From the IMG/VR virus record IMGVR_UViG_3300005836_000042, positions 1-64,000 of that record: 64,000 bases of DNA; one strand, written 5' to 3'. Of the stretch, positions 1-64,000 are shown piece by piece; position 1 is the first letter of the stretch; every line of letters begins with the position of its first letter. The position numbers and the translations under genes are program-made. The DNA is from a virus. Below the pieces are notes generated by a model. The model saw nothing but the letters and a program-made list of their open reading frames with translations. It was not told the DNA's origin and did no database searches.

Positions 1-22
1 GCCTCCCCCCCCCTCCGTCGCC

Positions 23-91
23 CATCTACCATCATGCTTCTCGCGTCACACATCTACCGTCACGCATGTTGCGCCTACCGTCACCGCCATG
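23..91. repeat. Three imperfect direct repeats upstream of the first gene
   Basis: The core CTACCGTCAC occurs at 54-63 and 75-84, with a diverged copy (CTACCATCA) at 26-34. Each copy is followed by an ATG within about 10 bases. The array lies directly upstream of the SD of the small gene that starts at 106. It could be an operator array or remnants of duplicated translation starts; no function can be shown from sequence alone. Confidence 0.5.
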
Positions 92-105
92 GGTGGAGGT
101 ACACA

Positions 106-288
106 ATGGCGAACATGGAGTACGTTACGGTCGAGATCAAGGACGCGAACGGCAAGATCATCACCAGCCAGACGGCGGACTTCCGCACCTTCAAGAGTGG
201 CAAGAAGGGGTGGGGCGCCTACGGCAAGGTCAACGTCGGCTCCGACCGCGCCCAACTGAGCTTCAATCTCGTGAAGATCGAGCCGTAG
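106..288 (+). CDS. Small conserved-looking phage protein, 60 aa, function unknown
   Basis: The ATG at 106 is chosen because GGAGGT sits a few bases upstream; a longer in-frame reading would start inside the repeat array. The protein is basic with alternating hydrophobic residues (EYVTVEIKDANGK near the start, LSFNLVKIEP at the end), which suggests a small beta-rich fold. It is the only plus-strand gene in the left part of the window and ends just before a strong terminator, so it is probably transcribed alone or at the end of a unit entering from the left edge. No family is recognised. Confidence 0.7.
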   Translation: MANMEYVTVEIKDANGKIITSQTADFRTFKSGKKGWGAYGKVNVGSDRAQLSFNLVKIEP

Positions 289-315
289 CGCCCGACCGGT
301 TGCGACGCTCCAGAG

Positions 316-344
316 GCCCCCCGGAAACGGGGGGCTTTTTCTAT
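316..344. terminator. Rho-independent, probably bidirectional terminator
   Basis: An 8-bp GC-only stem (316-323 with 328-335) closes a GAAA tetraloop and is followed on the plus strand by TTTTTCTATTT. It lies between the plus-strand gene ending at 288 and the last gene of the minus-strand block ending at 424. It therefore ends the first and can stop the second from running into it. Confidence 0.9.
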
Positions 345-376
345 TTGCGCGTGGACCGGCCCCAAGAAGCCGGCGG

Positions 377-386
377 ATTTGCGCCC
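377..386 (-). repeat. Copy of the GGGCGCAAAT motif (minus orientation)
   Basis: This decamer occurs four times in the window: here on the minus strand, and on the plus strand at 59099-59108, 61515-61524 and 63551-63560. This copy is in the non-coding gap 345-423, which otherwise holds only a short CCGGC/GCCGG inverted repeat. Confidence 0.5.
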
Positions 387-423
387 AGCGCAGGGGGGGA
401 CCCCACCCGCAATCTCACCTACA

Positions 424-714
424 TCAGGGACCTTTCCCCAACTTCTCCAACAACCCCTCCCACTTCATCTCCGACCGCCTCCCCTTCCACTCCTCCCACA
501 ACCTCGCGCTCCCGTCCTCCTCGATCACCAGGAAGCAGGCCATCCTCCTCGGCAGCTCTACGCCCAGCACGCCCTCCACAAGCTCCCGCCTCACGCTCTG
601 GAAGAACTCCTGAGTCCCCTTTGGCACCCCCTCTTCGTCGGCCCTGGTCTCGTCGTACATCGTGACCGTGTTGGAAAAAGCTGCAGGAAAGTAGAGCCAG
701 AGAACCTTACGCAC
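424..714 (-). CDS. Small phage protein, 96 aa, possible relative of the gene at 1424-1636
   Basis: The GTG at 714 is preferred because GAGGA lies upstream and it begins just after the peptidase stop codon; a GTG at 762 would overlap that gene by 31 bases. The protein starts VRKVLWLY, is rich in Glu, Arg and Trp, and has the hydrophobic segment MACFLVIEEDG. The product of 1424-1636 has a similar frame: LWLY near the start, a helix containing R-x-LVE, then a hydrophobic strand followed by acidic residues. The pair brackets the papain-like peptidase. No known domain was recognised. It is the last gene of the left minus-strand block. Confidence 0.6.
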   Translation of the reverse strand: MRKVLWLYFPAAFSNTVTMYDETRADEEGVPKGTQEFFQSVRRELVEGVLGVELPRRMACFLVIEEDGSARLWEEWKGRRSEMKWEGLLEKLGKGP

Positions 715-731
715 AGTTTGTCGAGTCCTCT

Positions 732-1403
732 TCAGCTGGCTCTGATCTCGCTCGCGATGCACGCCTCACCGTCCTCCCGCAGCAGCCTCTCCATGTCCTC
801 GAAGGAGACGAGCGCCATGCCCCGGTTGCCCCACCCCCGTCCCCAGGAGTTCTTCATCCGGAACAGCGCGTGCTTGATGTGGACGCCGTTCACCAACCAA
901 GCGTGTCCGCCCTCCACCTTCCCATCCACCCGCAGGAAGCCGACCTCGTCGATGTCGTCCATGCCGGTGTACCAGTTGGTCCCCACCACCATCGGCCCCA
1001 GCTCGATGATCGTCGCCGCCATCTGCTCGACGGTCGTGGCCCAGTGGTAGGCGCTCACGAATCCCCGAGCCTTCAGAACCTTCGCCCCAGCACGCACGCT
1101 GGTGCCGTCGTAGTCCTCGCCGGGCCACTCGTCCACCTTCCGTGCAGCATCGTAGAGGTCGTCGGGCTCGACGATCGGACCCTTCCCCGGCTGCGTTACG
1201 GGGCCGTCCTCCAGCCAGTGCGTCCAAGCGAAGGCCACGCACTCCGAAGTCTGTCCCTGATCTCCCCACCAGCCGTTGGCGTTCCAGTAGCGCGAGGCTC
1301 GCAGATCCTTCGCTGGGGTCGTCAGGCGTGAGGAGACGGAGAACTTCCCATCCCGTGCGTCAGGGGCGAACCGGCGACCGAGTCCAAGAACACGATGCTG
1401 CAT
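732..1403 (-). CDS. Papain-like (C1 family) cysteine peptidase
   Basis: At 223 aa this has the full papain active-site set. Gln49 of the oxyanion hole and the nucleophile Cys55 lie in GDQGQTSECVAFAW, with the canonical six-residue Gln-to-Cys spacing. The catalytic His167 is in GGHAWLVNG, and Asn185 is in the hallmark MKNSWGRGWG. The ATG at 1403 is chosen over an upstream TTG because GGAGG lies five bases before it. No signal peptide or long inhibitory prodomain is visible, so it probably acts in the host cytoplasm, or on virion proteins during assembly. Its substrate cannot be read from sequence. It sits between two small possibly related genes in the minus-strand block. Confidence 0.9.
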   Translation of the reverse strand: MQHRVLGLGRRFAPDARDGKFSVSSRLTTPAKDLRASRYWNANGWWGDQGQTSECVAFAWTHWLEDGPVTQPGKGPIVEPDDLYDAARKVDEWPGEDYDGTSVRAGAKVLKARGFVSAYHWATTVEQMAATIIELGPMVVGTNWYTGMDDIDEVGFLRVDGKVEGGHAWLVNGVHIKHALFRMKNSWGRGWGNRGMALVSFEDMERLLREDGEACIASEIRAS

Positions 1404-1423
1404 GGCTTCCTCCAAATGAGGGA

Positions 1424-1636
1424 CTACTCCCTCTTCTTGCGCGGCTGGAACAATGGTCTCACCTCGAAGGTCGCGTCGTCATGGATCCGCACCAGGATCA
1501 CCATCGAGCTGTACAGCCTCTGGGCGAAGGCGTCCTCCACCAACGATCTGGGCACCGCAGTTCTCTTGAATAGCTCTTCTCGCGTGGTTCCTACGAAGCA
1601 GTATTGGTCGGTGCAGTAGAGCCACAGCTCGGTCAC
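1424..1636 (-). CDS. Small phage protein, 70 aa, possible relative of the gene at 424-714
   Basis: The GTG at 1636 forms a GTGA overlap with the stop of the upstream zinc-finger gene, which implies translational coupling. A longer reading from 1732 would overlap that gene by 100 bases and is rejected. The protein begins VTELWLYCTDQYC and has a hydrophobic strand (SSMVILVRIHDD) and a basic tail. The arrangement LWLY, then R-x-LVE, then hydrophobic strand with acidic turn resembles the gene on the far side of the peptidase. Function is unknown. Confidence 0.6.
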   Translation of the reverse strand: MTELWLYCTDQYCFVGTTREELFKRTAVPRSLVEDAFAQRLYSSMVILVRIHDDATFEVRPLFQPRKKRE

Positions 1637-1920
1637 TTCCGCCACTTCAGAAGCTCCCGTAGGAAACGCCACTCGATGACGTGGGGGCCGTAGACCAACC
1701 GGGTTGCTGTCTTCGAGAAGCCACCTTCCCACCGCGCCTGCTGCTTGATGAATTGCCGAACCGCCTTCCGATACGCTCGATCGCTTAGAGCTTTTCCGAT
1801 GGGAAGCAGGTCAGGCAGCATGTCCCCACAGAACCACATGTTCTGACCTGTGTGCTTCGTGCCCAGATGCTCGCGGTGCAACCCGGCGAACTTGCTGTTG
1901 CAGTAGGGGCAGCCGTTCAC
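1633..1920 (-). CDS. C2H2-type zinc-finger protein, 95 aa
   Basis: The N-terminus has a classical C2H2 spacing: CPYC, then about twelve residues, then HLGTKH (C-x2-C-x12-H-x4-H). The rest is basic and helical, suggesting nucleic-acid binding. The GTG at 1920 has GGGGGA six bases upstream and forms a GTGA overlap with a tiny upstream reading frame; a TTG at 1941 would be an alternative start. Role unknown; a phage-encoded DNA- or RNA-binding regulator is a reasonable guess. Confidence 0.7.
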   Translation of the reverse strand: MNGCPYCNSKFAGLHREHLGTKHTGQNMWFCGDMLPDLLPIGKALSDRAYRKAVRQFIKQQARWEGGFSKTATRLVYGPHVIEWRFLRELLKWRK

Positions 1921-1976
1921 TCTCGGTCCCCCAACTTCCAATCAGCGTCGTAGCTGACGACGGTGAGGATGGTCAT
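1917..1976 (-). CDS. Candidate 19-aa micro-protein or coupling leader
   Basis: The ATG follows the stop of the upstream gene directly (TAGATG). The frame (MTILTVVSYDADWKLGDRE) ends in a TGA that overlaps the GTG of the zinc-finger gene as GTGA. It thus exactly fills the gap between two genes with junction types seen across this genome. It may be a true micro-protein, or only a leader that carries ribosomes to the next start. Confidence 0.4.
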   Translation of the reverse strand: MTILTVVSYDADWKLGDRE

Positions 1977-2246
1977 CTACCACCGTTCCAGATCGCTTGT
2001 ATCCCTGGTGGCGAGGAAGTGATAGTCGCCATCCTTCTCAACCAGTCTCAGCAGCAGCAGGCTCTGGGAACCACCCTTCAGGTGTGCCCACACTCCCCAG
2101 CCGAAGTGGCGCGAGAACCCCAATCTCAACAGCCCATCGGAGTCGAACTCGAACTCGTGTCCTGGAGGAGGTCCAGCTTGGAGCACTGATTTTGGATTCG
2201 CCTGAGCCGCGGTCAGTTTGTCTCCGTGGGGCGTAGGCTTACTCAT
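1977..2246 (-). CDS. Hypothetical protein, 89 aa
   Basis: The ATG at 2246 overlaps the methyltransferase stop as ATGA, so the two genes are translationally coupled. The N-terminus is Pro/Lys-rich and disordered-looking. The C-terminal half (GLLRLGFSRHFGWGVWAHLKG, then LLLLRLVEKDGDYHFLAT) looks like a small beta-rich domain. Coupling to the methyltransferase could mean a shared role in DNA modification, but nothing in the sequence proves this. Confidence 0.65.
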   Translation of the reverse strand: MSKPTPHGDKLTAAQANPKSVLQAGPPPGHEFEFDSDGLLRLGFSRHFGWGVWAHLKGGSQSLLLLRLVEKDGDYHFLATRDTSDLERW

Positions 2247-3586
2247 AGGTTGACCGTCCGTGGCTCCTGGTGCGAGAAAATGGGTGATGGCTGGACGAGG
2301 TCCGCCGCCTCGACAGCCGCCTCGAGATTGGCTCGCGCTTCCCCTTCGGCTCTCCGGCGAGCGGACAGCAGCGCCGAAGTGCCGATTTCACGACCAAAGG
2401 CAATCGGGTCGCGCTGCTCCCCATTCCCGGGGCGAAGCGTTAGGAGGTCCTCGAAGATCTGCACCCCAAAACGGTTTGTGAAGCGACGTTCCCGCCAGCA
2501 CTCGATCGTAAAGCCCGCCCCACCAGCTGCGAGCATCGCAAGGATCCGACCATTGCGGAAGCTCACACCTCGGACGTTCGACTCACGCCCAATCGTGACC
2601 ACCACCGCCCCTCCTGGACGAAGCACGCGATGCAGCTCCTGAAGCACCTGGAGCATGTCGATGGCGTATTGCACCACGGTCAAGAAGCGGTTGCCTCGGT
2701 GCTTGCGGTTGGCACCGATTTCTGACGGCGCCGCCGCCAGGCCGTGCCAACCGATGAGCTCCACCGCCTTCCGGTAGTTCTGATGGTAGTTAAAAACGTT
2801 GATGTAGGGCGGCGAGGTGATGACCAGATCTACGGTCCTAGGGGAGAGAGGCACCTGTCTAGCATCGGCCGGAAACACCTCGCATGCCTTCACCGAATGT
2901 GGCAGCGTCGAGATGACCTTCACTGTCCGCCGATAGGCCGTTTCCAGATCTTCCATCCTCACGATCGGCGTGTCTCCCATCGCAAGCATCACAGCCGCCG
3001 CGAAGAGATGGAAGATTAGGTCATCCGTCGATGACCCAGCGCGGAGCATCCGACGCACATCTCCGGCCAGATCAGACTCGCTATCCCGAGCACGCGGGCC
3101 CGAAAAGAGATCAGCCGGACCGTGGCGGTCCAGGTACTTCCGGAAAAGTTGGTCACCCTTGCGGAGCAGCCCAGAGCGCACAGTTGGTTCGAGACACGCC
3201 CACCTTGCGCAGCTCGCGAATTGGACCGCTGCCGGATTGACCTCAGTTCCGAAACAGGCTAACTGCCGCCTGACTGCCTCGAAGAGCGTCGTTCCGCTCC
3301 CCACGAATGGATCGAGGACGACCGCGTCCTTCCCGCCGTAGTAGTCGAGAAGAAGATCGATCAGTTCCGGAGAAAACTGCCCACGCCACGGGAAGGCGCT
3401 CGTCCTGCTGCGTTCGGTGAGGTCGAGCTTGTGCTGCAGGATCGTCTCACGATCGATCGGGATAGCGTCGATCCGCTTGGCGAGATCTTGCAGGACATCC
3501 AGCACCTCGCCCGAGGAGACGGCCGTCTGCCGCAGGACACCCTCCGAGAATGAGCCGTCAGAGTATCCGTTGCGTTGTAAGGCCAC
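2243..3586 (-). CDS. DNA amino-methyltransferase, probably N4-cytosine type
   Basis: The protein is about 447 aa. A motif X-like segment (FPWRGQFSPELI) precedes the SAM-binding motif I (DPFVGSGTT, residues 92-100). The catalytic TSPPY follows at 257-261, then a motif VIII-like LRPGG. The TSPPY form is typical of N4-methylcytosine enzymes, and the order X-I-(specificity region)-IV matches the alpha arrangement. A GTG at 3586 is preferred because GGGAGG lies about nine bases upstream; an ATG at 3610 has no SD. No cognate endonuclease is adjacent, so it is probably an orphan enzyme that protects phage DNA from host restriction or marks it. Recognition sequence unknown. Confidence 0.88.
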   Translation of the reverse strand: MALQRNGYSDGSFSEGVLRQTAVSSGEVLDVLQDLAKRIDAIPIDRETILQHKLDLTERSRTSAFPWRGQFSPELIDLLLDYYGGKDAVVLDPFVGSGTTLFEAVRRQLACFGTEVNPAAVQFASCARWACLEPTVRSGLLRKGDQLFRKYLDRHGPADLFSGPRARDSESDLAGDVRRMLRAGSSTDDLIFHLFAAAVMLAMGDTPIVRMEDLETAYRRTVKVISTLPHSVKACEVFPADARQVPLSPRTVDLVITSPPYINVFNYHQNYRKAVELIGWHGLAAAPSEIGANRKHRGNRFLTVVQYAIDMLQVLQELHRVLRPGGAVVVTIGRESNVRGVSFRNGRILAMLAAGGAGFTIECWRERRFTNRFGVQIFEDLLTLRPGNGEQRDPIAFGREIGTSALLSARRRAEGEARANLEAAVEAADLVQPSPIFSHQEPRTVNL

Positions 3587-3621
3587 TTCAAGCCACCTCC
3601 CGCAGCCCATGCCGGGCCGCC

Positions 3622-3906
3622 CTACGGATGATCACTATGTTTGCCAGTTAACCGCACTCCGTGGTCAGGGTAGGTCCGAAGCCCATGCGCGACGCAGCGG
3701 CCATTTTTGGCGGAGGCCGGCGCGAGACGCCGCGACAGGACCCCGACGCTATGGTGGCAAGACGCCGCAACGGGCCGCCCGTTGCACACGGAAGCCGCGT
3801 TGCAGCGGGCATGGCGGCGGAGGTAGAGCGTCGAGTTCTTTGGGACCTTGTAGGGATCGAACACTTCATCCCACCGTGGTTCGAGAGGAAGCATGTTGTT
3901 ACCCAC
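3622..3906 (-). CDS. Hypothetical protein, about 94 aa
   Basis: The GTG at 3906 has GAGGAG seven bases upstream and overlaps the stop of the small membrane gene (GTGGGTAA). The N-terminal half (LEPRWDEVFDPYKVPKNSTL) looks like ordinary phage coding sequence. The second half is rich in Cys, His, Arg and Ser and less typical. A competing minus-strand frame (3648-3944) has no good start. No domain recognised; moderate support only. Confidence 0.45.
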   Translation of the reverse strand: MGNNMLPLEPRWDEVFDPYKVPKNSTLYLRRHARCNAASVCNGRPVAASCHHSVGVLSRRLAPASAKNGRCVAHGLRTYPDHGVRLTGKHSDHP

Positions 3907-4006
3907 GGAGGTTCTCCTCGTCCTTCACCAGCTGAATGACCCACTCGACCAAGGTCCCCAAGGAGAGAACCAGCAGCAATCCGAGCCCTCCCAGAAGGAG
4001 AGTCAC
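3899..4006 (-). CDS. Single-span membrane micro-protein, 35 aa
   Basis: The GTG at 4006 makes a GTGA overlap with the stop of the upstream gene. The first 25 residues (VTLLLGGLGLLLVLSLGTLV, continuing into EWVIQLV) form one hydrophobic helix, and the tail KDEENLRG is charged. The protein is an inner-membrane micro-protein of unknown role. It is one of at least four such products in the genome (others at 44368-44484, 56907-57047 and 58844-59068). Confidence 0.6.
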   Translation of the reverse strand: MTLLLGGLGLLLVLSLGTLVEWVIQLVKDEENLRG

Positions 4007-4503
4007 TTCCGGCACCACATGCAGTCGTCGGGGTACGCGAGGGAAAGCCTGCCCTCGCCGCAGGGACAGCGCCAGGGGACGAACAAGACGTTCGCCTGCT
4101 CGAAGCTCAGGCCCTGGGCCATGTCCATGACGTTTGCCTTCTCACGGATGGGGTCGCTCCCCAGGATCGCCTGCCACGCGAAGGGGTGTGCAGGAACGCC
4201 GTCGACGAGAACCTCGACGTGAACCCCCTCACCACTTGAGGGGCGGATGTGGATCCTCCGCACGTAGTAGCTCTCCATCAGGAAGACGAGGTTGCTGACG
4301 AAGGTCTGCATGGAGTGCTGATTGTCGATGTCGAGGTAGAGCCAGCCAGGGATGCCAGTCTTGATCTGGGATTTCTGGAACACGGGCTTGCCAGTTCTTT
4401 CGCTCACACGCCTCCTGAATGGGCTCTGCCCTTGGGTGAGGCCAGTGAAGGATCCAGGTGGGTAGACGTTCTTCAGAACCTTCGAGATGTTGGTGAAGGC
4501 CAC
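4003..4503 (-). CDS. Hypothetical protein with C-terminal zinc-ribbon-like cysteines, 166 aa
   Basis: The GTG at 4503 follows the upstream TAA without a gap. The C-terminus has CPCGEG and CMWC, a plausible four-cysteine zinc site. The middle contains WLYLDIDNQHSMQTF and HVEVLVDGVPAHPFAW, which suggest an alpha/beta fold. No family was recognised. It forms a coupled run with the genes on either side. Confidence 0.65.
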   Translation of the reverse strand: MAFTNISKVLKNVYPPGSFTGLTQGQSPFRRRVSERTGKPVFQKSQIKTGIPGWLYLDIDNQHSMQTFVSNLVFLMESYYVRRIHIRPSSGEGVHVEVLVDGVPAHPFAWQAILGSDPIREKANVMDMAQGLSFEQANVLFVPWRCPCGEGRLSLAYPDDCMWCRK

Positions 4504-4917
4504 TTAGGGCTTCCTGAAGGTCCACTTCTCGCACATCGCGAGATGTCCTTCGTAGGCTGACTTGGCGTCGTTGTACCCGTTGAAGTCGACTTCCTGTGGT
4601 TCGCTGTAGGTATAGAGGCAGCATGGAGTGTCGGACTTCTTGGCTGGGAAGACCATGGTCTCGTACTTGCGGCCTGCGCCGATGTCCTCGAATCCGAGTC
4701 TCTTCATGTAGTCAGCCAGCCGTTCGTCTCCTCTACCTTGGAGTTGGATCCCTCGGCTTGAAGCCAGGATCTCTCTCACTGGAGCGTCGGGAAGGTACTC
4801 CCCAACTGTGGAGACGAGCCAACCTCCCACGAACGTGCAGAGGTGAAACCGGCAGTCCTGCCCCACGATGAGGTGTCCAGGGTGAGGCATCCAAACCCAC
4901 ATTTCTCTCGTCTTCAT
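4504..4917 (-). CDS. Hypothetical protein, 137 aa
   Basis: The ATG at 4917 overlaps the upstream stop as ATGA. The protein starts MKTREMWVWMPHPGHLIV and contains several Cys and aromatic residues (CRFHLCTFVGGWLVSTVGEYLP), giving a compact cytosolic look without membrane spans. No family is recognised. Coupling on both sides supports its reality. Confidence 0.65.
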   Translation of the reverse strand: MKTREMWVWMPHPGHLIVGQDCRFHLCTFVGGWLVSTVGEYLPDAPVREILASSRGIQLQGRGDERLADYMKRLGFEDIGAGRKYETMVFPAKKSDTPCCLYTYSEPQEVDFNGYNDAKSAYEGHLAMCEKWTFRKP

Positions 4918-5138
4918 TTCATCCCCAAGTATTTCCTGATCAGCTCCTGGGTCTGCAGGTAGCTCTTGTAGTTCGTCTGCTGGTTGATGGCGGCTTCAGC
5001 GACTTGCTGAGCCACGGTCTTCTGCGGGTGAGGCGGGGGCTTCTCGTCGGGCCTGAGACCCTTGTAGCCCCAGCTCTCGATGTTCCGGACAGCCTCCTCG
5101 GTGTAGCGCCCTTCCGGGTCGCGGATCTCGGGGTTCAA
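4914..5138 (-). CDS. Hypothetical protein, about 74 aa, start uncertain
   Basis: The C-terminal part is well supported by an ATGA overlap with the next gene and is helical (VAQQVAEAAINQQTNYKSYL). The start is doubtful: the TTG at 5138 has no SD, and upstream lies the structured gap 5139-5295. Gln-rich helix content would suit a small oligomeric or scaffold-like factor, but no function can be assigned. Confidence 0.5.
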   Translation of the reverse strand: MNPEIRDPEGRYTEEAVRNIESWGYKGLRPDEKPPPHPQKTVAQQVAEAAINQQTNYKSYLQTQELIRKYLGMK

Positions 5139-5160
5139 AGCCAGGGGTCCAGGGGGGCGG

Positions 5161-5291
5161 CCAGCCCCCCGGCTGGAGCTGAGCGGCCTCTGGCCGAGCG
5201 AAGCGGAAGGGCGAAAACCCCGTTCCGGGTTTTTGCCGGGGGGATACCTATAAGGGGGGAAAGCGGCAAAAACCTAAAAGCGGCAAAAACC
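5161..5291. promoter_or_regulatory. Structured non-coding segment downstream of the helicase gene
   Basis: It holds inverted repeats CCAGCC/GGCTGG (5161-5176) and CGGCC/GGCCG (5184-5196). A third, at 5211-5236, has a GCGAAAACCC arm and a GGGTTTTTGC arm around a six-base loop, and has T-runs on both strands, so it could act as a terminator in either direction. Two identical 15-base direct repeats, AAAGCGGCAAAAACC, lie at 5260-5274 and 5277-5291, 17 bases apart. No coding potential is visible. It separates the helicase gene from the rest of the minus-strand block. Confidence 0.6.
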
Positions 5292-5295
5292 CCCC

Positions 5296-6621
5296 TCACG
5301 AGAACTCCTCGTCCCAATCTTCTTGTGGCTGAGGAGGTTCCGGCGGCGCCTCGTAGGTCCGCTTCGGACGACCCCCATCGGCCTTCTTTTCCTCGTTCAG
5401 CTTCAGGAACTGACCCTCGACCAGCTCGTTCAGGGCCTTGTCTACCCGCCCGTGGCTCCCGAGTTTCAGCTCCCGGATCTCCTGCTTCGTCATCCCAGGG
5501 TTCTTCCGGATCGCCGCGAGAAGTTGCTCCCCGAGGCGTGACTGCTTCCGCTCGGCCCGCTCTTCCTGCTGCGACCGATACCCCGGTGGTAGGCTCGCGT
5601 CCATGACCTCGTCAGCGCTCGCTCCGCTCACGTCCTTCCACACCACGGTCACGACACCCTTGCCGTCGTCGACCAGCTCATAGACCAGCGTTGGCGCCTT
5701 CACGTCGAGGTTCGACTTGTAGTTGGCGAGGTGCATCTTTCCCTTCGCCCCCGCAGCGAGCAGGCACGTCCGTGCAGCTGCCGCAATGGCGATGGAGCTT
5801 CCTCCCCGGTACATCGTCTTCGAGTGGAGAGCTTTGTTGAGGTGACGAACGAGAACGATCGCGCTCTCGGTGTGGGCGGCAAGCGCTGCGAGTGGACTCA
5901 GGACCTTCCGCATCTTGGCGTCCTGCCCTGAGTCGATCCCGTCGTCGAGCATCGCGAGCACTGGATCCACCAGCACGAGGCGAGCCCTCCGCTCCAGGAT
6001 CATGTCCTTCAGCTTGCCAACGTCGTTGGGGAAGCTCAGCGGCTCCAGCGCGACGAACACCCTGCTCGCGTCAGCATGTGCAGCGTGGACACGGGGGGCG
6101 ATCGTGTTGGAGATCGAGTCCTCAGCGCTGACGATCAGCGAGTTTGCTGGGCGGAGGCCTTCTGCCTCGAACGGCATCGCTGTCCCAGTAGAGAGCCGTG
6201 CCATCAGGTCGAGCATGATGCTCGTCTTCCCGCAGCCGGGGTCCCCGTCGATGATGCACAGCGTACCGAAGGCAATCCGCTTCGGCCACAACCAGGGAAC
6301 CGGTTCAGCCTTCACGTCCGAGATGGCCTTGGTCCGGGTCTGCTTCCCGGTCGGGTGGGCGCTCGCGATGTCGGGCGTTAGAGGAGCTGGAGGCTTCGGC
6401 TCAGCGTGCTGAAGGTAGTCGTACTCGAAGCCCGTCGTTGGCTTCTCGTAGTTGTGCTCTTCCAGCTCCCACTCGGCCTTCAGCCGCTCTGCGGCTTCGG
6501 CGTCCTCCCTCTCCCGCTGGGCTTCTTCGAGCGCGCGGATTCGGACGTCGTCCTCGAACTCCAGATCCTCATGGGAGGGGAACTTGGGCTCACCCGTGCT
6601 ATCTTCAGCGTGCTGGGCCAA
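5296..6621 (-). CDS. RepA-like AAA_25 hexameric replicative helicase / ATPase
   Basis: This RecA-fold ATPase has a long acidic, charged N-terminal extension (about 1-105). Walker A GDPGCGKT is at 126-133 and the catalytic-Glu segment SAEDS near 165-169. Walker B is LVLVDP (Asp219), the sensor-like HLNK starts at 260, and YRGGSS follows at 271-276. This order is typical of AAA_25/RepA-type helicases. A basic winged-helix-like region (GMTKQEIRELKLG) and an acidic tail follow. The TTG at 6621 has AAGGAG about ten bases upstream; no better start was seen. It probably unwinds DNA at the fork for the phage polymerase. It is divergent from the terminase gene, so 6622-6718 should contain promoters for both directions. 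Confidence 0.85.
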   Translation of the reverse strand: MAQHAEDSTGEPKFPSHEDLEFEDDVRIRALEEAQREREDAEAAERLKAEWELEEHNYEKPTTGFEYDYLQHAEPKPPAPLTPDIASAHPTGKQTRTKAISDVKAEPVPWLWPKRIAFGTLCIIDGDPGCGKTSIMLDLMARLSTGTAMPFEAEGLRPANSLIVSAEDSISNTIAPRVHAAHADASRVFVALEPLSFPNDVGKLKDMILERRARLVLVDPVLAMLDDGIDSGQDAKMRKVLSPLAALAAHTESAIVLVRHLNKALHSKTMYRGGSSIAIAAAARTCLLAAGAKGKMHLANYKSNLDVKAPTLVYELVDDGKGVVTVVWKDVSGASADEVMDASLPPGYRSQQEERAERKQSRLGEQLLAAIRKNPGMTKQEIRELKLGSHGRVDKALNELVEGQFLKLNEEKKADGGRPKRTYEAPPEPPQPQEDWDEEFS

Positions 6622-6718
6622 AGGCTGCTCACTCCTTGGCTCGGAAGTCCGGTCCCTCGGTGCTGGGCACGCCGCCGGGGGACCGGGCGATCTTTGCCGT
6701 CCCCAATAATACGCTTGC

Positions 6719-8374
6719 GTGCCTCGGAGCGCCAGCGGTTTGTCGCAGCCGACTTTCGAGGAACTGATCCGGAGTCAGGAGGCACGGGACAAGCTCTCGC
6801 TTCCCCAACTCCAACAGTTCTACGACAAGCTCAAGGAAGCAGCGGCAGGGATCGGCAGGTCTCGGGGGATCCCCAATAACCCTGGAGACTTCGCTGCAGA
6901 ACTCTCCGGAGGCGAGTGGATTCACGCCAGGCACCTCGACTTTCTGTCCAACTTGCTGGCGCGAGCCGAGCGGCGCGAGATCCGCAGACTGATGGTCTCG
7001 ATGCCTCCCCGCCACGGCAAGAGCCTGCTCATCAACGTGTGGTTCCCCATCTGGTGGCTTACTCGCCACCCAAAGGACACCGTCGTCCTGGCAGGCTATG
7101 GGGAGCGCTTCGCTCGGGAATGGGGTGGCAAGGTTCGGGATCTGATCATCCAGAACCGCGAGAAGCTGAACCTCGTGGTCAAGGACGACTCTGTTGCTGC
7201 GGACGACTGGCGACTGAACATGGGCGGCGGAATGATCTCGGTCGGAGTCGGCGGAGCCCTGACAGGACGAGGCGCGCACCTCCTGATCATCGACGACCCG
7301 ATCAAGAACGAGCAGGAGGCCAACTCCGAGGTCTACCGCGAGCGCATGTGGAACTGGTGGCAGGCGACGTCTTCCACGAGAATCGAGCCCAACGGCGTCG
7401 TGGTCCTCGTTGCAACGCGCTGGCACGAAGACGATCTCCTGGGAAGGCTGAGCAAGGAGAAGGACGCCTCATGGGAGATCGTCAACCTCCCCGCCATCGC
7501 GGAGGAGAACGACGCGCTTGGCAGGGCAGTTGGGGATCCCCTCTGGCCAGAGCGCTGGGCGAACGACGACCCTGACTACGAGATCCGCAAGAAAACTTCG
7601 GGGCCGTACTGGTGGTCGGCGCTCTTTCAGGGCAGGCCGTCGCCACCTGGTGGTGGCATCTTCCAACGGGAGGACTGGCAGTTCTTCAGCGACGTCAAGC
7701 AGGTGATCTCTGAGGCTGACCAGATGGTGCAGTGCTGGGACCTTGCGATGAAGGACAAGACGTCGAGCGACTACACCGTGGGGCAGGTGTGGGCCAGGAA
7801 GGGGGCTGACTTCTTCCTCGTCGACCAGATCCGTGGCCACTTCGATCTCGCTGCGATCGAGCGCTACATGAAGATGTTCACCCTGAAGTACCCCAAGGCT
7901 CTCGCCAAGCTCGTCGAGGACGCGGCTCTTGGCCCGGCGCTGAAGCAGAGGCTTCAGCACGAGGTCTCGGGGATCGTCCCCATCAAGGTCTCTGCAGGTC
8001 CGAAGTCCCCTTCCAAGACAGCTCGTGCGCAGAACGTGGTGCCCTATCTGCAGGGCCACAACATCTACCTTCGGGCTGAAGAGGATGGGACGAAGCCGCA
8101 GTGGGTCTGGGAGTTCATCGAGGAGTGCGCTCAGTTCGACAAGGGTGCCCACGACGATCAGGTCGACGCGATGGGCCATGCGATTGCCTACATGCAGCCT
8201 GGCGGCTGGAGGGACATCAAGAAGGCGCTCGCGGAGGCGATGGAGAAGGACCCGAGCAACGTGATGACTCCTCAGCAAGCGCGACAGGTGTGGTTCGCAG
8301 AGAAGACGAAGCAGGTTCGCAAGCGTGCTGACAGGTTGTTCAACCCGCCACGGCGGGGGACGAGGATGTGGTGA
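6719..8374 (+). CDS. terL: Terminase large subunit (ATPase-nuclease)
   Basis: At 551 aa this has the two terminase modules. In the ATPase, Walker A-like MPPRHGKS is at 95-102, Walker B LLIIDDP has Asp192-Asp193, and the coupling motif is ATRWHEDD. In the RNase H-like nuclease, CWDLAMKDKTSSDYT carries Asp341 and Asp351, and HDDQVDA carries Asp479, Asp480 and Asp483. It cuts concatemers and drives packaging into the prohead through the portal. The GTG at 6719 lacks an SD; a TTG seven codons on, with GGAG upstream, is an alternative. No small terminase subunit was recognised next to it. It opens the late plus-strand block. Confidence 0.97.
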   Translation: MPRSASGLSQPTFEELIRSQEARDKLSLPQLQQFYDKLKEAAAGIGRSRGIPNNPGDFAAELSGGEWIHARHLDFLSNLLARAERREIRRLMVSMPPRHGKSLLINVWFPIWWLTRHPKDTVVLAGYGERFAREWGGKVRDLIIQNREKLNLVVKDDSVAADDWRLNMGGGMISVGVGGALTGRGAHLLIIDDPIKNEQEANSEVYRERMWNWWQATSSTRIEPNGVVVLVATRWHEDDLLGRLSKEKDASWEIVNLPAIAEENDALGRAVGDPLWPERWANDDPDYEIRKKTSGPYWWSALFQGRPSPPGGGIFQREDWQFFSDVKQVISEADQMVQCWDLAMKDKTSSDYTVGQVWARKGADFFLVDQIRGHFDLAAIERYMKMFTLKYPKALAKLVEDAALGPALKQRLQHEVSGIVPIKVSAGPKSPSKTARAQNVVPYLQGHNIYLRAEEDGTKPQWVWEFIEECAQFDKGAHDDQVDAMGHAIAYMQPGGWRDIKKALAEAMEKDPSNVMTPQQARQVWFAEKTKQVRKRADRLFNPPRRGTRMW

Positions 8375-8578
8375 ATGGTGACCTACAGGGTCTACGTGCA
8401 CGGGCCAGGGCGAAAGGCGTTCGCCCTTGGGCAGTCGCACTTCAGCCTCAAGAGGGCCATCCGCTCAGCTGCGGATAGCGCAACCAAGATCGTCGGAAGG
8501 AAGATGGTCCCCCACAGGATTATCGGAAGCGGCTTCGAGGGAACGCAACTTCTGGTGCTGCATCTGATGGCTCTCTAG
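8375..8578 (+). CDS. Hypothetical small protein after terminase, 67 aa
   Basis: The ATG follows the terminase stop with no gap. The protein is basic (YRVYVHGPGRKAFALG, KRAIRSAADSATKIVGRK) with a hydrophobic end. Size and charge would allow a nucleic-acid-binding accessory to packaging, but no domain is recognised. Confidence 0.6.
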   Translation: MVTYRVYVHGPGRKAFALGQSHFSLKRAIRSAADSATKIVGRKMVPHRIIGSGFEGTQLLVLHLMAL

Positions 8579-8612
8579 AGCCCGAGGCTGGAGACCACGT
8601 AAGCTCTGGGGG

Positions 8613-8692
8613 CGGGGGTCGGCTCAGGGGCTCGGCCCCCGTCCTTATTGACAGCACGCTGGGAATTTGGTCCTATCACCCCTAGCGGGGTG
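8613..8692 (+). promoter_or_regulatory. Hairpins plus weak promoter-like element before the coiled-coil gene
   Basis: A GC-rich stem (8613-8620 with 8634-8641) has only a poor T-run after it. TTGACA follows at 8648-8653, with a weak TCCTAT 17 bases later (8671-8676). Then comes a perfect stem CACCCC-TAGC-GGGGTG (8677-8692) whose 3' arm contains the G-rich SD-like sequence for the ATG at 8697. The last hairpin could mask that ribosome site. The promoter match is weak. Confidence 0.35.
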
Positions 8693-8696
8693 GTAG

Positions 8697-9035
8697 ATGG
8701 GCTGGTTCGACCACGCGCGTGACGACGCGCTGGTCATTCTAAAAGCCGAGAACAGCGACTTGCGTGCGCAGCTCCGTGCGGAGCGTACGCAGTTCGCGGA
8801 GGAGCGCCAGCAGCTTCTCGACAGGATCATCGCCCTCTCGCGCCCCGAGATCCACCGTGAGCTTCACCCCCGCGCAGCAGTCGTCCCTCAGCGCCAGCCC
8901 CAACGCAAGGTGGGGCTTCCTGGCTCTGGGCATCTGGTGCCACGTCCGGATCCACCGGCTGAACGCATCGACCCTGAGGCGCTCTATCACCTGCCCGCGC
9001 AGAGAGAAGAGCCCATGGAGGAGACGCCCAGCTGA
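8697..9035 (+). CDS. Coiled-coil protein upstream of portal, 112 aa
   Basis: Residues about 12-48 form an amphipathic, heptad-like helix (ILKAENSDLRAQLRAERTQF and on), and the C-terminal half is Pro/Arg-rich and disordered-looking. The TGA overlaps the portal ATG (TGATG), so it is coupled to portal synthesis. This may be a head-assembly or packaging accessory; no family recognised. Confidence 0.65.
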   Translation: MGWFDHARDDALVILKAENSDLRAQLRAERTQFAEERQQLLDRIIALSRPEIHRELHPRAAVVPQRQPQRKVGLPGSGHLVPRPDPPAERIDPEALYHLPAQREEPMEETPS

Positions 9036-11770
9036 TGGCGATGCAGGCCCGCTACCCGCAGCCCTCGCAGCGGTACGCGCGGTTCCCCAGGATCGACGCC
9101 GATGCCTCCGAGATCATCGGCTACCGCGACACCCACTTCGCAGACTTCCAGACCTTCCGAAACCACGTCCTTTCCGAGATTGCGCGCAGCGTGCTGTACA
9201 AGCACGGGCAGCAGTGGATCGAGCGTGAGAGCGAAGTCCTGACGGATGGGGCGCGCGGGTACGCCTGGAAGGCGCTCCAACCCAACGCCGACGTGGAGCG
9301 CCCGATGCCGGTGGACAACCGGGTTGGGGCTTCGATAGACGTCGAGTTCGCCACGCTCTCCAAGAGGCAGTGGCAGCCCAAGATCCCGACCTACTCGCGT
9401 GACCCCCGCAGGGAAGCGAGCGCCAAGGTCGCGGGGAGCATCCTGAAGGACCGGATGAAGAAGCTGTCGTGGGACGATCTCCGCGACCGCTTCACCATGA
9501 ACGACATCTCGCATGGCATCGCGATCATGAAGTCGTTCTGGAACGAGTCCTACTACGACGTGACGTGGATCCAGTCGTCGGACGCGATGAAGTGCCAGCA
9601 GTGCGAGCGGACGCTCAGCTCACCACGAGTTCCTTCCGGGCTCGTGAACATGCTGAGGAACGGGCAGACCGTGACGCCCGATGCGATGGAAGGGCCGCTT
9701 GACGCGATGCTCACCAACTGCCCGATGTGCACGGGGCCGCTCGCTCCGATGGACGTCGACCAGCAGGACTCCAAGGACATGTTCCAACGCCCGATGGGGG
9801 AGTACGTCCCCAAGGGCAACACCGACCTGGAGATCGTCTCGGCCTTCGAGTACTACCCTCAGAACGCGGGGATCTACGTCAACACCAACACGATCAAGCA
9901 GCACGGGGTGTGTAAGGTCCGCTCGCTCGACTGGGTGGAAGAGCACTTCCCCTGGCTCGAAGGCAAGATCGACCCGGAGCCTCCTGAGGAGCTGATGCGG
10001 TTCCACCCCACGTTGGGGATGTGGGACTACGTAGGCAGGTTCCACCCGACGCTCGACTCGGGCATGTTCGACTGCCACGTCCGGGTGTTCGAGATGTACG
10101 CTGAGCCCTCCTACCGCTACCCCGAGGGACGGAGCATCATCGTCATCGGCAGGCAGCAGGACGTGATCGCCGTCAACGAGCCGTTGGTGGTGAGCATTCA
10201 GGACGAGACCACAGGCGACAAGGTCTCCGTCCCCAAGGTCTGCTTTGGCGTTGCGGTGTGGAAGGAGGTCGAGGACGTCCTGTGGGGCAGGAACCTCCCG
10301 GCTGACATCATCTCCCCGCAGAACCGGCTGAACGGGATCGACTCCCAGACGGTCGAAGCCAGGGAGCGGATGGGCTCCCCCAATCTCATGATCCCCGAGG
10401 ATGCGGACCTGCAGGGTCCGGAGTACGACGCCTCCTACGGGGTGGGCAAACTGTTCCGCTACCAACCCTCTGTGGTGGTCCCCGGTGCGAAGCCCGAGGT
10501 GTTCGGCTCAGTGCTGATGCCTGCAGGGGTGAACGAGGAGCGGCAAAGCGTCGAGAGTTCCATCACCAAGATCATCGGGCCAGCCGACATCGAGATCGGA
10601 GAGGCGCCCAGGAACGTCACCACCACGAGCGGGCTCCAGATCTTGGGAGAGCAGGCTGAGCGGAGGCGTGCGACCCGTGAGCGCTCGCTGACCAGCGCTT
10701 TCCAGAAGATCTGGGAGCACCAGATGCAGATGTTGTGGGTGCTCCGGATCGACGAGGACACCTACGAGGAGACCTCTCCTGATGGCTCGTGGGAGCTGAA
10801 GCAGTACAACCGCGACTCGATCGCCGGACACACGCGGGTGGAGATCGAGAAGCAGGCCTACATCGACAGGTCGATCGTCCTCCGGGAGGCTTCTCGTGAG
10901 GCTCAGGTGGACGGGCTCTACGGACCACCGGCGCTCTTCTCTCCGCTGGTCAGGAAGAAGCTGTTGGAGCTGCGGGGGCTGCCCACCGACGTCAACGAGG
11001 AGTCCAACCTGCAGATCGACCACGCGAAGCGGACGTGGGTGGACTTCGTCGATGACGGCAAGATCCCCGTGATCGACCAATCGGTGGACGACCCCAACAT
11101 CAACTTCCAGGTTCTGGGCGCGCAGTTCAAACAGGACGAGGGGCTCAGGCTGTCGGAGGAGCACGGCTGGTTCGCCATCGTTGGGGACTTGTCTGGGTGG
11201 AAGGACGACCTTCTTCGTCTGCAGCAACAGGACATGATGATGCGGCAGATGTACGTCAACGAGGAGCAGGCCCCCCAGATCTACGGACAGCTGACGATCG
11301 CCTATCAGGACGCCAAGGCTGCCTTCGAGCAGGCCAAGCTCCAGCCGCCGCCGACCGTTCCTGGGATGCCACCCGAGCAGCAGCAGCTTCAGGAGCCACA
11401 GCCTCCACCGCCTCCCGTGTTCGCGCCGCGCCAGATCGAGAAGCAGATCATGCTGGTCTGGGCGCAGCTGCTGAAGCGGACCGACTCGATGCAGAAGTGG
11501 GCCGAGGCGGAGGGAATGAAGCAGCTCAAGAGCCCGGAGGAGATGGTCCAGAAGATGGAGAACTACCTCCGCTTCCGGGCGTACTTCGAGGGCTTCGGCG
11601 TGTTGGGGGGAGCGGCTGCTCCCACTCCTGGGAGTCTCCCGGAGGGTGTCGTTCCACAGCCGCCCCAGACTTCGCCACCGCAGCAACCGGGGGCGCAGCA
11701 AGGTGGGCCTCCTCCAACCTCTGGAGCTGCAGCCAGCCCGCTCCCCCCAAGTCCACCGGTTGGCCAGTGA
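9035..11770 (+). CDS. Portal protein, podovirus type, with a zinc-knuckle insertion
   Basis: At 911 aa it is in the size range of large podovirus portals and sits in the expected slot between TerL and the scaffold/capsid genes. The long central helical region and the Gln/Pro-rich, low-complexity C-tail suit a portal with a disordered end. Unusually, two CxxC pairs (Cys187/190 and Cys229/232) flank a roughly 38-residue loop, which looks like a zinc ribbon inserted in the clip or wing region. The dodecameric ring would form the DNA channel and bind TerL and the adaptor. Assignment rests on position, size and general portal-like features rather than a single motif. Confidence 0.85.
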   Translation: MAMQARYPQPSQRYARFPRIDADASEIIGYRDTHFADFQTFRNHVLSEIARSVLYKHGQQWIERESEVLTDGARGYAWKALQPNADVERPMPVDNRVGASIDVEFATLSKRQWQPKIPTYSRDPRREASAKVAGSILKDRMKKLSWDDLRDRFTMNDISHGIAIMKSFWNESYYDVTWIQSSDAMKCQQCERTLSSPRVPSGLVNMLRNGQTVTPDAMEGPLDAMLTNCPMCTGPLAPMDVDQQDSKDMFQRPMGEYVPKGNTDLEIVSAFEYYPQNAGIYVNTNTIKQHGVCKVRSLDWVEEHFPWLEGKIDPEPPEELMRFHPTLGMWDYVGRFHPTLDSGMFDCHVRVFEMYAEPSYRYPEGRSIIVIGRQQDVIAVNEPLVVSIQDETTGDKVSVPKVCFGVAVWKEVEDVLWGRNLPADIISPQNRLNGIDSQTVEARERMGSPNLMIPEDADLQGPEYDASYGVGKLFRYQPSVVVPGAKPEVFGSVLMPAGVNEERQSVESSITKIIGPADIEIGEAPRNVTTTSGLQILGEQAERRRATRERSLTSAFQKIWEHQMQMLWVLRIDEDTYEETSPDGSWELKQYNRDSIAGHTRVEIEKQAYIDRSIVLREASREAQVDGLYGPPALFSPLVRKKLLELRGLPTDVNEESNLQIDHAKRTWVDFVDDGKIPVIDQSVDDPNINFQVLGAQFKQDEGLRLSEEHGWFAIVGDLSGWKDDLLRLQQQDMMMRQMYVNEEQAPQIYGQLTIAYQDAKAAFEQAKLQPPPTVPGMPPEQQQLQEPQPPPPPVFAPRQIEKQIMLVWAQLLKRTDSMQKWAEAEGMKQLKSPEEMVQKMENYLRFRAYFEGFGVLGGAAAPTPGSLPEGVVPQPPQTSPPQQPGAQQGGPPPTSGAAASPLPPSPPVGQ

Positions 11771-11779
11771 GGTAGCGAG

Positions 11780-12148
11780 ATGATGAACCCATCTGGGCTC
11801 AGGAGGGCGATGATGGCGGCAGCTGACGCGGAGAAGAAGAAGAAGCCGGTTGCCCCGACGTCAGCCGACGTTGCACGGCGTGGTGCGATCAACAGCGGTG
11901 GCTTCGAGGGAGAGCAGGCCCGTGCGCAGGCTGCGCGGGAGAAGGCCACCGGAGCCGCTGCCGCTCAGGAGCGGGCGGCAAACGAGGGGTCCTACGCAGG
12001 GCTGGGGCTCGCTGACCGGGCGGCAGCCGAGCGGCTGATCCGGAGCGGCGAGGCGAAGACCCAGGACGAGGCTGCGGGGATCATCAAGAAGCGGAAGGCC
12101 AAGCCGACGACTGCGGGGGCGCAGGCGAAGGCGCTGGAGAAGCCATGA
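11780..12148 (+). CDS. Basic Ala/Lys-rich small protein, 122 aa
   Basis: It is very rich in Ala, Lys, Glu and Gly, with charged helical stretches (AAADAEKKKKPVAP, ARAQAAREKATGAAAAQERA). The tail AGAQAKALEKP faintly resembles the HAQA-type tails of two small proteins at 23945-24326. ATGA coupling links it to the next gene. A DNA-binding or head-associated accessory is possible; function unknown. Confidence 0.6.
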   Translation: MMNPSGLRRAMMAAADAEKKKKPVAPTSADVARRGAINSGGFEGEQARAQAAREKATGAAAAQERAANEGSYAGLGLADRAAAERLIRSGEAKTQDEAAGIIKKRKAKPTTAGAQAKALEKP

Positions 12149-12378
12149 TGATGGACATGCCCGACGAGACGCTGCCCACGGCATCGCTCCAGGCGAACGC
12201 GCTGGAGTCGCTCGCACCGGACTCCGAGATCAAGCGCATGGAGAAGATGCTCGCGCAGCAGGCTGCGAACGCAATGCAGCCTCAAGGTGAGGAGATGGGT
12301 GAGGCTCCAGACGCCGACGAGCCGCTATCGCTGGAAAAGCTGATGGCGAGCGGCGAAGAGCCCGACATCTACGACTGA
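12145..12378 (+). CDS. Acidic small protein, 77 aa
   Basis: The start at 12145 (three ATGs in a row) overlaps the previous stop as ATGA. The protein is acidic with Met- and Gln-rich helices and ends EEPDIYD. It is coupled to the zinc micro-protein that follows (TGATG). It could be a small scaffold partner; no family recognised. Confidence 0.6.
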   Translation: MMMDMPDETLPTASLQANALESLAPDSEIKRMEKMLAQQAANAMQPQGEEMGEAPDADEPLSLEKLMASGEEPDIYD

Positions 12379-12518
12379 TGCCGCACACCCACGAGTGTCC
12401 GCTCTGCGACTCGAAGTACAGCTGCAGCGACCTGGGCTGTGAGGAGATGCCCATCAACATCTGTGAGGAGTGCATGAAGGGCATCGACGAAGTTCCTGCG
12501 GAGGAAGTCGTTCATTGA
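12378..12518 (+). CDS. Zinc-binding micro-protein, 46 aa
   Basis: The ATG overlaps the previous stop (TGATG). Six cysteines and two His in 46 residues (HTHECPLCDSKYSC, then CEEMPINICEECMKG) form two CxxC pairs with further ligands, so a compact structural zinc fold is likely. Its stop overlaps the TTG of the next zinc protein (TTGA). Confidence 0.7.
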   Translation: MPHTHECPLCDSKYSCSDLGCEEMPINICEECMKGIDEVPAEEVVH

Positions 12519-12754
12519 AGCTCATCTCCTGTACGAAGTGTGGGGCGAGACGGATTGGCCCCAAGAACGACAAGCACCCCAAGGGTGCGCCCGTCGTGAT
12601 GGCCTTTTTCAGCAGCCCTGGCGCGATCGTCATGAAGTGCCACCGCTGCACGCACGCGATGAAGCTCACGGCAGTCGAGTTCCACCGTCTACCGGTGTTG
12701 ACTGCTGGGGAGCTGGAGGACCTTGGCTTCTCTAGCCAGCTTGCTGTACAGTAG
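12515..12754 (+). CDS. Com-like zinc-ribbon protein, 79 aa
   Basis: The TTG at 12515 overlaps the previous stop as TTGA; a longer reading from 12470 would run through that gene. Two CxxC pairs (SCTKCGARRIGPK and MKCHRCTHAMKL) are separated by about 36 residues. This recalls the Mu Com translational-regulator family (short zinc proteins with two such pairs), but the spacer is longer. It may regulate expression of head genes; that is inference from fold and position. Confidence 0.65.
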   Translation: MKLISCTKCGARRIGPKNDKHPKGAPVVMAFFSSPGAIVMKCHRCTHAMKLTAVEFHRLPVLTAGELEDLGFSSQLAVQ

Positions 12755-12792
12755 TCCGAACTTGAACGGGTCTACCCCGTGAGAGGAACCAG

Positions 12793-13899
12793 ATGCCTGA
12801 CGATTTCGAGCCTGACGTAGCGGGTGGCGGCGAGCCAGCGGGTGACGAGCCCGTTGTCGACGAGACCTCTACCCCTGAGGGGGAACCGGCTGAACCCCAG
12901 GGTGACGGTGCTGCCGAGGACACCACTTCTGACGTAGACGATCAGCAAGGTTCAGAGTCGACCCCTGCAGCAGGCCGCAGCGCGAGACTCCAGAAGCTCC
13001 TGGCGAAGTACGGTGGGGACGAAGACCAGATGGTCGACGCCTACTTCGAGCAGGCCAACTCGATGAGCGAACTGAAGCAGAAGTTCGACGAGCTGGCCGA
13101 GAAGTTGACCCAGAAGCAACTGACCCCCGAGGAGGAGGCGAGGCAACTCGCTGAGGACCCGGACGTCAAGGAGATCGGTGTCGAGTTGGCAAACCTCGAC
13201 GCTGAGATCAAGGATTACGGAGCACGGGACAAGCAGCTGGTCTCCGAGTACGGTCAGTTGGAGACCACGATTCAGGCTCTGACGGCGAAGTTGGAGTTCG
13301 CCCCGGACGACCTGACGAAGATGGAGCTGAAGCGAGAGATCGCGGAAGCCAAGCGTGAGCAGAAGGACGTGGCGCGAGACTGGCGTTCCAACCAGTCTGC
13401 TCTGCGTAACAGCAATCGTCTTCTGCAGAGCGCCATCCGGGACTACCGTGAAGCGGAATCCAAGGCCAAGGCGAAGAGGGAACAGGCAAAGAAACTGGAG
13501 TGGGACCAGAAGGCAGACGCAGCAGCGACGAAGAAGGACTTCTCCGATTCGATCCGGGCCGAGGCAGCCGCGTACGGCATCGAGCAGAAAAGCTCGAAGT
13601 ACTCGATGATCCAGCAGGCGATTCAAAACCGGCTGGTGACCTACCTCCGCTCGCTTGGCGAAGAGGCTGAGGGGATCGACATCCCCGAGGCTGTCGGGCT
13701 CCTGTTCAAGGAGTACGCCGAGGGCATGGGCCACAAGCGTCGTGGACGTGCTCTCGCCCAGGCAAAGGACGCGACTCGGTCGAAGCCCCTTTCTCCTGAC
13801 CTGAAGGCGACTGATCCGAAGGCTCCACCCAAGGACAAGACCGGCAACTACTGGGACCCCAAATTCGTCCGGGAGCGGGCGAAGCAGATGTTGGGGTAG
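12793..13899 (+). CDS. Head scaffolding protein (candidate)
   Basis: The 368-aa protein directly precedes the capsid gene. Residues 1-60 are highly acidic and disordered. The middle is a long, charged coiled-coil region (VELANLDAEIKDYGARDKQL through AKAKREQAKKLEWDQKADAA), and the C-terminus is basic (GHKRRGRALAQAKDATRSKP). This acidic-coil-basic plan and its place between portal and capsid are typical of scaffolds, which template the prohead and leave or are degraded. No protease domain is visible in it. Confidence 0.8.
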   Translation: MPDDFEPDVAGGGEPAGDEPVVDETSTPEGEPAEPQGDGAAEDTTSDVDDQQGSESTPAAGRSARLQKLLAKYGGDEDQMVDAYFEQANSMSELKQKFDELAEKLTQKQLTPEEEARQLAEDPDVKEIGVELANLDAEIKDYGARDKQLVSEYGQLETTIQALTAKLEFAPDDLTKMELKREIAEAKREQKDVARDWRSNQSALRNSNRLLQSAIRDYREAESKAKAKREQAKKLEWDQKADAAATKKDFSDSIRAEAAAYGIEQKSSKYSMIQQAIQNRLVTYLRSLGEEAEGIDIPEAVGLLFKEYAEGMGHKRRGRALAQAKDATRSKPLSPDLKATDPKAPPKDKTGNYWDPKFVRERAKQMLG

Positions 13900-13926
13900 T
13901 TGCTGTCGGTCGGGTGAGGTTCTCTC

Positions 13927-15237
13927 ATGGCTGGTGAGTTCCAGAACGCTGGGGTGGCGATCAAGACCGTTTACCCCACGAAGGCCCTGGAGCCGATGAT
14001 CAACGAGGAGGCCCCGTTCCGGGCCAAGCTCTCCAAGAGCATCCCCGCTGGTGGAAAGGTCTCCGAGGGGGACGTCAAGTTCAACGGCATCCTGGCGCTG
14101 CCGCAGAACGTCGCACAGATCCAGGACGGTGACGACCTGCAGGACGCGGGCGAGCGGTCGGAGGTGCAGTTCAACCTGCGGCCGACGATCTTCACGGCCA
14201 CCATGAACATCGGGTGGCTGACCCGCAAGGCGATCAACAGCAACAAGAGCGGCTTCAACGGCGGTGAGGTTCGTCGCCGCACCGAGGAGACGGTCGGCAA
14301 CCTGGGCAAGTTCATCGAGTCGCAGTACGTGGGCTCGTACGGGAACGGCTCGCGTGGCTTCGTGGAGACGAGCGCTGCGGGTTACCTGCAGCTGCGGCTC
14401 CCGGAGACGACCAAGCTGGTTCGGCAGGGGATGAAGGTCTCCGTCCGCGTCAGCACCAACATCGCCACCGTTCGGCACGCTTCGCTCGACGGCATCCGTG
14501 TGTCGAGCGTCAACCCCGACACCCGGCGCATCACGCTGACCGGCGTGGCGGACCACACCGCAGGCGGCACCGTCGTGGCCGACGACCAGATCATCGTCAC
14601 CACGAAGGCCTCGCAGGTGATCACCAACGTGTTCGCCAACTCGCTTCGTTCGCTGATCGACGATGGCACCGTGGCGCAGTACATCCACGGCGTCGACCGC
14701 ACCACGGCGGGCAACGAGAAGCTGAAGTCCTACGTGGACTCCAACGGCGGAACGCCGCGTGATCTCACCGAGCAGATCCTCATCAAGGCCAACCACGCCA
14801 TCCGCGAGGGCGTGGGCAAGCGGCCCACCGACATGTGGTGCGGGCCTGGGCAGTTCCAGAAGTACATCGACTTCGTGGCTCCGGACCGGCGCCGCGCGGT
14901 TTCGGGCGGGACGTACGACAAGTCCACCGGCTACAAGTCGGAGGACGAGTTCGTGCACTACGCGCCCGGTGTCGCGCTCCGCATGAACCTCAGCTTCGAC
15001 GTCATCCCCCGCGAGCTGTTCCTGATCTCGTGGGACACCATGTTCCACTACCTCGCGCAGGAGATGCAGTGGGTCGACGACGACTCGATGCTGCACCTCG
15101 CGCTGGGCACCTCGGGCGCCAGCTACCGTGCCCGGTGGGACAGCTTCATGTCCTCGATGGAGAACATCGGCTGCGACATGCCCTCGGCCAACGGAGTGAT
15201 CCGCGACCTGAAGGCACCGGACATCGGCGACGTCTAA
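13927..15237 (+). CDS. Major capsid protein (HK97-type fold, inferred)
   Basis: At 436 aa it follows the scaffold gene and precedes two hairpins. Such extra spacing in a tightly packed operon suits a highly expressed gene. The middle has a P-domain-like long helix region (VGNLGKFIESQYVGSYGNG) and strands, and the region around DVIPRELFLISWDTMF resembles the A-domain core of large podovirus coat proteins. It forms the icosahedral shell. Assignment rests on size, position and overall character; no diagnostic motif exists for this fold. Confidence 0.85.
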   Translation: MAGEFQNAGVAIKTVYPTKALEPMINEEAPFRAKLSKSIPAGGKVSEGDVKFNGILALPQNVAQIQDGDDLQDAGERSEVQFNLRPTIFTATMNIGWLTRKAINSNKSGFNGGEVRRRTEETVGNLGKFIESQYVGSYGNGSRGFVETSAAGYLQLRLPETTKLVRQGMKVSVRVSTNIATVRHASLDGIRVSSVNPDTRRITLTGVADHTAGGTVVADDQIIVTTKASQVITNVFANSLRSLIDDGTVAQYIHGVDRTTAGNEKLKSYVDSNGGTPRDLTEQILIKANHAIREGVGKRPTDMWCGPGQFQKYIDFVAPDRRRAVSGGTYDKSTGYKSEDEFVHYAPGVALRMNLSFDVIPRELFLISWDTMFHYLAQEMQWVDDDSMLHLALGTSGASYRARWDSFMSSMENIGCDMPSANGVIRDLKAPDIGDV

Positions 15238-15257
15238 GCATCTCGGGTAGGGCACGT

Positions 15258-15300
15258 GGGGGCGAGAGATCGCCCCCGCAACCCAGCGCTAGGGCTGGGT
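15258..15300 (+). promoter_or_regulatory. Two perfect hairpins after the capsid gene
   Basis: GGGGGCGA-GAGA-TCGCCCCC (15258-15277) is followed by ACCCAGC-GCTAGG-GCTGGGT (15281-15300). Neither has a T-run, so simple rho-independent termination is unlikely. They may stabilise the 3' end of capsid mRNA, set an RNase processing point or attenuate downstream reading. Confidence 0.65.
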
Positions 15301-15320
15301 AACTCGAAAAGGAACAGGAC

Positions 15321-16121
15321 ATGAGCGTTCATCGCAGGCACATCGGGTTGGGGGCCGTCTCCCCCAAGAAGCTCTCCGCCGTTCTGCGCAACGGCAAGTA
15401 CATCGAGGAGTACTTCAACTACCAGCCTCGCTGCACCGCGCCGAACGGCTACTCGGATCCCAGCGGGGTCGACACGGAGACGTTCCGGGTCCACCTCAAG
15501 AACGGTGGCAACCTGCTGGGGACGTACATCGGAACGGGTACGCAGCTCGCTCCGAAGCTCACGGCTGGCGTCTTCGAGATCTCGCTCGACGAGGCCGCGA
15601 GCGACGGCGTCGAGTACAACCCCGTCAGCGAGCTGGGCGTGGGTGTTGCCTACGGGCAGCACGTCCTCACTCGTGGTGCGCAGCCTGCGCACTTCATTCG
15701 GGCGAAGCTGAAGGTGGTGGACGTCTCGGAGATCTCCTACTGCGCGGTCGGCTATCGCAAGGCGGGAGCGGTCGTGCCGGTGTTCGACAACTACACAGAC
15801 GCGGCCATCATCAAGCTCGACTCGGGTACGGTGAAGATCGACACGATCACCAACAACGCAGCGACAGCGACTACGACTACCACGAAGACCGTGGCGGATG
15901 GAGTGGAGTTCGAGCTGAAGGCGGTGCTGGAGAAGTACGCAGTGCGCTTCTTCTGCAACGGGAAGGAGTACGGCTCCAAGTTCGCCATCTACTCGGGTGT
16001 CACCAGCGTCATCCCCATGCTGTTGGTGTTCCAGAAGGCTGCTGGCGCGGGGTCGGTGGTCAGCTGCTCCGAGCTGGAGGTTGGCTTCCTGGACGACGTC
16101 GACGACCACAGGATTCTCTGA
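15321..16121 (+). CDS. Head-associated structural protein, 266 aa (decoration candidate)
   Basis: It lies right after the capsid gene. The sequence is beta-rich with short strands and turns (FELKAVLEKYAVRFFCNGKE near the end) and a Thr-run linker (TATTTTTKTV). The C-terminal 110 residues resemble a lectin or jelly-roll type domain. A capsid decoration or head-fibre protein is a reasonable inference, though a minor tail role is possible. Confidence 0.55.
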   Translation: MSVHRRHIGLGAVSPKKLSAVLRNGKYIEEYFNYQPRCTAPNGYSDPSGVDTETFRVHLKNGGNLLGTYIGTGTQLAPKLTAGVFEISLDEAASDGVEYNPVSELGVGVAYGQHVLTRGAQPAHFIRAKLKVVDVSEISYCAVGYRKAGAVVPVFDNYTDAAIIKLDSGTVKIDTITNNAATATTTTTKTVADGVEFELKAVLEKYAVRFFCNGKEYGSKFAIYSGVTSVIPMLLVFQKAAGAGSVVSCSELEVGFLDDVDDHRIL

Positions 16122-16132
16122 GGAGAGAAGTT

Positions 16133-16900
16133 GTGGATCTGGCTAGCTGGGCGGATGGGATCGACATCGAACAGGTGCCGGTAGCCCCCAGCGTGCTGCC
16201 GCGAGGCCGGGTGCAGTTGCGGGATTCGTTCCACACCGCACCCGGCTATCGCGAGATCGGGATGTTCTACTCGTGTGTCCCCGATCCGGTCTACCCCTGG
16301 GACCCGAAGGTGGTGCGGGAGATCTGGAAGTTTGCTCCCGATGCGGTGCCGATGTGGGTCCAGTGGGTTTTCATGAGTCCCCAGGAAACCGGCAACCCTG
16401 AGATCGTGGTCTTCGGGCGTCATGCGCTTGGGCGCTCGATCAAGAACCAGCGTGCGTACCTGGAGCCGTTTCGGGTGCACATGCCCACGATGCCGTGTCA
16501 GGGCCTCAAGTTCGACCGTCCAAACGACATCTGGTTCATTCATCAGGGGTTGATGGGCCAGCACCCCAAGTACAAGGATCTGCCGGGAGACTACCTCCCG
16601 TTCGATTCTGATCTCGTGAAGAAGGTGGCGGACATCTCCGAGGGCTTCAAGATGTCCGACAAGGAGTACCGCGAGCGTCTCGAAGACGTGATGATCAAGC
16701 AAGTCGTTGGTCGAGAGATGCGGCGGGTGATCCACAACAGGTTGGAGAAGGCGTACGCACGCAAGCAGGTCTTGAACTACGTGGACCGGCAGTACGAGAA
16801 GGTCTCGGAGAACGAGGCGCGTGACTACTACCTGGGGCGTGGACGACGTCGGGAGCGGAAGCCCTTTGTCGATGTGGGGTCTACCCCCACAAGGAGATGA
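16133..16900 (+). CDS. Hypothetical structural-region protein, 255 aa
   Basis: The GTG at 16133 has AGGAGAG upstream. The N-terminal 150 residues are rich in Trp, Pro and Phe (VPMWVQWVFMSPQETGNPEI). The C-terminal 90 residues are charged helices (EMRRVIHNRLEKAYARKQVL). The stop overlaps the next ATG (ATGA), so the two products are probably made together. No family recognised. Confidence 0.6.
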   Translation: MDLASWADGIDIEQVPVAPSVLPRGRVQLRDSFHTAPGYREIGMFYSCVPDPVYPWDPKVVREIWKFAPDAVPMWVQWVFMSPQETGNPEIVVFGRHALGRSIKNQRAYLEPFRVHMPTMPCQGLKFDRPNDIWFIHQGLMGQHPKYKDLPGDYLPFDSDLVKKVADISEGFKMSDKEYRERLEDVMIKQVVGREMRRVIHNRLEKAYARKQVLNYVDRQYEKVSENEARDYYLGRGRRRERKPFVDVGSTPTRR

Positions 16901-17724
16901 GCATGGCGTCCCCAGCACAGCCGTACATTCCGAACTTCGGGTACAAGCCGCAGGCGTTCACCGTCCACAATCCCTCTCCAGAGGCGGTCAACGTGCGGTG
17001 GGCGGGACTCGCGTTCACGGTCCCTCCTGCGGACACGCTCTCGCACAAGCCGGGGAAGTACGACGATGGTGGGGTCATCCCTGGAACGCTTTCCCTGGAG
17101 GACGCCTACAGCTTCGGGCCGGATGGGAACCTGCCGAACCCTGGTGCGCCGCCCAACTGGTTCGCAGCCGAGGCGGTCAGGAACATGTTGGGGATCGACT
17201 CGCAGGGGATCGCGACGAGTCCCTACGCGAAGCGAGGGCTCAGCGTGCTGCCTCCAAACCCGACGCGGGCGCAGGTGGCAGAGATCGCTGCGGCTGGGAT
17301 GAAGCGCTACCACCAGTTCCTGGTGGACTGGGCGCAGTACACCGTCATGGCGTGGGCGGACTCGGCGGAGCGGGCTCGGCGTGCGGGGGTGGCGGCGGTG
17401 CCTCCGGGACGGGACTACTACAAGGCCGAGATCATCATCAAGAAGCACAACGAGGAGATGAAGAAGATGCTGGGGTACGTGCCTCAGCAGGCTGAGCAGG
17501 AGATCGCGGACGACGACATCGAGTTCCAGGCCTACGCCATTGCTGAGGCGATGAAGATCGCCAAGACCGTGGCAGACGACAAGAACGTGAGCAGCGCTGA
17601 GCTGGCCGAGAAGATGATCGAAGACCCCAAGATCCGGCAGCAGCTGATGAAGAAGTACCGCATCCGCAGGGTGGGTCATCTCGACGTGCCCACTGTTGGG
17701 GCCGAGGGAGAAGACCCGCAGTAA
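16897..17724 (+). CDS. Hypothetical structural-region protein, 275 aa
   Basis: It is coupled by ATGA to the previous gene. The N-terminal half is Pro-rich with a beta-sandwich look (FTVHNPSPEAVNVRWAGLAF). The C-terminal half is helical (IIIKKHNEEMKKMLGYVPQQ and AYAIAEAMKIAKTVADDKNV). Its place between capsid and adaptor suggests a head-completion or head-surface role. Confidence 0.6.
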   Translation: MSMASPAQPYIPNFGYKPQAFTVHNPSPEAVNVRWAGLAFTVPPADTLSHKPGKYDDGGVIPGTLSLEDAYSFGPDGNLPNPGAPPNWFAAEAVRNMLGIDSQGIATSPYAKRGLSVLPPNPTRAQVAEIAAAGMKRYHQFLVDWAQYTVMAWADSAERARRAGVAAVPPGRDYYKAEIIIKKHNEEMKKMLGYVPQQAEQEIADDDIEFQAYAIAEAMKIAKTVADDKNVSSAELAEKMIEDPKIRQQLMKKYRIRRVGHLDVPTVGAEGEDPQ

Positions 17725-17733
17725 GGGGGTGGG

Positions 17734-18444
17734 GTGCCGTACGCTCTCGTCGATGATCTACTCAGGGACGTTGCGAGCCACTACGATGACACCGATGCGA
17801 CGGCATTCGTGTTGCCGACGTCCAAGCTCAACCGCTATCTCCATTACGTTCAGCGGACGCTCGACGAGATCTACAACTTCAAGCCGTGGCCCTGGAAGAT
17901 GGCGTACAAGACGTTGCAGTTCAACGTCAGCCCAGCGAACGGCAGGGAAGCTGCGGTCCCCAAAGACTTCGCCAATGTAGGACCGAACGGAGCGCTGTTC
18001 GACCCACGGGGAGAGCCGTGGGCCGAGATCTCGTTCCGGGACATGATCGCGCTCCACGCCAGTGGCTCTGGCCAGTCGAACCACCTCTTCGCGGTCGGGA
18101 GAAGGCAGGCGGACGCTTCTGCTGCGGTAGGGGATGGTGGGATCAAGAACGCCGACTCCAGGGGCCTGCTGATCCCGGATCCCAACCGAACCGACGTCTT
18201 CACGCTGTTCTACGAGACGTCACCGCCCAAGGCTGCACTCGGGGCGGTCATCCCCATCCCCGAGTCGATGCACAACGCTCTGCTGTTGGGGACGGTGGCG
18301 AAGCTCCAAGAGGGAAAGGCTGATCCACGAGACATCTGGCGGGCGGAGTACGTGACTGCGCTCTCCAAGCAGGTTGCTGCGCTCATGCCGTTGACGTCGA
18401 GGATGCGGCAGATGCCGATGACGACAGGGAGGCGAATGTGGTGA
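17734..18444 (+). CDS. Head-to-tail adaptor protein (candidate)
   Basis: The 236-aa protein starts VPYALVDDLLRDVASHY and continues with a helical segment containing RYLHYVQRTLDEIYN, then a beta-rich insert. This helix-insert-helix plan, and its slot after the capsid genes and before tail genes, fits podovirus adaptors that dock under the portal. The C-terminal tail (TSRMRQMPMTTGRRMW) would thread towards the tail. Its end overlaps the next start. Confidence 0.6.
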   Translation: MPYALVDDLLRDVASHYDDTDATAFVLPTSKLNRYLHYVQRTLDEIYNFKPWPWKMAYKTLQFNVSPANGREAAVPKDFANVGPNGALFDPRGEPWAEISFRDMIALHASGSGQSNHLFAVGRRQADASAAVGDGGIKNADSRGLLIPDPNRTDVFTLFYETSPPKAALGAVIPIPESMHNALLLGTVAKLQEGKADPRDIWRAEYVTALSKQVAALMPLTSRMRQMPMTTGRRMW

Positions 18445-19232
18445 AGAAGGTTCTTGCAGGGCTGGCACTCCTGCTGCTGGCTGCGCATCCGGTGGGAAGC
18501 GCAGAGGCGGTCCAGAGCGCGTTTGCCTACAACATCGACGTCGATTCAGCGACGGTCACGTACTTCAAGCACGTCGGTCAGAATGGGTCTCCCTTCGGAG
18601 GCTCGATCCTGGGGCCGGGGACCATCAAGACCACGGGCTCGTCGACTACTGTTGCGGAGGCGGTGGCAGGGAGCAACCCCTTCACCGACATCGCAGTTGG
18701 TGATGTTCTCGAAGTGGCGCCGATCGGCACCAGCGGGCGGAGAACCTACCTGCGGGTGGATGCCCGAGCGAGTGCTGCCTCCATCACGGTGGACACCGCA
18801 GTCGATCTTGGGACCGGAGTGGCGTGGCGCTACTGGAGGCTGCAGTCTGGGACCACAGTCAACGATGGGTGGTTTCCTGTCAGCGGGGCAACGAGCGTCA
18901 CGATCGGGGTCTACTGGGTCCAAGGAGATCTCGATGCGTTGCAGGTGATCTGGCAATGCAGGAGCGCAGCTCCAGGATCGAAGCCAATGCAGGTGTTCCC
19001 AGGGCTCACCTCGGAGTGCGGCTTGGGGGGCAGTGCTGCGACGGTTCCCGGCTTCTGTACCTATCCGGTTGCGCAGGTGGGCCAAGCGACCGCGACGACA
19101 GTGCAGATCGTCTTCGGCAACTACTCGGAGTGCCGCGTGGGCTTGAAGTACACGACGACTGACACCAGCGATGCCGGGGCCAACCTGGAGAAGGTGATGG
19201 TCACCGTCGACACTTCGCGGAGCACTCCATGA
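18438..19232 (+). CDS. Exported protein in the tail gene cluster, 264 aa
   Basis: GTG at 18438 has GGGAGG five bases before. The N-terminus is a standard Sec signal: VVKK, then the hydrophobic LAGLALLLLAA, then a likely cleavage after GSAEA. The mature part is beta-rich with Ser, Thr and Gly and five Cys in the second half (CRSAAPG, TSECGLGG, PGFCTY, YSECRVG), as expected for a protein oxidised in the periplasm. It is first of three consecutive signal-bearing genes. It may be a secreted surface or receptor-modifying protein, or a structural protein that matures outside the cytoplasm. Confidence 0.75.
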   Translation: MVKKVLAGLALLLLAAHPVGSAEAVQSAFAYNIDVDSATVTYFKHVGQNGSPFGGSILGPGTIKTTGSSTTVAEAVAGSNPFTDIAVGDVLEVAPIGTSGRRTYLRVDARASAASITVDTAVDLGTGVAWRYWRLQSGTTVNDGWFPVSGATSVTIGVYWVQGDLDALQVIWQCRSAAPGSKPMQVFPGLTSECGLGGSAATVPGFCTYPVAQVGQATATTVQIVFGNYSECRVGLKYTTTDTSDAGANLEKVMVTVDTSRSTP

Positions 19233-19720
19233 AGCGGGCCGCAGTTGTAGTGAGCCTGCTGCTTGCAGCAGCTCTCAGCTCATCACAGGTCCGTCCGATT
19301 CCGCCTGCTGATGTAGTCCCAGCGGCAGGGCCTGCAACTGCGCCGGTGGTGCCTGCTGACTTCACTGCCCCGACTTGCAACATTACTGCCCCAAGCACGG
19401 GTCCGGTGGCTGGGTTGTCTACCGTCGTCAGCGTGACTTCGACGGATGCTCTCAGTGGGGTGAAGAAGGTGACCTTCGCTTGGGTCTACTGTGCTGCGGT
19501 TGGAGCATGCGACCAGGTTCCTCCGAACGTGGAAGTGCAGACGGACTTGGTCCCGAACCCAGACACGACAGGCTCACCCTACACGTCGACCTGGACCTTT
19601 CCTGCATGTGGTCCATACCCTAACGACAGGTTCATGATCGTGGCCTACTGTGAGGACAACGGGGGGAACATCGTGCGGGTACGGGTTGACGACTTGCGGT
19701 TGACGGGGAGGGGATGTTGA
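19229..19720 (+). CDS. Exported Ig-like domain protein, 163 aa
   Basis: ATGA couples it to the gene before. Residues 1-19 form a signal peptide (MKRAAVVVSLLLAAALSSS). A Pro/Ala-rich linker follows, then an Ig-like beta-sandwich: DFTAPTCNITAPSTG with VVSVTSTDALSGVKKVTF is the Big/HYR-type sequence pattern seen in bacterial surface proteins. Cysteines are paired along the domain. Surface adhesion or binding to host glycans is inferred. Confidence 0.75.
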   Translation: MKRAAVVVSLLLAAALSSSQVRPIPPADVVPAAGPATAPVVPADFTAPTCNITAPSTGPVAGLSTVVSVTSTDALSGVKKVTFAWVYCAAVGACDQVPPNVEVQTDLVPNPDTTGSPYTSTWTFPACGPYPNDRFMIVAYCEDNGGNIVRVRVDDLRLTGRGC

Positions 19721-20985
19721 GAAAACTGGTAGCTGGGCTCTTCTTGCTGGCGGCTCCTGCTGCTGCGCAGGTTTCCTCCATCCCTCCGCAGTCTTCTTCA
19801 GCTGGTGTAGGGACTGAGGCGGTTCACCTGACCCAAGCCTGGACGGCACCTGCGTACGGTTCCGAGCTGGTGACGAATGGCACCTTCACTGGCAGCGCGA
19901 CTGGGTGGACGCTCGGTGGTGGAGGGGGCGCACCGGACTGGGCCTACGCGGCAAACGCTGTCTCACACACGAGCGGCGGCGGAACGGCAACGCTCACGCC
20001 TTCGACGCCAATCGTTCCATCGGTCGGGACCGACACGTTCTACATGATCACCTTCACCCTCTCTTCGGTGACGAGTGGAACGCTGACGGTTAGCTTCGCT
20101 GGAGGTTCAGCGACCTACCGCGACAGTGGGACCTACGACACCTTCTTTGGTGTGGCCTCCACTGCCAACTTAGCATTCACTCCAACGAACGACTTCGCTG
20201 GGACCATCGACGACATCTCGGTCAAGACCGCGACGAAGGCCAGCTCGGCGTTCAGCATCCCGCACAACACAGGGTCTGATGGCATTGTCGAGCTGCGGTC
20301 GAAGGGAAACGACCTCTACTTCGGAGCGTGGTCTGCCCCATGGGCAAACGCGAACACGTACTGGAACGTGACCCTCGGGTGGGGCGCTGGATTCAACTTC
20401 GGCGGCGGCGGGCCAGCGGTTCTCAACCGCGACAACGTCTGCATCGGCACCGACTCCTGCAACTGGTCGAGCCGCCTCAACGACAGCGTCTTCGTTGGTG
20501 CCTTCGCAGGCAGGTTGGTGTCGGGCAACAGCGCGAACAACACGGCAGTCGGATCTGGCGCGCTTCAGCTCTACCCCACCGGAGCCATCGTGAATGGCGA
20601 CACGATGATCGGCACCAGCACGGGGCAAAACTGGAATTCGGACAACAGCACTTGCGTGGGATACAACAACTGCATAACCGGCACGGCTCTCAACAATGTC
20701 ACCGTGCTCGGCTACAACATCACCCCCGTCACCGCCAACACCGCAGTCGTTGGCAACGGGAGCACCACCGATGTGTGGATCGGGGATGCTGACGGCTCAG
20801 GTGCTGCAGCCGCGAAGCTCCACACCAAGGGCATCGAGGACACGGGTACCACGTTTGCCTCGCTCGGGACTCCAGCGAACGGGACGCTGATCTACTGTTC
20901 TGACTGCACGATCGCGAATCCTTGCGCCGGAAGTGGTACTGGTGCGTTCGCCAAGCGTCTCAACGGCGCCTGGGTGTGTAACTAG
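19714..20985 (+). CDS. Exported adhesin-like protein with YadA-head-type repeats, 423 aa
   Basis: The signal peptide ends in AAPAAA before QVSS, a clean AxA site. Residues about 50-170 form a beta domain like a carbohydrate-binding module (GSELVTNGTFTGSATGW). Residues about 250-320 carry YadA-head-like repeats (DSVFVGAFAGRLVSGNSANN, TAVGSGAL, NSTCVGYNNCITG, NNVTVLGYNI), which form left-handed trimeric beta-rolls in adhesins and some phage fibres. The C-terminus is Cys-rich (CSDCTIANPCAGSG). A fibre with a Sec signal is unusual. Alternatives are a secreted decoy or an adhesin displayed by the host. Confidence 0.78.
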   Translation: MLRKLVAGLFLLAAPAAAQVSSIPPQSSSAGVGTEAVHLTQAWTAPAYGSELVTNGTFTGSATGWTLGGGGGAPDWAYAANAVSHTSGGGTATLTPSTPIVPSVGTDTFYMITFTLSSVTSGTLTVSFAGGSATYRDSGTYDTFFGVASTANLAFTPTNDFAGTIDDISVKTATKASSAFSIPHNTGSDGIVELRSKGNDLYFGAWSAPWANANTYWNVTLGWGAGFNFGGGGPAVLNRDNVCIGTDSCNWSSRLNDSVFVGAFAGRLVSGNSANNTAVGSGALQLYPTGAIVNGDTMIGTSTGQNWNSDNSTCVGYNNCITGTALNNVTVLGYNITPVTANTAVVGNGSTTDVWIGDADGSGAAAAKLHTKGIEDTGTTFASLGTPANGTLIYCSDCTIANPCAGSGTGAFAKRLNGAWVCN

Positions 20986-21452
20986 TGACAGAGGACATCT
21001 TCCGGGTGCTGGTGAAGGAGGAGGGGATCAAGCTCGATCCCTATCGCGACCACATGGGCTGGTGGACGATAGGCATCGGGCACCTGATCGACCGCAGGAA
21101 GGGTGGTGGGTTGCCTCCGTGGGTGAAACCCAGCTTCCCAATCACTCAGACTGAGGCCGAGGAGATGTGCCGTGACGACATCGCCACGATGGGGGTTGGG
21201 CTGAAGAACCAGCTCCATTGGTGGGAGAACACGAGCGACGTCGCCAGGAGCCTGCTGGTGCTGATGGCCTTTCAGCTGGGGGTTGGTGGAGTTCTTGTCT
21301 TCAAGCGGATGCTGGAAGCTGTGAAGGGTGGGGATTTCGATCTTGCGGCGAAGGAGATGCGGGACAGCGCGTGGTGGCGGGTGCAGACACCACAGCGTGC
21401 TGAGCGCATGGCGCAGGCGATGGAGACGCAGTCGCTGAGGGGGTTGCTCTAA
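20985..21452 (+). CDS. Endolysin, T4-type lysozyme (GH24 muramidase)
   Basis: The 155-aa protein has the catalytic triad of phage T4 lysozyme in order: Glu13 in KEEGIKL, Asp22 in YRDHMG and Thr28 in WWTIGIGHL. It cleaves the MurNAc-GlcNAc bond of peptidoglycan. No signal peptide is present, so release depends on a holin; the membrane protein at 24652-24864 is the nearest candidate. GTG overlaps the previous TAG by one base, and the stop overlaps the next ATG (TAATG). Confidence 0.92.
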   Translation: MTEDIFRVLVKEEGIKLDPYRDHMGWWTIGIGHLIDRRKGGGLPPWVKPSFPITQTEAEEMCRDDIATMGVGLKNQLHWWENTSDVARSLLVLMAFQLGVGGVLVFKRMLEAVKGGDFDLAAKEMRDSAWWRVQTPQRAERMAQAMETQSLRGLL

Positions 21453-21766
21453 TGCCTTTGGGTGGAAGTATCGCGTATGGGGGCAACCTGCTGGGTGGAA
21501 CTGCAAGCGCTCAGCAGACTCCCCCGCAGATGCCACGGCCTCAACGTCCGATGGACCCGAACAGCCAGATGGGGCAGTTCAAGCAGAAGGGCCTGCAGGG
21601 AGGCCAGCGTGGGCTTCGTCGTCCACGCGCGAGACAGCAGGCGGATGCGTTGTCGCAGCAAGGAAGGCCCCCGCAGCAGGTGACGGATGCTCTCATCAAC
21701 ATGTTGGGGTTCGACGTGAACGACCCGATGTTGAGGTTGAACCCGAGGACAGGGCGTAGGGTCTGA
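21452..21766 (+). CDS. Gln/Arg/Pro-rich small protein, 104 aa
   Basis: It is coupled on both sides (TAATG at the start, TGATG at the end). The sequence is low complexity, rich in Gln, Arg, Gly and Pro, with a short ordered end (VTDALINMLGFDVNDPMLRL). No domain recognised. A disordered virion accessory is possible. Confidence 0.6.
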   Translation: MPLGGSIAYGGNLLGGTASAQQTPPQMPRPQRPMDPNSQMGQFKQKGLQGGQRGLRRPRARQQADALSQQGRPPQQVTDALINMLGFDVNDPMLRLNPRTGRRV

Positions 21767-22488
21767 TGGCGCACAGCGATCCGTACGAGGACTGGAAGGA
21801 ACAGGGCAGGCCCGGTGGCAGCTACGAGGCGTGGCTTAGCGGGCAGACGACTGCCGCGACGGATGCTCCACAAAAACAGAACATCGCCCTACCTCAGACG
21901 GCTCAGCCTGCTGAGCAGAAAGCGGGGATCGGTGGCCCAGGCTGGAACGAAGACTTCGACCAAGCATGGGCGCGGCGCGTCCTTGACAACTCTCAGCTCA
22001 AGGATGCGTTCGGGCTCTCCGACACCTCGTCGCTGCGTGACGAGGAAACACGCAGGCAGATCAACCGGTGGCTTCGTGAGCACCGTGGAAGCGGAAGCGA
22101 TAGCAGCCCTGCCGCAGCTGGAGCGACGACTGCAGCTGCAGCGGTTCCTGCTGCTGGCAAACCAGCTAGCACAACTGGCACAGGAGCTGGGGCGAAAGCA
22201 CCGACTCAACCCACCGGCACGACGGGGAAGGCTACCGTCGTTTCTGGAAAGGAGACAGCAAGCGCTCAGCAGGCTCCAAGCTCGGGTCACCTCATTCTAG
22301 GTGGGGTTCGCCCGCCAATGGGACTCGTCTACGGGAACACGGTGGTGCCTGCGGCAGGGGGCTCGATCCCTGCGCTCCAGGGACCCTGGTGGCCGTCGTA
22401 TCCTCCAGGGAATGCCGCTAAGCTAGCGGTTCGACCGGGTACTGCATCAGCGCAAGCTGCAGCCCTGACTGAACAAAGGGGGACGTGA
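21766..22488 (+). CDS. Ala/Thr-rich hypothetical protein, 240 aa
   Basis: The N-terminal 110 residues are charged and helical (NEDFDQAWARRVLDNSQLKD). The middle is an Ala/Thr/Gly linker, and the C-terminus contains LILGGVRPPMGLVYGNTVVP. No membrane span. It overlaps the lipoprotein gene by a TGATG junction. Function unknown; a structural or assembly role fits the context. Confidence 0.55.
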   Translation: MAHSDPYEDWKEQGRPGGSYEAWLSGQTTAATDAPQKQNIALPQTAQPAEQKAGIGGPGWNEDFDQAWARRVLDNSQLKDAFGLSDTSSLRDEETRRQINRWLREHRGSGSDSSPAAAGATTAAAAVPAAGKPASTTGTGAGAKAPTQPTGTTGKATVVSGKETASAQQAPSSGHLILGGVRPPMGLVYGNTVVPAAGGSIPALQGPWWPSYPPGNAAKLAVRPGTASAQAAALTEQRGT

Positions 22489-23621
22489 TGCGGAAGAGAA
22501 CGTGGGTGTTCGCGTGGGCCTGGACGGTCGGGGCCACTCTAATTACGGGGTGCAGCACCGGGGGGCATCCGCAGCCTCCGCAACCCCCGGAGCCTCCGCC
22601 GCCGACACCGCAGTGCAGTGAGGGGCAGAGCTACAGCTGCTGGCACCGTCCTCCTGGGAACGAGTGGCTCTACGCCTGTCCGGTCTACAACTCGGCTGGA
22701 CAGGTGGTGGGGATCCTGAACGTCGCGGGCGGGCCTGCGCAGTGCCCGAAGCCGCCGACTGAGCCTCCGGTGGAACCTCCGGTTCCTCCGCCTTCTGGGA
22801 ACTACTTCCTTGACGACGAGGCACTGTCGGTCGTGGGGCCTGCCTCCAAGAACACCTGGAACAAGACGTGGGAGGCGCTCCAACAGTGGAAGGCTGCGAA
22901 CCAGGACAAGTTCCGAAACGAGAACTGCCTCAAGGCGGGAGGAGCGGGGATCGACGATGCCTACGACGGCATCGGTGCGCTTCTTCGGTCGAAGGGGTCC
23001 GACGCAGGACAGTCGATCGACGACGGCGGAAAGAAGTCGGACTGCATCTTCGTCAACGACTCGGGGAACGTCTACGAGGAGAACCACCTGTTCGAGTACG
23101 GGGGTGGGTGCTACTCGACGTCGAGCAGCTCGATCAAGAACGCATGGCGATACTCCGGTGGTGGAACGACTCCGCCGCCTGTTCAGCCTCCGCCGAGCAG
23201 TGGAGACTGTCCGCACCAGCCCTGTCCGATCCACGAGTGGACTCAGGCGACGTTGCCACCGGGATGGGATCCTGCGCTCGTGGGCTCTCCTGCGGGACTG
23301 ATGAACTGCAACCCGCATGGCTCGGGAGCTGACAAGGACTGCACACCGCTCGCGCAGCGGCAGGAGCCATTCTGCGCAGCGATCGGCATGAGTCCCTATG
23401 CGGACGGTCAGCCAAGAAACGACTGCCCCATGAGACCGGACGGTCACCCGGAGCGGCTCGACATGGAGCTGTGGTTCCTCTACGGAGGCTGGAAGCGGGA
23501 GGGAAGGAACGGGCAGGACTGCACTCCCGCGAAGTCGGAGAGCCAAGCCTCGATCCTGAACGGGACCGGAAACTGCCGCATGTGCAACGCCAAGGGCACC
23601 ATGTGCTCACCGTGGTTCTGA
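22488..23621 (+). CDS. Phage-encoded lipoprotein, Cys- and Pro-rich, 377 aa
   Basis: ATG at 22488 has a G-rich SD about six bases before; a GTG three bases earlier is possible. The N-terminus is a lipoprotein signal, MRKR, then a hydrophobic core, then the lipobox LITGC with Cys22. A Pro-rich spacer follows (QPPQPPEPPPPTPQC), then a Cys-rich domain and a second Pro linker. The C-terminal part has spaced Cys (NGQDCTPAKSES, NCRMCNAKGTMCSPW). It should be acylated and displayed on the envelope. Superinfection exclusion, an outer spanin-like role, or host surface change are possible; the size is far above classical outer spanins. Confidence 0.75.
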   Translation: MRKRTWVFAWAWTVGATLITGCSTGGHPQPPQPPEPPPPTPQCSEGQSYSCWHRPPGNEWLYACPVYNSAGQVVGILNVAGGPAQCPKPPTEPPVEPPVPPPSGNYFLDDEALSVVGPASKNTWNKTWEALQQWKAANQDKFRNENCLKAGGAGIDDAYDGIGALLRSKGSDAGQSIDDGGKKSDCIFVNDSGNVYEENHLFEYGGGCYSTSSSSIKNAWRYSGGGTTPPPVQPPPSSGDCPHQPCPIHEWTQATLPPGWDPALVGSPAGLMNCNPHGSGADKDCTPLAQRQEPFCAAIGMSPYADGQPRNDCPMRPDGHPERLDMELWFLYGGWKREGRNGQDCTPAKSESQASILNGTGNCRMCNAKGTMCSPWF

Positions 23622-23622
23622 A

Positions 23623-23973
23623 ATGCTCGACGACGATTCCATCCCTCCAGGCAAGCTGAAGCGACGAAGTGGAGACGTGATCTCTGCACAGAGGATCGTC
23701 ATGGCTCTTCTTGCGTCGACGCCACTGACGATTCCTGGGGTGGTCAAGGGAGGGCAGATGGTCCTCGACATCCACACGCAGTGGATCGAGATGCAGAAGG
23801 ACCACGAGCGGCTGCACGAGATCGAGAGACAGCTCTCCGTTGCGGACCCGCACGAGAAGCGGTTGGACTCGTTGGAGCGGTGGAAGTGCGTCCTAGGGTG
23901 GGATCCTCCGAAGACTCGGCTCAGAGGGAACACGGCGCAGTGCCATGATGGGCAACGCGATGCCGATCAGTAA
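23623..23973 (+). CDS. Hypothetical protein with amphipathic helices, 116 aa
   Basis: It starts right after the lipoprotein stop. A moderately hydrophobic stretch (IVMALLASTPLTIPGVV) precedes a charged coiled-coil-like helix (EMQKDHERLHEIERQLSVAD). That plan recalls small lysis-cassette proteins, but the hydrophobic part is weak for a membrane span. Its end overlaps the next gene by 29 bases. Confidence 0.5.
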   Translation: MLDDDSIPPGKLKRRSGDVISAQRIVMALLASTPLTIPGVVKGGQMVLDIHTQWIEMQKDHERLHEIERQLSVADPHEKRLDSLERWKCVLGWDPPKTRLRGNTAQCHDGQRDADQ

Positions 23974-24139
23974 GTACGACCCGGAGTTCGGTGGGAAGCA
24001 GGGCGCAGCCGAGGAAGCACACGCCAACATGATCAAGGAGTACGGCGCGAAGAAAGGCGAGAAGGTCTTCTACGCGACGAAGAACAAGCGGAAGAAGAAA
24101 CTGAAGGCGCACGCGCAAGCGGCTGCGCTGGGGGGATGA
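23945..24139 (+). CDS. Small basic protein, 64 aa, possible paralogue of the next gene
   Basis: Lys-rich (KEYGAKKGEKVFYATKNKRK), ending KAHAQAAALGG. The next gene ends KAHAQASALEGM and has a similar YGKEKFQKAA segment, so the two are probably related by duplication. A small nucleic-acid-binding virion protein is a possible role. ATG at 23945 or 23948. Confidence 0.6.
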   Translation: MMGNAMPISKYDPEFGGKQGAAEEAHANMIKEYGAKKGEKVFYATKNKRKKKLKAHAQAAALGG

Positions 24140-24140
24140 G

Positions 24141-24326
24141 ATGGCCTACACGGGGTTCAAGAAGCTCGTCGCAGAGGGCGTCCCTCCGGGCGCCGCTGCG
24201 AACATCGGACGCAAGAAGTACGGCAAGGAGAAGTTCCAGAAGGCTGCGGCGCAGGGCAAGAAGATGAAGGGCATGAAGCCGAAGAGCAAGGCTCATGCTC
24301 AAGCCAGCGCGCTGGAGGGAATGTGA
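24141..24326 (+). CDS. Small basic protein, 61 aa, possible paralogue of the previous gene
   Basis: The sequence (GFKKLVAEGVPPGAAANIGR, KKYGKEKFQKAAAQGKK) is basic and helical and ends KAHAQASALEGM like its neighbour. Its last codons overlap the GTG of the next gene (GTGA). It resembles the short Lys-rich KKYGKEKF-type proteins found in podovirus late operons; role unknown. Confidence 0.6.
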   Translation: MAYTGFKKLVAEGVPPGAAANIGRKKYGKEKFQKAAAQGKKMKGMKPKSKAHAQASALEGM

Positions 24327-24640
24327 GCACAGTCGGTGTGGGCAGCGGCTACAACCCGCTGTCGGTGTGGCAGGACCCCAACGGGGTACGCAAGTTCTCC
24401 AACGCGAAGCTGCAGAGCGCCATCGACGACGCCATTGCAGCTTCGGGGGACTCGCACTTCGTCGCGGTTGCGCATCAGGTCTACAACCAGAACGGTGACC
24501 AGATCGAGAACGTGACGAAGGTCTCGCTCCTGGTCAAGCTCGACAGCGCAGGCAAGTTCTCGATCGCTGCTGGCGGATACAAGGACTGGACGAAGGGTGA
24601 TCTGGGCGCCGAGGCCAAGGTCATCTGGAAGCCGTTCTAA
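24323..24640 (+). CDS. Hypothetical protein, 105 aa
   Basis: GTG forms a GTGA overlap with the previous gene. The sequence looks like a small alpha/beta domain: a helix (AKLQSAIDDAIAASG) followed by strands (SHFVAVAHQVYNQNG and KVSLLVKLDSAGKFSIAAGG). No family recognised. Confidence 0.6.
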   Translation: MSTVGVGSGYNPLSVWQDPNGVRKFSNAKLQSAIDDAIAASGDSHFVAVAHQVYNQNGDQIENVTKVSLLVKLDSAGKFSIAAGGYKDWTKGDLGAEAKVIWKPF

Positions 24641-24651
24641 GGGAGGACACG

Positions 24652-24864
24652 ATGTCAGACGTCAAGCTCAGCAAGGACTACAACCCCTGGATTTCGTTGT
24701 GGAAGGGACTGCAACCGCTCCTGGTCACGGCGGTGGTAGGAGCGCTCACGACCTACGTCCAGAACCTGGATGTGGCGACTGCGGTTTCGCTGGGTCTCCC
24801 TGTGGGGATCGCGGCTTTCTTGGTTCCAGCGTTGAAGAACTTCCTGAAGAACCGCAACAACTGA
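24652..24864 (+). CDS. Holin candidate, two-span membrane protein, 70 aa
   Basis: There are two hydrophobic helices, about residues 21-37 (LQPLLVTAVVGALTTYV) and 43-60 (TAVSLGLPVGIAAFLVPAL), with a basic C-terminal tail (KNFLKNRNN). Size and topology match class II holins that form the membrane lesion letting the lysozyme reach the wall. It lies 3.2 kb downstream of that gene in the same operon. An SD (GGGAGG) precedes the ATG. Confidence 0.7.
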   Translation: MSDVKLSKDYNPWISLWKGLQPLLVTAVVGALTTYVQNLDVATAVSLGLPVGIAAFLVPALKNFLKNRNN

Positions 24865-24865
24865 G

Positions 24866-26191
24866 ATGAAGCAGCCCCGTCAAGGTCGGACGTTCGAGCG
24901 TCTCAACGGTACGGACGGGTTTGCCTGGGGAGGGATCGCCACCAAGGTCGACCCTGCAGGCAACCCGCCGGAACGCCCCCGAGACACCGTCAACGTCCGT
25001 CATCAAGGCGGGGTCATCGTCTCGCGGCCTTCGTTCAGGGGGGACGGAGTCTTCATCCCCCTGATCCCGATCCACTACCTGAAGACGCCGAGTGCTTCTG
25101 AGAACCCACCGTTCGTGGTGACCAACCGTGCGCGGTGGGTTCCGCATTGGCTGGCCGAGCACAACAATGCTGCCGGGGTGAGGCTGTGGTGCATTGCTGA
25201 GGCAGCGGTGCCCAACGACTTCGCTCGGATCATGTTCATCGACACCGATGCGGACCTGTGCGTCCAGACGCTGGCCTCGATCAGGCAGCAGCAGACTGGG
25301 CATACCTTTCCGATCGAGAAGTTCGACAACGAGATCTACTTCGGGGACATCAACGGGCTCAGGAAGCTCTACTTGATCCCGTCGCGGGAGGGAGACAACT
25401 CGCCTCCGATCGACACCGACCAGATCGCGGACGACGTGATCGTCTCCACGCCAGGGTTCCGGGTGGCGGCGCTGCAGAGCCATGCTGGGCTTCTGTTCTT
25501 CGCCATCGCAGGCTCGCCCGTGGGGGAGATCTACGCCTGGGATGGTCAGAGCGTGGGGTTGGAAGTCGCGATGGTGGGCAGCTCTGGCGACGTGGGCTGC
25601 CACATGGCGGTCTACAAGGACACCCTCGTCGTTGCGGTTCGGGACTACATCGGGGCCGGGCAGGGAGCCTTGCTCGTCAGAGACGCGACAGGAGCATGGA
25701 CGACGCACACGCTCGCGAGCTTCAACGTCTCACGCTACCCCAACAGCATCGTCGAGTACGGGAACCTGCTTTACGTCGTGGATGGGGCTGACCAGATCCA
25801 TACCTGGGATGGGAGCAACATCGCGTTGGCCCACACGCTTCCGCTGGGGTCGAGCGCGTTGAACGTGATCGCGAAGTTGGGGAGGCGGCTCTACTTCCCC
25901 TACAGCGACGGCTCTCAGATCGAGCTGGGCTACGTCGACGATCTCGACGCAGCAGGCTTCATCGACATCGGCACGCGGGATCCGGTTCGGGCAGACACCT
26001 TGCCGCCTGTGGCCATGTCGCACTACCGGGGTAGGTTGTGGATCTCCTTCGATGGTGGTGCTGGGGCAGCGCTTGTCATGTGGCACTCCCAGCAGTTCAT
26101 GCCCTTCTCTGGCTGGCAGTCATTTGGGGATGATCAGGCCTTCACGGATGAATCCATCTCCTACCTGATCACCAACATGAGGAGCCTCTAG
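24866..26191 (+). CDS. Beta-propeller-like tail protein, 441 aa
   Basis: After an extended N-terminus the sequence shows repeated four-strand-like units with Trp-Asp turns (GEIYAWDGQSVGLEV, DQIHTWDGSNIALAHTL, GRRLYFPYSDGSQIELGYVD, RGRLWISFDGGAGAALVMWH), which is typical of a propeller. It overlaps the next, larger propeller-like protein (TAG/GTG). Together they probably make the tail nozzle or a hub below the adaptor. Confidence 0.65.
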   Translation: MKQPRQGRTFERLNGTDGFAWGGIATKVDPAGNPPERPRDTVNVRHQGGVIVSRPSFRGDGVFIPLIPIHYLKTPSASENPPFVVTNRARWVPHWLAEHNNAAGVRLWCIAEAAVPNDFARIMFIDTDADLCVQTLASIRQQQTGHTFPIEKFDNEIYFGDINGLRKLYLIPSREGDNSPPIDTDQIADDVIVSTPGFRVAALQSHAGLLFFAIAGSPVGEIYAWDGQSVGLEVAMVGSSGDVGCHMAVYKDTLVVAVRDYIGAGQGALLVRDATGAWTTHTLASFNVSRYPNSIVEYGNLLYVVDGADQIHTWDGSNIALAHTLPLGSSALNVIAKLGRRLYFPYSDGSQIELGYVDDLDAAGFIDIGTRDPVRADTLPPVAMSHYRGRLWISFDGGAGAALVMWHSQQFMPFSGWQSFGDDQAFTDESISYLITNMRSL

Positions 26192-28371
26192 TGTACGCAG
26201 TCGGAGTCACCGCTTCAGTGGAAGCCAACATCATCACGGGAGGCGGTGGAGTCTACCTCGTTGGCCAACAGGACGGTGGCTGGGGGAGGCTCGGGGCGGG
26301 CTGCGTCGACCAGAAGGAGGGGCTTGGGCAGAACCGTGGACGTTGGTTCTCGCCGCTCCCGTTCGGAGTGGCTCCAACGGGAGAGTACCCCTCTGTTGTC
26401 ACCTACAACGGGCGCACCTACGTCTGTGGTGGGTACTCCTACCAGATCGTCATCGACGAGCACCACAGGATCTGGAAGCAGGGGATTCGCGCGCCCGAGG
26501 CAGCACCGGCGATCACTGGGGCGGCTGGTGCGACCAACATCGCGTACCTGTCGTGGTGGGACGAGCTGACAGGAGAACGCAGCCCGCTCAGCAAGGGGTT
26601 CGCCATCGGAGATGCTGTTCCGAGAACCTGGAACACCCTGCCCATCGCACCGCCTGACGACGTCTTCATCGGCAACGAGCTGATCACGGCGGATCTTCCC
26701 TATGGGACTGGCAGGACGAAGCCCTTGGCGATCCGCTATCCCTACGGCGGAAAGATCCGTCAGCTGCGTGGAGGTGACCGCTACACTCTGACTGGGACGA
26801 CGGTGGGCATGGTCGTCTACCCAGGCTGCGTGGACGATGCTGTGGCGCCTGCGCCTGGGCCGACCGAGCCGGTGATCCTGTGCGACCCGTTTGGTGAGGT
26901 CAGCGCGCTGCAGACAGGGATCACGGTCTACCCCGTGTCGCGGCCGACGCATCTGGAGTTGTGGCTGGCGATTGCCGGAGACCTGCCACGGCTGGCGATG
27001 CGGGTGCCTGCAGGAACGACGACCGTCGTCGAGAGCAAGGGCATCGCTGATCTTGGGGAGGCGTTCATCACCCAGTTTCAACGCTTCCCTCGCTGCTCGA
27101 TGAACGCCATCTACCATGACCGTCAGATCGTGGCTGGTGACCTGGAGAACCCGGACACCGTCTACTTGAGTGCCCTCTACCAGCCTGAGCGCTTCGAGGG
27201 GCTCAGCTTCCGGACTCGGGATGGGAAGGCGGTCACAGGGCTGTTGGCGACGAGGGACTTCTGCCTCGTCACCACGCGCAGCGGTGCGTACATGCTGCAG
27301 GGGTACACCGACAACGACTACACCATGAACCCCATCGACCAGTCGATCGGGGCGGTGGGGCACCACTGCAACATCCTGATCCACGGGAACCCGTACGTGT
27401 GGAGCGAGAAGGGGCCGTACATGTACAACGGCGGTTGGCACCCGCTGAGCCCTGAGAACCGCTGGGTGCCTCCGGTTGGTGGGGACAAGATGATCGCCAC
27501 CGAGGACCCCTACTACAACACCTACATCGTGTCGCAGGGCTATCGGGCGGCGAAGGCTTTCAACGAGCCGTTCGCGACGTGGAAGGAGTCGGGAGCGTTC
27601 GAGGGGCTCTACGACCCGGATCTGGTTTCCCCAACTGAGCTGCCTGAGCTGTTGAAGTACTTCGCGGTGCTTGACTACACTCTGGTGCAGCCGGAGACGG
27701 GTGGAGCTGTGCAGCCCGCGCGGTTGGGATGGGACTCGGGGCAGGCCTGGATCTTCCCCAACGAGAGCCCTCCGGACAGCTTGCTGCTCGATGACGAGGT
27801 CTTCATGAAGTACCTGCGGAACAGGTACGGCAGGGGCAACCTCTATCGCATCATTGGGAACAGGAAGAGCGAGTACGTCGCTGCGGACTGGCTCGATGAT
27901 CCTCCGACGTCGCCGTCTTTCTGGGTCAGTGGGATGTTGCTGCCTGAGGCCCTGATCGAGCTGGACTTCGGACCTGAGGAGGAGAGCCAGATCATCACGG
28001 CGTTCGACTATCTGGGGGATGGTGGCGGCTACCTCATGGAGCAGAAGCAGATCAAGCGGCTCTGGTACTACATGAGGATGCTGGATGGAGCCGTGCAACT
28101 CTACGTGGGGCCTGGGCCGGGGTACTGGGGGAGCCGGATGTACCCAACCACTGCCCCTGCAATCGTCAACACGGTGACCTTCGTGAACGGGGAGTACCGA
28201 GACGGGGTGGTTGAGGCCCCACACGCCGACGTCATCATGCCGCTTCTGCCTCAGAACTTGAGCGGGCGGGGGATGTGGCTCAGGCTCCGAGGGACGAAGC
28301 TGTTCTTCTGTGGGTACGGGGTCGAAACGATCTGGGGTTCCGAGGTGATCAACACTCTCGCCAGCCCTTGA
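26191..28371 (+). CDS. Tail nozzle / DNA-stabilising tail hub protein (candidate), 726 aa
   Basis: GTG overlaps the preceding TAG by one base. The sequence is beta-rich, with blades such as YHDRQIVAGDLENPDTVYLS, FCLVTTRSGAYMLQGYTDND and NPYVWSEKGPYMYNGGWHPL. These resemble podovirus nozzle or P22 gp10-type tail proteins, which seal the packaged DNA and extend the channel. Size and operon position support this. The C-terminal 200 residues form a separate beta domain. Confidence 0.65.
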   Translation: MYAVGVTASVEANIITGGGGVYLVGQQDGGWGRLGAGCVDQKEGLGQNRGRWFSPLPFGVAPTGEYPSVVTYNGRTYVCGGYSYQIVIDEHHRIWKQGIRAPEAAPAITGAAGATNIAYLSWWDELTGERSPLSKGFAIGDAVPRTWNTLPIAPPDDVFIGNELITADLPYGTGRTKPLAIRYPYGGKIRQLRGGDRYTLTGTTVGMVVYPGCVDDAVAPAPGPTEPVILCDPFGEVSALQTGITVYPVSRPTHLELWLAIAGDLPRLAMRVPAGTTTVVESKGIADLGEAFITQFQRFPRCSMNAIYHDRQIVAGDLENPDTVYLSALYQPERFEGLSFRTRDGKAVTGLLATRDFCLVTTRSGAYMLQGYTDNDYTMNPIDQSIGAVGHHCNILIHGNPYVWSEKGPYMYNGGWHPLSPENRWVPPVGGDKMIATEDPYYNTYIVSQGYRAAKAFNEPFATWKESGAFEGLYDPDLVSPTELPELLKYFAVLDYTLVQPETGGAVQPARLGWDSGQAWIFPNESPPDSLLLDDEVFMKYLRNRYGRGNLYRIIGNRKSEYVAADWLDDPPTSPSFWVSGMLLPEALIELDFGPEEESQIITAFDYLGDGGGYLMEQKQIKRLWYYMRMLDGAVQLYVGPGPGYWGSRMYPTTAPAIVNTVTFVNGEYRDGVVEAPHADVIMPLLPQNLSGRGMWLRLRGTKLFFCGYGVETIWGSEVINTLASP

Positions 28372-28396
28372 GGGTGTAGACTTTAGAGGGTTTCCG

Positions 28397-29257
28397 ATGC
28401 CTTACGGCTATACGAACGATCAGTGGAACTCGATGTCGCAGGCCGACCGCACGGCAGCGAGCCAGAAGGCTGCTGGTGGTGCAGGCTCCAACGACGCGAG
28501 CATCGGTGCTGCCAACACGGCTCTGAAGCAGCAGGGGCTGCCGGGGCAGTACTCCAACACCGGCTATCAGGTTCTTGGGGGGTCGAAGGCTGGAGTTGGC
28601 TCGTCCCCCTCGCCAGCTGCTTCTGCTCTGTCCAGCATCCTGGGCGGAGGCGGTGGGCCTCCGGCGACGGCGAGCCAGATGGCTCAGCAGTCGGGGGTGC
28701 CGTCTGCTGGGGGCATCGGTCTGCCGGTCGGTGGGGGGACGGTGGGCGCGGGAAGCGGAGCGGTTCCAGCTGCGGCTGGGAACTATTCCGCGACGGCGCA
28801 GCAGAACCCGTACATCGCACAGCTGATGAAGCTGTCGCAGCAGCAGTTCAACACGCCGCTTGATCGAGAAGCTGAGCTGAGCAAGCTGCGTCGAGAGCAG
28901 AGCGTTCGGATGAACGAAGCTCGGCAGGGTGGAGCGCAGGCTGGGCGCGGTGGGCTGTGGGGCTCGCAGCTGCAGGGGATGGCGCAGCAGAACGAGCAGG
29001 AGGTCGCGGGGACCATCAAGGGCTTCAACGACCGCGAGACCCAGGCGAGGAACGCGCTGCTCTCGACGATGACGGGGATCGCGGGAGCGGGCACCAGCGA
29101 CATCGCCTCGCAGCTGCAGGCACAGCTTGCTGCACAGCAGCTCAACGAAAATGCGCGACAGGCGAATCTTGACTACAACGCGAAGATCGCGCTTCTTCCC
29201 TATCAGGCCCAGGCGATGCAGCTGCAGGCTGCAGCGGACCTGATGCGGTTGCTCTAG
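28397..29257 (+). CDS. Internal virion (ejection) protein candidate, 286 aa
   Basis: The N-terminal 130 residues are Gly/Ser/Ala/Pro-rich linker. The C-terminal 150 residues are an uninterrupted Gln/Ala-rich helix region (LQGMAQQNEQEVAGTIKGFN, then LQAQLAAQQLNENARQANLD). Such proteins placed before a giant internal protein resemble the small ejection proteins of podoviruses. The assignment is by composition and context only. Confidence 0.55.
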   Translation: MPYGYTNDQWNSMSQADRTAASQKAAGGAGSNDASIGAANTALKQQGLPGQYSNTGYQVLGGSKAGVGSSPSPAASALSSILGGGGGPPATASQMAQQSGVPSAGGIGLPVGGGTVGAGSGAVPAAAGNYSATAQQNPYIAQLMKLSQQQFNTPLDREAELSKLRREQSVRMNEARQGGAQAGRGGLWGSQLQGMAQQNEQEVAGTIKGFNDRETQARNALLSTMTGIAGAGTSDIASQLQAQLAAQQLNENARQANLDYNAKIALLPYQAQAMQLQAAADLMRLL

Positions 29258-29267
29258 GAGGCCAGAA

Positions 29268-29816
29268 ATGGCGACCTTCACCTCTGGCTTCAACTACCCC
29301 ACGGGCCAGCTCACCGCTTCCATGCAGGCTGATGCACTCAGCGGCTCGCCGGGGTTCGACACGGGAACGGGTGGGCTGCTCAACGCCATCCTCGCGGAGA
29401 AGCGGCGTCAGCAGGCGCTCGCCATGGACGCGCAGCGTCAGGCGAAGCTCGACGCTGAGCGGCAGGCTGCGATGGCCCGCCAGGAGTCCGCGAGGCAGCA
29501 GGGAAACGCGGCTCTGGCGATGCAGCAAGGCGATCCCTACACTCAGATGCAGCGGGCGCGAAACGTCTTTGGAAGGGACTACTCCAACTTCGCTGGTGCA
29601 ATCGGGGGGCCGCACGCGACCAACTACCAGCGTGCCATGCGCGAGACGATCGCTCCGATGTCGATCGGCTTTGGGAAGCTGCCGCAGTACACCGGGATCA
29701 CAGATCTGGTGAACGCCAGCTCTGGCGCGAGTGCTGCTGCGGTTGAGCAGGCAGGAGCCAATCAGCGTAGCAAGGATCTGAACGCACGGTTGCAGGCCGA
29801 CGCACTCCGGAGGTAG
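29268..29816 (+). CDS. Internal virion protein candidate, 182 aa
   Basis: Residues about 40-85 form a Gln/Ala/Arg-rich helix (AILAEKRRQQALAMDAQRQA). The rest is Gly/Ala-rich with ordered segments (AMRETIAPMSIGFGKLPQYT). The ATG has an AGGAGG-like SD. It is the second of three helical proteins before the giant gene, and a role in the ejected complex is inferred. Confidence 0.55.
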   Translation: MATFTSGFNYPTGQLTASMQADALSGSPGFDTGTGGLLNAILAEKRRQQALAMDAQRQAKLDAERQAAMARQESARQQGNAALAMQQGDPYTQMQRARNVFGRDYSNFAGAIGGPHATNYQRAMRETIAPMSIGFGKLPQYTGITDLVNASSGASAAAVEQAGANQRSKDLNARLQADALRR

Positions 29817-29818
29817 CG

Positions 29819-30982
29819 ATGCCTGACGAGTACGGAAATCTCACTCCGGAGGAGTTGGCGAAAGAACGCCTCCGGCTCTACCAGATGGGAGTTGGTCTGG
29901 CGGGGCTGCGTCAGGGGATGCCGCACCCTGAGGGAGTAGATCTGCCTCAGCCTGATACTGCGGTGGAGTGGTCGAGTATCGGGATCCCAGGCATGACTCC
30001 CGAGCAGGCAGCGCTCGACAAGGAGATCGCACGGCGACAGCGGGAGCTGAACGCTAGAGCTGGCGCCATCAACACTGCGGAGCGCGCTGCGGGACTCGCA
30101 GGCAGAACGCGCGCGGCGCAGTCTCAGGTGGCTTCAGCTATCGGAGAGCCGTCCTCCAGGCAGCCACTCACAGCCGAGCAGGCCCTCATCGAGGGTGGGC
30201 AGTCCCCGGTGACTTCGACTGCTCCGACTGCTTCAACTGATCCTGGGGCGTTCGTTGGGCCAAAGCAGATGACGAAGGAGGTCATCACCGCAGTTCGTCA
30301 GCCGGATGGCCGGATCGTCTTCACCAATGCGACGGTCCCCATCAATGACACCGCAGCGGAGAAGGCCTACGGAGAGGGCGTTGGTGACTGGCGCTCGAAG
30401 GCTCTCGCGGAGAACGACATTCGAGCGAGGACTCAGGGGGGTCTCAACGCATCCGGGCAGGTGTCCCAGAACTTCCTGGTGGGGAACACGCCGGGCTATG
30501 GAGCGAGTCGTCAGCTTCCAGCCTTGTCGGCCAGCTTCGAGGACGTGCAACAGGAGTCCCCACTGATCCAAGACAAGTGGATGGCCAAGAAGCTGCAGGA
30601 TCTGGGGCTCTCCACGCAGGAAGCTGAGCTTGGTGGACTTGGCTCGCGGAACAGGTTGATGAACGCGCAGGCTGGGCTGGCGGAGGAACAGCTTCGTCGT
30701 CAGCAGAACCCGGAGATCGCGGCGCGTGAGGTGTTGGCTCCGTACAACGTGACTCGGCAGGTCTTGGGTGAGGAGCGTGCAGCCAAGATCGAGGACGACT
30801 TCCACACCGCTGTCCGGGCACTTCAGGCGCTCGGGAAGTACGACCCGGCGGACGACATCGCGATTCGTCAGCGCATCATCGAGGCGAACACGGGGGATGC
30901 GGCCATTGCACAGCGTCTGGCAATCGCCATGGGTGGGAACGTCGCGGTTCAGGCTGCGCGGGCGCGAGGCTACTCCTACTGA
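29819..30982 (+). CDS. Internal virion protein candidate, 387 aa
   Basis: The protein is largely helical and charged, with a moderately conserved-looking C-terminus (AAKIEDDFHTAVRALQALGK, DIAIRQRIIEANTGDAAIAQ). No membrane span or enzymatic motif is visible. It abuts the previous gene and lies 14 bases before the giant gene, so it is probably co-packaged with it. Confidence 0.55.
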   Translation: MPDEYGNLTPEELAKERLRLYQMGVGLAGLRQGMPHPEGVDLPQPDTAVEWSSIGIPGMTPEQAALDKEIARRQRELNARAGAINTAERAAGLAGRTRAAQSQVASAIGEPSSRQPLTAEQALIEGGQSPVTSTAPTASTDPGAFVGPKQMTKEVITAVRQPDGRIVFTNATVPINDTAAEKAYGEGVGDWRSKALAENDIRARTQGGLNASGQVSQNFLVGNTPGYGASRQLPALSASFEDVQQESPLIQDKWMAKKLQDLGLSTQEAELGGLGSRNRLMNAQAGLAEEQLRRQQNPEIAAREVLAPYNVTRQVLGEERAAKIEDDFHTAVRALQALGKYDPADDIAIRQRIIEANTGDAAIAQRLAIAMGGNVAVQAARARGYSY

Positions 30983-30996
30983 GCGAGGTTTGATGC

Positions 30997-33900
30997 GTGG
31001 GAAGCCTTCCTCCCGACGTCAGAAAGATCCTCGAAGAACAGGGGATCATCCCGCCTGAGCAGGAGGCCCCGGAGGACCGTGGGACTCAACTACTCAAGGA
31101 GCTGGGCCTCGCTCCTGAGCCGACCGAGACCAGCATCTTTCAGCCGATCCGTACGGCGTTCGGTGCGACTCAGGGAGTTGGGGGGAAAGCGCTGGGGGTT
31201 CTCGCCCCCGAAGCCTACGCGGCAGCAGAAGCGGAGCTGCGCAAGAACCTGGGAGTCACCGAGCAGAGTCCCTGGTACAAGCAGGTTGAGGCTTCGCCGG
31301 GGCTGGGGGATGTCGGTGCGCAGCTCGTCCCGGAGTCGGTTCGGCAGAGCAGGCTGGGCACAGCACTCGGGCCGGTGGGGAGGCTCGCGGGGAACATCGC
31401 AGGCGACCCGACGACCTATACGCCGTGGGCGTTGGGGAAGCTCAGCTCTGGGATCGTGGCGGGGATTCCTGAGGCGGCTGCTGTGGCGGAACGCGCAGCG
31501 CAGGCGGAGGCGACGAGAAGGGCGTTCATCGGTCCGCTGACCAAGACGATGGAGGTCGCCCAGAACGTCGACCGAGCGAACGACGCGCGGGCAGTTGTCG
31601 AGGCGGTCAGGGCGAATGCAAGCCCGCTGACGCGCAGGGTCTTTACTGCTGGGAACGTGATCCAGTCTGCGGAGCCCTACGCGCTTGGAACGGCTGCGGC
31701 GCTGGCCTACGGACCCGAAGCCTTGAAGAGTGCCTACGAGGGATGGAAGCAGGTTGCTCAGGGGATCACCGAGCAGCCGGTGCTCGACACTGCTGCAGAG
31801 GCTGCGAACGCCACGCTGCTGACAGCGCTCACCGCCATGATGGGCCACGGCCTCATCTCGACGGGAGAGGCGATGATTCGGCTGCGCCGCCACCTCGCGG
31901 AACAGCAGCCTGCTGTCGAGCGCGCGATCAACGAAGTTGGGGGGAGGATCGAGCAGGCTGTGGAGGCGGCTACTCCGAAGCCGCCTGAGAATCTGACCCA
32001 GACGCGGGACTGGCTGGCCGAGGGCGAGGCGATGCTCCGTCAGCGAGAGGCTGACCAGGGGCTTGCTGCACGGAGGTTGGCCGAGGCGGACCGGGTGGTT
32101 CCTCCTGAGCGGCCCAAGCCTCCGGTGCCCGAGGAGCCGCCAGTCCTCCCTGAGGATGCTGTCTCGCTCGTGGCCGAGCCGATCGTCGAGAGGGGTCAGC
32201 TCCCAGCAGAGGTCGAGACCTTCCTCAAGGAGCCCGGCAACCAGAACAGCGTGATGCTGCAGAAGCGGTTCAAGGTGGGCCGCACGCAGGCGGAGAGGTG
32301 GTTGGACACGTTCCAGAAGAACGCTCCGATCCTGCCTGAGTCGGCGGTGACGGCGGTGGAGGGCGAGCCGCTGGTGCCTGCCACCCTGGCCCCCCGCGAG
32401 CGCCCCCGCCCGCGTGCACCGAGGGAACCGGTCCTCCCGGAGAGCGCGGTCTCGTTGGTGGCGGAGCCCATCGTCGAAGAGCCCGTTCGAGCACCGGAGG
32501 CTCCGCCCAGCACGCTGCCCGCAGCTGAAAGACCTGGTGGGCTCACCCCCGAAAAAACGGCTCCAGAAGTCACTGAGCCACAGGCATCTACGGAGCCGGT
32601 TCTGGAGGCCAAGCCACCTGGTCAGGAGCCTACCCCACAGCAAGCTGAGCCTACGCCTGCCCCTACTGGGCCTGAGGCTCCACCAGAGCCCGCCGCAGCT
32701 GCTCCTGTGGTGGAGGAGCCGCCCCGGCCCGCTCCAGAGGCTCCTGCGGCAGCCACGGAGCCGCCGAAGCCAGAGGACCGTGAGAACGCTGTCCAGTACC
32801 TCCTCAAGCAGGGGGACGACGAGCTTGCGCGGGAGCCTGCCGTCGCGCGGGTTTTGCGCTCTATCTTTGGGCTTGGGAGCCGGAAGCGGGAAACCGAGAC
32901 GGACATGCGGATGCAGGCGGCAGCTTCTGAGGTTCTGGAGACCCCGGAGAAGCGAGCCAAGCTCTTGGCGCGTGTACAGGCCATCATCGAGAAGGCGCAG
33001 AAGGTTGGAGAGGAGGTGGACCCCAAGGCCATCCAGAACGAGGTGGCAGGGTTCATCCGGCGGGAGGCTCGGGAGAAGCAGCCAGGGCGGAGAGTTGAGG
33101 ATCGTGCTCAACTGCAGGAGCAAGCAGCGGTAGAGGCAGCGGAGGGGAAGCGACCCGAGGGGAAGATGGAGACCCCGAAGGCACGGAGCCCGCACCACTA
33201 CGACTACCTGAACGAGCAGCTCAGGGCTCCAGGGAGCCCGCTCCAGAAGGCAGGGTTGAAGAGCGTCAGCGAGCTGGTCGAAGCGCTGCGGCCCCAACTC
33301 GAAGCTGGCAAGTTCCCAGCAGGCTGGGTGCAGTCCTTCGCGGACTACGTTGCAGCGCGCGACAAAGGCGCGACTCATGCGGATGCTGTGAAGGCTGCGA
33401 TGGACGCTCAGAACGCCCGAGGTGGGAAGTGGTCCTCGCCACAGGCAGCGGCGAACGCTCTCAATCGAATCGGAAGTCGAGCAGGAGAGCTACTTCGGGA
33501 GCAGTGGGGTGGGGAGAAGCCTGTTCAGGTGGAGGGGCGCAGAGCCCCGACGCCACAGGAGCTTGACGAGCTTGGCAGGGATCGGCTCGACATCATCTCC
33601 CACATCGAGAACGCAGTCAGGACGGGGAACAAGGAAGAGCTGTCGGCAGGGTTGGGGGCGTGGCTCGCACACGTCGAGCGCAGGAAGGTGTTCGACCTGA
33701 AGCGGGACTACACCTTCATGAGGCCGCTGAAGACGATCGCTGACCAACTGAACGCGCTCGGGGATGGCCCCAAGATCCCGGCTTCTGCCTACAAGAATGC
33801 TACGCAGCTTGCTGAGGCAATCGCCCGGAACCGGGGCATCGTCATCAAGGAGCTGAAGCCCAGGGTCGAGGAGAAGCTCGCTCCAGCGCGGGCGGCTGAA

Positions 33901-36900
33901 GTCGCGCGCTTGCGGGCGCCCGCGCAAGGAAAGAGGACGCGCGGGCCGGGCGGGTTCGAGCCGATCCAGCCTCGTGGTGATGTCAAGCACATTCGCTACA
34001 AGGGGCCGGGCGATACCTACATCTCCTTCATCGAGAACGAAGGGATCGCGGGGGTGGAGAAGTTCAACCCCGACGACTTGGCAGGGGTGCGGGAAGCGCT
34101 TTCCCGGCTGCGGGAGGACTCCGACGTTCGCATCATCGACGCTGGTGAAGTCCCGAACAAGGCTCTGGACGTTCTGCTGAATCCAGAGGATGGAAAGCTC
34201 CCGGCGTTCATCGAGGACCCCGATGCTCCTGAGGGAGTGGACCGGCTGATCCGGATCGGAGCCGAGCAGAACCGCATCGCGGAGATGGCAGCGCGGGATG
34301 CGTACGGGATCCCCACCAGCTGGGAGACGCGGCTCCGGGCGGCTGACCCGGATACGTGGGCAGATGCGTGGGGGGATGAAGCTCGGGAGCACCTCGATGA
34401 CGCGCGCGGGCCGATGCTGCAGATCAAGGTTCAGCTGGAGAAGTTGGGGATCAAGGGCACCGACCTGAACCAGCCAGTCAAGCTGATTGGCTATGGGCGC
34501 TACCACAACGTCTATGAGATCCCTGGTGCGAAGGACGCTGATGGGCATGGGCTCGTCCTCAGGGTGGGAGCACTCCCGGACATGCCGCTGCCCAAGCCTG
34601 AGCAGCGGGCGTTGGTGATCCCCACCATCGAGAAGGGCGTGCTGTTCATCAACAGCGCCAGCGGCGAGCCGATCCATTACACGGTCCACCCGAAGGTGGA
34701 GGCGCTGGGGGCTGAGCTGGGGAAGTACCCTCTGTCGCAGATCGACAAGGAGGGGCGCGCGAGCGCGATGCTCGAAGCGGTCACTCCTGGGTCGCAGAAG
34801 GAGCCCTTCCATCCTGGGGCGGAAGCCGAGGCCGAAGCCTATGCGGTGCTCTACGACTGGCTCCCGCAGGGAGTCACGCTGCAGGAGTTCCTGAGCGATG
34901 CGGCTACGCTGCTTGGGAAGGCTGCTTCCAGTGGGCTGGACGTAGCGAACGACGTCGTCTCCTACGAGCCGCATGGGGAGCTGATCGGGGGGATCCGGGC
35001 GCAGCAGTTCGCCTACATGCCGGTGAAGGCTCTCGACACGCAGGGAGTCGGCAGGGTCATCAACGGCAAGGCCCATCAGCTCGTCGCGATCGACAAGGGA
35101 CTCCTGACACCTTGGGGGGCTGAGGCCAAGGCAGACCCGTTGTGGGGTCAGATGCAGGAGGGGAACCGCATCGCAGCGTCGAGGACCCTCCCAGACAGCA
35201 GGCTCACGCTGGAGGAGAACGCTCGCAAGCATCTCCACTACGACGAGGACGCACGGGATGCGGTCGAGATCGACGAGGGGTTGGTAAGCGCAAACCACGA
35301 TCGGATGGCCAGCCAGGGGTTCGTCGATCGGCACGGCGAGCTGGGTGTAGGCGCAGCCAGAGCGCTGCGGGATGTCGTGGATGATCTGACGCGGACGATC
35401 AATGCCACGCTTGGAGAGGGCGATGCTCCGCTTGCGGTCGGCTTCAAGGGGCTGACGTCCAGTCCGTTCCTCCGGGGGCTGTACCACGAGGTGCCGGGCG
35501 AGGAACGAGCGCACATCTACGCCAACGTCGTGGAGGCGGTGAACGGATCTCACGGCAACTACGAGAGAGCCGTCGACGACCTGGTCTACGCGATGGTTCA
35601 CGAGGTCGCCCACAACAAGTCGAAGGGTCATGGATCCTCCTTCCAGACGTGGGAAGAGTACGTTCGTCACCACATCGAGGCGTCGAAGAAGATCGATCAA
35701 TACCGGGAGATGGTGAAGAAGGGCTTCACCAAGGAGGACTATCACGCGATTGCTGACGAGCTAGTCCCCGAGTTCCAGCGGCTGAGGAGGGCGAATGGCA
35801 ATCAGCGACGAGCAAGCTGGCGGGAAGCTGCCCCTGTCGAGGGAGTACCTGCTGGGGGTGTTGAGGGCCGCGCTCCGCCCCTCGCGAATCGACCCGGACG
35901 AGCTACGGAAGGTGCTGCGCTTGATCTCGCAGGCGGGGTTGAACCCGGTGGAGCTGTACCGGGAGGCGGTGAAGGAGCGCCCGGAGGGGTACGACCCGCC
36001 ACCGTTGCTGGCGAGCCTCCTGCCTCGGGATTTGCCGAAGCAAAAGCAGCTCGACCTGCAGCTGGGGGAGACCCTCTCCAAGAGATCAAGCAGCGAATAG
36101 CTGAGTACGGCTCCTCTCCGACGAGTGAGGAGAAGGCCAAGAACCTGTTGTCCGCGATGATGGAGGCGCACCAGAGGTCTGGCGGAGGTGCTCCGACGCA
36201 CGACGCAGTGTTCAACTGGGCCTACCAGCTGGCGGGTGATCTGGTCAAGGTGATGCACCCGAATGATCTGGAAGCTCGTGCAAGGAGCCTGCCCTACCCC
36301 AGGAAGCCCGATCAGATGCACGGCGTCGTGAACATGCTCCACAACGTCGACCTTCCTGTGGAGACGAAGGCGCGGATCCAGATCACGGGTGAGCTGACGA
36401 AAGGCTTGTGGCCAGCAGACCATCCGCAGCGCTGGGACCAGGTCGAGAAGGAGATGCACGATGTTCTGGGGCTTTACACCCCGGAGCAGTGGGCACAGCA
36501 CTACCGCAACCAGAAGGGTGGTCCGACCGCGAAGGACGTCCTGATCATGCGGCAGGTTGCTGACGAGCTGTACCGCAACGTGACCAGGGCGGAAGAGCAG
36601 CTCTACCACGAGCTGGCGACGAACAAGAACCTGACGCCTGAGCGTCTGGAGGAGCTGCAGCAGGCTGTGAACAAGGCCACCGGCAGCGTCGTCGAGGGGA
36701 TGCTGATGCTGACCGGCGGACAGGCCAAGGCTGGTCGGGCGCTCGCCATTCATAGGAAGGACATCCGGGCGCTCGACCCGCAGATCGCCTTCCAGCAGGA
36801 TCTTAGGGCGGCGCTCCGGGAGCGGACCCAGAGTCGGTGGAAGAACGACCCCAAGAAAGCAGAGCAGGTGGCGAACGACCTGTACGCCCGGTTCATGGCC

Positions 36901-38799
36901 GAGCGGACGTCGCAGAACCCGGATTGGGGAGCGTTCCAAGAGGCCTACCGTGCGGCGATGGGCTCGCACGTCTGGCCCGACAAGATCCTGGAGTGGTACA
37001 AGGGAGGTCTGCTGGGGTGGCCCTCGCGGGTTGCGAACATGGCCAGCAACTCCCTGCTGCGGGGCGTGCGTCTTGTGGAGGACGCCATCGCCGGAGGTCT
37101 GGACGCTACGGCCAGCAAGCTGTTTGGAAAGGAGCGGGAGATCTACGTCAGTGAGGGAGCAGTCTCGCTGCTGGCGCACAGGCGGGCGTTCGCTGAGGCT
37201 GTCCCCAAGTGGTGGCAGGAGATGAAGCGCCACATGATGCTCCAGCCCGACGATCTCAGCCGGGCGTTGGAGAAGGGTTCGATGATGGAGGACTTGCTGC
37301 AGGGAAGTGGCGCGATCCCTGGCAGGACAGGCGAGTTCATCAGGTTCCACCTCAAGGGCATGGGCGCCGACGACGCGCTGGCGAAGCACTTCATTCGGAC
37401 CGACTCGATGTACCGGCAGGTCTACCGCAAGCTCAGGGCAGGAGACAAGCAGTTCCAGCGACTGGGCAACGAGAGCTATGCGCAGGCGACTGAGCGGATC
37501 GTCAGCGACCTGAAGGCCAACTGGCGAGAGGCGCTGAACGGGGCACCGCAGTACGACTACAACAAGATTCGGATGTTCGAGCCGATTCTGAAGGAAGCCG
37601 AGGTAGCGGCGCGACGGGAGACCTTCCAGGCGGAGCTGGGTGGGACAGGCAAGTCAGGAGCGACCTTCCTGAGGAACAACCCCATCTTCCAGCTGTTCAT
37701 TCCCTTCTACCGGACGCCGATCAACATCACGAAGGAGACGTTGGTCCGGACCCCATTGGGTTTCTTGAACACGGCGCGCAACTGGAAGGACATGACCCCG
37801 GCACAGCGGACTGGCGAGCTGTCCCGCAATATCACCGGGACGCTGCTGGGCACCGGGGCGCTCGCGTACGCGATGGCAGGCGGGGCGAGCGGAGGAGGAC
37901 CAGTCGACCCTGACGAGAAAGCCATGTTGGAGACGACAGGCTGGCAGCCCTACAGCGTGAAGATCGGGAACCAGTACATGTCCTACCAGCGCCTGGAGCC
38001 GATCGCCAGCGTGCTGGGGGTTGCGGCTGATGCAGCGGAAGCAGTCCGGAACGGAGACTTCCAGAGCGCGCAGACGGGGTTCGTTCGTGTCTTGCAAAGC
38101 CTGGGAGAGAACATCACCAACAAGACCTTCCTGAGTGGGCTCGATGCGCTGTCGAGCGCGATCTCCCATCCGATGCAGTATGGGCCGAGCTTCCTGAAGC
38201 AGATGCAGGCGAGCTTGATCCCGAACTCGATCGGGTTCATTCCGGTCAGCACGCTGGCCAGAGCGCTCGACAGAACCTACCGTCAGACGGAACCCTTCTC
38301 GATGAGCGTCTTCTACGCGAAGCTGCCGTTCCTGAGCACCACGTTGGAGCCGCAGTACGGCCCCAGCGGGGAGGAGCGGCAGCGGCCTGGGACTGCACTG
38401 GAGCAGCTGATCTCGCCTTTCTCCCGGAGGACTCTACAGGAGGGTGCTGCACGGGTGGGAGCGGAAGAAGTAGTGCGGCTGGCAGCGAGCCCCAAGGCCC
38501 CGAGGAAGTATTGGGTCGCTCCTGGCGGGCTTCGGGTAGACTTCGCTCCCGAGGAGCGGAAGGCGATGGCTGTGGCCATGACCGAGGCCACGAAGTTCAT
38601 CGGGGATCGGCTGGTGAAGGACCCCAACTACATCGCGCTTCCGGACAACGAGCTGGACGCAAGGTTCCGCTTCGGCCGGAGGACCAAGGAGCAGGTGATC
38701 AAGGACACCTACTCGCGGTATCGTGATCGCGTCATGCAGCAGATCAAGCCCAAGCTGGTGCAACGAGCGAAGAAGAAGCTCTCCGAGCGAGGGACCTGA
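30997..38799 (+). CDS. Giant polyvalent-type internal virion protein, 2600 aa, with zincin motif and LPD38-like end
   Basis: GTG at 30997 follows a GAGG SD. Residues about 1-330 are Ala-rich helices. Residues about 370-600 are a Pro/Glu-rich linker in which LPE(D/S)AVSLVAEPIVE recurs. Residues 610-1100 are mostly helical. Around 1160 is a glycine-loop-like segment (LIGYGRYHNVYEI, with LVLRVG downstream) recalling a protein-kinase N-lobe. A zinc-peptidase-like motif HEVAH (1535-1539) is followed by GHGSSF. The C-terminal region (about 2220-2600, NNPIFQLFIPFYRTP, then TGTLLGTGALAYAMAGGASG) matches what is described for large polyvalent protein-associated domain 38. Proteins of this kind are thought to enter the host with the DNA and counter its defences. 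Confidence 0.8.
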   Translation: MGSLPPDVRKILEEQGIIPPEQEAPEDRGTQLLKELGLAPEPTETSIFQPIRTAFGATQGVGGKALGVLAPEAYAAAEAELRKNLGVTEQSPWYKQVEASPGLGDVGAQLVPESVRQSRLGTALGPVGRLAGNIAGDPTTYTPWALGKLSSGIVAGIPEAAAVAERAAQAEATRRAFIGPLTKTMEVAQNVDRANDARAVVEAVRANASPLTRRVFTAGNVIQSAEPYALGTAAALAYGPEALKSAYEGWKQVAQGITEQPVLDTAAEAANATLLTALTAMMGHGLISTGEAMIRLRRHLAEQQPAVERAINEVGGRIEQAVEAATPKPPENLTQTRDWLAEGEAMLRQREADQGLAARRLAEADRVVPPERPKPPVPEEPPVLPEDAVSLVAEPIVERGQLPAEVETFLKEPGNQNSVMLQKRFKVGRTQAERWLDTFQKNAPILPESAVTAVEGEPLVPATLAPRERPRPRAPREPVLPESAVSLVAEPIVEEPVRAPEAPPSTLPAAERPGGLTPEKTAPEVTEPQASTEPVLEAKPPGQEPTPQQAEPTPAPTGPEAPPEPAAAAPVVEEPPRPAPEAPAAATEPPKPEDRENAVQYLLKQGDDELAREPAVARVLRSIFGLGSRKRETETDMRMQAAASEVLETPEKRAKLLARVQAIIEKAQKVGEEVDPKAIQNEVAGFIRREAREKQPGRRVEDRAQLQEQAAVEAAEGKRPEGKMETPKARSPHHYDYLNEQLRAPGSPLQKAGLKSVSELVEALRPQLEAGKFPAGWVQSFADYVAARDKGATHADAVKAAMDAQNARGGKWSSPQAAANALNRIGSRAGELLREQWGGEKPVQVEGRRAPTPQELDELGRDRLDIISHIENAVRTGNKEELSAGLGAWLAHVERRKVFDLKRDYTFMRPLKTIADQLNALGDGPKIPASAYKNATQLAEAIARNRGIVIKELKPRVEEKLAPARAAEVARLRAPAQGKRTRGPGGFEPIQPRGDVKHIRYKGPGDTYISFIENEGIAGVEKFNPDDLAGVREALSRLREDSDVRIIDAGEVPNKALDVLLNPEDGKLPAFIEDPDAPEGVDRLIRIGAEQNRIAEMAARDAYGIPTSWETRLRAADPDTWADAWGDEAREHLDDARGPMLQIKVQLEKLGIKGTDLNQPVKLIGYGRYHNVYEIPGAKDADGHGLVLRVGALPDMPLPKPEQRALVIPTIEKGVLFINSASGEPIHYTVHPKVEALGAELGKYPLSQIDKEGRASAMLEAVTPGSQKEPFHPGAEAEAEAYAVLYDWLPQGVTLQEFLSDAATLLGKAASSGLDVANDVVSYEPHGELIGGIRAQQFAYMPVKALDTQGVGRVINGKAHQLVAIDKGLLTPWGAEAKADPLWGQMQEGNRIAASRTLPDSRLTLEENARKHLHYDEDARDAVEIDEGLVSANHDRMASQGFVDRHGELGVGAARALRDVVDDLTRTINATLGEGDAPLAVGFKGLTSSPFLRGLYHEVPGEERAHIYANVVEAVNGSHGNYERAVDDLVYAMVHEVAHNKSKGHGSSFQTWEEYVRHHIEASKKIDQYREMVKKGFTKEDYHAIADELVPEFQRLRRANGNQRRASWREAAPVEGVPAGGVEGRAPPLANRPGRATEGAALDLAGGVEPGGAVPGGGEGAPGGVRPATVAGEPPASGFAEAKAARPAAGGDPLQEIKQRIAEYGSSPTSEEKAKNLLSAMMEAHQRSGGGAPTHDAVFNWAYQLAGDLVKVMHPNDLEARARSLPYPRKPDQMHGVVNMLHNVDLPVETKARIQITGELTKGLWPADHPQRWDQVEKEMHDVLGLYTPEQWAQHYRNQKGGPTAKDVLIMRQVADELYRNVTRAEEQLYHELATNKNLTPERLEELQQAVNKATGSVVEGMLMLTGGQAKAGRALAIHRKDIRALDPQIAFQQDLRAALRERTQSRWKNDPKKAEQVANDLYARFMAERTSQNPDWGAFQEAYRAAMGSHVWPDKILEWYKGGLLGWPSRVANMASNSLLRGVRLVEDAIAGGLDATASKLFGKEREIYVSEGAVSLLAHRRAFAEAVPKWWQEMKRHMMLQPDDLSRALEKGSMMEDLLQGSGAIPGRTGEFIRFHLKGMGADDALAKHFIRTDSMYRQVYRKLRAGDKQFQRLGNESYAQATERIVSDLKANWREALNGAPQYDYNKIRMFEPILKEAEVAARRETFQAELGGTGKSGATFLRNNPIFQLFIPFYRTPINITKETLVRTPLGFLNTARNWKDMTPAQRTGELSRNITGTLLGTGALAYAMAGGASGGGPVDPDEKAMLETTGWQPYSVKIGNQYMSYQRLEPIASVLGVAADAAEAVRNGDFQSAQTGFVRVLQSLGENITNKTFLSGLDALSSAISHPMQYGPSFLKQMQASLIPNSIGFIPVSTLARALDRTYRQTEPFSMSVFYAKLPFLSTTLEPQYGPSGEERQRPGTALEQLISPFSRRTLQEGAARVGAEEVVRLAASPKAPRKYWVAPGGLRVDFAPEERKAMAVAMTEATKFIGDRLVKDPNYIALPDNELDARFRFGRRTKEQVIKDTYSRYRDRVMQQIKPKLVQRAKKKLSERGT

Positions 38800-39170
38800 T
38801 GGCCACGGGGAGGAGGTTCCTGGGAGGGCAGATCCGGCTGGCCCAGCGCTCGTGGGCCGACGTCGCTCCGGAGCTGGAGTTCTTCCTTGCGCGGCTCTGG
38901 GACAGCGAGGCGAACGGCATCCCTGCCGGGTTCAACAACATCGACCCGGAGGACATCCAAGCAGGGGTCGCAGCGGATCCAGGGGAGGAGTCAAGCGGCT
39001 GGGCGGCTGCGAACCACCAGCATGCTGTGCTCACGGACATCCCGGTTCCAGTGGGGTTCGTCCTCGATGCAGGCACCAGCTCGGCACTCTCGCGAGCCGA
39101 CCACGTCCATACCATTGCACAGGAAGTCCTCGACGAGATCCTTGCCTTCGCATTTCTGGGGTATCGGTAG
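38799..39170 (+). CDS. Structural-region protein, 123 aa
   Basis: TGATG couples it to the giant gene. The second half has paired His motifs (ANHQHAVLTD and ADHVHTIAQE) in a beta-rich context. HxH-type pairs are common in phage tail fibres, where they bind metal on the trimer axis. This suggests a short fibre or a tail-to-fibre connector. Confidence 0.55.
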   Translation: MATGRRFLGGQIRLAQRSWADVAPELEFFLARLWDSEANGIPAGFNNIDPEDIQAGVAADPGEESSGWAAANHQHAVLTDIPVPVGFVLDAGTSSALSRADHVHTIAQEVLDEILAFAFLGYR

Positions 39171-39503
39171 ATGGCCTTCCAGTACAGCAGTCTCTACGAC
39201 GGTCAGCTCCCCAACGCCAAGGCCACGCTCTACACCTCGGTTGGGGAGACTTCGGTCCAGCAGATCACTCTCGTGGAGACGGGACTGTCAGCGCGGACGG
39301 TCAACATCTACCTGAAGCGGAACGCCAGCTCATCGAGGAGGCTGATCCCCAAGGATCTCCCGATGGATGGGAGCGATCCCACGACGGCGGCGGTGGTGGA
39401 GTGTCTCGATGCTCCCTTGGAGATGTCGGCTGGTGACGTGATCGAGGGAGACGCGGATACGGCAGCGGTGATCGACTGCACGATCACGGGGGCCAAGCGA
39501 TGA
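39171..39503 (+). CDS. Small tail-associated protein, 110 aa
   Basis: The beta-rich sequence (ATLYTSVGETSVQQITLVET, then ARTVNIYLKRN, then EMSAGDVIEGDADTAAVIDC) resembles a small jelly-roll or receptor-proximal domain often encoded next to fibres. It overlaps the fibre gene start by ATGA. Function inferred from position. Confidence 0.55.
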   Translation: MAFQYSSLYDGQLPNAKATLYTSVGETSVQQITLVETGLSARTVNIYLKRNASSSRRLIPKDLPMDGSDPTTAAVVECLDAPLEMSAGDVIEGDADTAAVIDCTITGAKR

Positions 39504-41602
39504 AGGCTTACAACCTCAAGGGCGCGCAGCTCATCACCGGGGCTGGTGGCGGTGGTGGTGGGTCGTTCTCTGCTGGGATGTCGAACCTTGGCAACACCGG
39601 TGGCACAAGCGGGATGGTCAGCGACAGGCTTGTCCTTGTCGGCAGCAACAACATCACCCTCTCGCAGTCGGTCAACGCTGGCTCGGCCACAGTGTCGATC
39701 TTCGGCCCGAGCGGCGGAGGGTTGACCAACATCAACATCTCCGCAGGCACGACGAGCAACAACCTCTCGAATCTCGTCTTCTCGAACTCGAATGGGCTGA
39801 GCTTCGGGTTGAACGGCAGCACGATCACGGGGAGTCACAACGGACTCACGAGCCAGTCGAACCAAGCCTTCTCCGCTGGTGGGGTGTCGAGCGCCTTCGA
39901 GACCCTGGTGTTTCAGGACTCCAACGGGATCAGCTTCAGCAACAACGTGGGGTCGATCCGCCTCACTCATGAGCTGCAGTTCACCTCGAACACCTCTGTC
40001 ATCACCTCCAACGCGCTGCACTCAAGCGCTGCTCGCGTCATCAACATCGTCGCCGCTACCAACAACACGGGAGGCGGGACGGCATCGCTGAGCAGCAACG
40101 TCAGCTTCTCGGCGGCGAACGGTCTGACCTTCTACACCTCTGCGGGAAACGCCATCGTCGGCAGCTACAGTGTGCCGACCGTGACCAACTCCTCGATGAC
40201 GGTGTCGGATGCTGCGACCAGCGGGACGCTCGCGCGGCTGGCCTTCACCAATCTCAACGGGGTGACCCTCTCGCTCTCGACTGGGGCGGGCGGCTCCCAC
40301 ACCATCGTCGGATCACACAACGCCCTGACCAGCCAGAGCAACCAAGCCTTCTCAGCAGGAGCTGCATCCAGTGCGTTCCAGACTCTCGTCTTCCAAGACT
40401 CGAACGGGATCTCCTTCTCGAACAACGCTGGGTCGATCAGGCTGACGCACGGGCTCATGTTCAGCAGCCAGAGCGTGATGAGCGTCTACGCTGTCAGCAA
40501 CACGACGCAGAGCAGCAGCGGGACGGTGCCATTCTCGGCGCATAGCTTTGCTGGAGCCGGGGTCGCCTTGGTCGGCGTGAGCAATGGTTCGGTGGTGATC
40601 TCGGTCCCGGCTGGTGGCGGTGGGTTGACCAACATCAACGTGTCTGCCGGGACCACCAGCAACAACCTCTCCAACGTGGTCTTCAGCAACTCGAATGGCG
40701 TGAGCTTTGGGCTCAACGGCTCGACCATCACGGCGAGCGTCAACGCGGGCGCAGGCGGAGTCGCGGTTGGAGTCTCCACAGGTGGTCACACCGCAGGCAA
40801 CACCGGGACCTTCTCCTCAGGAACCATCGTCCTGGCTGGGTCCAGCTCGCTGACTCTTAGCCAGAGCACGGGTGGGGCGGGCGTCCACACGATCTGGCTG
40901 CAGCCCGCGATGAGCCAGCTCACGGCTGGGGCGAACATCACGTTGAGCACCACAGGCTCTACGATCTCGATCATCGGGGCAGGTGGCGGGGGAGCGACGG
41001 TTGGCGGCTATCACCCCTACGACGACTTTGTTCAGGTCGTGGGTCAGGTTGGGCAGGGAACGCTTCAGGTCGATCCTCAGGTGCTGCCCAACGTCTCCTT
41101 CGACCGACTCGTCTTCTACCTGCAGCACTCCAACGCCACCAACTCCTCGGGCTCGCAGACGCTCAGCTTCTGGGTCGGTCTCTACACCCGAACCTCCAAC
41201 TCCCTCTCGCGCTACACCTCGTGGAGCGTTTCGACAGCGCTGACGCAGTCTGGGACGGTGGGGAGCTACTCGCTCTACTCGGGAGGCAGGGCGTTCCCGC
41301 TGACCTTGGCTGCTGCTACCTCCATTTCCGGTGACCGCTACTGGATCGCCTTCCTCTCTCGAACCACGAGCGGTGGAGCAAACGCCAGCTTCTCGAACTA
41401 TCTCATCAGCAACATCAACTCGCAGTACACCGGGCTCTTTGGAGCTGCGAGCAATGCCTCGATGCAGCCGAAGCTCGGACAGGGGTACTACTCAGCAACG
41501 ACAAGCGGAATGCCGAACGCGATTGCATTCGCTGATCTCCAGGGGACCAACTCGGCAGCACGCAGGTTCCCGGTCGTTGGATTCGGGACGAGCACCTACT
41601 GA
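39500..41602 (+). CDS. Repeat-built tail fibre, 700 aa
   Basis: The first 490 residues are Ser/Asn/Gly/Thr-rich beta repeats. Two unit types alternate: LTNIN-x-SAGTTSNNLSN-x-VFSNSNG (twice) and LTSQSNQAFSAG-x2-SSAF-x-TLVFQDSNG (twice), plus diverged forms, all suited to a trimeric beta-prism shaft. The C-terminal 200 residues (YHPYDDFVQVVGQVGQGTLQ and on) change composition and contain aromatic strands, fitting a receptor-binding head. The repeats are visible at DNA level and would allow length change by recombination. Confidence 0.8.
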   Translation: MKAYNLKGAQLITGAGGGGGGSFSAGMSNLGNTGGTSGMVSDRLVLVGSNNITLSQSVNAGSATVSIFGPSGGGLTNINISAGTTSNNLSNLVFSNSNGLSFGLNGSTITGSHNGLTSQSNQAFSAGGVSSAFETLVFQDSNGISFSNNVGSIRLTHELQFTSNTSVITSNALHSSAARVINIVAATNNTGGGTASLSSNVSFSAANGLTFYTSAGNAIVGSYSVPTVTNSSMTVSDAATSGTLARLAFTNLNGVTLSLSTGAGGSHTIVGSHNALTSQSNQAFSAGAASSAFQTLVFQDSNGISFSNNAGSIRLTHGLMFSSQSVMSVYAVSNTTQSSSGTVPFSAHSFAGAGVALVGVSNGSVVISVPAGGGGLTNINVSAGTTSNNLSNVVFSNSNGVSFGLNGSTITASVNAGAGGVAVGVSTGGHTAGNTGTFSSGTIVLAGSSSLTLSQSTGGAGVHTIWLQPAMSQLTAGANITLSTTGSTISIIGAGGGGATVGGYHPYDDFVQVVGQVGQGTLQVDPQVLPNVSFDRLVFYLQHSNATNSSGSQTLSFWVGLYTRTSNSLSRYTSWSVSTALTQSGTVGSYSLYSGGRAFPLTLAAATSISGDRYWIAFLSRTTSGGANASFSNYLISNINSQYTGLFGAASNASMQPKLGQGYYSATTSGMPNAIAFADLQGTNSAARRFPVVGFGTSTY
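39722..40732 (+). repeat. In-frame repeats in the tail fibre gene
   Basis: Unit A lies at 39722-39829 and 40625-40732; unit B at 39833-39970 and 40313-40450. The copies encode nearly identical 36- and 46-residue blocks. The A-B order of the first pair is reversed in the second (B then A), so the array is not a simple tandem duplication. Confidence 0.75.
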
Positions 41603-41964
41603 TGGCCAACATCATCAGCGGCACGGTGATCGTGCCCTCGGGGACCAACGAGAGCCCGGTGGGGCACGTTCCGCCTGACGCCAATAGTGCCGAGCTGCGG
41701 ATGACGCGGCAGAACTGGCCTGCCGCAGGAGTCCTCGTCACTCTCTGGGTGAGCTACGACAACCAGGGAAGTTGGGTGGTCGGCAACCAAGCCCAGATCG
41801 ACCCCGGCGAGCCGAACCCGAAGAACGGGATCCTGGCCGACGCTGTCATCGGGATCGGGTGGAGCACACGCCAGCCGACTCACGCCAAGATCGGCACCGT
41901 GAATCCCTCGGCTCCCTTCCAGTCCACGATAGCGATCACGGTCTTCCGAGATGGCGTACAGTAA
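41602..41964 (+). CDS. Tail-associated beta-rich protein, 120 aa
   Basis: The ATG overlaps the fibre stop (TGATG). The sequence looks like a single beta-sandwich (MTRQNWPAAGVLVTLWVSYD, then STIAITVFRDGVQ). It probably caps or accompanies the fibre. It overlaps the next gene by 14 bases. Confidence 0.55.
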   Translation: MANIISGTVIVPSGTNESPVGHVPPDANSAELRMTRQNWPAAGVLVTLWVSYDNQGSWVVGNQAQIDPGEPNPKNGILADAVIGIGWSTRQPTHAKIGTVNPSAPFQSTIAITVFRDGVQ

Positions 41965-42643
41965 CTCTTGGACGAACTCGACGCCTGCCACATCTCTCGC
42001 GGTGACCGTCTCTCCCACCGCGCACGACGTGCTGCTGTTCTGGGCGGTGGTGGACCTGAGCGGAGAGACGCCGAACCCCTTCACTTGGCCGAGCGGCTTC
42101 AGCGAGATCGTCCGCCAGAACACAACGGGCGACGGTCAGACCCTTGCGGTCGCGATCAAGGCTGATGCATCCGGCTCGGAGACCTCGCTCACGGTGACTT
42201 CCGACCACAACAAGATCGGGGGAGTGGTCGCATTCTCTGGGCGGGACAACGCGAGCCCCCAGGACTTCACGGCAAACGTGACCAACACGAATACGCCCGT
42301 GAGCAGTCCTCTCAGCATAACGTCTGGATCGGTGACGCCCGGGAACGACGACTGCGACTTCTTGGCCGTCTTTGGTGAGGACACGCTCGGGAACCCCGTC
42401 ACCGGTTGCACCTTCTCGACCGCGAGCGGGACGACGGGAGCATGGACGACGCGCCACAACCAGACTGACGGCGGTTTTACGAACGTCTCAGCAGGCACGG
42501 CCAACCAGACGACAGCGGGAGCCGTCACTATCAACGGCAGCGCCACCTACACGGGCACTGCAGACGGTGCCTTGGCTATCATAGGGCTCAAGTCGTCAGG
42601 GGCTCCGCCTGCAGCGATCTACGCCCCCGGCTACTACGTCTGA
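41951..42643 (+). CDS. Tail fibre-associated or receptor-binding protein, 230 aa
   Basis: It is rich in Thr, Ser, Gly and Asn, with alternating strands (LAVTVSPTAHDVLLFWAVVD, then KIGGVVAFSGRDNASP) and a C-terminal GLKSSGAPPAAIYAPGYYV. Similar Thr/Ser-rich proteins with a Gly-Tyr tail commonly lie at the end of fibre clusters. No enzymatic motif seen. Confidence 0.55.
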   Translation: MAYSNSWTNSTPATSLAVTVSPTAHDVLLFWAVVDLSGETPNPFTWPSGFSEIVRQNTTGDGQTLAVAIKADASGSETSLTVTSDHNKIGGVVAFSGRDNASPQDFTANVTNTNTPVSSPLSITSGSVTPGNDDCDFLAVFGEDTLGNPVTGCTFSTASGTTGAWTTRHNQTDGGFTNVSAGTANQTTAGAVTINGSATYTGTADGALAIIGLKSSGAPPAAIYAPGYYV

Positions 42644-42653
42644 GAGAGGAAGA

Positions 42654-43370
42654 ATGAAGCCGACCATCCTGACTGCGGAGACGATGGGAGCACACAACGC
42701 AGCGATCTCGGCCTCACGCTCGCGCATCCTGAAGAGTGGAAGCTGGAAGAAGCAGAGGATCATCAAGATCCTCCCAGCCGACATGATGCTTCCGGCGCGT
42801 GTTGCGCTCGCGCACGAGTGCCTAGCCTACCCACCGAACAACGTCGTCTATCGGATGCTCTGTCAAGGGATGGAGGTGGGAGACGCCTACTCGTCTGCCA
42901 TCGAACAGATCCTCGCCAATCCGGAGCTGTCGAGCTGGGAGTACCTGCTCACGGTCGAGCACGACAACGCCCCGCCTGGAGACGGTGTGCTGCGTCTACT
43001 GGAGCGGATGGAAGCACACCCTGAGTTCGCCGCGATCAGTGGGCTCTACTGGACGAAAGGACCAGACGGCGTCCCCCAGATCTGGGGGGACCCGAAGGAT
43101 CCAGTGCTAAACTTCAGACCTCAACCTCCTGATCCTGACGGTGGGCTCAAGGAGTGTTGTGGGATCGGGATGGGCTTTGCGTTGTTCCGTATCAAGATGT
43201 TCAAGAATCCGGATCTTCGTCGTCCCTGGTTCGTGACGCAGCGTGCCCAAGGCATCGCGACACAGGATCTCTACTTCTGGGCTGACGCCCGCAAGTACGG
43301 CTACCGTTGCGCGGTGGACTGCTCTGTCAAGGTTGGGCACTACGATGTCGCCAACGACGTGATGTGGTAG
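42654..43370 (+). CDS. GT-A-type glycosyltransferase-like protein, 238 aa
   Basis: The fold markers are a central strand ending in an acidic cluster (YLLTVEHDNAPPGDG, DxD-like metal site), FAAISGLYWTKGPDG, and a conserved end typical of phage family-2-like transferases (ATQDLYFWADARKYGYRC, then KVGHYD). The usual N-terminal nucleotide-binding loop is less clear. It may modify phage DNA, virion proteins or host surface glycans; the methyltransferase beside it may act on the same substrate. Confidence 0.7.
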   Translation: MKPTILTAETMGAHNAAISASRSRILKSGSWKKQRIIKILPADMMLPARVALAHECLAYPPNNVVYRMLCQGMEVGDAYSSAIEQILANPELSSWEYLLTVEHDNAPPGDGVLRLLERMEAHPEFAAISGLYWTKGPDGVPQIWGDPKDPVLNFRPQPPDPDGGLKECCGIGMGFALFRIKMFKNPDLRRPWFVTQRAQGIATQDLYFWADARKYGYRCAVDCSVKVGHYDVANDVMW

Positions 43371-43378
43371 GAGGCTCA

Positions 43379-43957
43379 ATGGCAGGGAAGGCGAAGAAGC
43401 GCAAGGCGCAGGCTGTTGCAGTGAAGCGGGAGAAGCTGCCTCCTCCGCTGAAGCTCGACCTGGGCTGCGGGAAGAACCCACGCGAGGGCTTCGAGGGGGT
43501 CGACGTCCGAGACTTCGGCCAGAAGTACACGGTGGACCTGGGGAACGCGAAGTGGCCCTGGAAGGACAACACCGTCGAGGAAGCGCACTGCTCCCACATG
43601 GTCGAACATCTTGGACCCGAGGAGAGGATCCACTTCGTCAACGAGCTGTGGCGAGTCCTGAGGCCTGGGGGGCAGTGTCAGGTGATCACGCCCCACTGGG
43701 CCAGCTCCCGTGCCTACGGAGACCTGACCCACAAGTGGCCTCCGGTCTCGGAGTTCTGGTTCTACTACCTGCGGAAGGAGTGGAGAGCAGTCAACGCTCC
43801 CCACAACGATGGCTACACCTGCGACTTCGAGGTGACCTGGGGGCATACGATCCATCCCGCGCTTGCTGGACGCAACCAGGAGTACCTCTCTGATGCCCTG
43901 GCGTGGAAGAAGGAAGCTGCGCAGGACATGATCGCGACCTTCACGAAGAGGCCCTGA
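43379..43957 (+). CDS. Class I SAM-dependent methyltransferase, 192 aa
   Basis: Motif I LDLGCGKNP lies near residue 25, followed by the acidic strand end GVDVRD, then SHMVEHLGPEERIHF and LRPGG. This is the UbiE/Methyltransf_11-type order. The basic N-terminus (MAGKAKKRKAQAVAVKREK) is unusual. ATG at 43379 has GAGG just before. The substrate is probably a small molecule, sugar or protein rather than DNA, since no TSPPY-type motif is present. Confidence 0.82.
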   Translation: MAGKAKKRKAQAVAVKREKLPPPLKLDLGCGKNPREGFEGVDVRDFGQKYTVDLGNAKWPWKDNTVEEAHCSHMVEHLGPEERIHFVNELWRVLRPGGQCQVITPHWASSRAYGDLTHKWPPVSEFWFYYLRKEWRAVNAPHNDGYTCDFEVTWGHTIHPALAGRNQEYLSDALAWKKEAAQDMIATFTKRP

Positions 43958-43969
43958 GGAGGAGGAGAG

Positions 43970-44257
43970 ATGGTTCAGCGCGATGACGAAGCCCAAGAGG
44001 AGTTGAGCAGCAAAATCAACAGCCATGACCGGTGGCTGCTGACGTTCCTTGGGTTAATACTAGCAAGCGCGCTGACTTGGCTCTCAACCAACTACATCAC
44101 AACGCTGCGCTTGGATGCAACATTGGCACTTGAAAAGGCTCGTGCGAACGAGACGGCAATCAAGGTGCAGGAGTCTGAGTACGCTCAGATCAAGAGTGAT
44201 CTCAAGGAGCTGAAGGACGGTCAGAAGGAGCTGCTTCGTGAGATCGCGAAGAAGTGA
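43970..44257 (+). CDS. Single-span membrane protein with periplasmic coiled coil, 95 aa (i-spanin-like)
   Basis: A short charged N-terminus precedes one membrane helix (about 22-43, WLLTFLGLILASALTWLST). A long charged coiled-coil follows (LALEKARANETAIKVQESEY, SDLKELKDGQKELLREIAKK). N-in topology with an external coil is the plan of inner-membrane spanins (Rz-like). It is the last gene of the late block. Alternatives are a holin partner. No overlapping Rz1-like lipoprotein was found. Confidence 0.6.
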   Translation: MVQRDDEAQEELSSKINSHDRWLLTFLGLILASALTWLSTNYITTLRLDATLALEKARANETAIKVQESEYAQIKSDLKELKDGQKELLREIAKK

Positions 44258-44327
44258 GAGCGTGGGGGCTAGGTAACCCCGGTGGGTCCCGGTGCCCTAG
44301 CCCCCTCCCCAGGGTGGCCCCACGCTC
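44258..44327. terminator. Nested alternative hairpins between convergent blocks
   Basis: The outer stem GAGCGTGGGG/CCCCACGCTC (44258-44267 with 44318-44327) and the inner stem GGGGGCTAGG/CCTAGCCCCC (44264-44273 with 44296-44305) share bases, so they are mutually exclusive. The first begins immediately after the stop of the last plus gene. No T-run follows on either strand, but the position between convergent operons makes a bidirectional transcript end likely. Confidence 0.65.
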
Positions 44328-44367
44328 AGCTTGGATGATAGGAAATTCCTGGGGTATCTGCAACTCA

Positions 44368-44484
44368 CTAGCTACGGTGCATCCGTTGCAGGAAGAGCTT
44401 GAGGAGCAGTAGGCCAACGAGTAGTGCCCCAAGTGCAAATCCCCCCACGAAGGCCATGAAGTGAGTGAGAAGTGCGAGCGTCAT
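44368..44484 (-). CDS. Single-span membrane micro-protein, 38 aa
   Basis: ATG at 44484 overlaps the previous stop (ATGA). A hydrophobic span (FVGGFALGALLVGLLLLKLF) follows a short head, and the end is basic (LQRMHRS). It is the last gene of the right minus-strand block. Too small to assign; a holin-like or regulatory membrane peptide is possible. Confidence 0.6.
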   Translation of the reverse strand: MTLALLTHFMAFVGGFALGALLVGLLLLKLFLQRMHRS

Positions 44485-44672
44485 ACGCGGGGAGCGGGAA
44501 GGATGCGCCCGTCTCCAAAGCAGCGTGGGCAGATGTCGGTCTGACCTTCGCCTCTGTTGCGGGTGACCCTCCCAGCACCCTTGCACCGGCGGCAGGGGTC
44601 CTCGAACTTGGGCAGCCCACCAGGAATGATGCGCATCGCCTTCTTGTGCTTGGTGTCCTTACTTTTGGTCAT
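44481..44672 (-). CDS. DnaJ-type zinc-finger micro-protein, 63 aa
   Basis: Two CxxCxGxG motifs (CRRCKGAG and CPRCFGDG) are the core of the DnaJ central zinc domain, here without a J-domain. A longer upstream reading is discarded because this ATG lies inside a 14-base overlap with the peptidase gene. Such free zinc domains may bind unfolded proteins or nucleic acid. Confidence 0.72.
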   Translation of the reverse strand: MTKSKDTKHKKAMRIIPGGLPKFEDPCRRCKGAGRVTRNRGEGQTDICPRCFGDGRILPAPRV

Positions 44673-45210
44673 AGAGGTAGGTAGGGACGTCCATGTGGCC
44701 ACGGTAGAAGAACCAATGACCGGATGGGAGCGGGACGTACTCGCGCTCTGCGCGCTCGGCAGCTGAGCGCAGCAAGCTGGCTGCAGCGTCATAGGCCTGC
44801 TGGTTGTGGAAGAGGCTCCGGGCACAGGCCCAGGCAGCTGTCTCGTTCTCGCCTGCGACGGAGAAGAACTTGGTGGGCTTGGTGGCATGGCCAAGAGCGA
44901 CGTGGCAAACCTCGTGGGCAGCGATCAGGTCTTGGGCAGTGCAGGGCAGCAGGAGAGCCATGTCGTAGCGGAGGTAGATGGTTCGGTCCCAGGTGAGGCT
45001 CGACTTGACCCAAGCGACCGCTCGGGTTTCCATGACTGTGCCCTGTTGGGAGATCCCTCTTGGGGCGTCTTCGCGAGGGCGGATCTCGACCTTCATCGGG
45101 GTGGCCACTCCCAGCCGCGCTGCAGCGAGAGCAGCTGCCCGTCCGAAGTAGTAGACCCCATCCGAGCAGGCAACCGGAACGGTGAGGAACATGACGAGGA
45201 GGAAGTTCAC
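44659..45210 (-). CDS. Predicted lipoprotein zinc peptidase, ImmA/IrrE (M78)-like
   Basis: The 183-aa protein starts with a signal (VNFLLVMFLTVPVAC; candidate lipidated Cys15). A zincin motif HEVCH (99-103) is followed by ALGH and, about 15 residues later, by ENETAAWACARSLF. This is the HExxH...E-x-EA arrangement of M78 peptidases, with Glu121 or Glu123 as third ligand. Family members are usually cytoplasmic repressor-cleaving enzymes, so an exported form is unusual. GTG at 45210 has GGAG six bases upstream. A terminator lies just before it, so its expression differs from the genes upstream. Confidence 0.72.
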   Translation of the reverse strand: MNFLLVMFLTVPVACSDGVYYFGRAAALAAARLGVATPMKVEIRPREDAPRGISQQGTVMETRAVAWVKSSLTWDRTIYLRYDMALLLPCTAQDLIAAHEVCHVALGHATKPTKFFSVAGENETAAWACARSLFHNQQAYDAAASLLRSAAERAEREYVPLPSGHWFFYRGHMDVPTYLYDQK

Positions 45211-45220
45211 TCAGGACTCC

Positions 45221-45254
45221 AGAAAAAAGAAAGAGGGGAGGTTGCCCTCCCCTC
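45221..45254 (-). terminator. Rho-independent terminator inside the minus-strand block
   Basis: Read on the minus strand, GAGGGGAGG-GCAA-CCTCCCCTC is a perfect nine-base stem with a four-base loop, followed by TTTCTTTTTTC. It lies after the lipoprotein gene and before the peptidase gene, so it should lower or switch expression of the three genes beyond it. Confidence 0.88.
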
Positions 45255-45260
45255 ACCGGG

Positions 45261-46094
45261 TCAGTCGTGCTTCGAGAGGCAGCCAGCTGCAGACTGGCCG
45301 GGGTTCAGCTCGAAGTGCTTGCTGCTGACCCCAGGGAACGACAGGCCACAGAGGTGGTTCTGTGCGTTCCAGCTGAGGAACCCAGGCTGAGCAAGGCAGC
45401 GGTTCTTGCCGTCGTCGCCGGGCACGTTGTAGTAGCAGATTCCGGGTGGGTCGTCAGTGGGGCAGGTGGTCGCAACCTCGCGGATCTCGTAGTAGGGCTC
45501 CCCCTTGTCGCGGACTTCTTTGGTGCACGAGTTCTGCTCCTGCTTGACGACCAGACGTCGCTGCGACTTGCTGCACTGAGTCGACACGAAGTCGGTCCAG
45601 TCCTGGATGACGCGCACGGTTTCGATCGTGCTCCAGTAGGGGGTGCAGCGGTTGCGGCACTCCGTCACCTTCGGGGAGTGAGGGTCGCTGAAGGGCCTGC
45701 CGTTGATATCGAAGTAGCAGTGGCCAGCCGGTGGTCCGCTGAGCGGCTCGGCATCGGACTGGCGACAGGCGTCGAAGCCACGGTCGAAGCCACCTCCGGT
45801 TTTCAGGGTGTCGACCTTGTCGTCCGTGTGGGCAGGGCCGTCGAAGGACGTGGAGTAGGTGAGGACTTGAGCGTAGGGAGCACCACCGTTGTACTTCACC
45901 GTCATGGTGGCGCCGCCGGAACAGGAGACCTCCCAGGCAGGAACGTCGTTGGGGGCAAAAGCCGGGGTCGCGGTGGGAACGGGTGCAGCCACGACGGCCT
46001 TGGCAGGGGGAACGACGATGGGTTTGGTGGGCAGAGGGGATTCCCCACAGCTTGCTGCGAGCAGGGCAGCCCCGAGAAGGGCACGCTTGCGCAC
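45261..46094 (-). CDS. Phage-encoded Cys-rich lipoprotein, 277 aa
   Basis: The GTG at 46094 has AAGGAGG about nine bases upstream. A signal with lipobox LAASC (Cys16) is followed by a Pro/Val/Ala linker and a beta-rich domain with many Cys (FDACRQS, TECRNRCTPYW, NSCTKEVRD, TTCPTDD, HLCGLS), which should form disulfides in the periplasm. It is tandem with the lipoprotein peptidase. Early expression of an acylated surface protein suggests receptor blocking or superinfection exclusion, as an inference only. Confidence 0.75.
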   Translation of the reverse strand: MRKRALLGAALLAASCGESPLPTKPIVVPPAKAVVAAPVPTATPAFAPNDVPAWEVSCSGGATMTVKYNGGAPYAQVLTYSTSFDGPAHTDDKVDTLKTGGGFDRGFDACRQSDAEPLSGPPAGHCYFDINGRPFSDPHSPKVTECRNRCTPYWSTIETVRVIQDWTDFVSTQCSKSQRRLVVKQEQNSCTKEVRDKGEPYYEIREVATTCPTDDPPGICYYNVPGDDGKNRCLAQPGFLSWNAQNHLCGLSFPGVSSKHFELNPGQSAAGCLSKHD

Positions 46095-46098
46095 GGTA

Positions 46099-46278
46099 TT
46101 ACGCCTCCTTGTAGCGGTTGATGGTGTTGTAGAGGGTGTTGGGACTGAAGCCGAAATGCTTCGCGACCTGCGCGTCCGTCAGCTTGTGCTCCTTCTTGAA
46201 CGCGATGATCTTCCGCAGCTCGGTCCGGGAAGCGATGCGAGGATGACGACCCTTGCCGCCGTTGCTCTTCTTCTTCAT
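46099..46278 (-). CDS. Helix-turn-helix DNA-binding protein, 59 aa
   Basis: The ATG overlaps the polymerase stop (ATGA). After a basic arm (MKKKSNGGKGRHPRI) comes a trihelical HTH: ELRKIIAFKKEHKLT, then DAQVAKHFGFSPNTLYNTI. The segment VAKHFGFSPNTLYNTI is a good recognition-helix pattern, like HTH_7 or transposase-type folds. It is probably a transcription regulator of the early or late switch. Confidence 0.75.
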   Translation of the reverse strand: MKKKSNGGKGRHPRIASRTELRKIIAFKKEHKLTDAQVAKHFGFSPNTLYNTINRYKEA

Positions 46279-47558
46279 GCAGCTTTCTCCATCTCGCCCC
46301 AATTGGGTCCGATCTTGACGTCAGCACCGATGACGAGGGGCAGCGCTCCGGTGACTCCAGGAGGGGTGAAGCCTTCAAACCTGGAGATTTGCATACTTCT
46401 ACGCAACTTGTCAACGAATTGTTGGAGACACCCCTCCCTGACCTCCGAGAGGATCTCGTCATGGATCAGGGCTCGAAGGGGAGTCTCCCCATTTGGCCCC
46501 ATGTCTCCAACGTAGTTGGGGCTCTGGGGGTCGGTCAGATCGAGGACTGTGTCGTAGAGGATCCCAGCTGCGGTCGACTGCGGGTAGAAAGCGATCACCC
46601 TGTTCCAGTCGGAGCCCTTGACCATCTGTCCGGTTGCAGCGTCGAGCTTGGTGACGTCCCAGAACCAGTGCTTGAACCGATAGGGGTGGTCGTTTCCACC
46701 CAGGAAGTTCTCCTTAGCAGCGCGGGTCCTGAGGTTGCCATGCCAGATCTTCAGCTTGGGACACAGGTCCAGGTAGAAGTTCTGCATCTGCTCCGCGATA
46801 GCGATCGAGGGGAACTGCTCGGGAGCCGCAAGGTTCATCATCGCGGGAGAGCCACCGTAGTTGGTGAGGTGCACCGTGCGCTTTAGCGCGTGGTAGGTGT
46901 CGCTGTCGTGGAAGCGGTCCTTGATGTTCTTCAGGAACGCCTTGAGCTTCTCGTCTGGCCATGCAAGATCCGCCGGTTCCCCCACTTTATGGGAGGTGAG
47001 GTAGGAGTGGATGCCGTACTTGGCGAGCCTCATATAGTCGGCATCGTTCGCGTACCAGCCAGTCAGTACTGCTTCGATGCCAGCGAAGTCGGCACCAACC
47101 AGCTTGCAGCCGGGTAACGCAACAATGGCCGTGCGGAACTGCTTCTGGAGCGAGTCGTCCCCGTCCTCGTCGGAGGGCTGGGGGATGTTCTGGAAGTTGG
47201 GCTCTGCGGAGCTGAGCCGCCACGTCGAGGGGACGTGTGGGAACTGCGGGTGGAAGCGGTCGTTCTCGTCGAGCAGCCCTAGGATGCTGTTGACGTAGGT
47301 TCCTTCCAGCTTGCTGAGCTTACGCCACTGCAGGATGTAGCCGAAGAAGGCATCCTTCTTGGCGAAGCGCTTGAGTGTCCCCTCGTCGGTGGAGGGCTTC
47401 CCGGTCTTGGAGTGCTTGCTGGGCTTCGACGTCTTCCCGACTACCTCCATGTACTTGATGATGTGGTCGGGGCTAGCTGGGTTGAACTTGTCGTGGACGA
47501 ACCACCGCTCGACGTCGCACATCTCGTAGGTCAGGTGGTCAGGAAGAGGCTTGCTCAC
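46275..47558 (-). CDS. DNA polymerase family A, C-terminal (palm/fingers) part of a split enzyme
   Basis: The 427-aa product has the polymerase motifs in order. Motif A is GADFAGIEAVLTGW (catalytic Asp157), motif B is ALKRTVHLTNYGG (Lys227, Tyr234), and motif C is LIHDEIL (His366-Asp367-Glu368). The region before motif A (TWRLSSAEPNFQNIP) is the standard primer-template segment. The N-terminus begins inside the thumb, at FNPASPDHIIKYM, and the remaining thumb plus exonuclease lie in the gene at 49297-50745. GTG at 47558 overlaps the previous stop (GTGA) with GAGGA upstream. The two parts probably assemble into one replicase. Confidence 0.9.
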   Translation of the reverse strand: MSKPLPDHLTYEMCDVERWFVHDKFNPASPDHIIKYMEVVGKTSKPSKHSKTGKPSTDEGTLKRFAKKDAFFGYILQWRKLSKLEGTYVNSILGLLDENDRFHPQFPHVPSTWRLSSAEPNFQNIPQPSDEDGDDSLQKQFRTAIVALPGCKLVGADFAGIEAVLTGWYANDADYMRLAKYGIHSYLTSHKVGEPADLAWPDEKLKAFLKNIKDRFHDSDTYHALKRTVHLTNYGGSPAMMNLAAPEQFPSIAIAEQMQNFYLDLCPKLKIWHGNLRTRAAKENFLGGNDHPYRFKHWFWDVTKLDAATGQMVKGSDWNRVIAFYPQSTAAGILYDTVLDLTDPQSPNYVGDMGPNGETPLRALIHDEILSEVREGCLQQFVDKLRRSMQISRFEGFTPPGVTGALPLVIGADVKIGPNWGEMEKAA

Positions 47559-48103
47559 TGCTTTTTCCTCGCAGCACGGTCTGGGTAGCACATATGGCAG
47601 AAGCCATCTGGGCCGATGACGCAGCCGTGAATCACCAGTTCTCTCCCCTCGGGAGAGAGCTGTCGCGGCTCAGAGTAGGCAGTGGTGTCGTCCATTCGGG
47701 CTCGCTGAAGCTCCGCGAGGCGGGCCTCGGCAGCTTCCCGCTTCCGCTCCTCGGCCATGATGAGCTGGTCCGTCTCTTCCTGTCGGTCGATCAGGGCATT
47801 CTTGGCGGCGGCAAGCTTGGCGCGGAGATCGGCCAGATCGCAGTGCGAGCAGCCAATCTCGTGAGCCGCAATGGCGTCTTTCTCGTGTGCCAATCTGAGC
47901 GCCTCCTGCGCCTCCCGCAGCTCGCGGGTCAGGCGGTCGTGGTCGGAGAGCAGTAGCCGCAAGGCTATAGCGTCGTCCTCGCGCATGTTCACGGGAACCA
48001 ACAGCCCGAGAGTCCTCTTGCCAAGTTGGGCCAAGGCCGACTCGATCACCGAAGCCCATCGAGCCAACCGCTCCTTCGCCCGCTCCACGTCGCTCTCAGC
48101 CAC
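47555..48103 (-). CDS. Coiled-coil protein with Cys/His residues, 182 aa, lying between the polymerase parts
   Basis: Long charged helices (LLSDHDRLTRELREAQEALR, LRAKLAAAKNALIDRQEETD) form a coiled coil. There is HEIGCSHC in the middle and HGCVIGPDGFCHMCYPDR near the end, so possible zinc sites. It has no endonuclease motif. ATGA/GTGA-type junctions join it to neighbours. It may bridge or regulate the split polymerase; this is inferred from position only. Confidence 0.65.
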   Translation of the reverse strand: MAESDVERAKERLARWASVIESALAQLGKRTLGLLVPVNMREDDAIALRLLLSDHDRLTRELREAQEALRLAHEKDAIAAHEIGCSHCDLADLRAKLAAAKNALIDRQEETDQLIMAEERKREAAEARLAELQRARMDDTTAYSEPRQLSPEGRELVIHGCVIGPDGFCHMCYPDRAARKKQ

Positions 48104-48248
48104 GGGTCAACTTCTCCCCGACTTCCACGTCAGTGTCGTCTCTGAGCGGAACTTCACTCCCAGTCACCCACCACAGCCCGTCGTACCAATGGGCCGGTTG
48201 CCACTCTCCATCCTGCACGCGAATCCAGTAGTAGCCATCGCGGTTCAT
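48096..48248 (-). CDS. Trp-rich micro-protein, 50 aa
   Basis: The ATG at 48248 overlaps the previous stop (TGATG), and the end overlaps the next GTG by 8 bases. Aromatic residues are frequent (GYYWIRVQDGEWQPAHWYDG, LWWVTG), a small beta-sheet pattern like a short SH3-type protein. Function unknown. Confidence 0.65.
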   Translation of the reverse strand: MNRDGYYWIRVQDGEWQPAHWYDGLWWVTGSEVPLRDDTDVEVGEKLTRG

Positions 48249-48802
48249 CACTTCTCCTCGTCCCGGGGGTGGGCGGCCCAGTACGCATCCTCACACTCCC
48301 CACACCGGCAGTTCCTATGTCCTGTGCGCGGGTCGATGCTTTGGTCCGGCTGCTCTGCCTGCTTCGGCGCATAGATGGTGTCGTCCGGCCCCTCGCCCGG
48401 CTCACAGCAGTCGGGGTAGTTCTGCGGCTGGCAGGCGTGCTTCGGCGCGGCGAGGACGCGGATCGCTTCTCGCAGCTCCTCTGCGCCGATCGTCCCTACG
48501 CCCCGGAGTCGCAGCGACCGCAGCACTCGATCGGCCGCCCCGTCTGCTCGCTCGTAGGCTTCGGCAGCGCCCTTCCTCAGCCCCTTGTCCTTCCCTGCGG
48601 TGTAGCCGTTGTCGTAGGCTGCGTCGAGGTCTTCATGGCAAGCGCAGGAGCACGCCCGACTCAGCACTTCTCGCTTGGCTGCGTCGAGGGCGCGCTGGGC
48701 TTCCTCCTCAGCCAGTGCTTGGCGCTCAAACAACGGTCCTGAGGAAATCGCTAGCCGCCACACTTCCTTCGCCAGCTTCCTCGCCGCCTCGCTAATTGCC
48801 AT
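48248..48802 (-). CDS. Hypothetical Cys-rich protein, 184 aa
   Basis: ATG at 48802 overlaps the upstream gene by 11 bases; the longer reading from 48895 is low-complexity frame noise. Helical N-terminus (AISEAARKLAKEVWRL), then a CSCACHEDL segment, then a C-terminus with CQPQNYPDCCEP and CRCGECEDAYW. Possible zinc-binding protein. No family recognised. Confidence 0.6.
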   Translation of the reverse strand: MAISEAARKLAKEVWRLAISSGPLFERQALAEEEAQRALDAAKREVLSRACSCACHEDLDAAYDNGYTAGKDKGLRKGAAEAYERADGAADRVLRSLRLRGVGTIGAEELREAIRVLAAPKHACQPQNYPDCCEPGEGPDDTIYAPKQAEQPDQSIDPRTGHRNCRCGECEDAYWAAHPRDEEK

Positions 48803-49052
48803 CTTGCTTCTCCTTCCTGGTGATCTCGACGGACTGGTAGGCACCGACCGCGAGTTGCAGGAAGCCACGAAGGTCGAGCTGGGTGAGCTTGGCAAGGGAA
48901 GCGGCGTAGCAGACCATCGTCACCGCGAGGTGAGCGTCGTCGATGTCCCGAAGGTCGGGGTGTTCAAGCGTGGACTGGTTGACGATCGGCACCTTGCTCA
49001 CGCCGTAGGTGACGAGCCTGAGGATGGCCTCTTCGGAAAGGGGTTCGCTCAC
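48792..49052 (-). CDS. Hypothetical helical protein, 86 aa
   Basis: GTG at 49052 overlaps the next gene's stop. The protein is helical (EPLSEEAILRLVTYGVSKVP, then LAVTMVCYAASLAKLTQL), without membrane spans or motifs. It belongs to the five-gene insert between the polymerase halves. Confidence 0.6.
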   Translation of the reverse strand: MSEPLSEEAILRLVTYGVSKVPIVNQSTLEHPDLRDIDDAHLAVTMVCYAASLAKLTQLDLRGFLQLAVGAYQSVEITRKEKQDGN

Positions 49053-49300
49053 CAGATCCTCTCGTAGGTGGCTGCGAAGACGTTTGGCTTACAAGAGTAG
49101 AACTCTCCCATGACACCCTTGATGATCCAGTCTCCGGATTCGGCACGCATGGTTCCTTCGAGGGTCTTGATCGAGAGAGAACCGTCTTCGTTGTAGATGA
49201 AGATGCTGTGGGAGTCCCCAACGAACTTGGAGTCCAACGTCTTCCCAGCTTCGTAGAGGACGGCTTCGATTCGGATCGGCTTCTTCTGGAAGATGCTCAC
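49049..49300 (-). CDS. Conserved phage protein of the GDWIIKGV-GEFY type, 83 aa
   Basis: GTG at 49300 overlaps the stop of the polymerase N-part (GTGA). The sequence FQKKPIRIEAVLYEAG, IKTLEGTMRAESGDWIIKGV and GEFYSCKPNVFAATYERI is the common small phage family with a GDWIIKGV-x-GEFYPCKP core, found in many tailed phages. Its function is not known. Confidence 0.85.
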   Translation of the reverse strand: MSIFQKKPIRIEAVLYEAGKTLDSKFVGDSHSIFIYNEDGSLSIKTLEGTMRAESGDWIIKGVMGEFYSCKPNVFAATYERIW

Positions 49301-50745
49301 TGTAGCTCCTTGGCTTCGAGGGCTGCTTCCCTCGCCTTCACGATGTCGCACTTGTGGCGCGACGTGACGTCTTGCTCCTTGCACGCTGTGCATACGATGA
49401 CGCGCTCCTGGACGGTGGCCTTGAAGGCATTCGTGTAGACGGATGGGTCTGGCTCGCGCTTCCACCCTCCGACCCAGGGGAGCGCTTCCTTGGGCAGGTA
49501 CTGCTGGATCATCTTCTCGATGGCCTCGATCGAGGTGGCGATCGACTTGGACATCCCCAAGAGGGTAGGCTTATGAACGCCGATGCCGACCTTCTCCATG
49601 GGGTAGATGGCTTGGTGGTCGAGCTGAGTGGCGTAGCGCATGAAGCTTTCCCACTGACCAGAGGCGGTGAGATCCTTCTTGAGCCCTAGCATGATGCGGA
49701 GCGTCTGGACAGGGTCGATGGCTGCGTACTTGCCTGGGTCGCTGACGTTGAGGTGCTTCCAGGGTTCGATGTCGGAGTAGAAGGGAGCAACAAATCCCAG
49801 GCCCTTGGGCAGGTCGGACTGCAGCATGTGCCAGCCCCACATCCCGTCGAGGGTTTCACCTGCGATCTCGATACCTTCTTTGCTGATCTCCTCCAAATCG
49901 AAGCGCTCGTTCCAGAACACCTTGGTGCACTTCTTGCCCATGGCCCTGCGGATAGCGAAGCGGTAGCGTTCCTCGTTGGGGACAGTCACTCCCTGGTCGG
50001 GGTGCATGGCGAAGTTCCAGCGGGTGATGCGTCCCTTCCTGGGGTTGGCGAACTCGGTCTCGCCGGTCTCGGTGTCGGTGGCAAGCCAAGCCTCAGGGTC
50101 ATCAGGGATCTGCTCGACGTAGTCTCCGAACCATGTGGGAGGGGGGTCGACGATCAGCTGCGGGTTTGAGGCATTGAAGCCAAAGCTGGCAACCTCCATG
50201 GCCCGCTTGATCGCGAACAGGAAGGCCCCGAAGAGCCTGTGGTTCCCTTGCAGAACGTGAGAAGGATGGAAGGTGGGGATGACGAAGGGTCCGTTTGGCC
50301 TGCGCCCGATGACGTAGCCCTGCCAGTTCTCGATGTCACCCGAGTAGTCGACGTCGAGGACTTCCTTGAGGACCGTGCGCGTGGCGGCGACTCCCATCGT
50401 CAGGTAGGTCGAGCCGGGGGCGAGGTAGAACTTCTTGCGGTGAACGAAGCAATGGCGGATGGCGCTCTGCTCGTAACTTGCTCCCGTCAGCCAATTCCCC
50501 GGCGGGCGACAGTTGACAGTGTTCCCGATGTAGAGCTGTTGCTTGTGGAGTCCGAGCCTGTGGAGAGCACGCTGCCAGTAGACACCGGCCTCGCCTACCA
50601 GGGGCTCGCCCTTTGCGGCCTCGTTCGCACCGAGCGCTTCGGCTATGACGATGAGAGCGGACTCAGGGTTGCCATATGGGGGAGCGAATCCTTGGCCTCG
50701 GTGTTCGAGGGGGCAGCCTGCACACTGACCGGGCTTAGCGAGCAT
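49297..50745 (-). CDS. UDG-like domain fused to 3'-5' exonuclease and thumb of a split family A DNA polymerase
   Basis: At 482 aa it has two modules. Residues 1-190 match a family-4 uracil-DNA glycosylase: four Fe-S-type cysteines (Cys8, Cys11, Cys79, Cys99), AEALGANEAAKGEPLVG, NTVNCRPPGN and FHPSHVLQ. Residues 215-350 are a DnaQ-like exonuclease with Exo I DTETGE (Asp224, Glu226), Exo II FWNERFD (Asn280, Asp284) and Exo III YAAID (Tyr341, Asp345). The thumb starts at AIYPMEKVGIGVHKP. The C-terminus adds a Cys/His segment (VCTACKEQDVTSRHKC). Palm and fingers are in the gene at 46275-47558. It should proofread the phage replicase and perhaps remove or sense uracil. Confidence 0.88.
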   Translation of the reverse strand: MLAKPGQCAGCPLEHRGQGFAPPYGNPESALIVIAEALGANEAAKGEPLVGEAGVYWQRALHRLGLHKQQLYIGNTVNCRPPGNWLTGASYEQSAIRHCFVHRKKFYLAPGSTYLTMGVAATRTVLKEVLDVDYSGDIENWQGYVIGRRPNGPFVIPTFHPSHVLQGNHRLFGAFLFAIKRAMEVASFGFNASNPQLIVDPPPTWFGDYVEQIPDDPEAWLATDTETGETEFANPRKGRITRWNFAMHPDQGVTVPNEERYRFAIRRAMGKKCTKVFWNERFDLEEISKEGIEIAGETLDGMWGWHMLQSDLPKGLGFVAPFYSDIEPWKHLNVSDPGKYAAIDPVQTLRIMLGLKKDLTASGQWESFMRYATQLDHQAIYPMEKVGIGVHKPTLLGMSKSIATSIEAIEKMIQQYLPKEALPWVGGWKREPDPSVYTNAFKATVQERVIVCTACKEQDVTSRHKCDIVKAREAALEAKELQ

Positions 50746-50921
50746 CAGCTGTTCCAGGGAGCAAGGTGGTTCTGGACTGCCTTCTCCAGCTCGCTCGCCT
50801 TCTCTCCGATCTCGATGAGGGTTCGACGGCGCTCGGCTGGAGAGGGGTCGTAGAGCTTGCCTGCCAGGGCGTTGAGGGCGCGGAGTGCTCTGATCACCTC
50901 GTTGTCGAAGGGGTCTTTCAT
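50745..50921 (-). CDS. Small helical protein, 58 aa
   Basis: ATG overlaps the previous stop (ATGA), and its own stop overlaps the polymerase N-part start (TGATG). The sequence is two charged amphipathic helices (DNEVIRALRALNALAGKLYD and RRRTLIEIGEKASELEKAVQ). No family recognised. Possibly a subunit or leader for the polymerase. Confidence 0.65.
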   Translation of the reverse strand: MKDPFDNEVIRALRALNALAGKLYDPSPAERRRTLIEIGEKASELEKAVQNHLAPWNS

Positions 50922-51337
50922 ACGTCGGCCTCGATGTTCTCCCACTCGACCTTGGCCCGGTAGCCGAGCATCTTCTTGAAGATGAAGAGGGACATGGCTC
51001 CCCGCTCCTTGGCGTTGTTCACCGCTATTTGGAGATGCTGGGCATCCCTGCAGTAGACGATGACTCCGTCGTGAGCTGAGAGCTGCTTCTCTGGCGATGA
51101 GCCACCGATGCTGACCACGACGAACTCGGCCTCGGCTGCGCTAACCGGACGAGCTTCCATGGGCTTGTACTGCGCAGCTGAGACACCGCTCACGGTCAAC
51201 ATTCCGCTGCCACTGCCTTGTCCCACTTGTCCCCAAGGGCTGTAGCCGGGCTGGTTCTGATACTGCTGCTGAGCGTAGGGGTCGCTGAAGGGGTTCTGAG
51301 GTGGGTTCATGTTGGTCCCGATTCGGTGGAAGCTCAT
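50918..51337 (-). CDS. Hypothetical protein with Gln/Pro/Tyr-rich N-terminus, 139 aa
   Basis: The ATG overlaps the previous stop (ATGA). Residues 1-45 are low complexity (PPQNPFSDPYAQQQYQNQPG), and residues 70-139 form a small alpha/beta fold (EAEFVVVSIGGSS, VIVYCRDAQHLQIAVNNAKE, AKVEWENIEADV). Function unknown. Confidence 0.6.
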   Translation of the reverse strand: MSFHRIGTNMNPPQNPFSDPYAQQQYQNQPGYSPWGQVGQGSGSGMLTVSGVSAAQYKPMEARPVSAAEAEFVVVSIGGSSPEKQLSAHDGVIVYCRDAQHLQIAVNNAKERGAMSLFIFKKMLGYRAKVEWENIEADV

Positions 51338-51546
51338 GGTTCTCTCCAACAATCGAGCGCGACGGTCCGCTCTACCTGGAGACAGACCTCCCTTGCTGCT
51401 TCGTTGCGGATGGCCTGGATCATGCGCTCGACCAGATCGAGGTTCTCCACAGGAACTTCCTCGTGAACGAGGACGTTGATGATGCGCAGAGCCCACTCAG
51501 CGGATTGGCGGTCGGTGATGGTAGGCAGGCTCTCGACGTCGATCAT
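51334..51546 (-). CDS. Small helical protein, 70 aa
   Basis: It is coupled by ATGA at both ends. The sequence (DRQSAEWALRIINVLVHEEV, NLDLVERMIQAIRNEAAREV) is two helices with no motif. Part of the tightly coupled run upstream of the polymerase N-part. Confidence 0.6.
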   Translation of the reverse strand: MIDVESLPTITDRQSAEWALRIINVLVHEEVPVENLDLVERMIQAIRNEAAREVCLQVERTVALDCWREP

Positions 51547-51806
51547 GGGGCTTCGACCTCTGTGACTTCGACGTGCTCGCAGATCTTCCAGATGTCGTCG
51601 ACCATCCGCTTGAAGCCAGCGCGGTCTAGTCCATGCAGCTTGCTGATCCCAACAGCCAGGATCAGTAAGCCTTGGGTTTGCGTGAAGTGATCGAAGAGGA
51701 CGCCGCCCTCGTCGGAGAGCTGCTGCCCGACTACTGCAGCGATCTGCTCCGCGAAGAGGGCGGCTTCTTCGTTCTCAGTCCGCAGGGCGGAAGCCGCCAA
51801 GCTCAC
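51543..51806 (-). CDS. Small helical protein, about 87 aa, start uncertain
   Basis: GTG at 51806 overlaps the previous gene by 32 bases; an ATG at 51863 would overlap it by 89. The protein is mostly helical (EEAALFAEQIAAVVGQQLSD, LLILAVGISKLHGLDRAGFK) and resembles its neighbours in style. Function unknown. Confidence 0.55.
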   Translation of the reverse strand: MSLAASALRTENEEAALFAEQIAAVVGQQLSDEGGVLFDHFTQTQGLLILAVGISKLHGLDRAGFKRMVDDIWKICEHVEVTEVEAP

Positions 51807-52458
51807 TCCAGCAGCGAAGCTCCGCAGTGCACTTGCACCCAAACCGGAGCGCGACCTTGCCATCCGGGGTCTTGGGAAGCGTCATGACGTCGGGCTTCCC
51901 ATCGCGACCGGCGTAACCCTGCACCCGGTAGCGTTGACCACAGCCCTTCTCTCCGACTTGGACCTTGCCGTCCTTGTAGATGTCGCGCGCCTTGTCGCAG
52001 CTGGCGGTCAGGGTGTGTTCCGCGATGAACTCGCGCCCGGCTGCGCTGATGAGAGCGTCACCGTAGGACTTGTTGGTGACGATCCCGTTCACCGGCTCGG
52101 GCTTCACCTTGAGAGCCTTCAGCAACATCCCCATGTCGGAGACCACCCTGTCGGGGTTGTCGTTCCTGCCCTTGATGATGCGGGTCCGGTTGTTGATGCG
52201 GGCGTTGTACCACTCTCCAAGCGTGACGTTGAAGAGCGCGGCCTCGTCCTGGAGAACGGCTACGAGCTTCTGCCCCTGGTCGGAGGTGTTCAAGGGCTCG
52301 AAGCAGCTTGCGAGGGCGGAGAGCACGGGGAGGCGGAAGCGGTAGATGCCGGGCTGAGGAGGCATCCGTCCGCCGCTGCCGACCGTCTGGGGCATGTTCT
52401 CAAAGTCGGCCTCGGAGATGCCCTCGTCGTTGAGGTTGAGATCCTGCAGGTTTGCCAT
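51775..52458 (-). CDS. Hypothetical protein beside the annealing protein, 227 aa (ssDNA-binding role possible)
   Basis: The protein is acidic at its N-terminus with an alpha/beta core (LPVLSALASCFEPLNTSDQG, NNRTRIIKGRNDNPDRVVSD). The C-terminal third has Cys pairs in a zinc-like arrangement (CDKARDI, GCGQRYRV, GCKCTAELRCW). It is 16 bases downstream of the RecT-like gene. Phage SSBs often occupy this slot, but no OB-fold signature is clear. Confidence 0.6.
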   Translation of the reverse strand: MANLQDLNLNDEGISEADFENMPQTVGSGGRMPPQPGIYRFRLPVLSALASCFEPLNTSDQGQKLVAVLQDEAALFNVTLGEWYNARINNRTRIIKGRNDNPDRVVSDMGMLLKALKVKPEPVNGIVTNKSYGDALISAAGREFIAEHTLTASCDKARDIYKDGKVQVGEKGCGQRYRVQGYAGRDGKPDVMTLPKTPDGKVALRFGCKCTAELRCWSELGGFRPAD

Positions 52459-52474
52459 TCTTGTGGACTCCTTG

Positions 52475-53206
52475 TTATGGTTTCACGGCGGGGAGGACGG
52501 ACGGGAGCTTCGGTGCAGCAGGCTGGCTGGAAGGCGCGCCCGCCTGGGGCAGCGAACGGGTCGAGACGACCTTCGGAGGCGCGGCCATCGGTGTAACCTC
52601 GACCTTGGGTAGGGGGTTTGGCTCGTCGCTGAAGTTCTCTTGCGGGCGGATCGGAGGAGGCTGCAGCTGCCGGGGGTTGCCCTCGCTGCCCTCCAGACCC
52701 TTGGCGCTCTGGACCTCCAGCTCATCGAGGAAGCCGAGCCCGCAGAAGGCCAGCGTCCCACGACGCAGGGCCTTGGTGTGGCACTTCATGATGGCGTTGC
52801 CAAGAGCCTCGTCCTTCAGGTTGGAGATGCCCAGCAGCCCGAGCGCATCCTCGTGGCGACCACTCGGGTCGGTGATGCGCACCTTCACTCGGTAGGTGTC
52901 AGGACGTACCTCGTCTCCGAGCTTGAGAGCACCCTCCTCGATGATCTCGCTGGAGATGTTGTGGAGCTTGCGGAGCTGGTCGCCTGCCGTCTTGTTGGCG
53001 TAGAGAGTGACCTTGTTGTTGAGGACGATGAAGTCGAAGGGCTTGGTCAGGGGGTTGAGACCCAGCCGCAGGGCGAGCTGGTAACAGAAGATGCTGCGGT
53101 CTCGCATCGTCAGCCCGCTGAAGTCACCCTTCTGGATCAGGTCGTCGATGTACTCTTCGGGAAGCGAAGCCAGCTGAGGGACGGTCATGGCGGTTGTGTC
53201 GCTCAT
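52475..53206 (-). CDS. RecT/Redbeta-like single-strand annealing protein (candidate), 243 aa
   Basis: The N-terminal 180 residues contain LALRLGLNPLTKPFDFIVLN with LYANKTAGDQLRKLH, and later ALGNAIMKCHTKALRRGTLA with FCGLGF. This is the pattern of RecT-superfamily annealing proteins (an N-L-P-type loop, then a conserved basic helix). The last 60 residues are Pro/Ala/Ser-rich and disordered, as in proteins that touch SSB. It pairs with the Cas4-like nuclease 370 bases upstream. It probably anneals single strands for recombination-linked replication and concatemer formation. Confidence 0.68.
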   Translation of the reverse strand: MSDTTAMTVPQLASLPEEYIDDLIQKGDFSGLTMRDRSIFCYQLALRLGLNPLTKPFDFIVLNNKVTLYANKTAGDQLRKLHNISSEIIEEGALKLGDEVRPDTYRVKVRITDPSGRHEDALGLLGISNLKDEALGNAIMKCHTKALRRGTLAFCGLGFLDELEVQSAKGLEGSEGNPRQLQPPPIRPQENFSDEPNPLPKVEVTPMAAPPKVVSTRSLPQAGAPSSQPAAPKLPSVLPAVKP

Positions 53207-53394
53207 TCGGTGACGCTCCAGCCAGCGATGCTCGCCGTGTAGAACTTCGCCTTCCGAAACGAGTCGTCCCGCTTCGAAGCGTAGGTGAAGATGAGCAGGT
53301 TCACGTCGTCGACCAAGATCCCCACGTTGTGGAACGTGAGAGCCTTGGCTGTGGGCAGGAAAACGACGAGCTGTGCGATCGGGGATTCAGGCAT
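53203..53394 (-). CDS. Hypothetical small beta-rich protein, 63 aa
   Basis: ATG at 53394 has AAGGAG upstream, and its stop overlaps the annealing-protein ATG (ATGA). The sequence (AQLVVFLPTAKALTFHNVGI, VNLLIFTYASKRD, KAKFYTASIAGWSVTE) is short strands. Its SD is good and coupling to the annealing gene is direct. Confidence 0.65.
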   Translation of the reverse strand: MPESPIAQLVVFLPTAKALTFHNVGILVDDVNLLIFTYASKRDDSFRKAKFYTASIAGWSVTE

Positions 53395-53403
53395 GTTTTC
53401 TCC

Positions 53404-53577
53404 TTAGAACTTCTCCTGAGGGCGAACGACACCTACTCCCTCGCGGAGCTTGAGCTGGTTCTCAGCTTCTTGCTGCAGGTCAGGCCACTTGTCGCCTTCG
53501 CTGGCCAGCCAGTAGAGGTAGGAAGTAGGGATGTCTTCCAGCTGCTCGCCTTTGAACTTGCCGAATGGCATCCTCAT
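53404..53577 (-). CDS. DUF3820-type small protein, 57 aa
   Basis: ATG at 53577 overlaps the nuclease stop (ATGA); a second ATG two codons on is possible. The sequence MPFGKFKGEQLEDIPTSYLY with WLA is the hallmark of the DUF3820 family (short phage and bacterial proteins of unknown function, often next to recombination nucleases). Confidence 0.8.
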   Translation of the reverse strand: MRMPFGKFKGEQLEDIPTSYLYWLASEGDKWPDLQQEAENQLKLREGVGVVRPQEKF

Positions 53578-54737
53578 TCTTCGTCGGTCTCACCGATGGA
53601 ATGGTGAGGGATCCGCTCCTGGTACTTGCCGCTGCCGATGGGGTCGTCCCAACCGGGCGCTCGGTGGCAGATGTCGTAGAACTGGCAGCGCCGCTTGCCG
53701 AACTCGTAGCAGTTGAAGGTGCGGGGGAACTTGGTGTCGAGCTGACTCTGGAAGTCGGGGTCTTTCCACTGCGACCAGTCTAGTCCTTCGAGGCGCATCC
53801 TCCAGTAGCCTTCATTGGTGGGGAGTCCCTTGAGGAAACGTTCGACCTTGTTGTAGTCGACCTCGTAGGGACCGAGCACGGGAACGCTCTTGGCGACGTA
53901 GCTCGCGTCAGCACGCCACACCCACTCTGGGATGGTCAGAGGGATCTCGGGAGCGAAGACGCGAGCGTACCCGGCCTTGCGGGTGTAGTAGGGCAGGATG
54001 TCCTCTTGAACGATCGGCGGGTTGGCGGGACGGTAGGAAGGGTGGGTCAGGTAGGAAGGCGACGTCTTGGTACCCTTCACGAGGATGTGGATGTAGAAGT
54101 GGTCGACGCGCTCTCCGTAAACCATGCTGCAAACCCAGGCGTTCATCATCTGCTGAAGGCTGTCGCGCCACTCGTCGTGGGGGTTGTTGTCGCTCCAGTA
54201 GGCCTGAGACTTGAAGTCATGGATGGCAAGCCTCTTCAGGCCTGCCTTGGCTCTGGTGACGAAGTCGGTCCGCGCCCGCCAGATGATGTCGCCAGCCAGC
54301 TTGACCCCCTGCTCAGGCTCGACGTCGACGATGTCGAAGTTGTCGTGAACCCAGGGGATGGTGATCCTGGTGTAGGCATGGGCAAGAGCTTGGACGATGG
54401 CGACTTGCTTGCCAACCTCGTCGGCGGGGTTCTCGAACTCCACGTCTGTGAGCTTCTTGACGTAGTCGGAAATGGGCTCGTCGACGAGGTTGGAGACCTC
54501 TTCACGGGTGGTAGCCTTGTTGCGGAGGATTGCCTCCAGCGCGCTGTGCAGAGTGATCCCCGTCTGAAGCGGCGCGAACACGAGCCTCCGCTCGATGCCT
54601 CTGCCGAAGGCATGGTGGCGGAGAAGGCGCTTCCATTCGCAGCTGAAGCCTTCGAGGAACCTACTTCGATCGGTCGGCCAGCTGTTGGATGACGTCTTTG
54701 GTTCCTTCGCAGTACTCTCGGAATTTTCGCTCACGCT
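53574..54737 (-). CDS. Cas4/RecB-like PD-(D/E)XK exonuclease, 387 aa
   Basis: The nuclease motifs are a His in the helix GITLHSALEAIL (His64), RARTDF (Asp158) and HDFKS (Asp174, Lys176). A Cys near the N-terminus (Cys33) and three near the C-terminus (NCYEFGKRRCQFYDIC) are placed to hold an Fe-S cluster as in Cas4/AddB. GTG at 54737 has GGAGG nine bases upstream; the ATG two codons earlier is too close to that SD. It probably makes the single strands used by the RecT-like protein. Confidence 0.82.
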   Translation of the reverse strand, partial: SVSENSESTAKEPKTSSNSWPTDRSRFLEGFSCEWKRLLRHHAFGRGIERRLVFAPLQTGITLHSALEAILRNKATTREEVSNLVDEPISDYVKKLTDVEFENPADEVGKQVAIVQALAHAYTRITIPWVHDNFDIVDVEPEQGVKLAGDIIWRARTDFVTRAKAGLKRLAIHDFKSQAYWSDNNPHDEWRDSLQQMMNAWVCSMVYGERVDHFYIHILVKGTKTSPSYLTHPSYRPANPPIVQEDILPYYTRKAGYARVFAPEIPLTIPEWVWRADASYVAKSVPVLGPYEVDYNKVERFLKGLPTNEGYWRMRLEGLDWSQWKDPDFQSQLDTKFPRTFNCYEFGKRRCQFYDICHRAPGWDDPIGSGKYQERIPHHSIGETDEE

Positions 54738-55221
54738 CTTCATCCTCCTCAACAAGCTCTGGGCAGAGCCTGCGCCACTCCATCATCTGATCTCCAGTGC
54801 CTGCACCCCGATATTTGTAGAAGGCTGCCTTCGTGATGGTTCCGTCTTTCTGTCGCTTGGGTCCTCGTGGCTTCTTGACTTTCTGGTGGTCGCACAGTCG
54901 ACACCGGCACCGGTGGCCTTCGAGGTAAACGACCTCCGCAACTTGGCCCTGCGCCAAGTTCCAGACGTACCAGAGGGGTCTCTGTGCAAGCCAGACAAGC
55001 GGGACGGTCTTCTGTCGCTTGTCGCTGTTGGCCCAGATGTAGACTGAGCGAGGGATCTCGTTGTCGTGGCCTGGACCTGTTGTTGACCGGTACTTGCTGA
55101 ACGCTGAGCTGATGAGCATCATCAGCTCGTAGAATGAGATCGGACGCCCAGGCTTGGTGACGCTGCGGCTCTTCCGCTTTTTCTTGGGAGGAACCCCTTC
55201 CTCTTCCCCATGGATCAGCAT
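54661..55221 (-). CDS. Basic hypothetical protein, 186 aa
   Basis: The N-terminus is strongly basic (PPKKKRKSRSVTKPGRPISF). The middle has Trp-rich strands (LVWLAQRPLWYVWNLAQGQV) and a Cys cluster (HRCRCRLCDHQ). The C-terminus is acidic (CPELVEEDEERERKFREYCE). A nucleic-acid-binding role is plausible. ATG at 55221 overlaps the previous gene's end; its own end overlaps the nuclease by 77 bases. Confidence 0.6.
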   Translation of the reverse strand: MLIHGEEEGVPPKKKRKSRSVTKPGRPISFYELMMLISSAFSKYRSTTGPGHDNEIPRSVYIWANSDKRQKTVPLVWLAQRPLWYVWNLAQGQVAEVVYLEGHRCRCRLCDHQKVKKPRGPKRQKDGTITKAAFYKYRGAGTGDQMMEWRRLCPELVEEDEERERKFREYCEGTKDVIQQLADRSK

Positions 55222-55772
55222 GCGCACCTGAAGGGGGAAGCCTCGTAACCTGCAGGGACCTTCTTCCCCGTGAGCGTCTGGAAGTGCTGCCAGAATTCTT
55301 CGCCTGCTTCGTACCACATGTTTGGGGTGTCGACGTTGAGACAGTATTGCTCGCCGGTCTCGATGAACTCCCCAACAACTTCAAGAAGTTGCTGCACGCT
55401 CATTCCCAGCTCGTGCGCAGCCATCTTCATGAACTGCGTGGCTGCTGCGTAACGCTTGCTGTGGGCTTCGACGATGAAGGGATGGGTCCAGTCGTGACGG
55501 AGCTGCGTGATCGTTCCTGGGAAGAGAAACATCCAACACCGCTCCCCAGGTTGGACAGGCGCTTCGAGGAACGGGTCGATGACACCGACTGCTGGCGTCT
55601 CCTCATCTTTGGCAGCGACTACAGTAGTGAACTCGTCACCGGGGGTGAAGGCGACTCGCGTTCCTGGAGAGAGGATGCTGGCTGCAACGACGGGGTAGAT
55701 GGGGACGTGGATCGCGTCCTTCTCCCAGCTCTGGTCCTCGCTGAGGATCCTGCCGATGTGAAGCTCGTTCAT
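55215..55772 (-). CDS. Hypothetical protein, 185 aa
   Basis: ATG at 55772 overlaps the previous stop (ATGA). The protein looks like a mixed beta/alpha fold (LSPGTRVAFTPGDEFTTVVA, ERCWMFLFPGTITQLRHDWT), with a helical C-terminus (QFMKMAAHELGMSVQQLLEV). The middle resembles a beta-barrel. No family recognised. Confidence 0.6.
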   Translation of the reverse strand: MNELHIGRILSEDQSWEKDAIHVPIYPVVAASILSPGTRVAFTPGDEFTTVVAAKDEETPAVGVIDPFLEAPVQPGERCWMFLFPGTITQLRHDWTHPFIVEAHSKRYAAATQFMKMAAHELGMSVQQLLEVVGEFIETGEQYCLNVDTPNMWYEAGEEFWQHFQTLTGKKVPAGYEASPFRCAC

Positions 55773-55945
55773 CGCTGCACCGACTTGTCTTCGAGCAACG
55801 CTGCGTCGTGATCCTCGTCGATGATGAACTGGCATACCGGACAGGTCCTGAATCGGTCGTTCTTCAGGTGCTCTGAAAGAGTCAGCCTGGACGATCGCGG
55901 GCTCACTTCAGGCTGATTGTTGGGGATCGTATCTCTGGACTCCAC
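55769..55945 (-). CDS. Small protein with one CxxC pair, 58 aa
   Basis: GTG at 55945 has AGGAG nine bases upstream; a TTG at 55954 directly abuts the SD. The sequence ends FRTCPVCQFIIDEDHDAALL. The CxxC with His/Asp downstream may bind metal. Function unknown. Confidence 0.55.
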   Translation of the reverse strand: MESRDTIPNNQPEVSPRSSRLTLSEHLKNDRFRTCPVCQFIIDEDHDAALLEDKSVQR

Positions 55946-55950
55946 GGTTG

Positions 55951-56202
55951 TCAACTCCTTTTGTTGGGGTCCGTAAGTGCTTGACCGCTAACCTGATAGG
56001 TCCGGACAGCGTCCCGCGACTGACGCACCTCCTCGGCCATCTCGGTCAGGTCCCTGAACAGGTCAGTGAGGTAGAGCTTCTCGTCTCCAATATTCTCATG
56101 GGTGAGCAGCTCCACCTTGTTGCGGAGCTGTGCAACGTCCCCAAGAATGGCGAGGTAGAGAGACTCAGCGTTGGACTTGCTGGGCTTAGTCTTTCTTCTC
56201 AC
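55951..56202 (-). CDS. Coiled-coil-like small protein, 83 aa
   Basis: GTG overlaps the previous stop (GTGA). After a basic start (VRRKTKPSKSNAES) the protein is one long charged helix region (ILGDVAQLRNKVELLTHENI, LFRDLTEMAEEVRQSRDAVR). Function unknown. Confidence 0.6.
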   Translation of the reverse strand: MRRKTKPSKSNAESLYLAILGDVAQLRNKVELLTHENIGDEKLYLTDLFRDLTEMAEEVRQSRDAVRTYQVSGQALTDPNKRS

Positions 56203-56453
56203 TTGGGCTGCTCTGGGAGAGGCTTCGTTGTGAACTCGAACGAGGCCACGTTGCAGATGCGGTCGCTGGGCTGGCCGTTCTCGTCTTTCGCGATGAAGCA
56301 GTCGGGGTAGTCCCACTCTGCGTAGAAGGCTGTCAGCTCCCGCACCGAGCCGTCCTTCATCGTGAGAGAGTAGCGCTTGCAGGGGCTGTTGTTGCTGCAG
56401 GTCTGCTGTCCAACGGTGCAAACCGTCAGGAGAAGAACGATCGGGCGGATCAT
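56199..56453 (-). CDS. Small exported Cys-containing protein, 84 aa
   Basis: ATG at 56453 overlaps the previous stop (ATGA). The N-terminus (MIRPIVLLLTVCTVG) is a short Sec signal without a clear lipobox. The mature part has Cys residues (TCSNNSPCKRY, DCFIAK, ICNVAS) and a Pro-rich end. It is a further early exported protein, possibly acting in the periplasm. Confidence 0.6.
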   Translation of the reverse strand: MIRPIVLLLTVCTVGQQTCSNNSPCKRYSLTMKDGSVRELTAFYAEWDYPDCFIAKDENGQPSDRICNVASFEFTTKPLPEQPK

Positions 56454-56686
56454 GCGGCCCTCCTCTTGATGCGCAGGTGGATGCGTGCAGCAGAGAGCTT
56501 CTTCCTCTTGGGCTTGGTGATCAGCCTGCGGATCTTGCGGATCTCCCCAGGCAGCTGCTTGAACTCCCAGCACCGGAGGACGTCGAGACGGTCACGGATG
56601 TCCATGAGAACGGCGACTTGAACCTGTTCCCATGTATCGACCTTGCCCTGCGGCAGGTCCCAATGCTGATCCGGATAGCGCGCCAT
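56450..56686 (-). CDS. Basic helical protein, 78 aa
   Basis: ATG at 56686 begins at the first base of the previous gene's stop (TGATG). The sequence is helical and basic (VAVLMDIRDRLDVLRCWEFK, KIRRLITKPKRKKLSAARIH). A nucleic-acid-binding role is possible. Confidence 0.6.
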   Translation of the reverse strand: MARYPDQHWDLPQGKVDTWEQVQVAVLMDIRDRLDVLRCWEFKQLPGEIRKIRRLITKPKRKKLSAARIHLRIKRRAA

Positions 56687-56910
56687 CAGGCAGCACTCCG
56701 ACGCCAGCCTGTGAACAGCTTGCTGCGCGTTCGGCCGGTGAAGCGACCGAGGCGCTGCATGTAGGAGGCCAGCTCGCGCTCGTCCTTCATCTGCATCCGC
56801 TGCCACCATGAGCGGCAGGCAGGGCAGAGAGCATGGTGCTCGGGGATCTGCTCCCAGCAGTCGGGGATGGGGCACTTCTTGGTCTTGGGCTGAGGCTTGG
56901 GCTTGCTCAC
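56686..56910 (-). CDS. Zinc-ribbon micro-protein, 74 aa
   Basis: GTG at 56910 has AGGAG six bases before and overlaps the membrane gene stop (GTGA). A zinc site CPIPDC with CPAC (KCPIPDCWEQIPEHHALCPAC) is followed by a basic helix region (ELASYMQRLGRFTGRTRSKL). Nucleic-acid binding is likely. Confidence 0.68.
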   Translation of the reverse strand: MSKPKPQPKTKKCPIPDCWEQIPEHHALCPACRSWWQRMQMKDERELASYMQRLGRFTGRTRSKLFTGWRRSAA

Positions 56911-57047
56911 TTGACACTCCTGAAAATGGTCATCCCCACTGAGACGAAGATGGCCAGGATACCGAGAGCGGCCACCGCCATGATCAAGAAGCAGGCGATG
57001 GTCGCACCGATGGTCGCGGCAACTTCTGGGATCTCTTCTTTCTTCAT
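56907..57047 (-). CDS. Membrane micro-protein, 46 aa
   Basis: ATG at 57047 overlaps the previous stop (ATGA). A long hydrophobic segment (IGATIACFLIMAVAALGILA, then IFVSVGM) is flanked by charged ends (MKKEEIPE and FRSVK). One membrane span. Function unknown. Confidence 0.62.
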   Translation of the reverse strand: MKKEEIPEVAATIGATIACFLIMAVAALGILAIFVSVGMTIFRSVK

Positions 57048-57385
57048 CGTCCGTTTGCGTCCTCGAAGGTGTACTTCGCACAACTATAGCATCCGCAGAG
57101 ACGGCCCCCCAACAATCCCCAACAAATTAAGTTGAGGAAGAGGGCTTGGTCTGCGTACATGGTAACGACAGTGTTCATGTCGAATCCGTGCAGCATCCTC
57201 CGCTTTTGCAGCTGCCATGCCCAATAGATGATAGGGTAGACAGCGGGATACTTCTGGAAGCAGATGGGTGGAAGGAGAACCATCTGCATGGCAAGCTTCT
57301 GCCACACATCCGCCGTCAGGGCGAAAGCCAAGCCCTTTCGTTCGATGGCCTGGAGGACGGCTAGGCTTTCGATTGGGGAGTGCAT
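57044..57385 (-). CDS. Hypothetical protein with hydrophobic segments, 113 aa, MHSPI start
   Basis: The start (MHSPIES) is encoded by an 18-base sequence that also begins the gene at 57670-57879. The protein has aromatic and hydrophobic stretches (LAMQMVLLPPICFQKYPAVY, ALFLNLICWGLLGG) and a C-terminal CGCYSC. It may be membrane-associated. No family recognised. Confidence 0.6.
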   Translation of the reverse strand: MHSPIESLAVLQAIERKGLAFALTADVWQKLAMQMVLLPPICFQKYPAVYPIIYWAWQLQKRRMLHGFDMNTVVTMYADQALFLNLICWGLLGGRLCGCYSCAKYTFEDANGR

Positions 57386-57386
57386 G
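57369..57386 (-). repeat. Copy 1 of an 18-base repeat covering a gene start
   Basis: On the minus strand, CATGCACTCCCCAATCGA includes the ATG of the gene 57044-57385 and encodes MHSPI. An identical copy is at 57863-57880. Confidence 0.7.
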
Positions 57387-57388
57387 AG

Positions 57389-57673
57389 TCACCGAGCTGT
57401 CTTGTCGTTCTGGTGGGCGATGACGAGGTTGGTTGCTACCACCATGCCTACGAAGGCCCAGGCTGTCTTCTTGTGGTGCTTGCGGATGCCGCAGAAGACG
57501 GCTGTCTCCACAGCTGTGGTTGTTGCCTTGACCACGGTGAGGCGTTCTCCGTTGGAGCCGATGGTGAGGGTCAGCTCCCGTGCACCCCTGTTCATAGCAC
57601 GCTGGGTGGAAGCGTAGTCGGTGTAGTTGGCCCCTGCGATGATGACTGCCGCCGCGACTGCTTCAGCGATCAT
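57389..57673 (-). CDS. Two-span membrane protein candidate, 94 aa
   Basis: ATG at 57673 overlaps the previous stop (ATGA). Two hydrophobic helices are visible, near the start (AEAVAAAVIIAGANYTDY) and near the end (TAWAFVGMVVATNLVIAH), with a beta-like middle (ELTLTIGSNGERLTVVKATT). Function unknown. Confidence 0.6.
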   Translation of the reverse strand: MIAEAVAAAVIIAGANYTDYASTQRAMNRGARELTLTIGSNGERLTVVKATTTAVETAVFCGIRKHHKKTAWAFVGMVVATNLVIAHQNDKTAR

Positions 57674-57879
57674 TGGTTGTCCAGCGAGGTTGGTGTGAGA
57701 GTCTGGGTGACCAGCATGTCCATGTAGTCAGTCGTTGCTTTGCAAAGTGCCTCGACCTGAGTCTGCACGGAGGTGCTGTAATCACCGTCCTTGAGCTTTA
57801 GGTCTCGGAGCCTGATGCAGTGAAGGATCAGCAGTTTGGCTTGCTCGTCGAGCTTGCGGCAGTCGATTGGGGAGTGCAT
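57670..57879 (-). CDS. Helical small protein, 69 aa, MHSPI start
   Basis: The ATG at 57879 is chosen because it lies at the same place in the 18-base repeat as the start of the gene at 57044-57385; an ATG at 57894 is also in frame. The protein is helical (CRKLDEQAKLLILHCIRLRD, QTQVEALCKATTDYMDMLVT) with no motif. Function unknown. Confidence 0.6.
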   Translation of the reverse strand: MHSPIDCRKLDEQAKLLILHCIRLRDLKLKDGDYSTSVQTQVEALCKATTDYMDMLVTQTLTPTSLDNQ

Positions 57880-57880
57880 G
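57863..57880 (-). repeat. Copy 2 of the 18-base repeat covering a gene start
   Basis: Identical to 57369-57386; here it contains the ATG at 57879 and the codons for MHSPI. The flanking bases differ, so the match is limited to the start cassette. Confidence 0.7.
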
Positions 57881-57883
57881 GCT

Positions 57884-58042
57884 TTAGTCCACATTGGGAC
57901 GAGCGAACTTGTGGTTGCTGCAGTAGCCGGACGGGTGGGCAGTCATCCGCTTGCACTGCCCGCGATCGAACACGTAGCGCTGCCCCTTGAAGCGGCGCTC
58001 CCACCAGTAGACGCAGCGCCGGCTCTTCTTCTCCCTCTTCAT
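57884..58042 (-). CDS. Basic Cys/His-rich micro-protein, 52 aa
   Basis: ATG at 58042 overlaps the previous stop (ATGA). Very basic (MKREKKSRRCVYWWERRFKG), with CKRM and GYCSNHKF: three Cys and two His could bind zinc. Likely nucleic-acid-binding. Confidence 0.62.
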   Translation of the reverse strand: MKREKKSRRCVYWWERRFKGQRYVFDRGQCKRMTAHPSGYCSNHKFARPNVD

Positions 58043-58197
58043 TGTTTCCTCCCTACGATCTTCGCGACGTCCCCATCTTGGGGGTCACGGCCGGTTTCGT
58101 AGCGGAACTGCATACGGAGGGCGGTGCGGGTGACTTGCTGCTTGCACTCGATGAGAGTGCGCGCAATCTCCATGAGGCGCTTCAGGTCTTCGTTCAT
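58039..58197 (-). CDS. Helical small protein, 52 aa
   Basis: ATGA junctions at both ends. The sequence MNEDLKRLMEIARTLIECKQ with ALRMQFRYETGRDPQDGDVA is helical and charged. Function unknown. Confidence 0.58.
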   Translation of the reverse strand: MNEDLKRLMEIARTLIECKQQVTRTALRMQFRYETGRDPQDGDVAKIVGRKQ

Positions 58198-58421
58198 CGG
58201 CAGTCGACCATGGTGTCGGACCAGACTTCGCAGAGTTGAGGGGAGAGACGACGTCCCCCGATGGGGTTCTGGTTCTCGACTACGAGCTGGGACATGCAGC
58301 CGTACCAGTGGATGCCTCGCTCGATCTTGAGGATGGTGCCGCAGTAGCGACAACCGAATACCCAACGGCCTTCTCGGGTGACGATCTTCCAGCAGTGCTC
58401 CTTCGCTCGGTGTTTCTTCAC
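58194..58421 (-). CDS. Zinc-ribbon-like small protein, 75 aa
   Basis: GTG overlaps the previous stop (GTGA). CxxC pair in a typical turn (WVFGCRYCGTILKIERG), with HC near the start and further Cys downstream (HWYGCMSQLV, LCEVW). Likely a metal-binding small protein. Confidence 0.62.
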   Translation of the reverse strand: MKKHRAKEHCWKIVTREGRWVFGCRYCGTILKIERGIHWYGCMSQLVVENQNPIGGRRLSPQLCEVWSDTMVDCR

Positions 58422-58585
58422 TTGGGGATCCTCCCGAAGTAGGCGTAGAACTCAGGCTCGGTGAGGTGCTCGACTTTCTCACAGATGTTGCAGTACCTTG
58501 CTGGGCTCTTGCTGGTGAGTGCAGGTCGCCACTTGTGTGGGCAAGCCAGTCCGATGTTGATGAGGAACTTCTGCAGGAAGTTCAT
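58418..58585 (-). CDS. Small protein with CxxC, 55 aa
   Basis: ATG at 58585 overlaps the previous stop (ATGA). The sequence ACPHKWRPALTSKSPARYCN continues as ICEKVEHL, giving Cys-x2-Lys-like and Cys-x2-Cys ligands with a His. Possible zinc site. Function unknown. Confidence 0.58.
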   Translation of the reverse strand: MNFLQKFLINIGLACPHKWRPALTSKSPARYCNICEKVEHLTEPEFYAYFGRIPK

Positions 58586-58851
58586 TGCTTGCTTGCTCTG
58601 ACACGCTGCATCCAGGCCTTGGAGTGGCAGCTCAGGCACTCGAAGTCCCCGCTGTCCATCTCGGTCACGCCCTTGAGGACAGCGACACCGTTGCGAAGCC
58701 CGTACCACGCGAGGCAGGCTCCGGTGTGAACCTCGTTGAACTTGCGACTGGTGGAGGAGACGAACACGTTCTTGCCGCAGGTGGTGCACTGCTTATCGAC
58801 GAGGCTCGACTCCAGATCGGTGACTTCGAGGTGCGGGATGGTGTCACTCAT
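58582..58851 (-). CDS. Zinc-binding protein with two CxxC pairs, 89 aa
   Basis: ATG at 58851 has GGAG six bases before; a GTG at 58863 is in frame but less well placed. CTTCGKNVFVSSTSRKF and ECLSCHSKAWMQRV carry the two CxxC pairs, with HTGACLAWYGLRNG between. It resembles small phage zinc-ribbon proteins. Confidence 0.68.
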   Translation of the reverse strand: MSDTIPHLEVTDLESSLVDKQCTTCGKNVFVSSTSRKFNEVHTGACLAWYGLRNGVAVLKGVTEMDSGDFECLSCHSKAWMQRVRASKQ

Positions 58852-59068
58852 TGCGTTCTCCACGCTCGGCGTAGTACTTCATGGCAAGCTGCTCCCATTC
58901 CTTGCGTGCATGTTGTTCCGCAAGAACGACGTGATCTTGGCAGATGATCACGAGCCACAGGATGCCGATGACGTACTCGCCTGTGAACAGTGCGCTGAAC
59001 GCAGCGAAGGTGTAGACGAGGACACCAAGGAGATCTCCTGTGGCGTAGGGGGTTCCGAGAATCGTCAT
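58844..59068 (-). CDS. Two-span membrane protein, 74 aa
   Basis: ATG at 59068 overlaps the previous stop (ATGA). The hydrophobic region (LLGVLVYTFAAFSALF, then YVIGILWLVIICQDHVVLAE) suggests two membrane helices followed by a charged cytoplasmic tail (HARKEWEQLAMKYYAERGER). Function unknown. Confidence 0.65.
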   Translation of the reverse strand: MTILGTPYATGDLLGVLVYTFAAFSALFTGEYVIGILWLVIICQDHVVLAEQHARKEWEQLAMKYYAERGERNE

Positions 59069-59259
59069 TGGGATCTCCTTTGGGTTGGAGGCAGTAGTGG
59101 GCGCAAATTGGAGGGGTTCTCCAGCTGTGTCCAGTTTGCTGGGTCTTCACAGGGCTCACGGTCCATCTCCTGGCGGATGAGATGCCACATGACGTGGGCT
59201 CGACTCACCTCGGGTGGGAGGAACAGCTCGCGGATCGTTCGCCTCAGCTTGCTGAGCAT
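59065..59259 (-). CDS. Small hypothetical protein, 64 aa
   Basis: ATG at 59259 lies inside the end of the previous gene. The sequence MLSKLRRTIRELFLPPEVSR with AHVMWHLIRQEMDREPCEDP is helical, and the C-terminal part is Pro/Asn-rich. It contains one copy of the GGGCGCAAAT motif (59099-59108) in the opposite orientation to the gene. Confidence 0.58.
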   Translation of the reverse strand: MLSKLRRTIRELFLPPEVSRAHVMWHLIRQEMDREPCEDPANWTQLENPSNLRPLLPPTQRRSQ

Positions 59260-59537
59260 AGAATCAGGGCTCCCTCCTTCCACTCGAAGAGCCTGTCCCC
59301 CCATCGGAAGTAGATGCGGTTGGGCTTGTCGTAGCGCTCGTAGGGCGTCTTGCCAGGGATGGTCAGGTAGTTGATGCAGCGCTCGAAGCCGTTCTCCTCT
59401 CCGCTGAAGTCGTTGAGAACAGGTCCAGCTGAGTAGAAGCGTGTGCCCTTGGGGAGTTGGATCTCCCAATGCCAGACACCGGGCCACTTCAAGAGCAGAC
59501 CGCAGTGCCGACAGCGCAGGCGGGAGTCCGTTCGCAT
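59244..59537 (-). CDS. Zinc-site protein, 97 aa
   Basis: ATG at 59537 forms TGATG with the previous stop. CRHCGLLLKWPGVWHWEIQL near the start holds a CxxC; the remainder is beta-rich with aromatic residues (PNRIYFRWGDRLFEWKEGAL). Two further Cys (ERCINY, LILCSAS) could complete a metal site. Function unknown. Confidence 0.62.
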   Translation of the reverse strand: MRTDSRLRCRHCGLLLKWPGVWHWEIQLPKGTRFYSAGPVLNDFSGEENGFERCINYLTIPGKTPYERYDKPNRIYFRWGDRLFEWKEGALILCSAS

Positions 59538-60223
59538 CAGTCGGGAAGCACTGCGGCGACCTTCACCGCTTTGGCCAGCTCGGGAGACATGAACTGGAAG
59601 TTGGGAAGGTTGGGAGTGTGCTTGAATGGCCGGATGACAGCAGGCTCCAAGTTGTTCCAACCTGCAGAGCCGTTGTTGACAAGGTTGGCGCGCCACGCAG
59701 GCGACATGGCAACGATCCTTGAGAGATCGGAGTCGGTGAATTGGAGACGGCCGCCGTATTTCGACCTCTTGCAGAAGCTGCGGACCCAGTCGTCAAGCTG
59801 TGAGCTTGCGGCATGCCACATCGTAGAGGCGTTCATCAGCTCTTCGTCCTTGTCGAGCTGGCAGACGACGTCACGCTCTTTCCAGCTGAGGACGTGAGTG
59901 GTGACGTCGTAGAACACGTCGATGAGGTAGATCTCGTAAAGAGGTGGGTGGTTGAGGGTCAGGCTGATTGTGGGCATCCGTGGGCAATTGACTTGGACGT
60001 TGGTCTGCGTGTGGGGGCTGCGATAGCAGACTACGGTGTCGAGGAGGTGCGGAGGGATCTCCCTTTGCGCCTCGGCCAGGAGGTGAGTTTCGCGGGCTAC
60101 CTGAGCGTTGATGACTGGAGCCAGCGCACTGCCCAGAGTCTGAAGGAAGAGCTTCTGCAGTTTGAAGACGATCTTCTCGTTGGTCTTGTGGACGGCGTAC
60201 GAGGCACGACTGTGCTCGCTCAT
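59537..60223 (-). CDS. Hypothetical protein, 228 aa
   Basis: ATG at 60223 lies three bases after the VWA gene stop. Helical N-terminus (KIVFKLQKLFLQTLGSALAP) and a mixed C-terminal part (YEIYLIDVFYDVTTHVLSWK, SPELAKAVKVAAVLPD). No motif recognised. Adjacency to the MoxR/VWA genes suggests it may belong to that module. Confidence 0.6.
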   Translation of the reverse strand: MSEHSRASYAVHKTNEKIVFKLQKLFLQTLGSALAPVINAQVARETHLLAEAQREIPPHLLDTVVCYRSPHTQTNVQVNCPRMPTISLTLNHPPLYEIYLIDVFYDVTTHVLSWKERDVVCQLDKDEELMNASTMWHAASSQLDDWVRSFCKRSKYGGRLQFTDSDLSRIVAMSPAWRANLVNNGSAGWNNLEPAVIRPFKHTPNLPNFQFMSPELAKAVKVAAVLPD

Positions 60224-60226
60224 GGG

Positions 60227-61486
60227 TCAGCTCTTCAGCTGGACGGTGAATCCGAACGGAGCCTTGTGGTCGGTCGTCGCGACCCACATGACGGGATAGT
60301 TGGGGGCGAACTCCGGGAAGCTACCTTCCATGTCAGTGAGGTAGACGAGGCACGAGGGCGTGATGCTCTTCTCCTTGAGCCACTCGAATGGCGGGATGAA
60401 GCTCGTGCCGCCACGGCCTGTGCACTTGATCTCCGTCTTCCACTCGGAGCGCTCGCGGAACTCGTCGACCCTGTGCACTCCGGCATCGCACTGGATGATG
60501 CGGACGAGCTTGGGGCCGAGCTTGCGGAGGATCTCGCCTGCGATCTTGTGGAACATCTGCAGGTCTTCGTCAGGGACCGAGCCACTGGTGTCGTAGACCA
60601 CGGTGACGTCGGAGATCTTCTCGCTCCAGGGCGTGGGCATGATGATCCCGTAAGGCAGGTAACGCCGGTTGGGCTGATGCCAGCTGTAGTCCTCGTCCCG
60701 GATGTTGGAGTCGATGAATCGCTCCAGCAGGCTGTACACAGGGTAGACCGGCTCGGTGCACTCCTTGATCAGGTTCTCCAGCGAAGCAGGGAGCTTGCCC
60801 TGTGACTTGGCGATGGTTGCCGCCTTGGAGACGATCTCCTTGATCTGGTCCTCGGAGAGACCTTCAGCAGGAGCCATGATGTCCTGACCGGTGATGCCGT
60901 CCTGCGGCACGTTGCTGCCCCCTCCGCCGTTCTGCTTCTGCTGCTTCTCGATGATGTTGTAGACCTGCTCGGTGGTCATCCCCGTGAACTGTGGGTCGCA
61001 GAGGCAGCCGCTCTTCTTGCCTGTCTGTGCCTCGGCCCAGGTCTGGGGGTTCCACAGCTCGAAGCCGCAGTCGCGGAGCGCGAGGTTGATCACGAAGTCA
61101 CCGGCGATGTTCCACAGGGCGGGGTCGTAGAACATGGGCTTGCCGTTGCGGAAGCCGTAGAACTCCGAGCGCCCTGGCCTGCGGACGCTGATGCGCGTGA
61201 GGTGCATGAACATGGGATGTGCTGCCTCGTGGGCGAGCACCATCATGTTGACGCCACGCGAGAGGGACTCGGAGAACTTGCGGTTGTAGTAGATCTTCCT
61301 CCCGTCAGTGGCGAAGGTGGCGGTCTTCATCCCCAGGTCCGTCCAGAAGCTCGTGGGCTTCTCCTCCAGCTCCATGTGGAGTACGAGGGTGGCCCAGAAG
61401 GGCTGCAGGATGGTCAGGTCGTTCAGGGCCTGCTTGAGCTTGGGGGGAAGCTCTGCGCGAGGCTTTTCGTCATCGAGTTCGGTCAT
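60227..61486 (-). CDS. VWA-like protein with metallopeptidase-type N-terminus (DUF2201-like), 419 aa
   Basis: ATG at 61486 has GGAGG five bases upstream. The N-terminal half has the zincin-like HEAAHPMFMH (HEAAH at 86-90) and ALWNIAGDFVINLALRD, a combination typical of the DUF2201 N-terminal domain. The C-terminal half is a VWA-type domain with MIDAS motif VVYDTSGSV (DTSGS at 299-303), then CTGRGGTSF and LVYLTDMEGSF. VWA proteins paired with MoxR ATPases act as metal-dependent remodelling partners. The ATPase lies two genes upstream. Confidence 0.85.
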   Translation of the reverse strand: MTELDDEKPRAELPPKLKQALNDLTILQPFWATLVLHMELEEKPTSFWTDLGMKTATFATDGRKIYYNRKFSESLSRGVNMMVLAHEAAHPMFMHLTRISVRRPGRSEFYGFRNGKPMFYDPALWNIAGDFVINLALRDCGFELWNPQTWAEAQTGKKSGCLCDPQFTGMTTEQVYNIIEKQQKQNGGGGSNVPQDGITGQDIMAPAEGLSEDQIKEIVSKAATIAKSQGKLPASLENLIKECTEPVYPVYSLLERFIDSNIRDEDYSWHQPNRRYLPYGIIMPTPWSEKISDVTVVYDTSGSVPDEDLQMFHKIAGEILRKLGPKLVRIIQCDAGVHRVDEFRERSEWKTEIKCTGRGGTSFIPPFEWLKEKSITPSCLVYLTDMEGSFPEFAPNYPVMWVATTDHKAPFGFTVQLKS

Positions 61487-61511
61487 TGGATCCTCCGGAG
61501 TCGGCGCGGTC

Positions 61512-61530
61512 AGCGGGCGCAAATCCCGCT
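61512..61530. other. Hairpin with GGGCGCAAAT core between two genes of the MoxR module
   Basis: AGCGGG-CGCAAAT-CCCGCT (stem 61512-61517 with 61525-61530) lies at and just past the stop of the companion gene, in the 42-base gap before the VWA gene. It contains the decamer at 61515-61524. It has no T-run; it could be a processing or weak attenuation site. Confidence 0.5.
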
Positions 61531-62431
61531 ACTCCACCTTCTTGGTCTGGTAGATGCCAGACAGCTTGTCGAAGAGCCGCTGCGCCTCGTCGCGGAGCTG
61601 CTTGCGAGAGTAGATGTCGGTCTTGAGGGTGGACTCGTCGTAGCGCAGCAGGAAAGAGGCTTCGTTCGCGAGCTGCTCGAACTTGGGGTCGCCGTTGATG
61701 TTGAGGCCCTTGAGAGCAGGGAGAAGAGAGCGCATGTTCTCGATCCACTCGGTGCGGAACCTGCCGTCTTCCTTGGAGAGCTTGGAGAGCTGATCACGCG
61801 CGGTCTGGACGGACTCCAGCAGGCGCAGCCACAGTTGCTCGATGGCTTTGTCGTAGGCCTCGGTGCCCTGCTGCTGGAGCGCATCCTTGATGAAGCCCAG
61901 GGTGGGGTGCTGTGCGATGTCGGCGGCAGAGGGAACTCCCCTGAAGTCGATGTCGATGTAGCACCCTTCGAGAACGTCGTCGACGTCGTCGTAGTCGGAG
62001 GGATCGTAGGCTGTACCCAGGTTGCTGGCTGCAGCCGCGAGCATCGCGTCCCATTCGTTCTTGAGGTGGACCTTGAGCGAGTCCAGCTTCTGCTGGAAAG
62101 CCGTCATGGTCTCGCGGTAGGTGGGCACCAGGGCGTTGGAGATGATCGCTGCGGAGCCCCAGGCCTTGGGAGCGGGAAGCGTGATGCTGTAGTGGAAGCC
62201 GCGCGCCTCGTTGATCACGCCCTTGATGGACTGGAGGATGGTATCGCAACCCGCGAAGGTGTTCTTGTAGTTGGTGTAGGACTGCTCGTTGTGGGTCTCG
62301 GCTTTGGAGAACTTCTTGGAGGCGGCAGCGTCACGTTTCTTCCAGTTGGTGAAGCCGCCGTGGTAGTCCACGAGCACGCAGGTCTCGCGGAGTGTGGACG
62401 TTGCGATGGGGCTGGGGGTGTCGTTGCTCAC
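61529..62431 (-). CDS. Companion protein of the MoxR/VWA pair, 300 aa
   Basis: GTG at 62431. The protein is almost all helix (FQQKLDSLKVHLKNEWDAML, LLESVQTARDQLSKLSKEDG) with a long middle part. It lies between the ATPase and the VWA protein. In phage and bacterial MoxR-VWA sets such helical proteins sit in the same slot (a DUF3150-like assignment is possible but not shown here). It probably links or regulates the other two. Confidence 0.68.
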   Translation of the reverse strand: MSNDTPSPIATSTLRETCVLVDYHGGFTNWKKRDAAASKKFSKAETHNEQSYTNYKNTFAGCDTILQSIKGVINEARGFHYSITLPAPKAWGSAAIISNALVPTYRETMTAFQQKLDSLKVHLKNEWDAMLAAAASNLGTAYDPSDYDDVDDVLEGCYIDIDFRGVPSAADIAQHPTLGFIKDALQQQGTEAYDKAIEQLWLRLLESVQTARDQLSKLSKEDGRFRTEWIENMRSLLPALKGLNINGDPKFEQLANEASFLLRYDESTLKTDIYSRKQLRDEAQRLFDKLSGIYQTKKVE

Positions 62432-62452
62432 TTCAGGTTTCCTTTCTTGCGT

Positions 62453-63490
62453 CTAGCCGTTGTCCGCGAGGAACTTGCCCCACGCGGCGGTGGCGACCAG
62501 CTCGGGCTTGGACTTGGAGAACTGCGAGATCCACATCTGGTGCCACTCGGTGGGCAGCTTCTGGACGTAGTTGCAGATGTTGGCGAGCGTGGCCTTGGTG
62601 GAGCGCTGGATCAGCGAGAAGAGGACCGCATAGACCACGGCGGGGTTCTTGACCACACGCTGGTTGTTGTCGCCTGCGGCGATGGCATCGCAGTCGGGCA
62701 TCTCATGGTGGATCTGCGCGAAGCCCACGAACTTGATGCCGATGGCGTTGCCGATGGTCCCGCAGACGAGCGCACGGAACACGTTGTCGCTCATGCCGTG
62801 GGCGTCACGCTCCTTGAGGATGTTGCTGAGGCGCTCGTTGGAACGCGGGGAGCAGAACGCGGGATCGCCTGCGAGGAACTGCTTCTCGTCGAAGTGGAGG
62901 AGGTACTGCGAGTCGTTCTTGACCCAGGCGAGGTCGAGCGGGTGGAAGCCCTTGTTGAGCCCGTAGTCGATGAAGGCGTCGAGATCGGGCTCGACGGTGA
63001 TGAACGTGGCTCGGTTGGCGAGCGCTGCGGAGAGCTGCTCGACGTGAGCGAGATCCCATGCACGGTTGCCGGTGGCCACGATGGCGACGTCGTCGCGCAG
63101 CTTGGTGTCTCCCACCATGCGCTCGTCGAGCACCTTGAGCATGAGGTTCTGCATCAGGCGCGTTCCTCCACTGAACTCGTCGATGTTCAGCAGGATGCTC
63201 CGTCCGTCTGCGAAGTTGGGGTTGCCCACGAAGGGGATCTTGGGGTTGAGCTTCTGGACAAGCTGCCCCGTCTGGGGCTCGACGTAGCTCATGTAGACGT
63301 CGCCGGTGTCGCGGCCTGCGATCAGCATCTCGGTGCTGCGCATCCCCAGCTCGTCGCCAGCCTGCTGGACGATCTGGGTCTTACCCACGCCGGGAGGGCC
63401 AACGATCACGAGGACGGTCCTGGACCGTACGGCGCTCTTGATCGCCTCTTTCAGCTCACCGATCGGAAGCGTCACCATCTGAAGTGCCAT
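62453..63490 (-). CDS. MoxR-type AAA+ ATPase, 345 aa
   Basis: Walker A GPPGVGKT is at 31-38, Walker B LLNIDEF (Asp104-Glu105) is followed by SGGT, and a sensor-like ATGN lies near 139-142. The N-terminal 20 residues are a short helical lead. The set fits MoxR/CobS-type ATPases, which form hexamers and remodel partner proteins. ATG at 63490 has a weak SD. It begins the MoxR / companion / VWA module. Confidence 0.9.
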   Translation of the reverse strand: MALQMVTLPIGELKEAIKSAVRSRTVLVIVGPPGVGKTQIVQQAGDELGMRSTEMLIAGRDTGDVYMSYVEPQTGQLVQKLNPKIPFVGNPNFADGRSILLNIDEFSGGTRLMQNLMLKVLDERMVGDTKLRDDVAIVATGNRAWDLAHVEQLSAALANRATFITVEPDLDAFIDYGLNKGFHPLDLAWVKNDSQYLLHFDEKQFLAGDPAFCSPRSNERLSNILKERDAHGMSDNVFRALVCGTIGNAIGIKFVGFAQIHHEMPDCDAIAAGDNNQRVVKNPAVVYAVLFSLIQRSTKATLANICNYVQKLPTEWHQMWISQFSKSKPELVATAAWGKFLADNG

Positions 63491-63493
63491 TCT

Positions 63494-63694
63494 CTAACTC
63501 CTGTTCTCAATGTTCGCGACAGTTTGCTGCGCGCAGTCGGCGGGGGCGCTGGGCGCAAATTTGCGGGACGGCTGGGTTGTTGCGTAGAACCGCAGGAATA
63601 GTGCCTTGCCGGTTCGCTTGTCCTGGATGTTGCGGATGTGGTTGCGATCCTCCTTGGTGAGTCGGACTTTGAGGAAACGGAAGCTGCGGTGCAT
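63494..63694 (-). CDS. Small basic protein, 66 aa
   Basis: ATG at 63694 begins next to the previous stop. The N-terminal half is basic (RFLKVRLTKEDRNHIRNIQD, KRTGKALFLRFYATT), suggesting nucleic-acid binding. The gene carries one decamer copy and the palindrome at 63554-63565. Confidence 0.6.
   Translation of the reverse strand: MHRSFRFLKVRLTKEDRNHIRNIQDKRTGKALFLRFYATTQPSRKFAPSAPADCAQQTVANIENRS
63551..63565. other. Perfect 12-base palindrome CGCAAATTTGCG (63554-63565) in a decamer copy
   Basis: GGGCGCAAAT (63551-63560) runs into the palindrome. It is inside a coding gene, so it may be codon-driven, but the same decamer recurs at three other places. A dimeric regulator site is one possible reading. 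Confidence 0.4.
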
Positions 63695-63973
63695 CTAGTC
63701 CTCCTCTCGCTCTTTACGGTTGTTGCGGATCCACTCGAAGAACGGCTCTAGCTCAGCTTCAAGCCTGAGTTGGGTATGGATGTTGGACTCCAGGGGGTAG
63801 CCTTGCTCGACGATGACTGCGGCTTCGCCAACACCAACAGCTTTCTGGGTGAAGTGGAGAACTTGGAGTGCTGTGAGTGGATCGTAGAACCGGCCAACCA
63901 ACGTAGAAGCTTGTCTACCTTCCTGCGAGAAAGGCACGATGTAGATGTAGAAGCTGCGGTTGGCCGGTGCCAC
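63695..63973 (-). CDS. Hypothetical protein, 92 aa; operon probably continues past the window
   Basis: GTG at 63973 has GGAG six bases upstream. The protein has a beta-rich start (RSFYIYIVPFSQEGRQASTL) and a helical, charged C-terminus (ELEPFFEWIRNNRKEREED). A TGA lies 13 bases upstream on the minus strand (63986-63988), preceded by open codons to the window edge. This fits the end of a further upstream gene, so the block likely starts beyond 64000. Confidence 0.6.
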   Translation of the reverse strand: MAPANRSFYIYIVPFSQEGRQASTLVGRFYDPLTALQVLHFTQKAVGVGEAAVIVEQGYPLESNIHTQLRLEAELEPFFEWIRNNRKEREED

Positions 63974-64000
63974 TATCCTCTCCTCTCAGACGCCACGAGC

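Follow-up and report, generated by a model that had tools for sequence, protein, structure and literature searches.

Predicted export of phage products encoded beside tail genes

Folding and assembly of tailed-phage fibres are assumed to take place in the cytoplasm, which makes a cassette of signal-bearing genes in a late operon an odd arrangement. To our knowledge, the fibres of described virions are assembled in the cytoplasm and carry no export signals, whereas the three proteins considered here (SP1, SP2 and SP3, the trio) have them. The likeness to tail fibres and tailspikes lies in a modular, beta-rich make-up and in the C-terminal tip of SP3, which is common to signal-less fibre-like proteins.

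Exported phage proteins encoded beside a tail gene and signal-bearing phage genes of the Q-rule type are both already known. The Lom protein is a single small outer-membrane protein. In lambda, lom lies right of J, and an exported phage product is thus encoded just after a tail gene, as is the trio (PMC12656833). However, Lom is one protein, whereas several fibre- and lectin-like proteins are found here, and the trio gave no Pfam match to the Ail/Lom outer-membrane barrel family, the only match being a marginal one of SP2 to Big_7. Phages of Porphyromonas gingivalis carry signal-peptide genes predicted to expose Gln, as the cassette does; these are, however, five prophage genes of unknown function from one host, and fibre or lectin content, a conserved lead protein and a disulfide pattern are not described there (PMC10367356). 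The Pantoea protein WceF is a secreted enzyme with a tailspike fold from an exopolysaccharide cluster (PMC7949094), and bacterial proteins with the SP3 tip (L046, L048) lie in similar clusters. WceF is nevertheless a host enzyme with a Tat signal; the trio is viral, has signals of the Sec type and showed no enzyme domain.

A conserved cassette of several genes for exported fibre-like proteins was not reported in the open-licence papers searched, and earlier reports may exist. With moderate confidence, and arguing from sequence, we propose the trio as one form of a late cassette whose fibre- and lectin-like products are exported and would act on the envelope or matrix of the host, and in the lysate.

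The late operon and the trio

The virus record measures 67,840 bases, of which the window, that is, the whole stretch of DNA analysed, takes in 64 kb. The plus strand of the window carries a late operon. The terminase-, portal-, scaffold- and capsid-like genes are named from gene order, size and homology among relatives.

6719, + strand: terminase-like gene
9035, + strand: portal-like gene
12793, + strand: scaffold-like gene
13927, + strand: capsid-like gene
17734..18444, + strand: adaptor-like gene, directly upstream of SP1; not flagged by the signal rule
18438-20985, + strand: SP1-SP2-SP3 trio, between adaptor and lysozyme
20985..21452, + strand: phage lysozyme without a signal, directly downstream of SP3 (PF00959, E 1e-11)
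22485..23621, + strand: possible lipoprotein gene (LITGC), farther along the operon; unflagged by the signal rule

Three smaller genes lie between the capsid-like and adaptor-like genes. The adaptor-like gene gave no family match in Pfam or PHROG and is named from its position; a homologue occupies the same place in five relatives. Among the genes scanned, family support was obtained only for the lysozyme gene, whose PHROG matches are to endolysin and tail lysozyme, and for the gene at 26191, with a weak PHROG match to a virion structural family. Further late genes follow the lysozyme, including one for a protein of 2600 aa (30997-38799), the relative of which in phage L015 measures 2369 aa (27% over 788 aa). 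A signal-less fibre-like gene, separate from the trio, is located at 39500; a search of the relatives for it, run without a positive control, gave no match.

The earlier note had placed three coupled genes, each with a Sec signal, between the adaptor and the lysozyme, and this description proved correct, with exact coordinates and all three genes flagged by our signal rule. The genes overlap one another and the adaptor by a few bases.

18438..19232, + strand: SP1, 264 aa, conserved lead protein of the cassette; begins with a GTG codon that overlaps the stop of the adaptor gene
18438..18509, + strand: SP1 signal sequence, with an uncertain site, VGS^AEA or AEA^VQS (rule and alignment)
19229..19720, + strand: SP2, 163 aa; signal, then a marginal Ig-like domain; 6 mature Cys
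19229..19285, + strand: SP2 signal sequence, up to SSS^QV; flagged by the rule
19714..20985, + strand: SP3, 423 aa; signal ahead of a beta-rich, fibre-like body; 8 mature Cys
19714..19767, + strand: SP3 signal sequence, up to AAA^QVSS (rule-based)
20830..20982, + strand: SP3 tip domain, with four invariant Cys (YCSDC...PC...WVC) and a pLDDT of about 95

The N-termini read MVKKVLAGLALLLLAAHPVGSAEA in SP1, MKRAAVVVSLLLAAALSSS^QV in SP2 and MLRKLVAGLFLLAAPAAA^QVSS in SP3 (^ marks predicted cleavage), the last of these containing the clean AxA site already noted before QVSS. The Gln+1 site of SP2 was read by eye, the script having put cleavage four residues earlier. By the rule, n-, h- and c-regions are present in all three signals; a lipobox for signal peptidase II was not found in the trio, and all three are of the Sec/signal-peptidase-I type.

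The adjoining lysozyme at 20985, and a gene with the SP3 tip beside an endolysin on another contig (L028), might suggest that the trio encodes lysis proteins, spanin-like or otherwise envelope-disrupting. We consider this barely credible: the trio has neither a lipobox nor a spanin family match, its products have large beta-rich bodies, and the corresponding cassette of phage L014 does not adjoin any called lysis gene.

Reliability of the signals and start codons

Signals were detected with a custom rule for n-, h- and c-regions. In its calibration, which used annotated E. coli genes whose starts were correct, the rule flagged 12/12 exported, 2/22 cytoplasmic and 0/8 inner-membrane proteins. 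In the window, 5 of the 60 gene calls were flagged: the trio and 2 of the 57 other genes, of which one is a small membrane protein, flagged at an internal start, and one a lipoprotein gene encoded on the opposite strand. Flags were also rare among shadow ORFs read from their first start (8/329) and absent from the core genes of relatives (0/52). A chance origin of the trio signals was rejected by the E. coli calibration and these controls.

A start downstream of the signal was likewise rejected for SP1 on five homologues (L003, L004, L008, L014 and L015), in which any start codon that skips the hydrophobic core would lose a conserved block. In SP1 of the window, L007 and L002, a core-skipping start is possible (codons 19, 25 and 17, respectively), and the upstream start is preferred in view of the homologues, of its overlap with the adaptor and of the GGGAGG that precedes 18438.

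The cassette in related phages

A search with the capsid protein gave seven related contigs, five of which extend past the adaptor, and in all five an SP1 homologue directly follows the adaptor. Searches with the SP1 alignment added two distant phages, L014 and L015 (terminase 34% and portal 29% identity). SP1 homologues are present on seven contigs (L002, L003, L004, L007, L008, L014 and L015), all with a signal. The genes after SP1 in these relatives are usually signal-bearing too, while their sequences and content differ, including LamG lectins and fibre-like proteins; LamG domains are clear in one member from L003 and one from L014.

The position of SP1 varies in the distant phages: it lies between a GroES-like gene and the scaffold gene in L014, and upstream of the terminase gene in L015, where the rest of the record holds one additional signal-bearing gene, in the head-tail region. 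L014 and L008 have three further cassette genes in common (47-56% identity). In addition, the stand-alone exported proteins L008_3 and L014_3 match the C-terminal domain of the longer exported proteins L003_3 and L004_3; as the domain is separate in one pair of phages and joined to an exported fibre-like protein in the other pair, the members probably act together. SP1 is the conserved lead of the cassette, and the genes behind it vary and swap domains in the manner of receptor-binding parts.

No match to SP1 was found among annotated phages, a direct search with SP3 gave no full-length relative, and a search of bacterial genomes with the capsid protein gave no prophage. The SP1 search of 396 Acidobacteriota genomes was empty and, having been run without a positive control, is uninformative. 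In L003 (13251-14342), SP1 is in frame with an upstream ORF with no intervening stop, so that a fusion or an internal start is possible. The GroES-like genes near the head genes (L014:9368-9658 and L015:12199-12522) were judged by eye.

Evidence for export beyond the N-terminus

The count of mature cysteines is even in 21/21 cysteine-containing cassette proteins compared with 39/66 controls (59%; Fisher P 2e-4), and mature cysteines are three times as frequent in the cassette proteins as in the controls; these and similar counts include homologues, which are not independent, and about ten families remain. Exported proteins with disulfides are known for such even counts (PMC7678975). In the alignment of SP1, five homologues have Cys at both column 54 and column 151 and three have it at neither (8/8), the two cysteines being gained or lost as a pair, as a disulfide would require. 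Predicted cleavage leaves Gln at +1 in 15/23 cassette proteins; the share is 5-24% in E. coli and four bacterial samples. The pattern recalls the Q-rule of Bacteroidetes, under which Gln values average 71% (PMC5837995). Gln at +1 was also weighed as a host clue, and the bacteria sampled did not settle the host.

Because disulfides alone can occur in virions without export, as in phage Milano (PMC10811340), these lines count together. The signals in 8/8 SP1 proteins, the even Cys counts, the co-varying Cys pair and the Gln at +1 make the predicted export of the trio and of the other cassette products well supported. That the N-terminal stretches are instead uncleaved hydrophobic anchors or assembly segments would be compatible with the Milano precedent and with cleavage sites that are only predicted; it is nonetheless highly improbable, since the small residues at -3/-1 of these sites and the bias towards Gln at +1 would be meaningless without cleavage, the Cys counts are even and the rule was negative on inner-membrane controls.

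Folds of the trio and carriers of the SP3 tip

The fold labels given to the trio in the earlier note held only in part. For SP1, labelled an oxidised Cys-rich beta protein, the beta part stands, as the model (pLDDT 72) is all-beta, whereas with four mature cysteines the protein is not really Cys-rich. Neither the fold nor the sequence of SP1 gave a significant PDB match, and the matches of the model to tail and fibre proteins from uncultured phages were no more than partial. The Ig-like label of SP2 is marginal (Pfam Big_7, E 7.2e-5, 23.8 bits against a cut-off of 24.1). The YadA head repeats ascribed to SP3 had no family support: Pfam gave no match, and the C-terminus is a four-Cys tip, not a YadA-like membrane anchor. 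Neither SP2 nor SP3 had a significant PDB match by sequence, and the SP3 model is poor outside the tip, a PDB search with it being uninformative. No tail-fibre family in Pfam or PHROG matched the trio. A fibre- or lectin-like, outward-acting nature of the cassette products is supported by the LamG domains in relatives, by the partial structural likeness of SP1 to phage tail and fibre proteins, and by a tip domain that other fibre-like proteins share.

The SP3 tip was found at 23 viral loci (two from one contig, and one being L014 again) and 4 bacterial loci. With one loose rule applied to both sets, signals were detected in 19/23 of the tip-carrying ORFs scored and in 12.5% of 360 other ORFs; a few of the 19 are weak, and some of their matches are not C-terminal. 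Signal-bearing carriers occur after baseplate wedge genes (L031), after the portal gene, in a tailspike-like protein with a pectate-lyase domain (L042), and among connector genes (L036), and a signal-bearing carrier of 1254 aa is encoded by an uncultured phage (MW202444). The same tip is present on signal-less fibre-like proteins (L022, L025 and L026). Two signal-bearing bacterial carriers, one in Nitrospira moscoviensis and one in an Acidobacteria genome, lie in clusters of exopolysaccharide type, among genes that look glycosyltransferase-like from their translated sequence. These two tip proteins are L046:7359-8132 and L048:6480-8156, and the tip gene of L046 adjoins a pectate-lyase-like protein.

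Possible roles of the exported products

Export and disulfide bonding of the cassette products are supported by the sequence evidence, so that the mature parts probably fold outside the cytoplasm. For cleavage, location and partners, we infer the following course. Signal peptidase I would probably cleave each Sec signal, mostly before Gln. Late in infection, the products may reside in the periplasm, at the cell surface or within the matrix of the host, where they probably bind glycans, to judge from the folds in relatives; such binding could loosen or coat the matrix, or reduce the loss of virions to spent cells and debris. An action on envelope or matrix glycans is favoured because of the separate signal-less fibre gene, the two bacterial tip carriers in exopolysaccharide-type clusters (as with WceF) and the recurring lectin domains.

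Exported proteins serve exclusion in known phages. The exported, lectin-like and variable products described here might mask the surface receptor of an infected cell, by covering it or changing it, and so exclude superinfection. We regard this role as improbable, as the genes lie in a late structural operon with no sign of lysogeny here, which suggests late action, and as the products are fibre-like, larger and more numerous than the known exclusion lipoproteins.

The signal-bearing fibre-like genes at structural-gene positions in several phages suit a role in the virion as well. The products could be virion appendages, that is, fibres that are exported, oxidised in the periplasm and joined to the tail during or after lysis. 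Within the tail region the cassette comes straight after the adaptor, as it does in five relatives. Fibre-like proteins that combine a signal with the SP3 tip follow or accompany baseplate, portal and connector genes (L031, L042 and L036), and the tip also occurs on signal-less fibre-like proteins. On the other hand, the window has its own signal-less fibre-like gene, the bacterial tip carriers are not virion parts, and SP1 lies away from the adaptor in L015 and L014; moreover, we know of no tailed phage with virion fibres matured outside the cytoplasm. We thus consider virion appendages unlikely, though worth keeping in mind, and would give the same tentative standing to the broader idea that some tailed phages finish their virions outside the cytoplasm, with exported, disulfide-bonded fibres or tailspikes docking at lysis, as a recurrent feature of uncultured phages. 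If true, attachment to the virion after export would be the more surprising outcome. If the export proposed here is true, phages would lay down an external toolkit before lysis, or virion assembly would include periplasmic steps, and the fibre genes with signals that viral catalogues contain should then be re-examined.

Further observations

A motif, [YFI]P[PSI]x, occurs soon after the signal in 10/15 otherwise different cassette proteins, SP1 excluded; it is enriched, was picked post hoc with homologues counted, and is a possible docking tag. On the minus strand of the window, a cysteine-rich protein with a lipoprotein signal (MRKRALLGAALLAAS^C) is encoded at 45261-46094, and a possible signal-bearing metalloprotease-like protein with a HEVCH stretch, judged by eye, at 44659-45210. 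The minus-strand gene at 732-1415 has, by eye only, the look of a papain-type cysteine protease.
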